DNA of 37,525 nt from the NCBI GenBank assembly GCA_904373255.1, contig CAJFFD010000015.1, positions 1 to 37,525 of the forward strand. Reading direction: 5' to 3'. The notes under the pieces are model-generated. The model did not search any database. It had not been told where the DNA came from and worked only from the letters and a program-made list of their open reading frames with translations. Source of the DNA: an uncultured Clostridia bacterium. Its GTDB lineage: Bacteria; Bacillota; Clostridia; Christensenellales; Borkfalkiaceae. Shown here in pieces: positions 1 through 37,525 of this stretch (positions are counted from its first letter, which is position 1; each line of letters starts with the position of its first letter). The position numbers and the translations under genes are program-made.

Positions 1-1639
1 CGAAATTACCGCCGTGACCTTTACGGTGCGCGCGGCGGAGGAACTGCGCGAGCGGCTTGCGGCGAAGCTCAAACGCAAGGCGGATAAAATTACGGTGGGT
101 ACCTTCCACTCCGTGTGCTATTCCTTTTTAAAAGCGGAATTTTCCCCCGCGAGCCGCGCCCTGCAGCTGCGGACGGCGGAGGAAGTTCTCCGCGATTTCG
201 GGCGAAAGTGCGCGCCGAATGCCTTTTTGAGCGAGGTTTCCGCCGCCAAAAACGGCATGGGCGAGGCGGACGATTGCATCCGCGAATACACCCGCTGCCT
301 GCGCGCGGCGGGCGCGCTGGACTTCGACGACATCATAGACGAGGCGCTCGCGCGCAAAATTGCGGGCGAATGCTTCCGCTGCCTGCTCGTCGACGAATTC
401 CAGGACGTGAACGAAAAGCAGTACGAACTTATTCGGCAATGGGCGGGCGAAAGCAATTCTCTCTTTGTCATCGGCGACCCCGACCAGGCGATCTACTCCT
501 TCCGCGGCGCGGCGGCGAATATCTTTGAACGGCTGCAGAGGGACTTTCCGCAGGTAAATCTCGTGCGGCTGACAAAAAACTACCGTTCTACTCCCGAAAT
601 CATCGATTGCGCCCTGCGCGCCATATCCGAAAACAATGGCGAGCGGACGCTGTGCCCTACCCTGCCCGCGGGAGCCAAGGTGCGCCTCGCCGAATGCGGG
701 AGCGAGCTGGCGGAGGGTATCTTCGTCGCCAAGGAAATCGGAAAGATGACGGGCGGACTGGACATGCTCGCCAAAGGGCGGGAGGAAAAGCAGCGCGCCT
801 TCGGCGAGATCGCCGTGCTCGCGCGCACCAACCGCCAGCTGGACGGGATACGCCGCTGCCTGCGGCAGGAAGGCATCCCCTGCGCCGAGGCGCGGGCGGA
901 CTTCCTCGAATCGCCCGCCGTAAGCGGCACCCTCGCCTTTTTCGCCGCGCTTGCGGGCGGGAACGAGCAGGAGGCGGAAAACTTCCTCGGCGGTCGCGAA
1001 AACTTCGAAGCGGCGCGCGAAAAATTCCTGCCGCAGATGAACGGCAGACCGCGCAAGGTACTCGCCGCGTGGAGGGAATACCAGCACATCACAAGCGCCG
1101 AGTTCGACAAACTCATCGACGCGGCGCACTACGCGCGCATGGAAGAATTTTTGGACGCCATGCTGCTCGGAAAAGAGGGCGACGCGGTCGTCGCCGAGGG
1201 GAAGACGGCGGCGGGCGCGGTGCGCCTTTCCACCCTGCACGGCGCGAAGGGGTTGGAGTTCCCCGTCGTGTTCCTGTGCGGGATGACCGAGGGCGTGTTC
1301 CCCCGCGAGCCGCGCGGCGCAGAAAACGGCAAAAAAATCTCCGCCGCGGACAATAAGAGCGGTGCAGAAAACGGCGCAAAGCACGATGCCGCAGACGGCA
1401 GGAACGGCGCGGAAAGCGGCATTTCCGACGACGGCGCGGCGGACGGTGCGGCGGGCGGCGACAGCGAAGCGGACGAGGCGGAGGAGCGGCGGCTGTTCTA
1501 TGTGGGCATCACGCGCGCGAAGGAGGAACTCATCCTCACGTCGGGCGGCAAGCCCTCCCCCTTCCTTTCAGGTCTGCCGCAGGATATTATAAAGGAAAAG
1601 ACCGTACAGAAGCAATACAAACAGCTGTCGATGTTTTAA
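1..1639 (+). CDS. UvrD/Rep-family (SF1A) ATP-dependent DNA helicase, 5' end outside window
   Basis: The reading frame is open from base 2, so the gene begins upstream and the Walker A motif is not in the window. What remains is a 3'-5' DNA helicase core: motif Ia (AVTFTVRAAEEL) at the very edge, TFHS, motif II DEFQD, motif III GDPDQAIYSFRGA, motif IV NYRSTPEI, motif V TLHGAKGLEF and motif VI FYVGITRAKEEL. The family unwinds DNA in repair or replication-conflict removal. The 1B and 2B regions are compact, so the protein is shorter than the roughly 720 aa of PcrA/UvrD. About 55 residues of low-complexity Gly/Ala/Asp/Glu/Asn sequence sit between motifs V and VI. The last residues, QLSMF, fit a beta-clamp binding peptide. 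The internal GTG at base 14 lies inside motif Ia and is not the start. Confidence 0.93.
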   Translation, partial: EITAVTFTVRAAEELRERLAAKLKRKADKITVGTFHSVCYSFLKAEFSPASRALQLRTAEEVLRDFGRKCAPNAFLSEVSAAKNGMGEADDCIREYTRCLRAAGALDFDDIIDEALARKIAGECFRCLLVDEFQDVNEKQYELIRQWAGESNSLFVIGDPDQAIYSFRGAAANIFERLQRDFPQVNLVRLTKNYRSTPEIIDCALRAISENNGERTLCPTLPAGAKVRLAECGSELAEGIFVAKEIGKMTGGLDMLAKGREEKQRAFGEIAVLARTNRQLDGIRRCLRQEGIPCAEARADFLESPAVSGTLAFFAALAGGNEQEAENFLGGRENFEAAREKFLPQMNGRPRKVLAAWREYQHITSAEFDKLIDAAHYARMEEFLDAMLLGKEGDAVVAEGKTAAGAVRLSTLHGAKGLEFPVVFLCGMTEGVFPREPRGAENGKKISAADNKSGAENGAKHDAADGRNGAESGISDDGAADGAAGGDSEADEAEERRLFYVGITRAKEELILTSGGKPSPFLSGLPQDIIKEKTVQKQYKQLSMF

Positions 1640-1767
1640 CCGATGAGCCGCGCGCCGCAACGGCAGCGGACAAAAAAGCGGCGTAACGCGTGCAGGCGCA
1701 CCTCTGTCGGGCGCGCCGATGAGCGGCGCATGCGCCGGACAAAAAACATTTTCCGGAGGAAACTTAT

Positions 1768-2569
1768 ATGCTGCAAAAGGCACTGCAATTTATCCGCGAA
1801 CGCGGATACAACGTGTATTCGGTATGCGAATGGAAGGACGGGAACGAGCAGAAAGAGGAGCTGCAGCCCGCCAACCACGCGAACAACTGCTATTCCCTCT
1901 CCAAGAGCTTCACCTCCGCCGCGATCGGCATGCTCGAATATGCGGGAAAACTTTCCCGCGGCGATAAAATCGGGCAAATCGCACGCGGCGGGGTTTGCGG
2001 AGGGCGTTCTGTTCGAGGGCGACCGTTATAACCACGGCACGGACGACTGGGCGGAGTTTTCCCTCTCTCAACCCATGCCCTATGCGGCGGGCGAGAAGAG
2101 CGTGTATTCCAACGCGACCTATTACCTCCTGTCGCGCATCGCGGAAAAGGCGGCGGGAGAAACGCTGTTCGATTACCTGCACAAAAACCTTCTGCGCCCG
2201 CTCGGATTCCGCGACTATGCCGCAAACGCCTGCCCGCTGGGGCATACCTTCGGCGCTTCGGGGATGTTTTTCGCCTGCGAAGACCTCGTGAAATTCGGAA
2301 GGCTCTTTCTCGGCGGCGGTATTTACGAGGGGAAGCGCTACCTAGCCGCTGACTATGTGCGCGAGGCGGCCTCTCCCCTGCTGCCGAACGGAAACCGCCT
2401 TTACGGTCTTGGATTCTGGAAAAACAGCGCGGACGACGGCTATTATTACGGCGACGGCGCGCACGGTCAGCTCATCCTCGTCTGCCCCGCAAAGAACGCG
2501 GTGCTCGCCATGCAGAGTTACGACAACACCATCGACATGCGCGGACTGACCGCACACCTCGCCGGGTAG
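1768..2569 (+). pseudogene. Serine hydrolase (beta-lactamase/PBP4* family), frameshifted with internal deletion
   Basis: The start at 1768 follows a good ribosome binding site (GGAGGAAA). The first frame carries the nucleophile motif SxxK (Ser43-Leu-Ser-Lys46, then SFTSAAIGMLEYAGKL) and runs to a stop at 2029-2031. From about 1990 the homology continues in the next frame with HAAGFAEG, the YxN motif (VYSNATYYLLSRIAEKAAG) and the HxG-type motif (DGAHGQ), ending at 2569. All three catalytic motifs of the class C beta-lactamase/esterase fold are therefore present but in two frames. The usual stretch between the end of the SxxK helix and the ...LLTHTAGF segment, about 20 residues, is missing at the junction near 1965-1990. 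A 6-base repeat AAATCG flanks three bases there, which could mark a slippage event. As written it cannot give one functional polypeptide; a sequencing or assembly error is the alternative. Confidence 0.8.
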
Positions 2570-2632
2570 GCGCAATGCCCGCGGGCGGCGGGGAGACGGA
2601 ACAGCGGGCGCCGCGCAAGCGGATATATTTGG

Positions 2633-2661
2633 TTGCCAATGTCCTTTCGGCGTGGTAAAAT
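2633..2661 (+). promoter_or_regulatory. Sigma-A promoter for the DUF368 gene
   Basis: TTGCCA (2633-2638), a 17-base spacer, then TAAAAT (2656-2661). It lies about 100 bases before the DUF368 start, in an intergenic stretch after the broken hydrolase. Confidence 0.6.
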
Positions 2662-2758
2662 AGAGAAAAACGGAATGGAAAATTCCCGACCCGAATATCC
2701 TACTAGAGGCGAAGGAATGTACAACATTTTTTAAGAACGTATGCAAGGAGAGCAGAGC

Positions 2759-3877
2759 ATGGCCGATACGGAGCGACCGGACGAAGAAATGCCCGCCGCA
2801 GGCGGAGCGGAGAACCCGAACGAAAACAATCCCGCCGAAAACGCGGCTGGTACAAAAAACGAGGCGACGGTCATCGAAATCAGGGACGGAGCGCCGAGCG
2901 AAAAGGCGGACGGCGGCAGGGCGAAATCCACAGCGGGCGGCGGGGCGGACAAAGGCGCCGACGTAAGCGAGGATGACCTGCGCTACCGAAGCGGCGGGCA
3001 GGTGGCAAAGAGCGGACTGCTCGGCGCATTCATCGGTCTTGCGATCATCGTGCCCGGCGTGAGCGGCTCGGCGGTCGCCATCATCTTCCGCCTGTACGAA
3101 AAGCTGCTGTATGCGCTGGGGAACTTCTTCCGCAAATTCAAAAGGTGCGCCCTGTTTCTGCTGCCCGTCGCCGTCGGCGCTGTCGTCGGTCTGATTCTCG
3201 GATTTTTCGGTGTGCGGGCGCTGCTCGGCGTTATGCCGTTCGCGACGGTGGCGCTGTTCGCGGGGCTGATGCTCGGCGCATACCCCGCCGTCACCGACCA
3301 GCTCAAGGGCGAAAAGCTCACACCTTGGCGGGGCGCCCTCTTCGCGCTCGGACTGGCGCTGCCCGTCGCCCTTTCGGCGGTGTCCGTTTTCGCGGCGCCG
3401 GGCGCGGCGCCCTTGGAAAATCTGCAGGTGTGGCACTATCTCCTCTTCCTCCTGCTCGGCTGGCTGGTCGCGCTCACGCAGCTCGTGCCGGGGCTTTCCG
3501 CCACCGCGCTTCTGATGACGGTCGGCTACTTTACTCCCCTGCTCGATTCGGTGAGCCTGACCTATTGGCAGAGCAACCCGCAGGTGTTCCTCGTTTACGC
3601 GTGCCTGATCGTCGGTTTTATTGCGGGACTTCTGACGATATCAAAACTCCTCTCCCGCCTCCTTGCGCGGCACAGGGCTCCCGCCTTTTACGCGGTGGCG
3701 GGGCTGTCGCTCGGCTCCGCCGTGACGATGTTCTTCAATCCCGAAATCATGGAAGTGTACCGCGGCTGGGCGGGCGGCGGCATGGGCGCCGACCTCGGCG
3801 TCGGCATCGCGCTGTTCGTCATCGGGATCGCCGCCGCCTTTCTCCTCGTGCGCTGCGAGCGCAGGAATACGAGGTAA
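2759..3877 (+). CDS. DUF368 membrane protein, candidate undecaprenyl-phosphate transporter (PopT-like)
   Basis: Polytopic membrane protein of 372 aa. After a disordered acidic, Ala/Gly/Asn-rich N-terminus of about 75 residues comes the DUF368 signature (GLAIIVPGVSGSAVAIIF), and a second, related loop (LTQLVPGLSATALLM) lies in the C-terminal half, as expected for this internally duplicated family. DUF368 proteins have been shown in other bacteria to return undecaprenyl phosphate across the membrane for envelope synthesis; the same role here is inference. The start is set at 2759 because AAGGAG (2745-2750) lies 8 bases ahead of it; an ATG at 2741 would put that site inside the gene. A promoter lies at 2633-2661. 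The next gene (EamA) begins 6 bases after the stop, so both are probably cotranscribed. The long N-terminal tail is not typical of the family. Confidence 0.9.
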   Translation: MADTERPDEEMPAAGGAENPNENNPAENAAGTKNEATVIEIRDGAPSEKADGGRAKSTAGGGADKGADVSEDDLRYRSGGQVAKSGLLGAFIGLAIIVPGVSGSAVAIIFRLYEKLLYALGNFFRKFKRCALFLLPVAVGAVVGLILGFFGVRALLGVMPFATVALFAGLMLGAYPAVTDQLKGEKLTPWRGALFALGLALPVALSAVSVFAAPGAAPLENLQVWHYLLFLLLGWLVALTQLVPGLSATALLMTVGYFTPLLDSVSLTYWQSNPQVFLVYACLIVGFIAGLLTISKLLSRLLARHRAPAFYAVAGLSLGSAVTMFFNPEIMEVYRGWAGGGMGADLGVGIALFVIGIAAAFLLVRCERRNTR

Positions 3878-3883
3878 ACGGCT

Positions 3884-4263
3884 ATGTGGATCGCGGCGGC
3901 AATCGGCTCGGCATTCTTTGCGGGCATCACGGCAATCCTCTCCAAATGCGGCGTGAAAAGCGCGCCATGGCGTGGGGCATCGCCCTGCTGACGGGCGCAT
4001 GCGCGCAGCTGCCCGCCGTCAGCGCGCGGTCGTGGATATTTTTGATTCTCTCGGGGCTGGCGACGGGAGCCTCGTGGCTGTGCTACTATTACGCCATTCA
4101 GAACGGGCAGGTGAGCGTGGTCGTGCCCATCGACCGATTGAGCATCCTCGTCACCGTCCTCTTTTCGCTCGCCGTGTTCAGGGAAAAGCTGTCCGCCAAA
4201 GGCTGGATCGGTCTGGCTCTGCTGACGGCGGGTACGGTGTGCATGGCGGTATTTACCGGATAA
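3884..4263 (+). pseudogene. EamA-family small transporter, frameshifted with internal deletion
   Basis: The start at 3884 gives MWIAAAIGSAFFAGITAILSK, the typical first helix of the half-size (about 140 aa) EamA/DMT proteins, but this frame ends at 3991. The rest of the family sequence (MAWGIALLTG, SWIFLILSGLATG, SWLCYYYAIQNG, VPIDRLSILV, then a last helix) is in another frame from about 3967 to 4263. The segment normally lying between helix 1 and AWxIxxxTG, with a conserved ATAIRT-like stretch of about 17 residues, is absent at the junction. It lies 6 bases behind the DUF368 gene, in the same transcription unit. As written no full transporter is made. The lesion resembles the one in the serine hydrolase at 1768-2569. 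Confidence 0.78.
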
Positions 4264-4338
4264 CACCCTCTGCGGGCGCGGCGGCGAAATACGGGCAGAC
4301 CGGTGCAGACGGCATTGCAAATACGGGATATTTTATGC

Positions 4339-4372
4339 AAAGAAGGGCGCGGCAGAAGCCGCGCCCTTCTTT
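4339..4372. terminator. Bidirectional hairpin terminator between convergent genes
   Basis: Perfect 15-bp stem (4339-4353 with 4358-4372), loop AGAA, A-rich on the left arm and T-rich on the right arm. It sits between the EamA gene (+) and the protease gene (-) and can serve both. Confidence 0.85.
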
Positions 4373-4429
4373 CCGTATTGCATTTACATTTCGAACGCCC
4401 GCCTTGGAGCGCCCTCCGCTGCGCCGCTT

Positions 4430-5881
4430 TCAGGCGACGGCGGCGAAATCCGAAGCCTGCAGCGAAATTGCCGAAGTGGTCAGATCTTCCCTGCCGTCCC
4501 GCTCGTATTTGACGGTGAGCGTATCGTCCGGCCGCAGGATATACAAGAGATCGGAGATGTCGAACGTGCGGTCGATCTCGTATTCAACGTTTTCCCCGTC
4601 TCTGCCGATGATAAAGGAACGGATAATGTCCCCCGTTGCCAGCCCGAACTCCTCCGACAAACCCGAAACGGAGCCCGTACCGAGCACGACGTCTTCGCTG
4701 ATGCTGCCGGCACCCGACTGCGCGTCGTATTCGTAGACGGAATTCTGCGATACAAGCGCGCTTTCCTCGACAAAATCGATCTTATAGACGCCGTTGGTCG
4801 CATCGTCGCCGTCCTCATAATAATAGATGATATTGTCCGCCGTGCCCGTAACGATCGGGAGCGGGATCGCGTAGTTGATGTTCTCCTCCGTGGAATTGCC
4901 CGCATTGGCGATACCGATCAGCTCACCGTCGGTATTGAACAGCCCGCCGCCCGAATTGCCCTGGTACAGCGGCGTATCGATGCGGATGGAACGGTATTGG
5001 CGCAGCGTTCCGTCGATGTTCAGGGAAATGTATTCGTCCGCAACGCTGATGATACCCTCGGTCACGCTGATGCCCTCGCCCTCGGGATTGCCGATCGTGT
5101 AGGCGGCGTCGCCCACCGAATAGCCGTCGGCAACAGTGACCGCCTGCGCCTGGCTGTTTATGGCTTTCACGTCGTCCGTGTCGGCGCGGAGCACCGCAAT
5201 ATCCGAATTCACCGAACCGCCCACATAGTCGCACTCGATAGAATAGCTGCCGTAATCGATGACGGTATACCCATCCTCGTCGCGGCTGTTGGTTCTGCTC
5301 GGATCGCTCTCGCTGCCGTAGAGATAGCATACGATTTTGCGGGCGATTTTCTCCCCGTTTTCGTTCGCGTTGCCGCTCGAAGCGTTGGAATTGTACACGA
5401 CGTGGTAATTGGTGAGGATGTAGGTATTTTCATCGTCCATCGAATAGATGACGCCGCCGCCCGTATAAACGGCGGTATCCTCATACCGCAAAAATCCGCT
5501 CCTCGATTCCTCGACGAACTCCGCATACACTTTCAGGCTGGAAAGCAGCGTTTCGCCGATGGCGGCGGAATTGTCGCCCGATTCGATGGTCAGATATTTT
5601 TCGAGAAACTCCTCATAGGAAATATCCTCCCCCGTTTCCTGCACATACGTCTGCCACAGGTCGGATGCGGAAACGTCCTGCCCGTCGGCGCCGCCGTCGA
5701 TGACCAGTTCCGACGTGCTGCCGTCCGAATAAGTGATCGTGTAAATCCCGTCCGTTCCGCGCGTACCCGTCTTTTCGATGGAAACGACGCTCGGAGCGCT
5801 GCTGCACCCGACCAGCACGGAGGCGCATATCAGCATGAGCGCCGACAAAAAGGCTGTAAGGTATTTTGCGATTTTTTTCAT
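4430..5881 (-). CDS. HtrA-like trypsin-family serine protease lipoprotein with C-terminal PDZ-like domain
   Basis: 483-aa surface-anchored protease. The start at 5881 (MKKIAKYL) follows GGAGGG; an upstream in-frame ATG at 5923 lacks a site. A lipoprotein signal peptide ends at the lipobox LVGC (Cys26). Residues about 30-100 hold a short Gly/Asp-rich spacer (GTRGTDG, GGADGQD) and a YEEFLEKYL element often seen near the N-terminus of Clostridia lipoproteins. The S1C catalytic triad is visible as His160 (TNYHVV), Asp227 (NSDIAVL) and Ser310 (GNSGGG). Residues about 400-475 read as a PDZ-like domain (GLATGDIIRSFIIG, LRPDDTLTVKYERDG). The expected role is protein quality control or processing outside the membrane. 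It lies downstream of the C59 hydrolase on the same strand with a 111-base AT-rich gap, so it may have its own promoter. Confidence 0.92.
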   Translation of the reverse strand: MKKIAKYLTAFLSALMLICASVLVGCSSAPSVVSIEKTGTRGTDGIYTITYSDGSTSELVIDGGADGQDVSASDLWQTYVQETGEDISYEEFLEKYLTIESGDNSAAIGETLLSSLKVYAEFVEESRSGFLRYEDTAVYTGGGVIYSMDDENTYILTNYHVVYNSNASSGNANENGEKIARKIVCYLYGSESDPSRTNSRDEDGYTVIDYGSYSIECDYVGGSVNSDIAVLRADTDDVKAINSQAQAVTVADGYSVGDAAYTIGNPEGEGISVTEGIISVADEYISLNIDGTLRQYRSIRIDTPLYQGNSGGGLFNTDGELIGIANAGNSTEENINYAIPLPIVTGTADNIIYYYEDGDDATNGVYKIDFVEESALVSQNSVYEYDAQSGAGSISEDVVLGTGSVSGLSEEFGLATGDIIRSFIIGRDGENVEYEIDRTFDISDLLYILRPDDTLTVKYERDGREDLTTSAISLQASDFAAVA

Positions 5882-5992
5882 AACAAAAGCCCTCCGCTTT
5901 CGTTTTTTAATATTGTATCGCAAGGAAAAAATCGTTTGATTATATTTTTGTTAAATATTGGTGAACTTTGCCGCCCGAATCTGCACACATTT

Positions 5993-7048
5993 TCAGGTGC
6001 GGCGCAGGAAATCGGGGCGGGCTCCGATGCCGATGAGCCGCGGTTCCCGCACTCCCGCAAAATCGCGCAGATCCGCAAACTGCACCCGCAGATTTTCGTG
6101 GCTCGTCCAATAATAGCGCAGCGATTCGAGGCAGGCGGCGGAAGTGTACACCGTATAATCGAAGGGCAGCACCTCCTTATCGTGTTCCGTCACATCCGAA
6201 AAATCGCTTACGCGCACCGCGCCGAGGGGGAACGCCGCGCTCGCAAACAGACGGAACAGATTCGTGACCCCCTCCTCTTCCCCGCGCCCGCGCACGGCAT
6301 GCTCCTTTAAAAAACACAGCCGCACAAAACGCGAGGGGGAAGACCAGTCTCCTGGGATGCCCAGCGCGCCGCTGCCCGAAAAGCATTGCCCGAACTCCTT
6401 TCCGCACACGGTCAGACCCGCATAGTCCTGACTGCGCAGATGCGCATAGTTGAGCAGATTGCTCTCGTGCCACCCGTAGTCGGGGCTGTTGGTCATCACG
6501 CCCACGGTATCGCGATGCACGCGCATACCGCCCTCACACGGCTCGGCGACGATCGTTTCGCCCGTACGGTCGGAAAAGCACCAGTGCAGGGGCGGAACGG
6601 CGCCGTAAAGGGGTTCGTTCACGACCGTAACCCCGCTCATCAGTTCGCACGCCGCCTCCTCGCAGGTGGCGCACTGCGAGAGGATATACGGCAGCGCCAG
6701 ACCCGCCTGCACGGGCGCCGTGCCGCGCCGAGGAATATGACCGTAACGGGCAAAACCGCGGAAATACAGCTGCCCGCCCGCCAGCCCTGCCTCGTTCATC
6801 CCGTCGTACAGGACGGGTGCGCCAGGGATCGCCAAAGTGCCCATGCCGAGAGAAGCGTACTTTGCGGGATATGCCTCCCCGTGCGTTTCCCCTTCGCGGA
6901 CGAAGGCGCAGACGGGCGTACCCTGCGGCAAAAACACGACGCCGCTCCCATCGGCAAAGCGGTTGAAATCGAAATTCCTGCCGAAAAAATGTTTTCCGTC
7001 CTCGCTCGTCCAGCTCATGGCGCTGCAGCCGCCGTACATCAGATCCAT
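5993..7048 (-). CDS. Choloylglycine hydrolase / penicillin V acylase family (C59) Ntn-hydrolase
   Basis: 351-aa N-terminal-nucleophile hydrolase of the family that cleaves amide bonds in bile salts, penicillin V or N-acyl homoserine lactones; the substrate cannot be told from sequence. Family residues are visible: Cys8 (YGGCSAMSW), the GRNFDF segment with Arg and Asp, NEAGLAGG, TNSPDYGWHESNLLNY and SSPSRFVRL. The start at 7048 is set by GGGGAGG ahead of an ATG; the longer frame upstream has no family similarity. In most members the nucleophile Cys is residue 2, whereas here a 7-residue leader MDLMYGG precedes it, so activity would require autoprocessing. No signal peptide is seen, which predicts a cytoplasmic enzyme. 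It is divergent from the SIMPL gene, with about 180 bases between them. Confidence 0.9.
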   Translation of the reverse strand: MDLMYGGCSAMSWTSEDGKHFFGRNFDFNRFADGSGVVFLPQGTPVCAFVREGETHGEAYPAKYASLGMGTLAIPGAPVLYDGMNEAGLAGGQLYFRGFARYGHIPRRGTAPVQAGLALPYILSQCATCEEAACELMSGVTVVNEPLYGAVPPLHWCFSDRTGETIVAEPCEGGMRVHRDTVGVMTNSPDYGWHESNLLNYAHLRSQDYAGLTVCGKEFGQCFSGSGALGIPGDWSSPSRFVRLCFLKEHAVRGRGEEEGVTNLFRLFASAAFPLGAVRVSDFSDVTEHDKEVLPFDYTVYTSAACLESLRYYWTSHENLRVQFADLRDFAGVREPRLIGIGARPDFLRRT

Positions 7049-7187
7049 TGCCGCACCTCCCCTTTCTCTGCATATAGTCTGCGCCGTAAGACCCAAAATT
7101 ATTGCGCGGAAACAAAAGCGGAGGAACCGCCGCTGCAAAATTGTGCCGCCGTGCATAATTTTCTGCCAATGCGGGAAAATAATGGCA

Positions 7188-7213
7188 TTCCCCGCAACGG
7201 AAAATGCGGGGAA
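7188..7213 (+). promoter_or_regulatory. Stem-loop abutting the SIMPL gene ribosome binding site
   Basis: Inverted repeat TTCCCCGCA (7188-7196) / TGCGGGGAA (7205-7213) with an 8-base loop. It ends directly before AAAGGAGG and lies 16 bases ahead of the start at 7230. It has no T-run, so it is more likely a 5' UTR element than a terminator. Function unknown. Confidence 0.45.
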
Positions 7214-7229
7214 AAAGGAGGAAATTCTC

Positions 7230-7916
7230 ATGAAACCGAAAAAGCTCCTGCTCCTGGCCGCCGTACTCGGCATTGCCGTTTGCATCGGCGCGGGGAGCAT
7301 TTGCGCTTCCGCGCAGGAACAACCCGTCGGAAACGCCTGTCTGACCGTTACGGGCTGCGCATCCGTCGAGGCGGAGGCAGACCTATGCACCTTCGGCGGG
7401 TGCGTGGAAGCGGCGGGCAACGATATGCGCGCCGCCGAGGAAGCCGCGGCTGCACTGCTGCGCACCGTAAAGGATACCTTTGCCGCTTACGGCACCGTAA
7501 GCGAGGAAAGTTCCTCCGCTTATCCTGCGGGCGCAACGGGATATACCGCCGTCAAATATCTGTCCTTCGTGACCGATCAGGCGGATAAGGCGGAGGAGAT
7601 CCGCGCCGCACTCGCCAAAACGGGCGTAACCTGCCTGGACGGGGTGCGTTTTTCCTGCAAAGAGGACGGGGAATACAAACTGGAAGCGCTGCGGCTGGCG
7701 ATCGAGAACGCGCGCGAAAAGGCAAAAGCGCTCGGCGCGGAAGGCGAGCTGGTGCATGTGGAGGAGCAATGCTGCTACCCTTGCGCGCGCGGCGGAACAA
7801 GCGATGGAAAGGTGACCTATACCGCCACCGTGCGCGCCGTGTTTGCAAAAGCGCGGCACGCGGACGCGCGCGGCGGGCAGAACCATGCCCCGGCGGAAGG
7901 CGGGGCTGAAGGCTGA
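7230..7916 (+). CDS. SIMPL-domain (DUF541) exported protein
   Basis: 228-aa protein with an N-terminal signal peptide (KKLLLLAAVLGIAVCIG, likely cleaved after the ASA near residue 28). The mature part matches the SIMPL/BP26 pattern: LTVTGCASVEAEADL at the start, an alternating helix-strand core (AAALLRTVKDTF, ADKAEEIRAALAKTGV) and the closing ALRLAIENAREKAKALGAE segment. SIMPL proteins are periplasmic or cell-surface oligomers of unclear function. The start follows AAAGGAGG. The protein is Cys-rich for an exported one (LTVTGC, FGGC, VTC, EQCCYPCARG), so disulfides or metal binding are possible. It is followed by a hairpin at 7935-7964 and is probably monocistronic. Confidence 0.85.
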   Translation: MKPKKLLLLAAVLGIAVCIGAGSICASAQEQPVGNACLTVTGCASVEAEADLCTFGGCVEAAGNDMRAAEEAAAALLRTVKDTFAAYGTVSEESSSAYPAGATGYTAVKYLSFVTDQADKAEEIRAALAKTGVTCLDGVRFSCKEDGEYKLEALRLAIENAREKAKALGAEGELVHVEEQCCYPCARGGTSDGKVTYTATVRAVFAKARHADARGGQNHAPAEGGAEG

Positions 7917-7934
7917 AACAACACGGCATCAGGC

Positions 7935-7964
7935 ATGCGCCCGTTTTTCGGAAAACGGGCGCAT
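7935..7964 (+). terminator. Hairpin after the SIMPL gene
   Basis: 13-bp perfect stem (7935-7947 with 7952-7964), loop TCGG. The following bases are AATTTA, so the T-run is poor. Confidence 0.6.
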
Positions 7965-8052
7965 AATTTACGCCCCGACGGACAAAATCCCCTTTGCCGC
8001 AGTGTACATATGTAAAAAATTTGGAAAATCTGAAAAAATTGTTCAAGAAATA

Positions 8053-8081
8053 TTGACTTTTCCGAAAAAATAGATTATTCT
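8053..8081 (+). promoter_or_regulatory. Sigma-A promoter for the Nudix gene
   Basis: TTGACT (8053-8058), 17-base spacer, TATTCT (8076-8081), within an AT-rich stretch 35 bases before the start at 8116. Confidence 0.75.
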
Positions 8082-8115
8082 AATTAAAATAAAAATCTTA
8101 AAGGAGGGGATTGTT

Positions 8116-8610
8116 ATGTATTGCCAGGATTGCGGCAACAAACTTGCTTTGAAATTTTGCGAAAACGAAGGTCTCGTCCCCTACTGCAACGAATGCGGCG
8201 AATTCAAATTCCCGCCCTTCAAAACGGCGGTGAGCATGGTCGTCGTCAATCGGGCGCAAGACCGTATTCTCATCGCAAAACATACCAACGGCAATTTTCT
8301 GCTGTATGCGGGGTATGTGAAAAAGGGCGAGTCTGCAGAAAAAGCGATCGTGCGCGAAATCAAAGAGGAAACGGGGCTGAACGCCATTAAGTACAAGTAC
8401 ATGAGTTCGCGCTACCATGAGCCGCGCAACGTACTGATGCTGAATTTCATCGTCGTCGTTTCCGACGGGGATATACGCTCGAATGAGGAAGAAATTTCCG
8501 AAACCAAGTGGTGTACCTTCGACGAGGCGCTCGAAACGGTGATGCACGACTCCACCGCCGAATATTTTCTGAAAAACGCGGTGGCGGAACTGAAAAAGAG
8601 CAAAATCTGA
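8116..8610 (+). CDS. Zinc-ribbon Nudix hydrolase
   Basis: 164-aa protein. Cys3, Cys6, Cys24 and Cys27 form a small zinc ribbon. The Nudix box is complete from Gly66 (GYVKKGE, then REIKEETG at 80-87), with the metal-binding Glu residues present. The family hydrolyses nucleoside diphosphates linked to another group; the ribbon-plus-Nudix order resembles NudC-type NADH pyrophosphatases, but this protein is shorter and the substrate is not certain. The start follows AAAGGAGGGG at 8100-8109. It has its own promoter (8053-8081) and terminator (8614-8649), so it is a single-gene unit. Confidence 0.9.
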   Translation: MYCQDCGNKLALKFCENEGLVPYCNECGEFKFPPFKTAVSMVVVNRAQDRILIAKHTNGNFLLYAGYVKKGESAEKAIVREIKEETGLNAIKYKYMSSRYHEPRNVLMLNFIVVVSDGDIRSNEEEISETKWCTFDEALETVMHDSTAEYFLKNAVAELKKSKI

Positions 8611-8613
8611 AAG

Positions 8614-8649
8614 AAAAAAGAGGACGAAATACTTTTCCTCCTCTTTTTT
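8614..8649 (+). terminator. Rho-independent terminator of the Nudix gene
   Basis: AAAAAAGAGGA (8614-8624) pairs with TCCTCTTTTTT (8639-8649), followed by more T residues. Loop of 14 bases. Confidence 0.8.
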
Positions 8650-8703
8650 TTATTTCCGTACCGCAGCGCTTCCCGCGCCTCCGCGCGCCCGGAAAAGCCA
8701 TTG

Positions 8704-8749
8704 CACAGCAAACGGCGCCCGATTGAAAAACCGGGCGCCGTTTGCTGTG
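8704..8749. terminator. Strong hairpin 3' of the DUF1540 gene
   Basis: 18-bp perfect stem (8704-8721 with 8732-8749), very GC-rich, 10-base loop, ending two bases from the DUF1540 stop. It sits between two convergent genes and probably ends leftward transcription, although the T-run is weak. Confidence 0.7.
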
Positions 8750-8751
8750 TG

Positions 8752-8907
8752 TTATTTGCTCCTGTAATTTTCGCAGCAGGTGCATTTGTCCGCTTCGCAG
8801 TCGCAGGTATTGCCCACGACGATCTTGTCCAGCGTGCAGTTCTTCCCTTCGCAGTTGAACATGCAGTCGGATACCTCACAGCCGATTGCCTGGTTGATTT
8901 TCTTCAT
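8752..8907 (-). CDS. DUF1540 small cysteine-rich protein
   Basis: 51-aa protein with nine Cys residues in the DUF1540 pattern (IGCEVSDCMFNCEGKNC, then CDCEADKCTCCENY). The family is common in spore-forming Firmicutes and is thought to bind metal; its function is unknown. The start at 8907 (MKKINQAIGC) follows GGAGGTGG; a longer frame upstream has no such site. It is too short for many gene callers. A promoter is proposed at 8950-8977 and a strong hairpin follows the stop. It lies beside spoIIID on the same strand, which would fit a sporulation link, but that is inference. Confidence 0.85.
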   Translation of the reverse strand: MKKINQAIGCEVSDCMFNCEGKNCTLDKIVVGNTCDCEADKCTCCENYRSK

Positions 8908-8949
8908 AATAACCACCTCCTGCATACAGTATGCCCGCAAGCGGATGCG

Positions 8950-8977
8950 ATTATACCCCGGCAGCACATACTTTGAA
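8950..8977 (-). promoter_or_regulatory. Promoter of the DUF1540 gene
   Basis: On the minus strand TTCAAA (8972-8977), 16-base spacer, TATAAT (8950-8955), about 40 bases from the start. The -10 box is consensus and the -35 box is weak. Confidence 0.55.
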
Positions 8978-9026
8978 CTAAAAAAGCAGATACGTTTTCG
9001 ATTTTTTGGTTCATGAATTCAATCGA

Positions 9027-9275
9027 TCAACGCGAAGCGTACTTGCGTTTGGTGGCGTTTCCGCCGCGGATATGCCGTTCAGACAGATTTCGTTCGAGAA
9101 CCTTGCGCACCTTTTCGCACAATTCCGCGTCGATTTCCTCCAGCCGCTCTGTTATATCTTTATGTACGGTAGACTTGCTGATACCGAAATGTTCGGCGCA
9201 GGCGCGCACAGTTGCGCCCGTTTCCAGTATGTATTCCCCGCTTTGGCGCGCACGCCTTGCCATATACTCCCACAC
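9027..9275 (-). CDS. spoIIID: Sporulation transcriptional regulator SpoIIID
   Basis: 82-aa DNA-binding protein, full length for the family. The helix-turn-helix region (VRACAEHFGISKSTVHKDITERL) and the basic C-terminal patch (RHIRGGNATKRKY) match SpoIIID closely. In Bacillus it regulates mother-cell genes between the sigma-E and sigma-K stages. The start is GTG at 9275, preceded by TAGGGGG; it aligns with the known SpoIIID N-terminus, so the internal ATG four codons later is less likely. A sigma-E-like promoter lies at 9306-9334. It is the clearest sign that the organism has, or had, a sporulation programme. Confidence 0.95.
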   Translation of the reverse strand: MWEYMARRARQSGEYILETGATVRACAEHFGISKSTVHKDITERLEEIDAELCEKVRKVLERNLSERHIRGGNATKRKYASR

Positions 9276-9305
9276 GATGTAATACCCCCTAACCGGCGAT
9301 GTTAC

Positions 9306-9334
9306 ATTGTATGTCGAATTTTGAATAATTATGA
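9306..9334 (-). promoter_or_regulatory. Sigma-E-type promoter of spoIIID
   Basis: On the minus strand TCATAAT (9328-9334), 14-base spacer, CATACAAT (9306-9313). The -10 fits the sigma-E consensus CATACANT exactly and the -35 matches 6 of 7 positions of KMATATT. It lies about 30 bases from the GTG start. Confidence 0.7.
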
Positions 9335-9385
9335 CGAAACGGGCAGTTTTCCCTTCCCATGCCGCACAATCCCTTACCCCGCGAA

Positions 9386-9413
9386 AAAAGGAACCGCCCG
9401 TGCGGTTCCTTTT
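9386..9413 (-). terminator. Terminator of the secretion/ubiquitin-like operon
   Basis: 12-bp perfect stem (9386-9397 with 9402-9413), loop of 4. On the minus strand it is followed by six T residues (9384-9389, partly in the stem). It lies 34 bases after the last gene of the operon. Confidence 0.85.
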
Positions 9414-9447
9414 CTGCCGATATTGCCGTGCCGGTCTTTCGTTTGCG

Positions 9448-9993
9448 TTAATGGCGCGCCGGGCTTACCGCCAGGTATGCGCGCACACTCGCTTCGATTT
9501 TTTTCAAATGACCGGCATTCTTTTCCACCTCTTCGGCATGCCGCCGCTGCGCTTCCGTCACGCGGGTGCATTCCTCCGATACGCGGGAGCAAGCGCCGTC
9601 GAGCGCACGCATCTTCTCTCTGCTGCGCTCCGCTTCCTCCTCCTTTCCCGCTGCACGGGAACGAAGGGAATCCATGCGGCTGCGGCAGCGCTGTATCTCC
9701 GCCGAACACTCCGCCGCGCCCTCTTCGTCGTCCTCCTCCTGCTGTCTTCTCGAACATTCCAACTCATCGATCCTCGCCTGCACAGCCTTCATCTCCGCCC
9801 GCAGCGTTTCTGCCTCGCTTTCAGCGGCCGCCGCCCGTTTTTCCAAACGGTTTTTGGCGGCATCCGCCTTGCCGACGCCCTCCCGCGCCCTATTCTGCAC
9901 AGCCGACTCCAGATCTGCCGATGCGCTCCCTATTTTCGGAAGCGATGCTCCGATCGCAGTAAGTACGCCCAAATCTACACAATATCTCGCCAT
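9448..9993 (-). CDS. Coiled-coil protein, last gene of the type VII-like operon
   Basis: 181-aa protein, almost entirely helical. Residues about 30-165 are heptad-like and rich in Ala, Glu, Arg and Lys (AAKNRLEKRAAAAESEAETLRAEMKAVQARI), with an acidic break near the middle (QQEEDDEEGAAE) that could form the turn of a helical hairpin. No signal peptide or membrane segment. I do not recognise a family. Its place at the end of the operon, 30 bases after the fourth WXG-type gene, suggests a secreted substrate, a chaperone or a helical partner of the WXG proteins. Start ATG at 9993 with AGAGG ahead of it. Confidence 0.75.
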   Translation of the reverse strand: MARYCVDLGVLTAIGASLPKIGSASADLESAVQNRAREGVGKADAAKNRLEKRAAAAESEAETLRAEMKAVQARIDELECSRRQQEEDDEEGAAECSAEIQRCRSRMDSLRSRAAGKEEEAERSREKMRALDGACSRVSEECTRVTEAQRRHAEEVEKNAGHLKKIEASVRAYLAVSPARH

Positions 9994-10023
9994 TCCGACC
10001 TCTTTGCCTCGTCAGGCAGACAC

Positions 10024-10299
10024 CTAATCGTCGTTGCTGTAGCCGATGATTGCGTCCTTTATCCTTTTCAGCCGCGCCATATACTCGTCTGCGCGATGCG
10101 CAGTACGGACGATGCCCTCGTGCAACTCGTTATACATCACCTGCAGGCTTTTATAGCGCAGGTCTTTCCACGAATTTCCGGCGCCGTTCAGTTCGTCGTC
10201 CAAAGCCTTATCCAACGCCTCCAACGTGCCTTTTACGCTGAAAACAGCATAATAAATATCGCTGACAGCATTGGAACTGACTCTTACCGTATCGCTCAT
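10024..10299 (-). CDS. WXG100-like protein, WxD variant (fourth copy)
   Basis: 91-aa all-helical protein of WXG100 size. The helical-hairpin turn motif is SWKDLRY, so Asp takes the place of the usual Gly. The C-terminal helix ends in GYSNDD, which fits the type VII YxxxD/E export motif. The start at 10299 follows AGGAGG. It is the most divergent of four tandem paralogues, each in its own frame with its own ribosome binding site. WXG100 proteins dimerise and are exported by FtsK/EssC ATPases, and such an ATPase is encoded upstream at 11147-14614. Confidence 0.85.
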   Translation of the reverse strand: MSDTVRVSSNAVSDIYYAVFSVKGTLEALDKALDDELNGAGNSWKDLRYKSLQVMYNELHEGIVRTAHRADEYMARLKRIKDAIIGYSNDD

Positions 10300-10301
10300 G
10301 T

Positions 10302-10571
10302 TCAAGACCTCCTGTAATCCTGCAAATGCTCCAATGTTCTCCCGACGTGGCGCTCCATCCGGTCTATATCCTCCACGCGGGCGGCAATTTCCGCATTGAT
10401 CTCCGAAACCATGCGCACGACTTCCTGGTACTTTTCGTCCTGCCATTCGCCTCTGACCGAGCGGAGCGTATCGCGCATTTTCTGCTGCAGGTTCCACAGC
10501 TCCTCCCTCGTCATTTCGAACACCTTCTTCATCCCTTCCAGCGTCTTTTCGGAGGTGTAAATTTCCGACAT
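10302..10571 (-). CDS. WXG100-like protein, WxD variant (third copy)
   Basis: 89 aa from the start at 10571, chosen because GGGAGGA lies 7 bases ahead. An ATG at 10592 overlaps the stop of the previous gene but would place that site inside the gene. Two predicted helices are joined by GEWQDEKY, and the C-terminus is LQDYRRS. The neighbours are paralogues of nearly the same length; only 2 bases separate its stop from the next start, so the genes are tightly coupled. Confidence 0.87.
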   Translation of the reverse strand: MSEIYTSEKTLEGMKKVFEMTREELWNLQQKMRDTLRSVRGEWQDEKYQEVVRMVSEINAEIAARVEDIDRMERHVGRTLEHLQDYRRS

Positions 10572-10588
10572 TTTTTCTTCCTCCCGAA

Positions 10589-10858
10589 TCATTCATTGTA
10601 AGCGTCGATGGCTTTTTTGATTTTTTCCAGGCGCAAAATGTCGTCTTCCGCCTTTTTCAAAAGCGCCAACAGATGCCCGTGCATCGTTTTCTGCATCTCC
10701 TGCAATTTTTTGAACTGATCGTCCTTCCATTGCGCGCCAGCCGTTGTCATACCCAGTTCGAGGTTATTTTCCATCGCCATCATCTTATTCTGCATGGTGA
10801 CGAGGGCGGTGATCATGTCGGCGACCGCCTGCGAATTTACTTTTGCTCCGCTGCTCAT
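10589..10858 (-). CDS. WXG100-like protein, WxD variant (second copy)
   Basis: 89 aa, start at 10858 behind AAAGGAGG. The turn motif is AQWKDDQF and the C-terminus is AIDAYNE. The first helix is Met-rich (MQNKMMAMENN). Expected to form a helical hairpin and to dimerise with itself or a sister protein, as known for EsxA/EsxB-type proteins; partner choice cannot be told from sequence. Confidence 0.87.
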   Translation of the reverse strand: MSSGAKVNSQAVADMITALVTMQNKMMAMENNLELGMTTAGAQWKDDQFKKLQEMQKTMHGHLLALLKKAEDDILRLEKIKKAIDAYNE

Positions 10859-10873
10859 TCCGGTTTTCCTCCT

Positions 10874-11143
10874 TTATGCCCGCTTATAATCTTCCAGCTT
10901 TTTTTTGATCTCGTCTACAAAAAGCGCCATATCGCCAAGTTCGATGACCAGACCGGGTATGCCGTCGATCATCTCGCGCGCCATTTTTGCGACTTCGACG
11001 TATTTATCGTCGTTCCAGTCGTTGCTGACCGAATGGATTGCCGTTATGATCGACTGCTGCGCCTCCAAAAGACTGTCCTGTCCTCTCGAAAGCACCTTGT
11101 AGATCCCTTCCAGAGCTTCTTCCGAGTTTTGTATTCCCGCCAT
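10874..11143 (-). CDS. WXG100-like protein, WxD variant (first copy)
   Basis: 89 aa, start at 11143. Its AGGAGG lies within the last codons of the ATPase gene, whose stop is 3 bases upstream, so the two are translationally linked. The turn motif is NDWNDDKY and the C-terminus is LEDYKRA. All four tandem copies keep W-x-D followed two residues later by an aromatic (KY, QF, KY, RY) and keep a Tyr close to the C-terminus, suggesting a shared recognition feature. Confidence 0.88.
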   Translation of the reverse strand: MAGIQNSEEALEGIYKVLSRGQDSLLEAQQSIITAIHSVSNDWNDDKYVEVAKMAREMIDGIPGLVIELGDMALFVDEIKKKLEDYKRA

Positions 11144-11146
11144 GTT

Positions 11147-14100
11147 CTATTCCTCCTGTTTGGTTTGTTCTTTTGTTTCGGGCAAGGCGAAAGGCTTGAA
11201 TTGCAAAACCTCCTTTCCGTCCGAAAATACGCACGTTATATCGCTCTTGGGCGATGTTTCCACCGGCGACGCTACGCGTACGCAGTTTTCATCGGACAGC
11301 CCGAACACGATCTTTTTGGTGAAACGGTTGTTCAGGCTCTGCGAATATGTAGCCGAGCCGAGCGCGTCGACTGTGTTCAGCGCATCCGTCGAAAGCATGA
11401 TGAAATGCACCCCGAAGCTGTATCCGCCCGAAATAAGTTCGCTCCAGGCATCCCTGTACGAGATTGCCGCTCCCTTTTTTTCGTGCTGCGGCTGCTTTGC
11501 CGCGAGCGCGGCAAACATCGCCCGGAAATCTTCCGCCCCCGCCGGCTCCGCAGGCTTTTCTTCGCAGTCTTCTTCCTCCTCTATATAATCGGAGCGCTCG
11601 ACGCGCTCGCCTTTGCACAGCTTGCACAATACGTCTATATCGTGGAACCCGCGCACAAAGACGATATTGCCGCGCGCGTCCTCGCTTTTTCCCTTTTTGC
11701 GCAGCGACACCTCTTCGGCGAGGCTTTCGACCATGCGCAGAAAATCGGGCCGCGTTCTGACTCTGCGGAAAATTTCCGGCGAATGCTCCGCAGCCTTCTC
11801 CATATACTCCGCAGGCGGCTCCCCGATAAAATCGTTTCCGTCGAGCAGATATACGCATGTGTTTTCCGCACGGGCGAGGCTGATCAGCAACAGCTGCGTG
11901 AGCGACTCCATCAGCTTGCCTTCTTTGCCTACGCATAACAGATTGCTGTTCTGCTTTTTGGTGAAAGCGACGCGCACATAATCGGCGACCTTGATCGGCG
12001 CGCCGAGCAACAGCTCCACGGCGCCTTGACTTTGCGGCTTGCCGAACTCCTCCTGCGGGAACGCGGGGACGCGGCTCCCTTCGAAAACCTTTGTTTCGTC
12101 GCCCTTGCCCGCCGCAGCTTTGGCAATCGCTTCGAGATACTTCTTTTTTGTTTCGCCGCTGCAATACGCCGTGCGGAACACGATGTTCCCGCATTCGGTA
12201 AAGTCTTTATTGTATACTGCCGTGCCGATCGCGCCGCGCATACGGGCAAACGCGTCGTCACCTGCCGCGCCGAACAGCCTGCCGGCTTCCGTCTGGCTGA
12301 ATTTTAACCCGATGCGGATGCGCATCTGCCCCACCGTATCCGAACTGATCGCACAGTCCGGGCTGCCGACGACGGTGACCGTCTGCGTACTCATGATAAG
12401 ATGTATACCGTAAGAGCGCCCGAGCTTGACGATTTCGTTGGTCAGGTGCGCGCAGTTCTGTGCGACGCTGCGATTCGACTTGCTGTCGAACAGCACCTGA
12501 AATTCATCCATGATGACGAGTATGCGCGGCAATTTTTTGCCCGATGCCCGCACATACCCCGCGATGTCGCTGACGCCGCTCTCCTTGAACAGGACGGAGC
12601 GCCGCTCCATTTCCGCATTCAGATTGAGCAGAATGCTCTCGCCGAACTCCTGCATGGCGTCGAGCGCGAGCAGACGGATATGCGGAATGGGATACGTTTC
12701 GTAAATTTTGAACTCCGTACCGCTTTTAAAGTCCATCAGATACATTTGCAGATCGTCGGGCGAATAATGAAGCGCTGCGCTCAAAATGATCGTATGCAGC
12801 AAGGTAGATTTGCCCGAGCCGGTGCCGCCCGTGATCATCGCGTGATGGGAAGACCCGATCTTTCCGAATTCGATGTCCTCCACGGCGGAACCGTCTCCCT
12901 TTCCGACGGGGATGGAAAGTCCGTCGGCAGAGCTTCGCGTAAACATATCCGAAAGGCTGCACACAGAATCGAACACGATCCCTTTGGAAAGATTTTTCTT
13001 CGCCGCCTGCGCATAGCCGTCGATAAATTCATCCAGTACCGCCTGCCCGGGCAGTTCGCCCGACAGCAGGAACATTCCGCTGCCTTCGCTCTTCATGTAC
13101 CCGGAGTTCTGCACAAGGCAGTACGCCGCCTGGCGTATTTTTTCGATATATTGTTTTGCCGAGCCGTAACCGGACGTTTCGTCCTCCTCCTCGTTGTAGG
13201 CGATGAAAACGAAGATGCCGCATTTTTCGCCGTTCTTCATAATGCTGATCAACGACTCGCAGGCGCCCGCATCGAAAAATTTGGGGAAATCGAATACGCA
13301 TACGAGCTTGACGGGCAAAGGGTTGTCCGGCGTGGCGTCGTTGTATTCCAAAACGTTCCTATATCGGTTGGAGAGCTTTTGCTGGATGACCGAGTCAACG
13401 TAATCGTTCAGCGCGGAAAGGCGGTTGCGTATATCCTCGTACGACGTGAATATTTTCTGCGCGAACATTTCGGGGACTTTTTCTTTGAGCGAGAGAAAAT
13501 TTTTGACGCTCATCCCCTTTTTATCGGGGTCGAACACATTGATCTCCACGCCGTTGACGGGGAGTTGCCGGATAAACTCAAAGACGGTGTTCCCGATGAA
13601 TTCCGCAGCCGCGCCGCGGGATTCCCCGCCTGCGCTCCGTATGAAAAAATTCCGGCAGCTGCCGAGCTGCTCCCTGCAAGGCAGCATCGCGAATCCGTCG
13701 GCAAAAACCGAAGGGAAATTTTCCCCGATCTTCTGCCCCGCGGGTGTTCCCGCAAGGGCGTCGGCGACCATCAGAACGGACTGCGCAATGCGGACGCTGC
13801 GGGGGAAAACCCCTTCACGGCAGAATGCGCCGCCCTCCCCGCCGAATTCTTCGGCGAACTGCTTTTCGCTTTCGCCGATCTCCTGCACCATATCAGGCGG
13901 AAGCAAATCTTCCATTCCGCGCACAGCTTCGTCGCCGATAAAGTCAAGGTCTTCGCCGCGTTCGCGCGTTTCGCATGCGAGCTGCGCACGGTTTGCCGCG
14001 ACCAGTTCGTCTGTGCGAGCCTGAAACGTTTCGGTCAAAGAGCTTTTGCTGCGCTCGAGCCGCGCCTTCGCCTGCCGCTTCTCCTCCTCGGCGCTCCGCA

Positions 14101-14614
14101 CGGCGAGATCGCCGAGCAAAATCAGCTTTTTGAATGCCGCCCTGCGTTTTCCGCCCAACAAAACGGCCTTGGGCAGAGGCTTGTCGATATACCGCGCAGC
14201 CGTCTGTTTGTACGCTTCCGCGATTTGCGGGAGAGGGCATGTTTCGGAAAAATCGGCGATGCCCAGTTCTTTACATACCGCCGCCCTCGTTTCGCCGTCG
14301 ATCTGCATCACGCCGCACTTTGCGGCAAATTTGCCGTAATGCGCGTCTACGCCCTTCAGATGGCATTCCGTATCCGAAATGACGCGCAGCTGATGCTCCG
14401 CTTCGCGCACGGCGGATGCGTAGTTGCGCTCTTCCCGCTCAAAGGCGGCGGCTTTCTCACTGCCCAGTTTTTTCAATTCTTCCGCCTGGTTCCTGCGCAT
14501 GGCGGAAAGGACGCCGTCGTTTTGCCCCGCGGCAGCCCTGTAAACTTTATTCGCATTGCCTATATACGCCGCAATGTCGGCGAGCTTTTTTTCGTTTTCT
14601 CTGAAATCGAACAT
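11147..14614 (-). CDS. FtsK/SpoIIIE-family ATPase, EssC-like, soluble
   Basis: 1155-aa motor ATPase, the presumed engine for export of the WXG-type proteins. Residues about 1-240 are charged and coiled-coil-like. Around residue 597 a complete Walker A (GGTGSGKST) and around 700 a Walker B (ILVIMDEFQ) define an FtsK/HerA domain, with the usual STQT and MRIRIGLKF segments after it. A second ATPase-like domain near 885-900 has a degenerate P-loop (LCVGKEGKLMES), like the non-catalytic domains of EssC/EccC. Unlike EssC, no transmembrane helices and no FHA domain are visible, so membrane attachment must come from other proteins. It lies 3 bases after the mini WXG gene and 3 bases before WXG copy 1. 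The start at 14614 lacks a strong ribosome binding site. Confidence 0.9.
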   Translation of the reverse strand: MFDFRENEKKLADIAAYIGNANKVYRAAAGQNDGVLSAMRRNQAEELKKLGSEKAAAFEREERNYASAVREAEHQLRVISDTECHLKGVDAHYGKFAAKCGVMQIDGETRAAVCKELGIADFSETCPLPQIAEAYKQTAARYIDKPLPKAVLLGGKRRAAFKKLILLGDLAVRSAEEEKRQAKARLERSKSSLTETFQARTDELVAANRAQLACETRERGEDLDFIGDEAVRGMEDLLPPDMVQEIGESEKQFAEEFGGEGGAFCREGVFPRSVRIAQSVLMVADALAGTPAGQKIGENFPSVFADGFAMLPCREQLGSCRNFFIRSAGGESRGAAAEFIGNTVFEFIRQLPVNGVEINVFDPDKKGMSVKNFLSLKEKVPEMFAQKIFTSYEDIRNRLSALNDYVDSVIQQKLSNRYRNVLEYNDATPDNPLPVKLVCVFDFPKFFDAGACESLISIMKNGEKCGIFVFIAYNEEEDETSGYGSAKQYIEKIRQAAYCLVQNSGYMKSEGSGMFLLSGELPGQAVLDEFIDGYAQAAKKNLSKGIVFDSVCSLSDMFTRSSADGLSIPVGKGDGSAVEDIEFGKIGSSHHAMITGGTGSGKSTLLHTIILSAALHYSPDDLQMYLMDFKSGTEFKIYETYPIPHIRLLALDAMQEFGESILLNLNAEMERRSVLFKESGVSDIAGYVRASGKKLPRILVIMDEFQVLFDSKSNRSVAQNCAHLTNEIVKLGRSYGIHLIMSTQTVTVVGSPDCAISSDTVGQMRIRIGLKFSQTEAGRLFGAAGDDAFARMRGAIGTAVYNKDFTECGNIVFRTAYCSGETKKKYLEAIAKAAAGKGDETKVFEGSRVPAFPQEEFGKPQSQGAVELLLGAPIKVADYVRVAFTKKQNSNLLCVGKEGKLMESLTQLLLISLARAENTCVYLLDGNDFIGEPPAEYMEKAAEHSPEIFRRVRTRPDFLRMVESLAEEVSLRKKGKSEDARGNIVFVRGFHDIDVLCKLCKGERVERSDYIEEEEDCEEKPAEPAGAEDFRAMFAALAAKQPQHEKKGAAISYRDAWSELISGGYSFGVHFIMLSTDALNTVDALGSATYSQSLNNRFTKKIVFGLSDENCVRVASPVETSPKSDITCVFSDGKEVLQFKPFALPETKEQTKQEE

Positions 14615-14617
14615 CCT

Positions 14618-14836
14618 TTATTCCCCGTCATCTGCCTCGGAAATAAGTTTTTCCAGATCGCCGAGCGCCTCGTCTGCACGGTACGCCGCCTCTTTCAGTG
14701 CAAGGCAGGCGCGCATGCTTTCGGCAAGTTCGCCCTGGAATTGTTTCCCCTTTTCGTCCGTCCAGGCAGCAGCCTCGCCACAAACGGTGCCGTAGCTGTC
14801 GATGAGCGCCGCCTCCTCCGCTTCGAATTTGCCCAT
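14618..14836 (-). CDS. Mini WXG-like helical protein
   Basis: 72 aa, helical, with a central AAAWTDEKGKQF that matches the WxD turn of the four 89-91-aa proteins further down the operon, and an acidic C-terminus (ISEADDGE). It is about 20 residues shorter than a WXG100 protein. The start at 14836 follows GAGGAG, which overlaps the end of the E1-like gene. Its position between the E1-like gene and the ATPase could mean a dedicated adaptor, or a modification substrate; that is inference. Confidence 0.75.
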   Translation of the reverse strand: MGKFEAEEAALIDSYGTVCGEAAAWTDEKGKQFQGELAESMRACLALKEAAYRADEALGDLEKLISEADDGE

Positions 14837-14839
14837 ATG

Positions 14840-15976
14840 CTACTCCTCGTAGCGGCATTTGCCGCCGCAGCCCTTGCCGAAATGTACCACGAGCGATGTG
14901 GTCACCTGCAGAGGATAACTGAATATCTCCACCATTTCCCCGCCGATCGCCGGGTCTGACGTGTTGCATACGAGCGTATACTGCTGCAGATTGTTCAAAA
15001 GCCTGGGGATATACGAACCGTTGCCGCGGTTGAGTATATCCAGTGCCAGCTTTATGCCGATGCAGGTGATAAAATTGATGTCAACCGAAATGCCCGGCTC
15101 GAACTTCAGCTTTTCGATATTCACCTCGTTGGAATACACATGGTGGTTGTTCGCGGAAACGCGGCCGGACAGACCGCCCCCGTCGCCCAGCGCACAGCCG
15201 CAGCAGGGCATATTTTCTCCGGGCAGCCAGTAAAAAATTTCGCCCGCAAGAGCGCGTTCCCAAAACCCGATCGAGAGAAAGGCGCAGCCGAACGCCGCCG
15301 CAATCCTGTTTGCGTATACGTCGGCGGCGCGGTTATCGGCGCAGCCGATGAACAGCGTATCGCCGGGTACGCAGAATTCCGCAAACTGCTCCTGCGAGAT
15401 ATGCTCCACAACATTCCTGTATGCGACGACGTGCGCCGCGGGATTGATGTTATGAACCCGCTTTTCGATGAGGTCGACCTTGTATTCCCCGACTTCGCTG
15501 ATGCCGCACTGATGCCTGCAAATGTTATGGTATTCCAGTACGTCGGTATCCACGAGCATGAAATGCCCCACTCCCGAGCGCGCCAGCTCGAGCGCGACGA
15601 GACTGCCGACCGAACCGCAGCCGAGGATTACGGCGCGCTTGGCGCGCATCACGTCCGATTCGAGAATCCCTTTATTCCGAGAAAATATATTTAAATACAG
15701 GCTATACGTTTCCGTTTCGTACTTCTGTCCTTTATAATAGAACTCGGCTGTATCGCCCGTACGGTATCCGCACAGCCTGCCGCCCGCATCGCCATGCTCG
15801 CCCGAAGCGTATAATTTCCCCAAATAACGCAAATTTCTCCCCTTTTCCGTAGAAACGACGTTGAAAATCCCGCTGTCTTTTTTATAATACCCGTACAGGC
15901 AGACAGTTTCGTCCTTTTCTAAAACGGAAAAAGGGAGAAATACCTTTAATTTTTTTCCAACTTTGAAAGCGAACAC
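14840..15976 (-). CDS. E1-like / ThiF-family adenylyltransferase
   Basis: 378-aa protein. About 110 N-terminal residues of unknown fold precede a ThiF/E1 Rossmann domain: GCGSVG at 119-124, ribose-binding Asp143 (LVDTD), N151-x2-R154-x-Q156, Lys166 and ADN at 213-215. This fold adenylates the C-terminus of a ubiquitin-like protein. A PCCGC motif (257-261) and a C-terminal Cys pair (370, 374) could hold zinc, as in ThiF/MoeB. Which Cys would form the thioester is unclear (Cys212 and Cys231 are candidates). The start is GTG at 15976, with AAGGAG 8 bases ahead; the gene overlaps the JAB gene by 31 bases. No membrane segments. In this operon it would activate a modifier for the E2-like protein. 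Confidence 0.9.
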   Translation of the reverse strand: MFAFKVGKKLKVFLPFSVLEKDETVCLYGYYKKDSGIFNVVSTEKGRNLRYLGKLYASGEHGDAGGRLCGYRTGDTAEFYYKGQKYETETYSLYLNIFSRNKGILESDVMRAKRAVILGCGSVGSLVALELARSGVGHFMLVDTDVLEYHNICRHQCGISEVGEYKVDLIEKRVHNINPAAHVVAYRNVVEHISQEQFAEFCVPGDTLFIGCADNRAADVYANRIAAAFGCAFLSIGFWERALAGEIFYWLPGENMPCCGCALGDGGGLSGRVSANNHHVYSNEVNIEKLKFEPGISVDINFITCIGIKLALDILNRGNGSYIPRLLNNLQQYTLVCNTSDPAIGGEMVEIFSYPLQVTTSLVVHFGKGCGGKCRYEE

Positions 15977-16911
15977 TCGACCAGCTCCTTATCGACCGCG
16001 CCGCCGTTTTTTGCGGCTGTTTTCGCATCCGCCATGAGCAAGGTAAACAGCCCGCCCGTATAAACGAAGCTGCATCCGTCAAAGCGGAATATAAAGTACG
16101 GCTCATCCCTGTACTGAATGCGGTAAAAGGATAGATCGTAACTCTCCCTGCCCCGCACGCACAGATGAAGGCAATATTCGTCCAACGATATTTCCGCTTC
16201 CGCACCCGCGCCCGAAAAATATTCGAGGTCGTCCTCCAGTTTGCCGAGCAGTTCCTCCACGAACAGCTCCGCCCGCTCCCTGCGCAGCATGTCGCCGCGG
16301 ATGTAATCCTCCACATTCAGCGAAGTTCTGCGCAAAATGCACAGCACCTCCGCAAAGAGAGGTTCTTCGGGGAACTTTTTCCGCCGCGCGCCGCCGCAGG
16401 CATAGCCGTCGATGTAATTGAGCAGCCGTTCGGCAGGTGCGAGCGCCCTGTACTTTTCAGGTATGAACCTGTCGCCCACTTCGTACTCCACCTTGCGGTA
16501 GCGGAGCGGCAAAGTTACATGGTATACAGTCATGCGGAAAGCCGGGTCGATATTGACGAGCATGGATACCGCGCCTTCCTTCCGCATCCGCGCATAGCGG
16601 GTATTCGTTCCGTCGTCGGTACCCGAAAAACTGTCGAACGAACCGGGATGGCGGTGCCATAGCCCGATGAGTCCGGGCGGCGTTTCGTACAGCCGCGCCA
16701 GCTTGTTGACGAGATGATTCAGATACGACTGATCGTATTCGAAAAAGGCTACCTGGAACACCGATTTGGGGCCGGGATCCACCGCTTCGACTATGTACCA
16801 GCAGTCTCCGTCAATATAGCCCAAAAAAACGCCGCCCGTTTCCGTGCGTATTTTTTCCGCGGTTTCCGCCAGCACGGAAACATAGGCGCGTTCACTGAAA
16901 ACGACTTTCAT
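15946..16911 (-). CDS. JAB/JAMM metallopeptidase (deubiquitinase-like)
   Basis: 321 aa. The N-terminal domain has a complete JAMM zinc site: Glu24 (TETGGVFLGY), His86-x-His88, Ser96 and Asp99 (HRHPGSFDSFSGTDD), the spacing of active isopeptidases. JAMM enzymes trim precursor ubiquitin-like proteins or remove them from targets. Residues about 165-321 form a second region with no family I recognise, rich in charged helices and ending in strands (EPYFIFRFDGCSFVYTGG). Start ATG at 16911 behind GAGGG. It lies 18 bases after the E2-like gene and overlaps the E1-like gene, giving the order E2-JAB-E1 in tight coupling. Confidence 0.92.
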   Translation of the reverse strand: MKVVFSERAYVSVLAETAEKIRTETGGVFLGYIDGDCWYIVEAVDPGPKSVFQVAFFEYDQSYLNHLVNKLARLYETPPGLIGLWHRHPGSFDSFSGTDDGTNTRYARMRKEGAVSMLVNIDPAFRMTVYHVTLPLRYRKVEYEVGDRFIPEKYRALAPAERLLNYIDGYACGGARRKKFPEEPLFAEVLCILRRTSLNVEDYIRGDMLRRERAELFVEELLGKLEDDLEYFSGAGAEAEISLDEYCLHLCVRGRESYDLSFYRIQYRDEPYFIFRFDGCSFVYTGGLFTLLMADAKTAAKNGGAVDKELVECSLSKLEKN

Positions 16912-16929
16912 TTTCCCTCGCCGAAAGCA

Positions 16930-17415
16930 TCAGAATTTGTGGATATTCGTATCGAATTCCTCGAACGGTATATCTCCGTTCAGCCACAGCTCGAAAACGC
17001 AGATCCACTTGCATGCCCAGGCAATGCACGACGCAGCCGTGCTTGAACGGTTGCCGGACGCCTGAAATTCGTTGGGGCGGACGGTACAGATGTACGCCTC
17101 TTCCCCTCCGTTTTTGTAATAGATGTGCGGAATGGGCGTGCTGCCCAGCTGCTTTTGCAGGGCGGAAAGATTGGGCGAAACGGGATATACGTCGATCGAG
17201 CCGCCGTATTGCCCGGGTTGGGTATGCGGATGGTCATTGTCGTAAATCACCATCAGATCCCATACGGTATCGCCCAACGGGTTGACCTTGCCGCGCCAAT
17301 ACAATCTGCCGTCCGGCAGCTTCATGAGCTTGAAGGACGGGTAAAACTTGCGCATTGCAAGCACTTCCGCCTGAAAAAGCTGCTTATCGTTTTCGTACCA
17401 ATAGATGCTTTTCAT
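16930..17415 (-). CDS. E2-like (UBC-fold) protein
   Basis: 161 aa. No single long motif proves it, but the arrangement fits bacterial E2-like proteins: an HP-containing loop (DHPHTQPG, 61-68), PHIYY at 96-100, a likely catalytic Cys110 (EEAYICTV), then a helix with AASCIAWACKWICVFELWLNGD ending the domain (read in two parts, 127-139 and 140-148). The predicted role is to accept a modifier from the E1-like enzyme and pass it to a target. The start at 17415 has AGGTGA close ahead; 3 bases separate it from the stop of the 64-aa gene. The identification rests partly on its neighbours, E1-like and JAB. Confidence 0.75.
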   Translation of the reverse strand: MKSIYWYENDKQLFQAEVLAMRKFYPSFKLMKLPDGRLYWRGKVNPLGDTVWDLMVIYDNDHPHTQPGQYGGSIDVYPVSPNLSALQKQLGSTPIPHIYYKNGGEEAYICTVRPNEFQASGNRSSTAASCIAWACKWICVFELWLNGDIPFEEFDTNIHKF

Positions 17416-17418
17416 GCG

Positions 17419-17613
17419 TCACCTCGCCAACTTGCCCTCGGGTACAGTGATCGTGGTCGCCGCGGGGTCAAGGTCGGCTTCCTCTTTGGTGATGACTTCG
17501 CCGCTCGGCGCAACGGAAATCTGTTCTCCGTTGCGGAGCGCTTCCGCGAGTTTTTTACGGCGTTCGGCGGCGTCGTCTGCCGCAAATACCCCGCCGGGAA
17601 CCTTTATGTCCAT
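17419..17613 (-). CDS. Small protein of unknown function next to the E2-like gene
   Basis: 64 aa from the ATG at 17613, which has AGAGGTG 7 bases ahead. A longer version from 17655 (14 more residues) overlaps the previous stop as ATGA and cannot be excluded. Visible features: a strand-like start (MDIKVPGGVF), a charged helix (AAERRKKLAEALRNGE), then strands (ISVAPSGEVIT, TTITVPEGKLAR). The length and order loosely suggest a small beta-grasp protein, the kind of modifier an E1/E2 pair needs, but there is no C-terminal Gly-Gly and the fold is not demonstrated. Being directly ahead of the E2-like gene makes it the best candidate modifier or adaptor. Confidence 0.65.
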   Translation of the reverse strand: MDIKVPGGVFAADDAAERRKKLAEALRNGEQISVAPSGEVITKEEADLDPAATTITVPEGKLAR

Positions 17614-17651
17614 ATTTTTCACCTCTGTAAAATTATTGTGCGGGAATACGA

Positions 17652-18368
17652 TCATCTCGTACGCACCTGGCGCAGCACTTCGCCGTTGTCCGCGATCTGT
17701 ACGCCGCTGTCGCCGAGAATATCGTCGAGCGAGATCTCCTGCCCGAGATCGGCTCCTACGCCGCCCGCCGCCGCTGCTTCGACCATCGTAGGCTGCAACG
17801 ACTGCGCTATGTATTCATCCACCCGGACAAGGAAAGCCGAGTCTGCCTGCATGATGCGGTTGAGGCGCACCATGTCGATGATACGCTGAATAAAGCGTCC
17901 GATCGTCGTAATGGGGGCGATCAAAAGGTAAATGATAATGTTGAACAGAGTCGTAATCCAGGGACTGCTGTCGCCGTTGTACCGCGCCTCCTGATGCTTA
18001 TAATATACCTTTTTGCATATCGTCAGGAGCGAACCGACGATAAACGGCAGATAAATGATGGCGATGAACATGCCCGTCGGCTCGTCCATGATGATGCCGA
18101 ACCCGAAACAAATATCCAAGCCCAGAATCAGACCGACGATAAGACCGATAATGATGAACACGAACTCGCGGATGACCATCCCTTTCAGGGAACGGACTTC
18201 GGCAATTTCGGAACGCACCGCCTCTTTATAGCATTCCGAACAGAGGTGTGTTTCGTCGTCTTCACCCTCATTCAGGGCAAAATCGTCATAGCACTGGCGG
18301 CAGATCGGTGCGCCGCATTTGTCGCACTGGTATACCGCGTCTCTCTTTTCATGTGTGACACAACTCAT
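17652..18368 (-). CDS. B-box/treble-clef zinc-finger membrane protein
   Basis: 238 aa. The N-terminus carries four metal-ligand pairs: C3/H6, C15/C18, C23/C26 and C43/C46, a binuclear treble-clef (B-box-like) arrangement. Three to four hydrophobic segments follow, from about residue 68 to 165 (FVFIIIGLIVGLILGL, MFIAIIYLPFIVG, TLFNIIIYLLIAPI), then a cytoplasmic-looking tail of about 65 residues with an acidic end. RING and B-box fingers act with E2 enzymes in eukaryotes, so an E3-like or docking role at the membrane is plausible, but that is inference. The start at 18368 has only a weak site (GGAAAG). It shares the operon with the E2, JAB and E1-like genes. Confidence 0.8.
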   Translation of the reverse strand: MSCVTHEKRDAVYQCDKCGAPICRQCYDDFALNEGEDDETHLCSECYKEAVRSEIAEVRSLKGMVIREFVFIIIGLIVGLILGLDICFGFGIIMDEPTGMFIAIIYLPFIVGSLLTICKKVYYKHQEARYNGDSSPWITTLFNIIIYLLIAPITTIGRFIQRIIDMVRLNRIMQADSAFLVRVDEYIAQSLQPTMVEAAAAGGVGADLGQEISLDDILGDSGVQIADNGEVLRQVRTR

Positions 18369-18383
18369 CTTTCCGTACCCCGC

Positions 18384-18806
18384 TTATCTTCTGCTAACGA
18401 AAGTAATATCCGTTTTATTCCAGCCGAGAATGGCACGGGGAACGCTTTTGCCGCAAACATAGTTGACGATCAGTGGAATAATAATTCCGCCGACGATCGC
18501 CCAAAGTATGCTCAACGCACCGCCTCCGTCTCTGCGCCCGCGGCTGGACAAAAATCCGACCATATTGTTCGCGTACACGCCGAAACCTACGACGACGCCG
18601 ATCAACGCATACAGGATCACGGGGATCATTGCGCCGACGGCACCGCCGACCGAACCGAGCGTGAATGCCAATACGCCGCTGAGTAAAAGGCCTCCCAACC
18701 AGATCAGCGCATAAATATTCCGCCGCTTTTTCGCCAGCTTGATCAGAAGCGCAATGTCGTCCTCTTTCAGGTCGCCCCTGAAAGCCTCAAAGTCTTCCCT
18801 TGCCAT
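18384..18806 (-). CDS. Small polytopic membrane protein, first gene of the operon
   Basis: 140 aa. A charged N-terminal stretch (REDFEAFRGDLKEDDIALLIKLAKKRR) is followed by about four hydrophobic segments (IYALIWLGGLLLSGVLAF, VGAMIPVILYALIGVVVGFGVY, ALSILWAIVGGIIIPLIV) and a short tail. No family recognised. The start at 18806 follows AAGGAGGAG. As the first gene after the promoter at 18846-18874 and one of only two membrane proteins in the operon, it may supply the membrane part for the otherwise soluble EssC-like ATPase. Confidence 0.8.
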   Translation of the reverse strand: MAREDFEAFRGDLKEDDIALLIKLAKKRRNIYALIWLGGLLLSGVLAFTLGSVGGAVGAMIPVILYALIGVVVGFGVYANNMVGFLSSRGRRDGGGALSILWAIVGGIIIPLIVNYVCGKSVPRAILGWNKTDITFVSRR

Positions 18807-18845
18807 TGATTCTCCTCCTTCGTTAATTTTATTTAATTAATTAAT

Positions 18846-18874
18846 ATTATAGCGTAATTTAACTACATAGTCAA
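18846..18874 (-). promoter_or_regulatory. Promoter of the secretion/ubiquitin-like operon
   Basis: On the minus strand TTGACT (18869-18874), 17-base spacer, TATAAT (18846-18851), about 35 bases before the first start. A near-consensus sigma-A promoter. The region is strongly AT-rich and carries operator-like inverted repeats. Confidence 0.9.
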
Positions 18875-18903
18875 CTCAATTATACTATAAATATAGTTAA
18901 ATT
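18856..18903. promoter_or_regulatory. Operator-like inverted repeats between the operon and the XRE gene
   Basis: AATTTAACTA (18856-18865) and TAGTTAAATT (18894-18903) form a perfect 10-bp inverted repeat around the -35 box; within it ACTATA (18884-18889) and TATAGT (18892-18897) form a second palindrome. These are likely binding sites for the adjacent XRE regulator. Confidence 0.6.
18859..18886 (+). promoter_or_regulatory. Possible promoter of the XRE regulator
   Basis: TTAACT (18859-18864), 16-base spacer, TATACT (18881-18886), 44 bases before the start. It overlaps the divergent operon promoter and the inverted repeats, so repression of both by one protein is possible. Confidence 0.4.
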
Positions 18904-18930
18904 TTGCGGTAAAATAGTAATAGGTAAATT

Positions 18931-19251
18931 ATGGATATAATAGAAAAACTTAACAGGCTGCGCCTGGAAAGAAACATGAGTGTTTACCGCCTTGCCGAGC
19001 TTTCCGGCCTGAACCAATCGACTCTGGCAAACACCTTTTCGCGCGGCACCGTCCCCTCGATCGCCAACCTTGAAATCATCTGTGAAACGCTGGGGCTTAC
19101 GCTCGCGCAATTCTTTACGGAAGATGAAATTTGCGTACGCATGACGGAAGAAGAACACAAATTTTTCAGCAACTATAAAAAGCTGCCGGAACCGATCAAA
19201 CAGTCGGTAAACGACATCGTAAACACGATCGCGGATACTTACAAAAACTGA
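18931..19251 (+). CDS. XRE-family HTH regulator divergent from the operon
   Basis: 106 aa. An XRE/Cro-type helix-turn-helix spans residues about 4-62 (LNRLRLERNMSVYRLAELSGLNQSTLANTF in two helices, then VPSIANLEIICETLGLTLAQFF), followed by a short helical tail (SNYKKLPEPIKQSVNDIVNTIA) typical of phage-like or accessory-element regulators. The start at 18931 has only a weak site (TAGG). The 124-base gap to the operon contains overlapping promoters and inverted repeats, so it most likely controls the secretion/ubiquitin-like operon and itself. Confidence 0.9.
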   Translation: MDIIEKLNRLRLERNMSVYRLAELSGLNQSTLANTFSRGTVPSIANLEIICETLGLTLAQFFTEDEICVRMTEEEHKFFSNYKKLPEPIKQSVNDIVNTIADTYKN

Positions 19252-19422
19252 CATCCGTTTGTGTATTACATACGCCTGCAGCGCGGCGGCACCCGGCATA
19301 CCGCGGGCAGACCCGCCCGCGTTTTCCGCCCCGGAACGCCTGCCCGCCCATCGGGCAGGCAGCGCACGCCCCGTTTTCGCTTGATGCGGGGCATTCAAAG
19401 CCGGAAAACGGCTGTACACGTC

Positions 19423-19453
19423 AAAAACGGCGGTAGAAGATACCGCCGTTTTT
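19423..19453 (+). terminator. Hairpin terminator downstream of the XRE gene
   Basis: 13-bp perfect stem (19423-19435 with 19441-19453), loop GAAGA, T5 in the right arm. It is 170 bases after the XRE stop. Between them lies a smaller 9-bp hairpin (19338-19346 with 19352-19360). No gene is seen in 19252-19687. Confidence 0.7.
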
Positions 19454-19497
19454 ACAGTTGCGGCGCACGATGCAGCCGGAACTCTGCTGCGGGCACC

Positions 19498-19543
19498 AAA
19501 AAGCGGCGCTCTTCGGAATTGTATCCGAAGAGCGCCGCTTTTT
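19498..19543. terminator. Long hairpin terminator
   Basis: 20-bp perfect stem (19498-19517 with 19524-19543), loop of 6, A-rich left and T-rich right. It is the second hairpin in the convergent intergenic region and can act on both strands. Confidence 0.75.
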
Positions 19544-19636
19544 TGCAGACGTCTGCTTTCTGCCCGTTCGAAGGGAGCCTGACCGGGTTGCCCCTTTATG
19601 CACGGAACGCCGGCACAGGCATCCGCAGAGAAAAAA

Positions 19637-19663
19637 TGCGCGGCTGCCGTTGGCAGCCGCGCA
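19637..19663 (-). terminator. Terminator of the surface protein gene
   Basis: 12-bp perfect stem (19637-19648 with 19652-19663). On the minus strand it is followed by a run of six T (19631-19636). It lies 24 bases after the stop at 19688. Confidence 0.8.
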
Positions 19664-19687
19664 CCTTATGCCGTTTGAACCTGTAGT

Positions 19688-22462
19688 TTACGGACGTTCG
19701 TTTTCGCCGTTTTCTGCGGAACCTGCAGCGATTTCCTGCTGCTGCGCCTCCTCTTCCAGCTGTTTCTGCTTTCTGCGGGCGCGGCGGGCTTCCCTGCGCC
19801 GCTCTTTGGCGTTTTCGATGTCCTTATCGATCTGCTCGACAGAGAGGTCGACCATCGTGTAAGCCGCTTCCAGATCCGCCGCTTCGCGCAGCACCAGTTC
19901 GGTCGCACGGATTTTCAGCTTCGCGTTGGTGTTGGTCGTCCTGCGGAAATCTTTGAGCATCTCGTTTTCGAGGAAGAACAATGCCACGGGATAGCCGCGC
20001 CGTACGGTCAGCTTGACGATCTGTTTGCCGTTGCGCTTGATGCAGATACCGTTGCTCTGCTTTACCTCTGCCGCGCCATCTTTCGCGAGTGCGTATTCCT
20101 TTACCTTGTTGAACAGATCCAGAAGTTCTTCGTTCAGCTCGACGTACGCTTCCGAGAAGGAACGCACATTCGCCGCGATTACGACCTGTTCTTTGTCGTC
20201 GTCCGCTTCCGCCGCAAGCTCGTTTTCCTCCGCCGCAGGTTCCGGCTGCTCCGGCTCTGCCGCGGGTACTTCCTCTGCCGGGACGGGCTGCTCCGCCTCT
20301 TCAGCGGGCTGTTCCGCCGCTTCTGCGGAGCGATTTTTTTTTACGATGACGATAACCAGCACGACCACGACCGCCACCAGGACGATAACCAGCAGGACAT
20401 ACAGCCCCGTAAGGTTCGTCGTGTTCTGCGCCGCCGCCTCGACGGACGCGACCTGCGCCTTGAAGGTGGATACCGCCGTCGTTACTTCGGAAACGGTCGT
20501 AGCCGCATCGATGGAGGCAAGAGCCTCGTTGTAGTACCGCAGCACGAGCTGTGCGTTATCCTCGCTGAATACCTTCGTCAGCTTCGCATAGATGTCGCCG
20601 TCGGTGGTTTCCGCCGTGAACGCAAGCGCAACCGCCGCGCCGCCGTTCGCTTCGTCTGTACCGCCGATGATCGAATCGAGATAATTGTTGAGCCATTCAC
20701 CGATGTCGGTAAGCGCTTCGTCCTTCGCCTCCTGCACGGAAGACACAGCCGATACTTCGCCTTCGATTTCGTCGACCGTACCCTGTACGGCGGCAATGTC
20801 CTCGAGGATTTGCGCCAGGCTGTCTGCGATCGCTTCGATGTCGGTGCCGTCTGCAAGCGAATCGAGAGCGGCGAGGATGGAGGTGATATCCCCCTGCGCC
20901 TTTTCGATCGCTTCGGCGATCCAACCCGTTTCCTCATCGAGCGCACCGGTGATCGTGTCGAGTTTGGAGGTGAATCCGTTCAGCACATCGCTGATACCCG
21001 CAAGTTCCGAAGCAATTCCGTTCGTGCCGCTGACCGCATCGTCGATGCCTTCCAGCGCCGCGTTAATGGTGTTTTCGAGATAATCGCGGATGCCGGCGAG
21101 CGAATCGGAATCGGCGTCGGTGCCGATGATCGCGCTCTGTGCCTTGCCGATGGCTTCTTCAACATTAGCAAGCAGCTCGTCGAACGAGTTGTTTTCGCCC
21201 GTGAGCGCGCCGTTCAATGCGGTCAGAGTATCCTTCAGCGTCTGCAGATCCTCCGACTGCGCGGTGATCTGATTGCGGTATGCATAAATGTCTCCGATTT
21301 CGGCTTTCGCCTGTTCGAAGTAGCTGTTCAGCTCCTCTTCATCCGCCGCGCTGTTCATCGCGGTGTAAATGTAGAGCGGAATGACCAATCCGTTTGCGTT
21401 TTCGTCGCGCCAGGATTCAAGCTCGGCGATCTTGTCCGCCTTTGCCTGCTCCCAGGCATCTTCCTGCGCCGCCGCGAGCGTATCTGCAGCGTCCATCGCA
21501 TCGAGCCGCGCTTTGGCAACGCCCTTTTCGCTCGTCGCATCGGCGATCGCATTGTACGCGGCTACCAAAGCCACGGCATTTTCGTCGCCTTTATCCGCAA
21601 GCGCCTGCACTTCCGTCCACTTCATGCCGAGCATGAGGACGTATTCGCGCACGTCTGCCTGCGCATTCGTCTGCGCCGCGCGCAGAGCCGACGATTCGAC
21701 GGGTACATAGTAACCGTTTTGCAGCTCCGCTACAAAGTCGGGATTCATGTAATCTTCCGCCGGACGATACTTAAACATGCCGCCCGAAATGAAGCCCGTA
21801 ACGTTTGTGCTTTCGACCTTGCCTTCGAACGTGCCGCCGGCAATGGATACGGAAAGATTGTCCTGATTGTCGGGCGTGACCGCAGGAGCATGCTCCTCGT
21901 CCACCTTTTCATAGAACGCATAGCCCTCTTCGTTGGTTGCGGTAAACGTGCCGCCCTCGATGCTGACGGAAACGCCCGTTCCCTCTTCCGCAAAGTAGCG
22001 GGAAACGCCGACCGCAACGCCCGCGAAACGGAACCCGTCGGACAGAGGCGATTCCATGAACGGATCGGTCGCTGTGACGGACACACCGTCGCCCTCGATC
22101 ACGAGGCTGCCGGCGCGCATTTCCAGACCCGAGCAACCCGTGATTTGGGTATTGCCGGAAATCGTCAATTCGCCGACCTGCGGATGATAGATTGCAATGC
22201 TGTTCGTGCTTTCGATCGTGCCGCCGAGGATATCGATGTCGGTGCCGTGCAGCGTGCCGTTGCCGACGATCGCGTAAGCGCGTGCGGTGATCTTTGTATT
22301 ATTGCCGGAAATCTTCAGATGGCTGTACGTTGCGGGGTCAGCAGCCGCGGCAGCTTCCCTGTCGGAACCGTATGTGCCTTCGATGAAGATCGCCGTGCAG
22401 ACCGTACCCGTAAGGGTCGTAGGTTCGGCAACACAGGTAACGACGGAATCAATGATTTCCAT
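19688..22462 (-). CDS. Surface protein, C-terminal piece: beta-helix repeats, coiled coil, TM and cytoplasmic domain
   Basis: 924-aa frame that continues the beta-helix protein beginning at 24560; a frame change near 22465 separates it from the middle piece. In order: more GGTF-type repeats (ILGGTIES, IEGGTFTAT, IAGGTFEG, ISGGMFKY) to about residue 240; a long Ala-rich helical region to about 665 with heptad stretches (AEIGDIYAYRN, LDTITGALDEETG); one transmembrane segment (TGLYVLLVIVLVAVVVVLVIVIV); a Pro/Glu-rich linker (AEQPAEEAEQPVPAEE); then a basic cytoplasmic domain (SFSEAYVELNEELLDLFNKVKEY, GKQIVKLTVRRGYPVALFFLENE) I know only as an uncharacterised domain of similar Firmicutes membrane proteins. 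It ends in a charged tail (ERRREARRARRKQKQ). No LPxTG; anchoring is by the TM segment. The Met at 22462 lacks a clear ribosome binding site, so this is probably not an independent gene. Confidence 0.8.
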   Translation of the reverse strand: MEIIDSVVTCVAEPTTLTGTVCTAIFIEGTYGSDREAAAAADPATYSHLKISGNNTKITARAYAIVGNGTLHGTDIDILGGTIESTNSIAIYHPQVGELTISGNTQITGCSGLEMRAGSLVIEGDGVSVTATDPFMESPLSDGFRFAGVAVGVSRYFAEEGTGVSVSIEGGTFTATNEEGYAFYEKVDEEHAPAVTPDNQDNLSVSIAGGTFEGKVESTNVTGFISGGMFKYRPAEDYMNPDFVAELQNGYYVPVESSALRAAQTNAQADVREYVLMLGMKWTEVQALADKGDENAVALVAAYNAIADATSEKGVAKARLDAMDAADTLAAAQEDAWEQAKADKIAELESWRDENANGLVIPLYIYTAMNSAADEEELNSYFEQAKAEIGDIYAYRNQITAQSEDLQTLKDTLTALNGALTGENNSFDELLANVEEAIGKAQSAIIGTDADSDSLAGIRDYLENTINAALEGIDDAVSGTNGIASELAGISDVLNGFTSKLDTITGALDEETGWIAEAIEKAQGDITSILAALDSLADGTDIEAIADSLAQILEDIAAVQGTVDEIEGEVSAVSSVQEAKDEALTDIGEWLNNYLDSIIGGTDEANGGAAVALAFTAETTDGDIYAKLTKVFSEDNAQLVLRYYNEALASIDAATTVSEVTTAVSTFKAQVASVEAAAQNTTNLTGLYVLLVIVLVAVVVVLVIVIVKKNRSAEAAEQPAEEAEQPVPAEEVPAAEPEQPEPAAEENELAAEADDDKEQVVIAANVRSFSEAYVELNEELLDLFNKVKEYALAKDGAAEVKQSNGICIKRNGKQIVKLTVRRGYPVALFFLENEMLKDFRRTTNTNAKLKIRATELVLREAADLEAAYTMVDLSVEQIDKDIENAKERRREARRARRKQKQLEEEAQQQEIAAGSAENGENERP

Positions 22463-22990
22463 ATCGGAGCGCTGCCGCCATTCTCGATAACCGTAACATC
22501 GATCACCGAATTTTGCAGTTTGACGCTTGCGTCATACTCCGCGCGGACGGCAACGTCATGCGCTTCGATTGTAACGCCTTCGAGCAGAACTCCCTTCGCT
22601 CCGTTGACATAAACCGCAAAAACCGTATCCGCCGTTGCGGAAATCGTGCCGCCCGTGCCGCCCGTTACGGTTACATTATCCGCATCGATTCGGATACCGA
22701 CCCCGCCTGCGACGTTGACGCTGAGCGCGTTGGAACCCAAATCGAGCGTGACCGCTTTGTCGATGACGAGTGTTTCGGAAAGCGTTGCGGGTTTCAGCAG
22801 CGCAACCATGTCGCCGTCTTCGGCGAACGTGAGCGCTTCGGCAAGCGTGGCAAAGTTGTAGACCGCTTCGCCGCGGGTGACCGTTGCAAGCGCATCCGCC
22901 TCTTCAACGCCGTATGTACCGTCGCCCACCGTGAGGGTGAATCCATCTTCCAGATACGCCGCGGGGACAGGCTCGGTAAACGTGCCGCCC
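22463..22990 (-). pseudogene. Surface protein, middle piece in a third frame
   Basis: Between about 22990 and 22465 the protein continues in a different frame: GGTFTEPVPAAYLEDGFTL, a second AEALTFAEDGDMV domain start, then beta-helix strands (ATLSETLVIDKAVTLDLG, VTVTGGTGGTISATAD, VTIEAHDVAVRAEYDASV). The opening resembles the N-terminal TYEKLSEAFKAAKGGDTV unit of the first piece, so the ectodomain contains at least two similar modules. Neither junction (near 22990 and near 22465) has a homopolymer or slippery heptamer, which argues against programmed frameshifting and for small indels or sequence errors. Confidence 0.7.
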
Positions 22991-24560
22991 GGTAGACGAC
23001 GGGGTCTTCGTCGTCCGGGTCGGACGTATATTCGCGCGCAACAACCTTGCCGAGGAAAGTACCGCCACTTATTGTGGTGGTTCCCTTTGTATAGTTGTCA
23101 AGCCAAGTGTATGCTTCTACATTCTGCTCGAACACGGCGTCGCCGGAAATTTCCGCTTCGCCCCAGTTCTGCAGAGCCGTATTCGTACCCGTGCCGCCGA
23201 AGGTGCCGCCCGTAACCTCGAGGATGCCGTAGTAATCGTTTTTGATTGCCGCGACGCCGCCCATGAACGAGCCGCCGTTGATCGTAAGCGTGGGCGTTGC
23301 CCCTACAGCATTATTGTCGCCGCCGTTGCGTATCATGCTGGATAAAGTGCTCGGCGATTCCACGGTCACGCCTGCCTCGATCGTCATATTGCCCTTGTTG
23401 TTGTCGATGACGTAATGGTCTGCCGTGCGCGTATATTTGCCGCCGGCGAGAGTCATTTCTCCGTTATTGAGGATCACGGCCTTTCCTGCGGAAGTATTGG
23501 TCACTTCGCCGTTTTCGCCGCCGTCGATGATCGTCAGCGTGCCGCTGTTGGTGATGGTATGGCTGCCCGCCGTGTTGGAGAGCGTAAAGCCGTTCAGGTC
23601 GAGCGTGAGCACGCGGCCATCGGCGATCGTGATGCTCTGCTCGATAGCAGCGCCGAGGCGAACGACGGTAAAGGTGTTGTCTGCAAAGGTTTCATCCCCT
23701 GCGACCGCCGCCGCGAGCGCTTCGGGCGTATAGACCGTAACAACGATTTCGCCGTCCTTCTCCGTGTAGAAATATTCCGTATCTTCGGGGAGCGGATCAT
23801 CCGCGCCGACCGCGGCAAAGCTGCCGTCGGAAAGCTGCGCGATGTTCACGTCGCTGCCCATATAGCTGCTCGTGACGCCCGGGTTTGTATCGCCGAGCAT
23901 GGGGTTGCGCCCCACAAACGTGCCGCCGTTGATCGTAAGGTATGCCCCGCCGTCCGTATAGCTGTCCGAAATATTGACCGCCAGAGCGGGCGAAGAGCCG
24001 TCCTGAACGTATGCAAACGGTTTCTGGCACAGGTTTTTGAACACGCCGTCCTCGATCATCACGGTGCCGCCGCCGCCCGCATACACGCAGGATTCATACG
24101 CGGTATTGACGATGATCGTGCCGCCGTTGATGATAACCTGACTGCCGCTCGCCATTGCCGCGACAGGTACGAGGTAATCGTGCGCGTTCTGCGCGTCGAT
24201 CGTACCGTTCGTGCCCGCCTCGATGGTGAGGATGCCGTTCGTTCCCGCACGCAGCGCGACGGAGTAGTCCGTGGAGAAGTCCTCATCCATGGTCAGCGTG
24301 TATTCGCCGAGGTCGAAAACAACGGACTTGTTTTCAATGACGATGCGCTCCGTGATTTCCGCATTGCAGAGCAGGGTGACCGTATCGCCGCCCTTTGCAG
24401 CTTTGAATGCCTCCGATAACTTTTCATACGTCTGCGTTTCTCCCGTGGCAGCCGTAACCTTGGCAACCGCAGTTTCCGCATGCACTTCCGCCGCAGCCAG
24501 GATAGCGGCGAACGCCAACGCAAGAAGCGCTAACAGCCATTTGCCTTTTGCTTTACCCAT
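22794..24560 (-). CDS. Surface protein, N-terminal piece: signal peptide and beta-helix repeats
   Basis: The start at 24560 (MGKAKGKWLLALLALAFAA) follows AGGAGGG and gives a signal peptide cut near VHA-E. The ectodomain has a TYEKLSEAFKAAKGGDTVTLL opening (read as two parts around residues 40-60), as in many Clostridia and Actinobacteria surface proteins, followed by right-handed beta-helix turns with recurring NGG/GGTF motifs (INGGTIIV, INGGTFVG, INGGSFMG, VTGGTFGG, ISGGTFLG). The true reading frame is left near 22990; the last ~65 residues to the stop at 22794 are out of frame. The promoter is at 24760-24789, about 190 bases upstream. The function is probably adhesion or a cell-surface scaffold; no catalytic motif is seen. 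Confidence 0.8.
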   Translation of the reverse strand: MGKAKGKWLLALLALAFAAILAAAEVHAETAVAKVTAATGETQTYEKLSEAFKAAKGGDTVTLLCNAEITERIVIENKSVVFDLGEYTLTMDEDFSTDYSVALRAGTNGILTIEAGTNGTIDAQNAHDYLVPVAAMASGSQVIINGGTIIVNTAYESCVYAGGGGTVMIEDGVFKNLCQKPFAYVQDGSSPALAVNISDSYTDGGAYLTINGGTFVGRNPMLGDTNPGVTSSYMGSDVNIAQLSDGSFAAVGADDPLPEDTEYFYTEKDGEIVVTVYTPEALAAAVAGDETFADNTFTVVRLGAAIEQSITIADGRVLTLDLNGFTLSNTAGSHTITNSGTLTIIDGGENGEVTNTSAGKAVILNNGEMTLAGGKYTRTADHYVIDNNKGNMTIEAGVTVESPSTLSSMIRNGGDNNAVGATPTLTINGGSFMGGVAAIKNDYYGILEVTGGTFGGTGTNTALQNWGEAEISGDAVFEQNVEAYTWLDNYTKGTTTISGGTFLGKVVAREYTSDPDDEDPVVYRAARLPSLSPRRIWKMDSPSRWATVHTALKRRMRLQRSPAAKRSTTLPRLPKRSRSPKTATWLRC

Positions 24561-24759
24561 AACACCCTCCTGTTCTTTTTTCGCATAAGCGTGCCGCACT
24601 GTTGCGTACAGCATCCGTTTTTCCCCGTTCCAATGCAAAAACGCCGCATCTGTTCAGAATCCGGCAACAAAAACAACGGAATGGGTGCGCCTAATACGGA
24701 TAAGCGCTCCGATCCTGCACTTCACGCGCGACAAACTTATCACGACAAATCTCACTATA

Positions 24760-24789
24760 AGTATACCCTCACAGCTCACCGTTTGTCAA
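24760..24789 (-). promoter_or_regulatory. Promoter of the surface protein
   Basis: On the minus strand TTGACA (24784-24789), 18-base spacer, TATACT (24760-24765). The 5' UTR would be about 190 bases; I recognise no riboswitch in it. Upstream, 24790-25070 is AT-rich then GC-rich with no gene I can support. Confidence 0.75.
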
Positions 24790-25070
24790 CTGGTTAAGCG
24801 AAAAAAAACAATAACGTTTGCATTTTTTTTCATTTTATTTTTAAATCAATCAAATATATTTGCGTTATTTTGCTTATAAATATCAAAAATCGCGACTTAC
24901 GCACGCGTGCAGCGCCCGTTTTTTCACCGATACGCCGGGCGATTCCGACAAAGATTATGTCGCCCGCGTATAAAAGCGGCAACCGCGGCTGCCGCGCGGC
25001 TGTTTCCACTCCTTGCGCCGCCGCATGGTTCGCCTGCCGCGCAGAATATATACGTTTTTTCGTACGTTAC

Positions 25071-25219
25071 AAAAAAACGGCACACCATGCGAAAGGGGCG
25101 CACCCGAAGGTGCGCCCCTTTCGTCATATCGGTAGGTTATTATAATGGAGTAATCGGACGAATTTCTGCGGCAACAGCGTTTGTGCAGTTTTCCGCAGAG
25201 ATATTTATTAACTGTAGTT
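25071..25219 (-). ncRNA. Candidate small structured RNA
   Basis: A consensus promoter (25226-25254) points left into DNA with no credible gene. The predicted transcript of about 150 nt contains a TCTGCGG/CCGCAGA hairpin (within 25163-25199), a TTCGTC/GACGAA pairing, and a terminator-like 15-bp stem with a CGAA-side loop (25090-25104 with 25109-25123). A run of seven T follows on the minus strand (25071-25077), about 13 bases after the stem. No family recognised. The only open frame on this strand lacks a ribosome binding site and runs through the hairpin. Confidence 0.45.
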
Positions 25220-25274
25220 TACTCAATTATACCATCCCTTTCGCCCGATGTCAATTGAATTAACTATGGTTTAC
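25208..25274. repeat. Two operator-like repeats flanking the leftward promoter
   Basis: TTAACTGTAGTTTAC (25208-25222) and TTAACTATGGTTTAC (25260-25274) match at 13 of 15 bases. One covers the transcription start region and the other lies just outside the -35 box. The first, with the following ACTCAATTATAC, also resembles the T7-like operon promoter at 18859-18885. Confidence 0.6.
25226..25254 (-). promoter_or_regulatory. Consensus sigma-A promoter of the candidate small RNA
   Basis: On the minus strand TTGACA (25249-25254), 17-base spacer, TATAAT (25226-25231): both boxes are perfect. It is the strongest promoter in the window. Confidence 0.85.
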
Positions 25275-25340
25275 AAATTTTTTAAAATTTTTTTATTTGC
25301 CTATACGGTTTGCCGTGCCTTTGCTGCGAAAAAGCAAGAC

Positions 25341-25369
25341 AAAATCCCCGCCGAAACGGCGGGGATTTT
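25341..25369 (-). terminator. Terminator of the HU gene
   Basis: 12-bp perfect stem (25341-25352 with 25358-25369) with AT ends, 12 bases after the HU stop. Confidence 0.8.
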
Positions 25370-25380
25370 GACAATTCATC

Positions 25381-25656
25381 TTATTTATTGAGTTCGTCTT
25401 TGAGAGATTTCGCGGGTTTGAATGACGGCATTTTGCAAGCCGCAATTTCGATCTTTTCGCCCGTTGCGGGGTTGACGCCGCTCTTGGCGGCGCGATCCTT
25501 CGCCTCAAACGTTCCGAAGCCGACGATCTGGAGCTTGTCCCCGTTCGCCATCAGTTCTTTGACGTTCGACACGAAGGCGTCAAAAAATTTCTCCGCGTCT
25601 GCCTTTTTCAGCCCGGCGTCTTCCGCGAGCTTTGCGATAAATTCGCTTTTGTTCAT
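25381..25656 (-). CDS. hup: HU-family nucleoid DNA-binding protein
   Basis: 91 aa, the standard HU length. The family signature is clear: MNKSEFIAKLAEDAGL, then VGFGTFEAKDRAAKSGVNPATGEKIEI (the beta-arm, with the conserved Asn-Pro) and KPAKSLKDEL at the end. HU bends and compacts DNA without strong sequence preference. The start at 25656 follows AAAGGAGGAAAG. It has its own promoter (25695-25723) and terminator (25341-25369). The promoter's -35 region reaches close to the end of deoC, so some read-through from deoC is possible. Confidence 0.95.
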   Translation of the reverse strand: MNKSEFIAKLAEDAGLKKADAEKFFDAFVSNVKELMANGDKLQIVGFGTFEAKDRAAKSGVNPATGEKIEIAACKMPSFKPAKSLKDELNK

Positions 25657-25694
25657 GAACTTTCCTCCTTTAACATTCGCTTTTCAGCATCTGT

Positions 25695-25723
25695 ATTGTA
25701 CCATATGTCACAAAATAATGCAA
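25695..25723 (-). promoter_or_regulatory. Promoter of the HU gene
   Basis: On the minus strand TTGCAT (25718-25723), 17-base spacer, TACAAT (25695-25700), 39 bases before the start. Confidence 0.75.
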
Positions 25724-25734
25724 CCGTTTGCGTA

Positions 25735-26556
25735 TTATTGTTTCATTTCCCTTTGCAGCGACTCGGCGATCTCCTTGCCGGCGCTGGTGCCGATGCGGTC
25801 GGCGCCCGCCTCGACCATCTCGCGGAATTTTTCCGCCGTGCGGATGCCGCCCGAGGCTTTGACGCGGCACTTGCCCTCTACCGTCTGTTTGAGCAGCTTT
25901 ACGTCCTCCGCCTTGGCGCCCTCGCCGAAATAGCCGGTACTGGTTTTTACGAACGCCGCGCCCGCGTCGCGCGCGCAGAGAGCCGCGCGCACCATTTCGT
26001 CGCGCGTCAACAGAGAGGTTTCCAGAATCACTTTGACGGGGCTGCCCTTCGCCGCCTTGACGATCTGCTTGATTTCGCGGCGGACGTATGCGTAATTTCC
26101 GTTTTTGATGGCGGAAATGCAGGCGACCATGTCGATCTCGTCCGCGCCGTCGGCAATGGAGCGCTTGGTTTCGTACACCTTTGTTTCCGTCTTGTTTTCA
26201 CCCATCGGAAAACCGACCACGCAGGCGATTTTGATATTGGGCGAGTTTTTCAGAAACTCGCAGCATGCGGCAACGTACACCGGCTGCACGCAGACGGAAT
26301 AGAACCCGTATTCGCGCGCCTCGTCGCACAAGTTTTTGATATCGGTGCGAGTCGCCGTCTGTTTGAGCAGGGTGTGGTCGATCATGCGCAGAAGCCGCCG
26401 CATTTCCAACAATTTCTTTTGACGGCGGAATTCCTCGAACTCCGCGCGCTCGTCCGCCGAAATTTCCAGGCTGCCCTCCGGCAGCGCAGGTACCGGCTTT
26501 TCGGTATTTCCCTGCGCAAGCTCTGCATCTTCCCTCTTTTTTCCGAACCTGAACAT
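25735..26556 (-). CDS. deoC: Deoxyribose-phosphate aldolase with N-terminal extension
   Basis: 273-aa aldolase that splits 2-deoxyribose 5-phosphate into glyceraldehyde 3-phosphate and acetaldehyde. The normal enzyme begins near residue 58 (MIDHTLLKQTAT). The Schiff-base Lys lies in FVKTSTGYF, with KVILETSLLT before it and VKASGGIRT after it. The extra N-terminus is charged and probably helical (RAEFEEFRRQKKLLEMRRLLR). The start at 26556 is set by AGGAGG within the last codons of pdp and lies 1 base after the pdp stop, so the genes are translationally coupled. Together they form a pathway from deoxynucleosides to central metabolism. Confidence 0.95.
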   Translation of the reverse strand: MFRFGKKREDAELAQGNTEKPVPALPEGSLEISADERAEFEEFRRQKKLLEMRRLLRMIDHTLLKQTATRTDIKNLCDEAREYGFYSVCVQPVYVAACCEFLKNSPNIKIACVVGFPMGENKTETKVYETKRSIADGADEIDMVACISAIKNGNYAYVRREIKQIVKAAKGSPVKVILETSLLTRDEMVRAALCARDAGAAFVKTSTGYFGEGAKAEDVKLLKQTVEGKCRVKASGGIRTAEKFREMVEAGADRIGTSAGKEIAESLQREMKQ

Positions 26557-26557
26557 C

Positions 26558-27853
26558 TTAGTCCTCCTCTCCGATATAGCTGTACACGAGCGGCTGCGGC
26601 TCGTACGTTTGCACAATTTCAAACGCGCCCCGCGCCGATGCGAGGGCGTCCTCTTCCCTTTTATTGTAATACACTTCCGCGACCGTCTCGCCCTCTTGCA
26701 CGGGGTCGCCCGCGCGGCGCTTCAAGAGAATGGCGACCGAATGGTCGATTTCGTCCCCTTCCTTCTGCCTGCCGCCGCCCAAAGCGCAGCACGCCTTGCC
26801 CAGCGCGAGGGCGGAAATTTTCAGCCGACCGCTGCCCGGTGCGCGGATAACCTCGCAATGCTTTGCGAGCGGAAGCAGCGATTCGTCGTACACGGCGCGC
26901 ACGTCGCCGCCCTGCGCTTCGACGATTTCGGCGAGTTTTTTGAGCGCCGCGCCCGAGGCGATTGACTCCTCCGCCCGCGCACGCGCCTCCGCTTCGGAAA
27001 TCCCGAGCGCGAGCGAGGCGAGCTTTTCGCAGTGGAAGAGTGAGAGCTTTGCGAGATCGTTTTTCTTGCCCTTCAGCACAGCGACCGCCTCGCGCACTTC
27101 GGCGTTGCAGCCGATGCTGTCGCCGAGCGGAGAATCCATGCAGGTGACGGCGGCGCACATCTTTCTGCCCGCCTTTCTGCCGATGGACACCATCAGCCGC
27201 GCGAGCTTTTCCGCATCCGCGGGCGAATGCATGAAAGCGCCGTCGCCGTACTTCACGTCCAGCAAAATGACGTCCGCAAAGGACGCGAGCTTTTTACTCA
27301 TCACCGACGAGGCGATGAGCGGAATGCTGTCTACGGTGGCGGTCACGTCGCGCACGGCGTACATGCGCTTGTCGGCGGGAACGGTGCTGTTCGTCTGCCC
27401 CGCGACGGCTCCGCCGATTTTTTCCACCTGCCGCTCGAACTGTTCGGCGGAGAGGTTGACGTTGAACCCCTTGAAGCTCTCCAATTTATCCAATGTGCCG
27501 CCCGTATGACCCAGTCCCCTGCCCGAATACTTTGCGCACCGCACGCCGAGGGCGCACAGCACGGGAACGAGCACGAGGGTCGTGGAATCGGATACGCCGC
27601 CCGTCGAATGCTTATCCGCGCAGATGCCCGTAAAGTTCGGGCGGGGCGCGACCTCGCCGCTGCGGGTCATCGCGTCGGTCAGAACAAAGCACTCCCCGTC
27701 CGTCATGCCGCGCAGGAGCACCGCCATACAGAAGGCGGCGATCTGCACATCCGAAACGCTCCCGTCCGCAATGCCGCGCACGAAAAAGCGGATCTGCTCC
27801 TCCGAAAGCGCCATGCCGCGCTTTTTCGCGTCGATGATATCGTATGCCGTCAT
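26558..27853 (-). CDS. pdp: Pyrimidine-nucleoside phosphorylase
   Basis: 431 aa, full length. It phosphorolyses thymidine, deoxyuridine or uridine to base and (deoxy)ribose 1-phosphate. Characteristic segments are visible: DKHSTGGVSDSTTLVLVP (phosphate loop), KYSGRGLGHTGGTLDKLES, STVPADKRMYAVRDVT, then the C-terminal alpha/beta domain ending in the VAEVYYNKREED region. The start at 27853 follows GGGGGAGG. It is the first gene of a two-gene unit with deoC; a phosphopentomutase is not in the window. Confidence 0.95.
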   Translation of the reverse strand: MTAYDIIDAKKRGMALSEEQIRFFVRGIADGSVSDVQIAAFCMAVLLRGMTDGECFVLTDAMTRSGEVAPRPNFTGICADKHSTGGVSDSTTLVLVPVLCALGVRCAKYSGRGLGHTGGTLDKLESFKGFNVNLSAEQFERQVEKIGGAVAGQTNSTVPADKRMYAVRDVTATVDSIPLIASSVMSKKLASFADVILLDVKYGDGAFMHSPADAEKLARLMVSIGRKAGRKMCAAVTCMDSPLGDSIGCNAEVREAVAVLKGKKNDLAKLSLFHCEKLASLALGISEAEARARAEESIASGAALKKLAEIVEAQGGDVRAVYDESLLPLAKHCEVIRAPGSGRLKISALALGKACCALGGGRQKEGDEIDHSVAILLKRRAGDPVQEGETVAEVYYNKREEDALASARGAFEIVQTYEPQPLVYSYIGEED

Positions 27854-27946
27854 TTCGCCAAAATCCTCCCCCTTGCGGCAAAAATTGCCCTCTTTTTTGT
27901 GCCCCGCCGTGATACTATACAGGAAATCCTGCGGAGAAGAACTGCA

Positions 27947-28252
27947 ATGCCGTTCAACCTGTTATCGAGCGCCGTCGAGGGCGCCGCCTATCTGATTCTG
28001 CTGTTCGGGCTGTGTTTCGGCGCCGTCGTCGGCGTGAAACTCGTCAACCGCAAGCTGCGGGAAAGGGACGAAAAGCCCGAACCCGGCGGAGCGGAACCCG
28101 CCGAGCCTTCCAAACCGACCCGCGCCGCCCATACGCCGCGCCGTTCCAAAAAGAGGTCGGCGCGCACGCGCGCACAGAAAGTCTACTACATTTTAGAGCG
28201 CGCGGAAGAAGACAGGGCAGAAAAGGAGCGGGAAAAGGCAAAAACAAAATAA
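27947..28252 (+). CDS. Small membrane-anchored basic protein
   Basis: 101 aa from ATG 27947, with GGAGA 9 bases ahead. One transmembrane segment near the N-terminus (AAYLILLFGLCFGAVVGVKLV), a Pro/Glu-rich linker (EPGGAEPAEPSKP), then a strongly basic stretch (TPRRSKKRSARTRAQK) and a charged helix (ILERAEEDRAEKEREKAKTK). Probable orientation: tail in the cytoplasm, where the basic patch could bind nucleic acid or membrane. No family recognised. It stands alone between pdp and rsfS on the opposite strand. Confidence 0.7.
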   Translation: MPFNLLSSAVEGAAYLILLFGLCFGAVVGVKLVNRKLRERDEKPEPGGAEPAEPSKPTRAAHTPRRSKKRSARTRAQKVYYILERAEEDRAEKEREKAKTK

Positions 28253-28350
28253 CCGCCTCCCCTCCCGTCGTTTCCGGCCGCGCAGCGCGTGGAGAAATCT
28301 CTGTAATAAATCGTACTGTTTATCCTTTACAGCCCGCACCGAAAATGCGC

Positions 28351-28698
28351 TTACTCGTAACGCTTGACGTTATCTCCCTCTTCCCACAGCCGTTCCAGGT
28401 GGTAGAAGAGGCGGGATTCGTCATTGAAAATATGCACGATGACGTCGCCGTAGTCGACCACGCCCCAGCGCCCGTCGCGCACGCCTTCGGTGCGGCGGGG
28501 CTCGACGCCCTCTTTGGAGAACTTTTCCTCAAGGTTTTCGCACAGCGCCTTGACCTGCGTGGTGCTGCGCCCGCTCGCGATGACGAAATAATCGCACAGT
28601 ACCGTCTTTTCGCGCACGTCGATCATAAGGATGTCCTCTGCCTTTTTGGAGGAGAGGAATTTGCAGATCTCTTCGGTAAATTGTTTGCTTTCCATCAT
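28351..28698 (-). CDS. rsfS: Ribosomal silencing factor RsfS
   Basis: 115 aa, full length for the Iojap/RsfS family. It binds uL14 on the large subunit and blocks subunit joining when nutrients are low. Recognisable segments are DILMIDVREKT, CDYFVIASGRSTTQVKA and the closing GDVIVHIFNDESRLFYHLERLW. The start overlaps the nadD stop as ATGATG; the second ATG (28695) has better spacing from AGGAG, so the true start may be one codon later. Coupled to nadD, as in many Firmicutes. Confidence 0.95.
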   Translation of the reverse strand: MMESKQFTEEICKFLSSKKAEDILMIDVREKTVLCDYFVIASGRSTTQVKALCENLEEKFSKEGVEPRRTEGVRDGRWGVVDYGDVIVHIFNDESRLFYHLERLWEEGDNVKRYE

Positions 28699-29831
28699 TT
28701 GCTCCTGTTTTCTTTATAGTATTCGAACGCCCGCCCGGTGAGCGGATAGATAGTCTGTTTGCTCTTTTTCAGATGCTTCAGCTCGCATTTGAGGCTGTAA
28801 AACATACACTCGTCAAGATTTTCGTAATACAGCTTTCGCAGTTTTGCGATGCCGGGGAAATCCCTCCCCTCTTCGAGCATATCGGAGAGAAACACGACCT
28901 TTTCGAGCGTGCTCATGTTCGGTCTGCCCGAGGTATGGTAACGGATGGCGTTGAGCACGTCCTCGTTTTGAATGCCGAAGGTATGCTCTGCAAGGTATGC
29001 ACCCGTGTATTGATGCAGAACGGGTGCCGGCACCTCCTCTGCGAGAGAAAATCCCGCGAGTTCGGGCGCAGTCAGTTCCAGATTTTTCGCCGCGTCGTGC
29101 AGACCGCACGCCTGAATGACGTCGTGCTCGTTCAGCTTATATTTCGCGGCGACGCCCGCCGCCATCAGCGCCACGCGCACCGAATGCTTTCGCCGCGCGG
29201 GTTTCATATAGCGCAGCGCCGCCTTGACATGTTCGACGCGGTACAGCTCGCGCGCTTCGATATACTCGATGACGTCTGCGAGGAGATACGGTTTTACGTC
29301 TTCGCCGAAGGCGCACAGCACGCGCGCCTTGGTGGAGGAAACGTTCCTGCCCCAATATTCGAGAAGCTGAAACCGCTTGCGGAATTTCGCGAAAAAGCGA
29401 ATCTGTTCGGCGCGGACGTTCAGCTCCTCCCCCTCGCGGCGGCAGGCGACCAGTTCGCACTGCCCGAGGATCTGTTCGGGTTCGCGCCAGGAATAGAAAT
29501 CTTTGAGCATATCCGCCCCGACGAGGAGATAAAACTGCGCGTCGGGGTATTTTCCGCGGAAATATTCGATTGTGCGGCAGGTGTAGCTTGTGCCGCCCGC
29601 ATTGAGTTCGTAGGCGCTCACTTCACAGCCCCGGATTCCCGCAAAGGCGAGCTTTGCCATGTTCAGCCGATCCTGCGCGGGCGCCATGTTCCTGCCCTGC
29701 TTGTGCGGCGGCACAAACGCCGGCACGACAATGATTTTATCTGTTCCCAACTTTTCCGCCGCGGCGCGCACCAGATTGACGTGCTCCGCATGGACGGGGT
29801 CGAACGACCCGCCGAATATCGCGATCTTCAT
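28695..29831 (-). CDS. nadD: NadD-YqeK fusion: nicotinate-nucleotide adenylyltransferase and HD hydrolase
   Basis: 378 aa in two parts. Residues 1-200 are NadD, which makes nicotinate adenine dinucleotide: GGSFDPVHAEH, PPHKQG, LLVGADMLKDFYSW and the VSSTKAR loop. Residues about 205-378 are the YqeK HD domain (KHSVRVALMA, CGLHDAAKN, YHTSGRPNMS, LSDMLEEGRDF), in other species a separate enzyme that cleaves diadenosine tetraphosphate. In Bacillus these are neighbouring genes, so the fusion keeps the usual order nadD-yqeK-rsfS. The promoter is at 29987-30015. The start at 29831 has a weak site. Confidence 0.93.
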   Translation of the reverse strand: MKIAIFGGSFDPVHAEHVNLVRAAAEKLGTDKIIVVPAFVPPHKQGRNMAPAQDRLNMAKLAFAGIRGCEVSAYELNAGGTSYTCRTIEYFRGKYPDAQFYLLVGADMLKDFYSWREPEQILGQCELVACRREGEELNVRAEQIRFFAKFRKRFQLLEYWGRNVSSTKARVLCAFGEDVKPYLLADVIEYIEARELYRVEHVKAALRYMKPARRKHSVRVALMAAGVAAKYKLNEHDVIQACGLHDAAKNLELTAPELAGFSLAEEVPAPVLHQYTGAYLAEHTFGIQNEDVLNAIRYHTSGRPNMSTLEKVVFLSDMLEEGRDFPGIAKLRKLYYENLDECMFYSLKCELKHLKKSKQTIYPLTGRAFEYYKENRSK

Positions 29832-29986
29832 GTTCCGCTCCGTTTCCCAAAGCGCGGCACGGCAGCACCGCCCGGTTCCGCCTTGGTATTGTATGGTTCA
29901 TCGGGCGGGTTTTTATACCCGTTTTTCCCAGAAAATGCCTTTTTTGAAAACGCCCGCCCGCGAATCCGCGCCGTACGCTCCGTTAT

Positions 29987-30015
29987 AGTATATCACAACT
30001 TTCCCCCTCGCGCAA
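29987..30015 (-). promoter_or_regulatory. Promoter of nadD-rsfS
   Basis: On the minus strand TTGCGC (30010-30015), 17-base spacer, TATACT (29987-29992). The 5' UTR is about 150 bases with nothing recognisable. A weak rightward candidate for the gene at 30144 is TTTAAA (30018-30023), 16 bases, TAAAAT (30040-30045). Confidence 0.6.
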
Positions 30016-30143
30016 CGTTTAAAAATGAGAAAAATCGGATAAAATCCGTATACCCGCCCGATGCGCCGTACATATCCTGTTCCTCCCGGCGCTTTGCCGC
30101 GGAGGGGGCGGCGCAAATTTTACACGGCGGGACGCGGATTTCC

Positions 30144-31010
30144 ATGAAACGTTTTGACCTTCCGCTCTGGTCGGACACGGTTTTCGTGTTTTCGGCTGCA
30201 TTCCTGCTCTTTTTCTGCATATTCCGCTTTTACCTGAACGGGCTTTGGGCGGCGGCGCTGTGCGCCTTTGCGGCGGGCGGCGCGGCAGGCGTCCTCTTCT
30301 TTTTCTTTCTCCGCGCAAGGCGGAAGAAAAAACATACGAGCGAGGGAGAGAAGGCGGAAATCGGGAAACTCGCCTTTCACCTGGCGATGGACTCCCCCGA
30401 ACACAACGCCGAACTCATCGCCAAATGCCTGACCCTCGAGCATGAGCGCGCGGAGGGAACCGAAAACGCCCCTCCGCAAAATGCGGGCGGGGCGTGCGCG
30501 AGCGAACCGCAAAAAGCCGGAGGCGGCGCAGATACCGCGGCAGAAGTCCCCGAACCGTTCGCGCACATCCGCGGCGGGCGAATCGACACGGAAAACGGGA
30601 GCACCTACCTCAAATTCCAGTTCGAAGCGGTGACGGCGGACGAGCTTTCGCCCGTCATCCGCGCGGAGGGGGAACAAAAAACGGTGCTCGGCGCGTCATT
30701 CACCGACGAGGCGCAAAAGCTCGCCGCTGCCTTCGGCGTAACGCTTAAGGATGCGGCGGAAGTGTATACCCTCGTAAAAGAAAGCGGCTGCATGCCCGAA
30801 GCGCTCATCTCCCCTCCCGAACAAAAGCGGGGATTCCACGCGAAGCTCGCCTTCCGCGTACGGCGGAGCGCATGGCGCGGCTACCTCTTTTCGGGCACGT
30901 TTCTGCTGCTGTTTTCCCTCTTCACCGTCTTTCCCGTCTATTACGTCGTATCGGGCGGGGTCTTGCTCGCGATCGCCGCCGCGGTGCGCTTTTTCGGAAA
31001 AAAGGACTGA
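30144..31010 (+). CDS. Membrane protein of unknown function
   Basis: 288 aa. Two hydrophobic segments near the N-terminus (TVFVFSAAFLLFFCIF, LWAAALCAFAAGGAAGVLFFFF) and two at the C-terminus (YLFSGTFLLLFSLFTVF, YYVVSGGVLLAIAAAVRFF) bracket a cytoplasmic region of about 170 residues. That region has a basic start (RARRKKKH), a disordered Ala/Gly/Glu linker and a compact folded part (YLKFQFEAVTADELSPVI, FTDEAQKLAAAFGVTLKDAAEVY). No catalytic motif and no family recognised. The start at 30144 has a poor ribosome binding site and could lie elsewhere in the same frame. The hairpin at 31067-31106 follows. Confidence 0.75.
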   Translation: MKRFDLPLWSDTVFVFSAAFLLFFCIFRFYLNGLWAAALCAFAAGGAAGVLFFFFLRARRKKKHTSEGEKAEIGKLAFHLAMDSPEHNAELIAKCLTLEHERAEGTENAPPQNAGGACASEPQKAGGGADTAAEVPEPFAHIRGGRIDTENGSTYLKFQFEAVTADELSPVIRAEGEQKTVLGASFTDEAQKLAAAFGVTLKDAAEVYTLVKESGCMPEALISPPEQKRGFHAKLAFRVRRSAWRGYLFSGTFLLLFSLFTVFPVYYVVSGGVLLAIAAAVRFFGKKD

Positions 31011-31066
31011 AAAAACACAACCGTTCTTGTTTGTATAAAGTGGGGCATAAAAAAGTAAAAAGCCAT

Positions 31067-31106
31067 AAAAGGGAAAGGGAAAAGAAATCTTTTCCCTTTC
31101 CCTTTT
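31067..31106. terminator. Bidirectional terminator of convergent genes
   Basis: Inverted repeat of about 18 bp (31067-31085 with 31088-31106), purine arm and pyrimidine arm, ending in T4. It lies between the membrane protein gene (+) and the lipoprotein gene (-). Confidence 0.85.
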
Positions 31107-31140
31107 CGTTTCATTCCAAAATACAGCATACGCGGCATTT

Positions 31141-32289
31141 TTAATAACGATCTTCTATACCTCCAAAATCTTCGCCTGTGTTTTGCCCAAAAGTTTCACC
31201 TTCAAATGCGCAATCCTTTACAGAATCTTTACCATTGATATAACCTGCTATACCGCCGGCATTTTTTACCGCCGTAATACTTCCGTTTGCCTCACAATCG
31301 ACCATAGCCAAACGATATTTATCCAAGCTCGGCGGACATCCGCAATATCCAGCAATCCCACCAGCACCAGTGCTTCTTGATTTCATTGCATAATCCTGCA
31401 AGTTTTCTTTCGTCACGACCGAACCGGAAAATGTACAATTTTCAACATACCCCCAATGCAAAGAAGCTACAATTCCGCCGGCATTACCAACCGCCATAAT
31501 GTTCCCCGACACTGAGCAATCTTTAATATAGGAATCAAGAACAGAGCTGGCAACTCCTCCCGCGCTAGAAAACAATTTTCCTTGAAAATCGCTGACATCG
31601 ATATTTACATTTTCAAGACGAAGCCCGAAAATAAAGGCGTTTTGAATACTGCCGAACAAACCTCCCGCGCAGCCGCCGAACGGCCCGTGAAATACATTAT
31701 CCGAAGAACGGATTGTCAAATTTTTAATTTTATAGCCATGCGGATTGATCAACATCCCGACAAACTGATTTCCATCCGGAAAATTTCCGACAGGCTCCCA
31801 ATCCATTCCCGCCAAATCGATATCCGATCGTAAAATGTATCTGCCGTCCAAAGTCATATTCTGTAATTCACTCGCCGTAGACACGGAAGTAAAATCCTGT
31901 TCGTCATAAGAATATAAAGTTCCGAGCGAACACACATACCTTGTTTGCTGGGACGGTACATACAAGCTTACATCTAAAGAAGAAATGCCTGTTCCCCTTG
32001 CAGTAATTGTTTCCCCTTTAACTGTATAATTTTTATCTTCCCCACCTTCAATCACATACTTATCGATATCTAAACCGCTATCGGCAAAAATCTCTTTTAA
32101 ATCAAAGGTATAGGAGCTTCCGGATTCCAATGCATATTTTTGTTCCGTATAATAATCGACATCATTAGAAACATTCGTATATTTATTCTTACATCCTACT
32201 AAAAACAAAGAACAAAAAACTACTGCCGCAAGAACAATCCCCCAAAAACACTTTAAAGAAAAATAAGTCTTCCTTTGATTAGAACGCAT
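31141..32289 (-). CDS. Lipoprotein with GLUG-like beta-helix repeats
   Basis: 382 aa. The signal peptide ends in the lipobox FLVGC (Cys33). Residues 35-135 form a beta-rich region of unknown type. From about 150 the protein has repeated turns with the pattern NAGGIAGY/GGIVASLxxGxxxxC, close to GLUG-type repeats of surface beta-helix proteins (AGGLFGSIQNAF, AGGIVASLHWGYVENCTF, AGGIAGYCGC, AGGIAGYINGKDSVKDCAF). No catalytic residues seen. Its DNA is clearly more AT-rich than the flanking genes, which suggests acquisition from elsewhere. The start at 32289 follows AGGGGA. The AT-rich region upstream probably holds the promoter, but no clear -35/-10 pair stands out. Confidence 0.8.
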   Translation of the reverse strand: MRSNQRKTYFSLKCFWGIVLAAVVFCSLFLVGCKNKYTNVSNDVDYYTEQKYALESGSSYTFDLKEIFADSGLDIDKYVIEGGEDKNYTVKGETITARGTGISSLDVSLYVPSQQTRYVCSLGTLYSYDEQDFTSVSTASELQNMTLDGRYILRSDIDLAGMDWEPVGNFPDGNQFVGMLINPHGYKIKNLTIRSSDNVFHGPFGGCAGGLFGSIQNAFIFGLRLENVNIDVSDFQGKLFSSAGGVASSVLDSYIKDCSVSGNIMAVGNAGGIVASLHWGYVENCTFSGSVVTKENLQDYAMKSRSTGAGGIAGYCGCPPSLDKYRLAMVDCEANGSITAVKNAGGIAGYINGKDSVKDCAFEGETFGQNTGEDFGGIEDRY

Positions 32290-32670
32290 TTGCCTATCCC
32301 CTTTTTTATTGTAATTATTATTATATTTTATCTGTTATTTCTTCACTATAAACCAAATATGTTAATCTCTTAATTTGAATATAACACAATAATTCACCTT
32401 TGTCAATATAATTTTTTATTCAAGGCTTATTAAAAGTATGAACGGATTTTGACCGTTCTCCCCGCATTTGAGAGAAATCCAAGGTTATCGGAGCGATTTC
32501 CATCCCCCGAAGGTTGCAAAAGTTCTCCGAATCGGATAGAATAGAGGCATCAACGCGGCAAACGCACTATAACAACAGGCGACAATTCGCGCCGAAACTT
32601 CGGCGGCGCGCTCTTTATTTACAATTAACGCCTGTTACGGTCGCGCGCCCGTCCTTTTATCAACCCGGCG
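32290..32670. other. AT-rich intergenic region
   Basis: No gene supported. The first half is very AT-rich. Near the right end AACAGGCG (32574-32581) and CGCCTGTT (32629-32636) form an 8-bp inverted repeat enclosing a smaller CGCCGAA/TTCGGCG hairpin, 35 bases past the stop of the next gene. It may end leftward transcription of the 32671 gene. Confidence 0.5.
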
Positions 32671-32991
32671 TTATAGAATCCCCGCGGGCAGAAGCGGCAG
32701 CACGAGCGCGATGATATACAGCGCCCATGCGCCTATTTTACTCCTCCTGATGAGAAAATCGCTCGGCTCGCCGTCGCAGGGATTTTTTTCGTTCAGTTCG
32801 GCGTGCCACTGGTTTTGCCACTTGCACAAGCTGTAACAAAAATAAATCATCGGCACGGAAATCACCATAAACGGAACGTATAGCCCGAGCATAAAATAAT
32901 TACCTTTGACGATGATGACCGCCGCGCCGAGAACCGCTACGGCGATCTGGCAAATTAAAAAAATACGGTCTCTCTTATATTTTTCGTCCAT
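32671..32991 (-). CDS. Small membrane protein coupled to the HTH-TM regulator
   Basis: 106 aa, three hydrophobic segments: IFLICQIAVAVLGAAVIIV, YFMLGLYVPFMVISVPMIYFCY and WALYIIALVLPLLPAGIL, with a charged loop between the second and third. No family recognised. Its ATG shares a base with the stop of the upstream regulator gene (TAATG), so translation is coupled. A joint role with the membrane regulator, for example as sensor or partner, is inference. Confidence 0.75.
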   Translation of the reverse strand: MDEKYKRDRIFLICQIAVAVLGAAVIIVKGNYFMLGLYVPFMVISVPMIYFCYSLCKWQNQWHAELNEKNPCDGEPSDFLIRRSKIGAWALYIIALVLPLLPAGIL

Positions 32992-33869
32992 TACTCCAAA
33001 TCCCCCTCGACTGACAGTACTTCAAAACCTCGGTCAAGCGCTATTTCGGAAATATGTATCGGCTCTCCCGCCGTTCCGCCCTCGGACAATACCGCAGCAG
33101 CAACTGTTACCGTTTCGGAAAACTCATTCCCGCGAAAGCTCCAAAACGTCACCCGCACCGTTATGCGCAAATTGGTCATCACCTCTTTCGCCGTAACGCG
33201 CACGATGTATTCGTCGGGGTTGAAACTTTCCGCCGCAACGATGTCGATCTCGACAAAATCGCCATAATTTTCCATCGTCAGTTCGCGCGGCCGCGATACC
33301 CACCCCGCAAACTGCACCGCCAGCATTATGACGGCAACGACGGTAAAAACGGCAAACAGCATATACCCGAATTTGCGCTCGCCGCTCGAATAGCCGTTGC
33401 AGCCGCCGCCAATCCCGGCATCCTCGCTTGCAGGGCTGTCGGAATAGCAGCTTTTTTCTTGCAATATTTCGCAAAAGCTCGCCTGCCGCGCATTCTCTTG
33501 CGGCGCGGAGGGTTCCTCTTCGCCGTTTCGCGGTCTGCCGCATTCGAAGCTGCGCGAATTTTCCTCTTCCGAGCCTTGCTCCCGCACTTCGGGCGCATCG
33601 CTTGCGCCGATTTCGGCTCCGCTTTGCGTTTCTTCCGCCTCCGGAATTTCCTGCATATCCGCAGCGTCCGCACTGTCTCCGCCCCGCAGAATATCCTCGA
33701 CGGGAATATCCAGCACTTCGGACAGGCGCAGCAAATACTCCGAATCGGGCAGCGCGCCCGATTCCCACCGCCACACCTCCGCCTCGGAAACGCCCAGCTT
33801 TTGCGCAAGCGCGGAAACGGAAAGTCCTTTTTTTGTTCGCTTATCGAATAAAAATTCCCCTCTTTTCAT
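32991..33869 (-). CDS. XRE-type HTH protein with one TM segment and an external domain
   Basis: 292 aa from the start at 33869 (MKRGEFLF), chosen for GGGGAGGG four bases ahead. An XRE helix-turn-helix lies at about 8-65 (LSVSALAQKLGVSEAEVWRWESG, YLLRLSEVLDIPVEDIL), then about 100 residues of acidic disordered linker rich in Glu and Ser, one TM segment (GYMLFAVFTVVAVIMLAVQFAG) and an external domain of about 100 residues with beta-strands (EIDIVAAESF, YIVRVTAKEV, LRITVRVTFWSFRG). The order HTH-TM-external recalls RodZ and membrane-bound regulators, but the family is not identified. Linked to the 32671 gene by overlapping stop and start. Confidence 0.82.
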   Translation of the reverse strand: MKRGEFLFDKRTKKGLSVSALAQKLGVSEAEVWRWESGALPDSEYLLRLSEVLDIPVEDILRGGDSADAADMQEIPEAEETQSGAEIGASDAPEVREQGSEEENSRSFECGRPRNGEEEPSAPQENARQASFCEILQEKSCYSDSPASEDAGIGGGCNGYSSGERKFGYMLFAVFTVVAVIMLAVQFAGWVSRPRELTMENYGDFVEIDIVAAESFNPDEYIVRVTAKEVMTNLRITVRVTFWSFRGNEFSETVTVAAAVLSEGGTAGEPIHISEIALDRGFEVLSVEGDLE

Positions 33870-33982
33870 GTTTCCCTCCCCTAATAAAAGGCGAGCCAAA
33901 ATTTGCATAAACAATATAGTGCCGAATTGCAATAAATTCGTCTATAATCAGGCGACAGGAATAAAAATTTTTAAAAAGCGCG

Positions 33983-34276
33983 TCAAAATTGGATATGTTC
34001 GAAATTTTTGCGGGAAGAGCGGCGATACAAAATGACCTTGCGCCCGATGACCGCCACGCACTCCGCCATTAACTTTTCGGCAAGCTCTGCCCCCAAGGAC
34101 TTCGCATCGTCCTCGGCGTTGGTGAGCACGTTGATTTTGATGATCTCGCGCGCTTCGAGCGCATCGGAGAGGGAGCGGATCATATTTTCATTGATGCCGC
34201 CCTTCCCCAGCTGTGCCACGGGCTGAATATTCGCCGCGATGCTCTTTAAATTGCTTCTCTGTTTGCTTGTCAGCAT
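33983..34276 (-). CDS. yhbY: YhbY-type CRM-domain RNA-binding protein
   Basis: 97 aa, full length. YhbY proteins bind pre-50S ribosomal particles. The CRM fold is visible with its GKGG loop (VAQLGKGGINENMIRSL), INVLTNAEDDAKSLGAELAE, and CVAVIGRKVILYRRS. The start at 34276 (MLTSKQRSNLK) follows GGAG at 8 bases; a longer frame upstream reads through hairpin-rich noncoding DNA. In many Firmicutes it lies between obg and nadD. Here it is separated from obg by 756 noncoding bases and from nadD by about 4 kb of accessory genes. Confidence 0.93.
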   Translation of the reverse strand: MLTSKQRSNLKSIAANIQPVAQLGKGGINENMIRSLSDALEAREIIKINVLTNAEDDAKSLGAELAEKLMAECVAVIGRKVILYRRSSRKNFEHIQF

Positions 34277-35032
34277 ATTGTACTCCGAATAAAAAAATTT
34301 TTCTGTTCTCGCATTTCTCGCCGAGCTGAAGGTGCGCGAGGCTTTCACTTGCTTGCAATGGTAAAAACGAGCGCACCGCAATCGCCTTTGGCGATTATAT
34401 GTTACGGCTCTCTTATTTTTGAATCGCCGCATTCACTCTTTCCGCATATGCCTTTCGGCATATTGGGGGGCAAAAACGAAAATTGCGATTTCCGTTTTTG
34501 CGAATAATTGTTTCGGCTCACGAAAACCTCGGCGAGCTGTCGCCTGCGGTTTTCCGTGATTGGAGGGCGACACCGCCGTTCAAACGCTTTCGCGTTTTCT
34601 GCGGCTTAGGGCTCTCATAATTATTTATGGGCGCAAATTCACCCTCTTCTCAAAAGCCGTAAGTATGCGGCAAATTGAGTGCGCTTTTTGAGAAACGTGG
34701 TTCTCAAACGCGCAAAATATTATTAAATAATTACTCGCGCAAGCAGAATCACTATTTTGATAATTTCTCGCAAGAGCAAAAATCGCACTTTTTGCTCTTG
34801 CACTCAATTTGGCAATACCTTGCCTTACAGAAAGGGTGAAACACAATAACCAATGGCGCGTGGCAAAACGACGCTTTTGCCTAAGCGCACCCAATTTGTC
34901 GCACACTTGCGACCTGAGCGGGTGAAGTTGCGCGATTTTATTATATGTGTGCCCTTAAAGCATCGCGCAACGAGGGCAGAGCCCTCAAACTCTCGACTTT
35001 TTGTTTCATCAGCTTGAAACAAAAAGTGAGAA
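34277..35032 (-). other. Hairpin-dense noncoding region between obg and yhbY
   Basis: No gene supported in 756 bases. Many perfect inverted repeats follow one another: 34331-34337/34371-34377, 34381-34395 (ATCGCC-TTT-GGCGAT), 34446-34452/34457-34463, a 13-bp stem near 34770-34801 (GCAAGAGCAAAAA and its complement), GTTGCGCGAT/ATCGCGCAAC near 34927-34971, GAGGGC/GCCCTC near 34972-34986, and an 11-bp stem near 34999-35026 (TTTTTGTTTCA and its complement). Read on the minus strand, several loops are GAAA (CGC-GAAA-GCG, GCC-GAAA-GGC). Short words such as CAAATTGAGTGC and GAGAGCC recur. It would lie inside an obg-yhbY transcript. Confidence 0.55.
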
Positions 35033-36310
35033 CTAATTTTTGAACGCAAACTCCACGCCCCCGACGACGACGGTATCGTCCTCGGCGACGCCCCTCTCGC
35101 GCAGCGCCTTGATGACGCCCTTGTCCTTCAACACCTTTTGGAAATACGCCATCGAATCGGGGTCGTTTAAAACAACGTTGCGCTCGAGCATATCCACAAG
35201 CCCGCCCGTGACGTACCAGACGTTTTCCTCTTCGTCCTTATCGATGAAAAACTCGCTGACATCCGCGCGCTCGTACTCGAACTCGTCCGCGGGGACGGGT
35301 TCGGCGGGCGGCAGGGTGTCCAGCACCTCGAAGATGCCCTCGATGAGTTCGCGCGTGCCTTCGCCCGTGACGGCGGTGATGGGGAACAGCTTATACTTGC
35401 CGCGGCACTTCTTTTTGAACGCCTTTAAATTTTCCTCGGCGCCGTAAATGTCGCACTTGTTGAGCGCGACCAACTGCGGGAGCGAAGCGAGCTTTTCGCT
35501 GTACTCTTTCAGCTCCGCGTTGATTTTTTTGAAGTCCTCCCACGGGTCGCGCCCCTCGACGCCCGAAATATCGACGACGTGTACGAGCATGCGCGTGCGC
35601 TCGATGTGGCGCAGGAAATCGTGCCCCAGCCCCGCGCCCTCCGCCGCGCCCTCGATGAGCCCGGGGATATCCGCCGCCACAAAAGATTTATCGTAATATT
35701 TCACAACCCCCAGGTTGGGCGAAAGGGTGGTAAAATGGTAATTCGCGATCTTCGGCTTTGCGGCGCTGATTTTGGATAAGAGTGTGCTCTTGCCCACGTT
35801 GGGGAACCCAATCAGTCCCACGTCCGCAATCACCTTCAATTCCAGAATAAGGGTGTGAACCTGCGTCTTTTCCCCCTTCTGCGCGAAGTGGGGCGCGTGC
35901 CGCCGCGCAGTGGTAAAGCGCACGTTGCCCTTGCCGCCCCTGCCGCCGCGCGCGAGCAATATCTTTTCACCGTCCGTATACACGTCGCACAGAATTTTGC
36001 CCGTCTCCGCGTCGCGCACGAGGGTGCCGAGGGGCACGGAAAAGACGACGTCCTCCCCGCCCTTGCCGAAACAGTTGTTCGTGCCGCCCCGCTCGCCGTT
36101 GCCCGCGGCGAACTTGGCTCCGAAGCGGTAATCGGTCAGATCGCCCTTGTCCTTGTCGCCGACGACGTACACGTCGCCGCCCTTGCCGCCGTCGCCGCCG
36201 TCCGGCCCGCCGTTGGCAAACCCCTTGAAACTCTTGAAGGAGTTCATCCCGTCGCCGCCGTCGCCCGACTTGATGGTAACCTTTACTTTATCCGTAAACA
36301 ATGAAGCCAT
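35033..36310 (-). CDS. obg: GTPase Obg
   Basis: 425 aa with all three Obg parts. The glycine-rich N-terminal fold (IKSGDGGDGMNSFKSFKG, GGPDGGDGGKGGDVY) runs to about 155. The G domain has GFPNVGKSTLL (G1), TTLSPNLG (G2), ADIPGLIEGA (G3) and NKCD (G4). The C-terminal OCT domain (about 350-425) ends in VVVGGVEFAF. Obg takes part in late 50S assembly and stress signalling, and in Bacillus is needed for sporulation entry. The start at 36310 follows AGAGGA. It is downstream of nth on the same strand, 84 bases away. Confidence 0.96.
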   Translation of the reverse strand: MASLFTDKVKVTIKSGDGGDGMNSFKSFKGFANGGPDGGDGGKGGDVYVVGDKDKGDLTDYRFGAKFAAGNGERGGTNNCFGKGGEDVVFSVPLGTLVRDAETGKILCDVYTDGEKILLARGGRGGKGNVRFTTARRHAPHFAQKGEKTQVHTLILELKVIADVGLIGFPNVGKSTLLSKISAAKPKIANYHFTTLSPNLGVVKYYDKSFVAADIPGLIEGAAEGAGLGHDFLRHIERTRMLVHVVDISGVEGRDPWEDFKKINAELKEYSEKLASLPQLVALNKCDIYGAEENLKAFKKKCRGKYKLFPITAVTGEGTRELIEGIFEVLDTLPPAEPVPADEFEYERADVSEFFIDKDEEENVWYVTGGLVDMLERNVVLNDPDSMAYFQKVLKDKGVIKALRERGVAEDDTVVVGGVEFAFKN

Positions 36311-36394
36311 AGCTTGTCCTCTTTGCATGCGCGCCGCCTGCCCTTTCTTCCTGCAAACCCGCGCGTTTATCTCCTTTTTTTGCCCGTATTACCC

Positions 36395-37039
36395 TTATTT
36401 TGCGCTCGTTTCGCCCTCTTTATGATAATCGCAAACTTCCGTCAAAGGGCAATGCGCACAATCGGGCTTCTGCGAATGGCACACCTGCCGCCCGTGGTAG
36501 ATGAGCCAATGGTGCGCCTTCGACCAATCCTCCTGCGGAATGGATTGTTTGAGCTGTTCCTCTGTTTTGAGCGGATCCTTCGCGTGCGCTAACCCCAAGC
36601 GGTTGCTCACGCGGAAAACGTGCGTATCCACGGCGATGGCGTCCTTATCGAACCACACGGAGGAAACGACGTTCGCCGTCTTCTGCCCCACGCCCGCGAG
36701 CGACTTCAGGTCTGAAAAGCTCTCGGGCACCCTGCCGCCGAACTTGTCCACGATGTCGCGCGAGGCGGAGAGGATGTGCGCCGCCTTGCTGCGGTATAAC
36801 CCGCAGGAAAATATGTACTTTTCCAGCTCCTCCTGCGAGAGGGTGAGCATGCTTTCGGGCGTGTTATGCTCCTTGAACAGCTCCGCCGTTACGACGTTCA
36901 CGCGCGCGTCGGTGCACTGCGCGGACAAAATGACCGCCACCAGAAGTTCGTACGCGGTGTTGTAATGCAGCGCGGGCCGCGCGCCCGCATACCGTTCGCT
37001 CAAAATTTTGAGCGCCTCTATTCTCGCCTGTTCGTCCAT
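36395..37039 (-). CDS. nth: Endonuclease III
   Basis: 214 aa. A base-excision-repair glycosylase/AP lyase for oxidised pyrimidines. The helix-hairpin-helix (LAGVGQKTANVV) holds the catalytic Lys120, with Asp138 in VDTHVFRVSNRLGL, the same numbering as the E. coli enzyme. The 4Fe-4S loop is complete: C-x6-C-x2-C-x5-C (VCHSQKPDCAHCPLTEVC). The start at 37039 fits the family N-terminus but has no ribosome binding site; the promoter's -10 box ends 6 bases before the ATG, so transcription probably begins on the start codon. Confidence 0.96.
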   Translation of the reverse strand: MDEQARIEALKILSERYAGARPALHYNTAYELLVAVILSAQCTDARVNVVTAELFKEHNTPESMLTLSQEELEKYIFSCGLYRSKAAHILSASRDIVDKFGGRVPESFSDLKSLAGVGQKTANVVSSVWFDKDAIAVDTHVFRVSNRLGLAHAKDPLKTEEQLKQSIPQEDWSKAHHWLIYHGRQVCHSQKPDCAHCPLTEVCDYHKEGETSAK

Positions 37040-37045
37040 GCCGCT

Positions 37046-37074
37046 ATTGTACCATAAAAACGGCGCTTTTTCAA
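37046..37074 (-). promoter_or_regulatory. Promoter of nth, probably leaderless
   Basis: On the minus strand TTGAAA (37069-37074), 17-base spacer, TACAAT (37046-37051). Six bases (AGCGGC) separate the -10 box from the ATG at 37039. Confidence 0.75.
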
Positions 37075-37143
37075 TGATTTTTCGCGTTCGCGCGCGAGAA
37101 AACTGCGCCCGCGCAAAATACAAGCCGAACTTATCCTCGCTTT

Positions 37144-37356
37144 TCAGCCGATGCGCCGCACCGAAACGCCGCCGTAGCCCGCGCGGACGCGGAAAAACCC
37201 GACGAACGCGCCGTACTGCCCGCCCGCGAGCGCGCGGCGGGCGCGGGGCAGGTCGAACTCGCCGATGCGCGCGGAGATGCCGCAGCCGACGTTCGCCTCC
37301 TTCGGGGTGGAAACGGCGCTCGCCCGGGAGCGGAAAACCGCCAGAATCATATCCAT
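37144..37356 (-). CDS. DUF3343 (putative Se/S carrier-like) protein, shortened
   Basis: 70 aa from the start at 37356, which has AAGGAGGAG ahead. The segments FRSRASA, STPKEANVGCGISARIG and YGAFVGFFRV match the DUF3343 family, small proteins often next to cysteine desulfurase-like genes and thought to carry sulfur or selenium on the conserved GCG Cys. The region that normally lies between FRSR and the STPKE motif, about 20 residues forming the first helix, is missing here in frame. A cysteine desulfurase-like gene starts on the other strand at 37465, supporting the family call. Whether the short form folds is unknown. Confidence 0.7.
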   Translation of the reverse strand: MDMILAVFRSRASAVSTPKEANVGCGISARIGEFDLPRARRALAGGQYGAFVGFFRVRAGYGGVSVRRIG

Positions 37357-37464
37357 AACGCTCCTCCTTCGTTGCGCCGCGAGGGCAAAATATCCCCGTT
37401 GCGGCATATATTACAGTATATGAATTGCGGCGGGCTTTTGCCCTCCGTTTGCGGGAGGTAGATT

Positions 37465-37525
37465 ATGATTTATTTCGACAATGCCGCCACGGGCGGGCGC
37501 AAGCCGAGCGGCGTTCTGCGCGCGG
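37465..37525 (+). CDS. Cysteine desulfurase-like aminotransferase class V, 3' end outside window
   Basis: Only the first 20 codons are in the window (MIYFDNAATGGRKPSGVLRA). The YFDNAAT opening is the hallmark of NifS/IscS/SufS-type PLP enzymes and related class V aminotransferases. The start follows GGGAGG. In the family this N-terminus precedes the PLP-binding core, which is not visible here. Divergent from the DUF3343 gene, its common genomic partner. Confidence 0.8.
   Translation, partial: MIYFDNAATGGRKPSGVLRA

What the first reader, a model, noticed from the sequence alone, without database searches (positions are those of the whole stretch)
9448..18806. A ubiquitin-like conjugation module built into a minimal type VII-like secretion operon
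Thirteen same-strand genes with short gaps or overlaps join E2-like, JAB/JAMM and E1-like enzymes, a B-box membrane protein, a 64-aa protein, a soluble EssC-like ATPase and five WxD helical proteins. Seen directly: the JAMM site is complete, the E1 Rossmann motifs are complete, one Walker A/B pair is intact, and a single promoter and terminator bracket the set. Bacterial E1/E2/JAB operons are known (for example in type II CBASS and Bil systems), and WXG/EssC loci are known. A physical merger, in which WXG-type proteins or their partners might be tagged before or during export, is inference and would be a distinct system.
Basis: partly seen in the sequence, partly recalled or inferred. Interest (0 to 1): 0.93.

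Follow-up and report, generated by a model that had tools for sequence, protein, structure and literature searches.

The report
Toxin exporter with ubiquitin-like tagging genes
Some gut bacteria carry one conserved gene cluster that joins a simplified toxin-export machine to enzymes resembling those that attach ubiquitin to proteins in our own cells, a pairing that suggests a protein tag may control what is exported.

Summary
In detail: 13 same-strand genes at 9448-18806 encode a UBC-fold E2 (Cys110 invariant in 33 of 33 aligned sequences), a complete JAMM protease, a ThiF/UBA5/MccB-like E1, an EccC/EssC-like ATPase without membrane helices, five WxD proteins, a B-box-like membrane protein and a 64-aa protein.

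It is not a one-off. With E1 as the only bait I found 36 loci (not all independent), mostly Clostridia and Coriobacteriia. The ATPase follows E1 in 32 of 35 with room; the 64-aa protein, E2 and JAB precede it in 30 of 30. ATPases tied to the module fall on one side of a supported branch against six related ATPases without it. Twenty ORFs fuse a WxD domain to other domains, some of them toxins.

The 64-aa family has a near-invariant C-terminus (VPxGKLA), three-residue tails in 9 of 35, tandem copies in L006 and fusion to E2 in L006 and L035. It is the best candidate tag; no confident fold was predicted. T7SSb parts YukD and YukC were not found over cut-off in six host genomes.

Best reading: WXG/EssC-type export of polymorphic toxins with a dedicated conjugation pathway. 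Conjugation, export and targets are inferred.

The parts
18384..18806 (-). 140-aa membrane protein with three hydrophobic segments; first gene of the operon
   Evidence: no homologue among the recruited loci, so it seems local to this window
17652..18368 (-). B-box-like zinc-finger membrane protein (238 aa), candidate membrane anchor or E3-like adaptor
   Evidence: zf-B_box 3.7e-4 below cut-off; three hydrophobic segments; homologues in 24 of 30 loci with room
17419..17613 (-). 64-aa protein, candidate modifier; C-terminus VPEGKLA plus one Arg; N-terminal VPGGVFA copy of the motif
16930..17415 (-). E2-like conjugating enzyme, UBC fold, candidate catalytic Cys110
15946..16911 (-). JAB/JAMM metalloprotease with C-terminal extension (321 aa)
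14840..15976 (-). E1/ThiF-like adenylating enzyme (378 aa)
14618..14836 (-). 72-aa WxD protein
   Evidence: no homologue found among recruited loci
11147..14614 (-). EccC/EssC-like FtsK-family ATPase, 1155 aa, one intact Walker A/B pair, no hydrophobic membrane segment
10874..11143 (-). WxD (WXG100-superfamily) helical protein
   Evidence: no Pfam match on its own
10589..10858 (-). WxD helical protein
10302..10592 (-). WxD helical protein, WXG100 weak match 0.0091
10024..10299 (-). WxD helical protein (91 aa, internal ATG of the 190-aa ORF)
9448..9993 (-). 181-aa coiled-coil protein; other loci hold a coiled-coil-like protein of about 248 aa near the WxD genes
   Evidence: no sequence homologue found
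18846..18874 (-). sigma-70-like promoter TTGACT-17-TATAAT, about 40 bp before the first gene
9384..9411 (-). intrinsic-terminator-like stem AAGGAACCGC-acgg-GCGGTTCCTT with T-run
   Evidence: seen; not listed by the scan

Best explanation
This is one functional system: a type VII-like export machine for WxD (WXG100-superfamily) proteins and WxD-fused polymorphic toxins, with its own ubiquitin-like conjugation cycle. Proposed steps: JAB trims the 64-aa protein after ...GKLA; E1 adenylates that C-terminus; Cys110 of the E2 takes it as a thioester; it is ligated to a protein of the export machine or to a WxD substrate, perhaps through the B-box membrane protein as adaptor; the EccC/EssC-like ATPase then engages or releases substrate; JAB reverses the tag. 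Shown here: the parts, their conservation, their linkage and their families or predicted folds. Inferred: every reaction, the tag's identity, the target and the export itself.
For: Gene order conserved: ATPase after E1 in 32 of 35 loci, 64-aa protein plus E2 plus JAB in 30 of 30, WxD proteins in 28 of 34. Protein distances co-vary, r 0.33 to 0.73 between ATPase and the other five families tested. ATPases linked to the module are one side of a 97/91 branch. ATPase profile prefers EccC (1.1e-38) and YukB (1.9e-24) over FtsK translocase (2e-13). WxD in 91 of 94 proteins; EsxA matched over positions 1-87, 7.5e-4. Twenty WxD-fused ORFs with nine C-terminal classes, among them colicin-DNase 9.2e-21 with WHH and glutamine deamidase 1.8e-12. 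Class-specific small genes lie beside two toxin classes. E2 model and Cys110. Tag signature: near-invariant C-terminus, 3-residue tails in 9 of 35, tandem or E2-fused copies.
Against: No biochemical data. The 64-aa protein has no confident predicted fold (pLDDT 58.7, pTM 0.29) and its motif ends in Ala, not Gly. The E1 alignment has no invariant Cys in the region where UBA5 carries its catalytic one (compared with passages). No YukD or YukC over cut-off in six host genomes, so the membrane channel is unexplained. Three loci have the conjugation genes without the ATPase (L032, L033, L035) and 6 of 34 show no WxD protein. E1, E2 and JAB match CBASS models, and CBASS acts inside the cell. JAB distances co-vary weakly with the B-box and 64-aa proteins (r 0.24 and 0.21). 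The window itself carries no WxD-toxin fusion in the operon.
Confidence: 0.55

Rival explanations
1. An intracellular defence or abortive-infection system: CBASS-like E1/E2/JAB conjugate or prime WxD-toxin proteins, and the FtsK-like ATPase is a sensor or unfoldase. Nothing is exported.
For: E1, E2 and JAB match PADLOC CBASS models; the one plasmid match of the E2 lies in a CBASS operon with a nucleotidyltransferase and a cGAMP-activated phospholipase; the ATPase also matches SspH (9.9e-24) and mads_8 (1.3e-21) models; two related module-free ATPases lie near a TIR and a patatin gene; the window's ATPase has no membrane helix.
Against: WXG100-superfamily proteins and an EccC/YukB-type ATPase are export parts; colicin-DNase and deamidase domains with class-specific neighbour genes look like competition cargo; a membrane protein is conserved in 24 of 30 loci; no CD-NTase among the 19 window proteins scanned in Pfam.
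Confidence: 0.17
2. Peptide maturation rather than protein conjugation: the MccB-like E1 adenylates the 64-aa precursor, the E2 and JAB process it, and the product is an exported peptide or signal.
For: E1 is as close to MccB (2.7e-16, profile positions 93-284) as to UBA5; no invariant Cys in the E1 crossover region; the 64-aa protein is short and of no confident fold.
Against: An E2 of predicted UBC fold with invariant Cys and a complete JAMM site are conserved; tandem copies and E2 fusions with repeated end motifs resemble modifier precursors; four of the family's eight invariant columns lie in the C-terminal motif.
Confidence: 0.15
3. Two independent operons that happen to be neighbours in a successful mobile block, with no functional link.
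For: Patchy distribution (E2 in 4 of 396 genomes of the order, the window's own included) and three loci with conjugation genes but no ATPase.
Against: 32 of 35 adjacency with E1 as the only bait, one group of linked ATPases across Bacillota and Actinomycetota, overlapping or closely spaced genes in the window.
Confidence: 0.05

Closest known systems
Type II CBASS (Cap2 E1-E2, Cap3 JAB; stand-alone E2 of the short form)
   Different: No CD-NTase found; linked instead to EccC/EssC-like ATPase and WxD proteins; E1 and E2 are separate proteins; a small candidate modifier is present
Type VIIb secretion system (Bacillota)
   Same: WXG100-superfamily proteins, EssC-family ATPase, WXG-type toxins with neighbour genes
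   Different: YukD and YukC absent over cut-off in six host genomes; the window's ATPase lacks membrane helices; a conjugation module is built in
Bil (BilABCD) ubiquitin-like operons
   Same: Small modifier candidate plus E1, E2 and JAB in one operon
   Different: BilA has two ubiquitin-like domains and BilD a Cys domain (passages of PMC11354881); here no confident beta-grasp domain and no invariant crossover Cys
UFM1 pathway (UBA5, UFC1)
   Same: UBA5 is the best PDB match of the E1 profile (1.8e-16) and UFC1 is among the closer E2 folds
   Different: UBA5 uses Cys250 in the crossover loop and UFM1 has a beta-grasp domain (passages); no invariant counterpart of that Cys here
6A-MBL anti-phage system (NCBIfam NF058523)
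   Same: E1 (5.6e-19) and JAB (5.5e-12) both match its cap2_3 model
   Different: 68 and 45 bits against its cut-off of 320; different gene context

Membership tests
Type VIIb secretion system | WXG100-family protein | tested here: met
   Family profile matches S. aureus EsxA over positions 1-87 (7.5e-4), with one designed coiled coil scoring higher over part; 26 of 62 members match Pfam WXG100 at E<=0.1, best 8e-7; the window's own four of these are below cut-off or unmatched; motif is WxD in 91 of 94
Type VIIb secretion system | EssC/EccC-family ATPase | tested here: met
   Best PDB matches EccC 1.1e-38 and YukB 1.9e-24; but under the NCBIfam EssC cut-off (104 against 778 bits)
Type VIIb secretion system | EssC membrane helices and FHA domains | tested here: not met
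   No hydrophobic segment and no FHA match in the window's ATPase. Nine other ATPase ORFs have one or two segments over my threshold of 1.6, highest 1.93
Type VIIb secretion system | EsaB/YukD, EssB/YukC and EsaA | tested here: not met
   YukD 0 of 6 host genomes; YukC 0 of 6 over cut-off, one match below it at 0.0082 in G263; EsaA model 0 of 6 over cut-off, 2 of 6 below it (Olsenella, Collinsella; best 7.6e-21). EssA not tested. The window's genome is only 73% complete
Type VII secretion (any) | Export of WXG proteins | not testable with these tools
   Needs secretome data
Ubiquitin-like conjugation system | UBC-fold E2 with catalytic Cys | tested here: met
Ubiquitin-like conjugation system | E1 adenylation domain | tested here: met
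   ThiF 1.7e-24; UBA5 and MccB 1.8e-16 to 2.7e-16
Ubiquitin-like conjugation system | E1 catalytic Cys in the crossover region | tested here: inconclusive
   No invariant Cys between C261 and C370 in 25 aligned sequences; C337 is in 90% or more. Alignment only, no structure of this E1
Ubiquitin-like conjugation system | beta-grasp modifier | tested here: inconclusive
   64-aa protein: pLDDT 58.7, pTM 0.29, helix plus short strands; PDB hits (best 1.3e-6) are short stretches of de novo designed TIM barrels and other unrelated proteins
Ubiquitin-like conjugation system | Covalent conjugation to targets | not testable with these tools
   Needs biochemistry
CBASS | CD-NTase in the operon | tested here: not met
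   None of the 13 operon proteins matches one in Pfam. In PADLOC, run on 6 of the 13, only E2 matches a 'Cyclase' model, 5.3e-4, at its C-terminal end (428-533 of 542)
Bil | BilA with two ubiquitin-like domains | tested here: not met
   Only a 64-aa protein in the operon, no confident ubiquitin-like fold

The most novel reading that the evidence does not exclude
A new kind of secretion system in gut bacteria whose export is gated by a dedicated protein-conjugation cycle that uses a short, non-beta-grasp modifier ending in GKLA, activated by an E1 without the usual catalytic Cys and passed straight to an E2.
Probability: 0.33. Interest if true: 0.96.

Novelty: new variant of a known kind. Interest (0 to 1): 0.86.

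Why it matters
Protein tagging by E1-E2 cascades and WXG/EssC export are each known in bacteria, but I found no report that joins them (searches; open-licence library only, mostly seen as listings). If real, it gives a bacterial case in which a ubiquitin-like tag governs secretion, a possible modifier outside the beta-grasp fold, and a pared-down exporter without known T7SSb membrane parts. It occurs in strains whose records are not metagenome bins, such as Faecalibacterium prausnitzii ATCC 27768 (L017), Olsenella sp. KGMB02461 (L040) and Collinsella sp. An268 (L038), so it can be tested.

Tried and rejected

Prevalence: E2 profile 4 of 396 genomes of the order and 1 of 398 of the phylum sample, JAB 5 of 396, the window's own genome counted each time. 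The same-genus genome G296 shows no match. The 36 loci are not all independent: L037/L038 and L032/L033 are near copies, L039/L042 and L026/L041 each come from one assembly. Two loci come from bins labelled Spirochaetes (L016) and Phycisphaerales (L011), one from a Bacilli bin (L028). Results against: JAB distances co-vary weakly with those of bbox and p64; 6 of 34 loci show no WxD protein; the module-free ATPases in the tree come from one order, several have long branches, and the tool warns that long-branch joins may be false.
Full report
WHAT IS THERE. The window (G000:C15 of a 1.92-Mb, 165-contig draft genome, 73% complete) has 13 minus-strand genes between 18806 and 9448, in the order TM140, B-box-like membrane protein, 64-aa protein (p64), E2-like, JAB, E1, 72-aa WxD protein, ATPase, four WxD proteins, coiled-coil protein. 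A promoter-like site lies about 40 bp upstream and a strong stem with a T-run about 40 bp downstream. A divergent XRE-type regulator (18931-19251 +, HTH_26 1.7e-8) lies just outside. The organism's order is probably that of Christensenellaceae bacterium Phil1, since L004 (G266, same order) has the same E2 and p64 rows as L022 from that record (inference).

CONSERVATION. E1 alone was used as bait in the genome collection (84,980 species by its description); 36 of 55 pattern matches were relatives, 48-82% identical in the best segment. Neighbours were then sought with profiles built from the window's other proteins. ATPase follows E1 in 32 of 35 loci with at least 1.5 kb of room; p64, E2 and JAB are present in 30 of 30 with at least 2.5 kb upstream; the B-box protein in 24 of 30; WxD proteins in 28 of 34. 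Some records are near copies or parts of one assembly, so the independent number is lower. Many titles name animal gut or rumen samples; not all do. The closest relative, L072 (G263), has the same core order: a WxD ORF, B-box, p64, E2, JAB, E1, ATPase, four WxD. Three loci lack the ATPase (L032, L033, L035). L006/L071 (G017) has a JAB-E1 fusion and a protein of two p64 units fused to E2. Pairwise distances co-vary within the clostridial set: ATPase-p64 r 0.73, E1-E2 0.71, ATPase-B-box 0.71, E2-ATPase 0.63, E1-ATPase 0.61; weakest are JAB-B-box 0.24 and JAB-p64 0.21. Relatedness of the hosts alone could give part of this.

EVOLUTION. In 396 genomes of the order, 11 have an ATPase at E<=1e-50; the three strongest (G000, G263, G266) also have the E2 and the other eight do not. 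I fetched six of those eight. Five of the six have at least one short ORF with a WxD or WxG motif near the ATPase, L067 none. Of ten neighbour ORFs scanned, L068 gave an ADP-ribosyltransferase, a TIR and an acetyltransferase, L070 a nuclease, L073 a patatin, L069 three V-type ATP synthase subunits. In a tree of 40 ATPase cores, the 33 linked to the module are one side of a 97/91 branch and the six without it are the other. The simplest reading is a WxD/EssC-like family that gained the conjugation module once; long branches among the module-free rows make this tentative.

THE CANDIDATE MODIFIER. The stand-alone p64 members are 54-74 aa. P58, G60, L62 and A63 (window numbering) are among eight invariant columns of 30 sequences, and I55, V57 and K61 are nearly so. 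Of 35 p64 regions with the exact motif in the loci, 24 end at ...LA, 9 have a tail of exactly three residues that vary, and 2 are in longer ORFs (both L035); the window's has a one-residue tail and L006 lacks the exact motif. Several, the window's included, also begin with a copy of the motif. L006 has two tandem units fused to E2; L035 has one unit in one ORF and another fused to E2. Among the ORFs of L002 and L004-L043 and the window's 13 proteins the motif occurs outside p64 only in one ORF that looks spurious. This is what a precursor cut by the JAB enzyme would look like. The model is of low confidence: a helix and short strands, pLDDT 58.7, pTM 0.29; a beta-grasp fold is neither shown nor excluded, but most of the 30 aligned members start only a few residues before the helix, which leaves little room for its first hairpin (inference). 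Poly-ubiquitin-like proteins fused to an inactive E2-like domain are described in bacteria (passage of PMC11354881).

THE EXPORT SIDE. The ATPase profile matches EccC 1.1e-38, EccC5, YukB 1.9e-24 and FtsK translocase 2e-13. One Walker A/B pair is intact in each ATPase ORF that covers the region; the window's has no membrane segment, nine others have one or two weak ones. Of 94 WXG-like ORFs, 91 read WxD. The profile of 62 aligns with S. aureus EsxA over its length at 7.5e-4, though a designed coiled coil scores higher over part of it. Twenty ORFs carry the WxD domain at the N-terminus and a C-terminal domain, in nine classes. Ten of the twenty were scanned in Pfam: colicin DNase/WHH (L024), glutamine deamidase (L034), C39-like over cut-off (L014) and below it (L025, L013, L008), weak M13 (L036), no toxin family in three (L023, L021, L009). 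Small genes of family c35 lie beside the main HExxH class in 5 of 5 loci (a sixth HExxH ORF, in L009, is its own class without c35), and c41 beside the C39-like ORFs in 4 of 4, as immunity genes would. A membrane protein that looks like an M48 peptidase (by eye, no family search) is downstream in 14 loci. [quoted passage not shown] YukD was found in 0 of 6 host genomes, YukC and EsaA in 0 of 6 over cut-off but in 1 and 2 below it; B. subtilis rang as control in all three searches.

MECHANISM. See Best explanation. Whether the tag marks WxD substrates, the ATPase or the B-box protein is open. A membrane B-box protein beside a conjugation set makes it a candidate adaptor (inference).

KNOWN OR NEW. 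Iyer et al. 2006 (PMC1779556, passages) describe YukD near ESAT-6 export genes and, separately, neighbourhoods that combine JAB and E1 genes; YukD is stated there not to be conjugated. Zhang et al. 2012 on polymorphic toxins (PMC3482391, passages; first 300,000 characters held) has 62 occurrences of WXG and none of 'E1-like'. I recall that Burroughs et al. 2011 proposed conjugation of YukD-like proteins in some bacteria; the identifier that I tried is not held, so this remains a risk to novelty. No paper in the library holds both WXG100 and ubiquitin-conjugating; five hold type VII secretion and ubiquitin-activating, and by titles none is on this subject (listing only). One search found 254 papers with two of its terms; the 15 listed are mostly on autophagy. 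The library lacks most subscription papers.

VERDICT. The merger is a conserved system, not a member of T7SSb, CBASS or Bil by the features tested. What is tagged is unknown.

Noticed in passing
L066-L070, L073: Related EssC-like ATPases without the conjugation module in the same order, five of six with a short WxD or WxG ORF; neighbours include TIR, patatin, ADP-ribosyltransferase and nuclease genes.
   Followed up: partly
L071:5870-9250 (G017) and L006: Variant with a JAB-E1 fusion and a protein of two tandem p64 units fused to E2.
   Followed up: partly
window 18931-19251 +: Divergent XRE-type regulator sharing the upstream region with the operon; possible regulator.
   Followed up: no
window 19688-22462 -: 924-aa protein with, by eye, one long hydrophobic segment and repetitive helical stretches, upstream of the regulator; no family over its cut-off.
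   Followed up: no
L051 (MT836827.1): Unverified 'Bacteriophage sp.' fecal scaffold with an E1 59% identical to the window's; probably a bacterial fragment.
   Followed up: partly
L050 (NZ_CP030129.1 102378-116749): A CBASS operon (nucleotidyltransferase, E2-like, phospholipase) beside transfer genes on a conjugative plasmid of Indioceanicola profundi.
   Followed up: no
L010:11299-15725 and L018:6205-10521: The ATPase is split into two ORFs in these two loci.
   Followed up: no
window 9027-9275 -: spoIIID-like gene (5.4e-34) directly downstream of the operon, suggesting a spore-forming host lineage.
   Followed up: no
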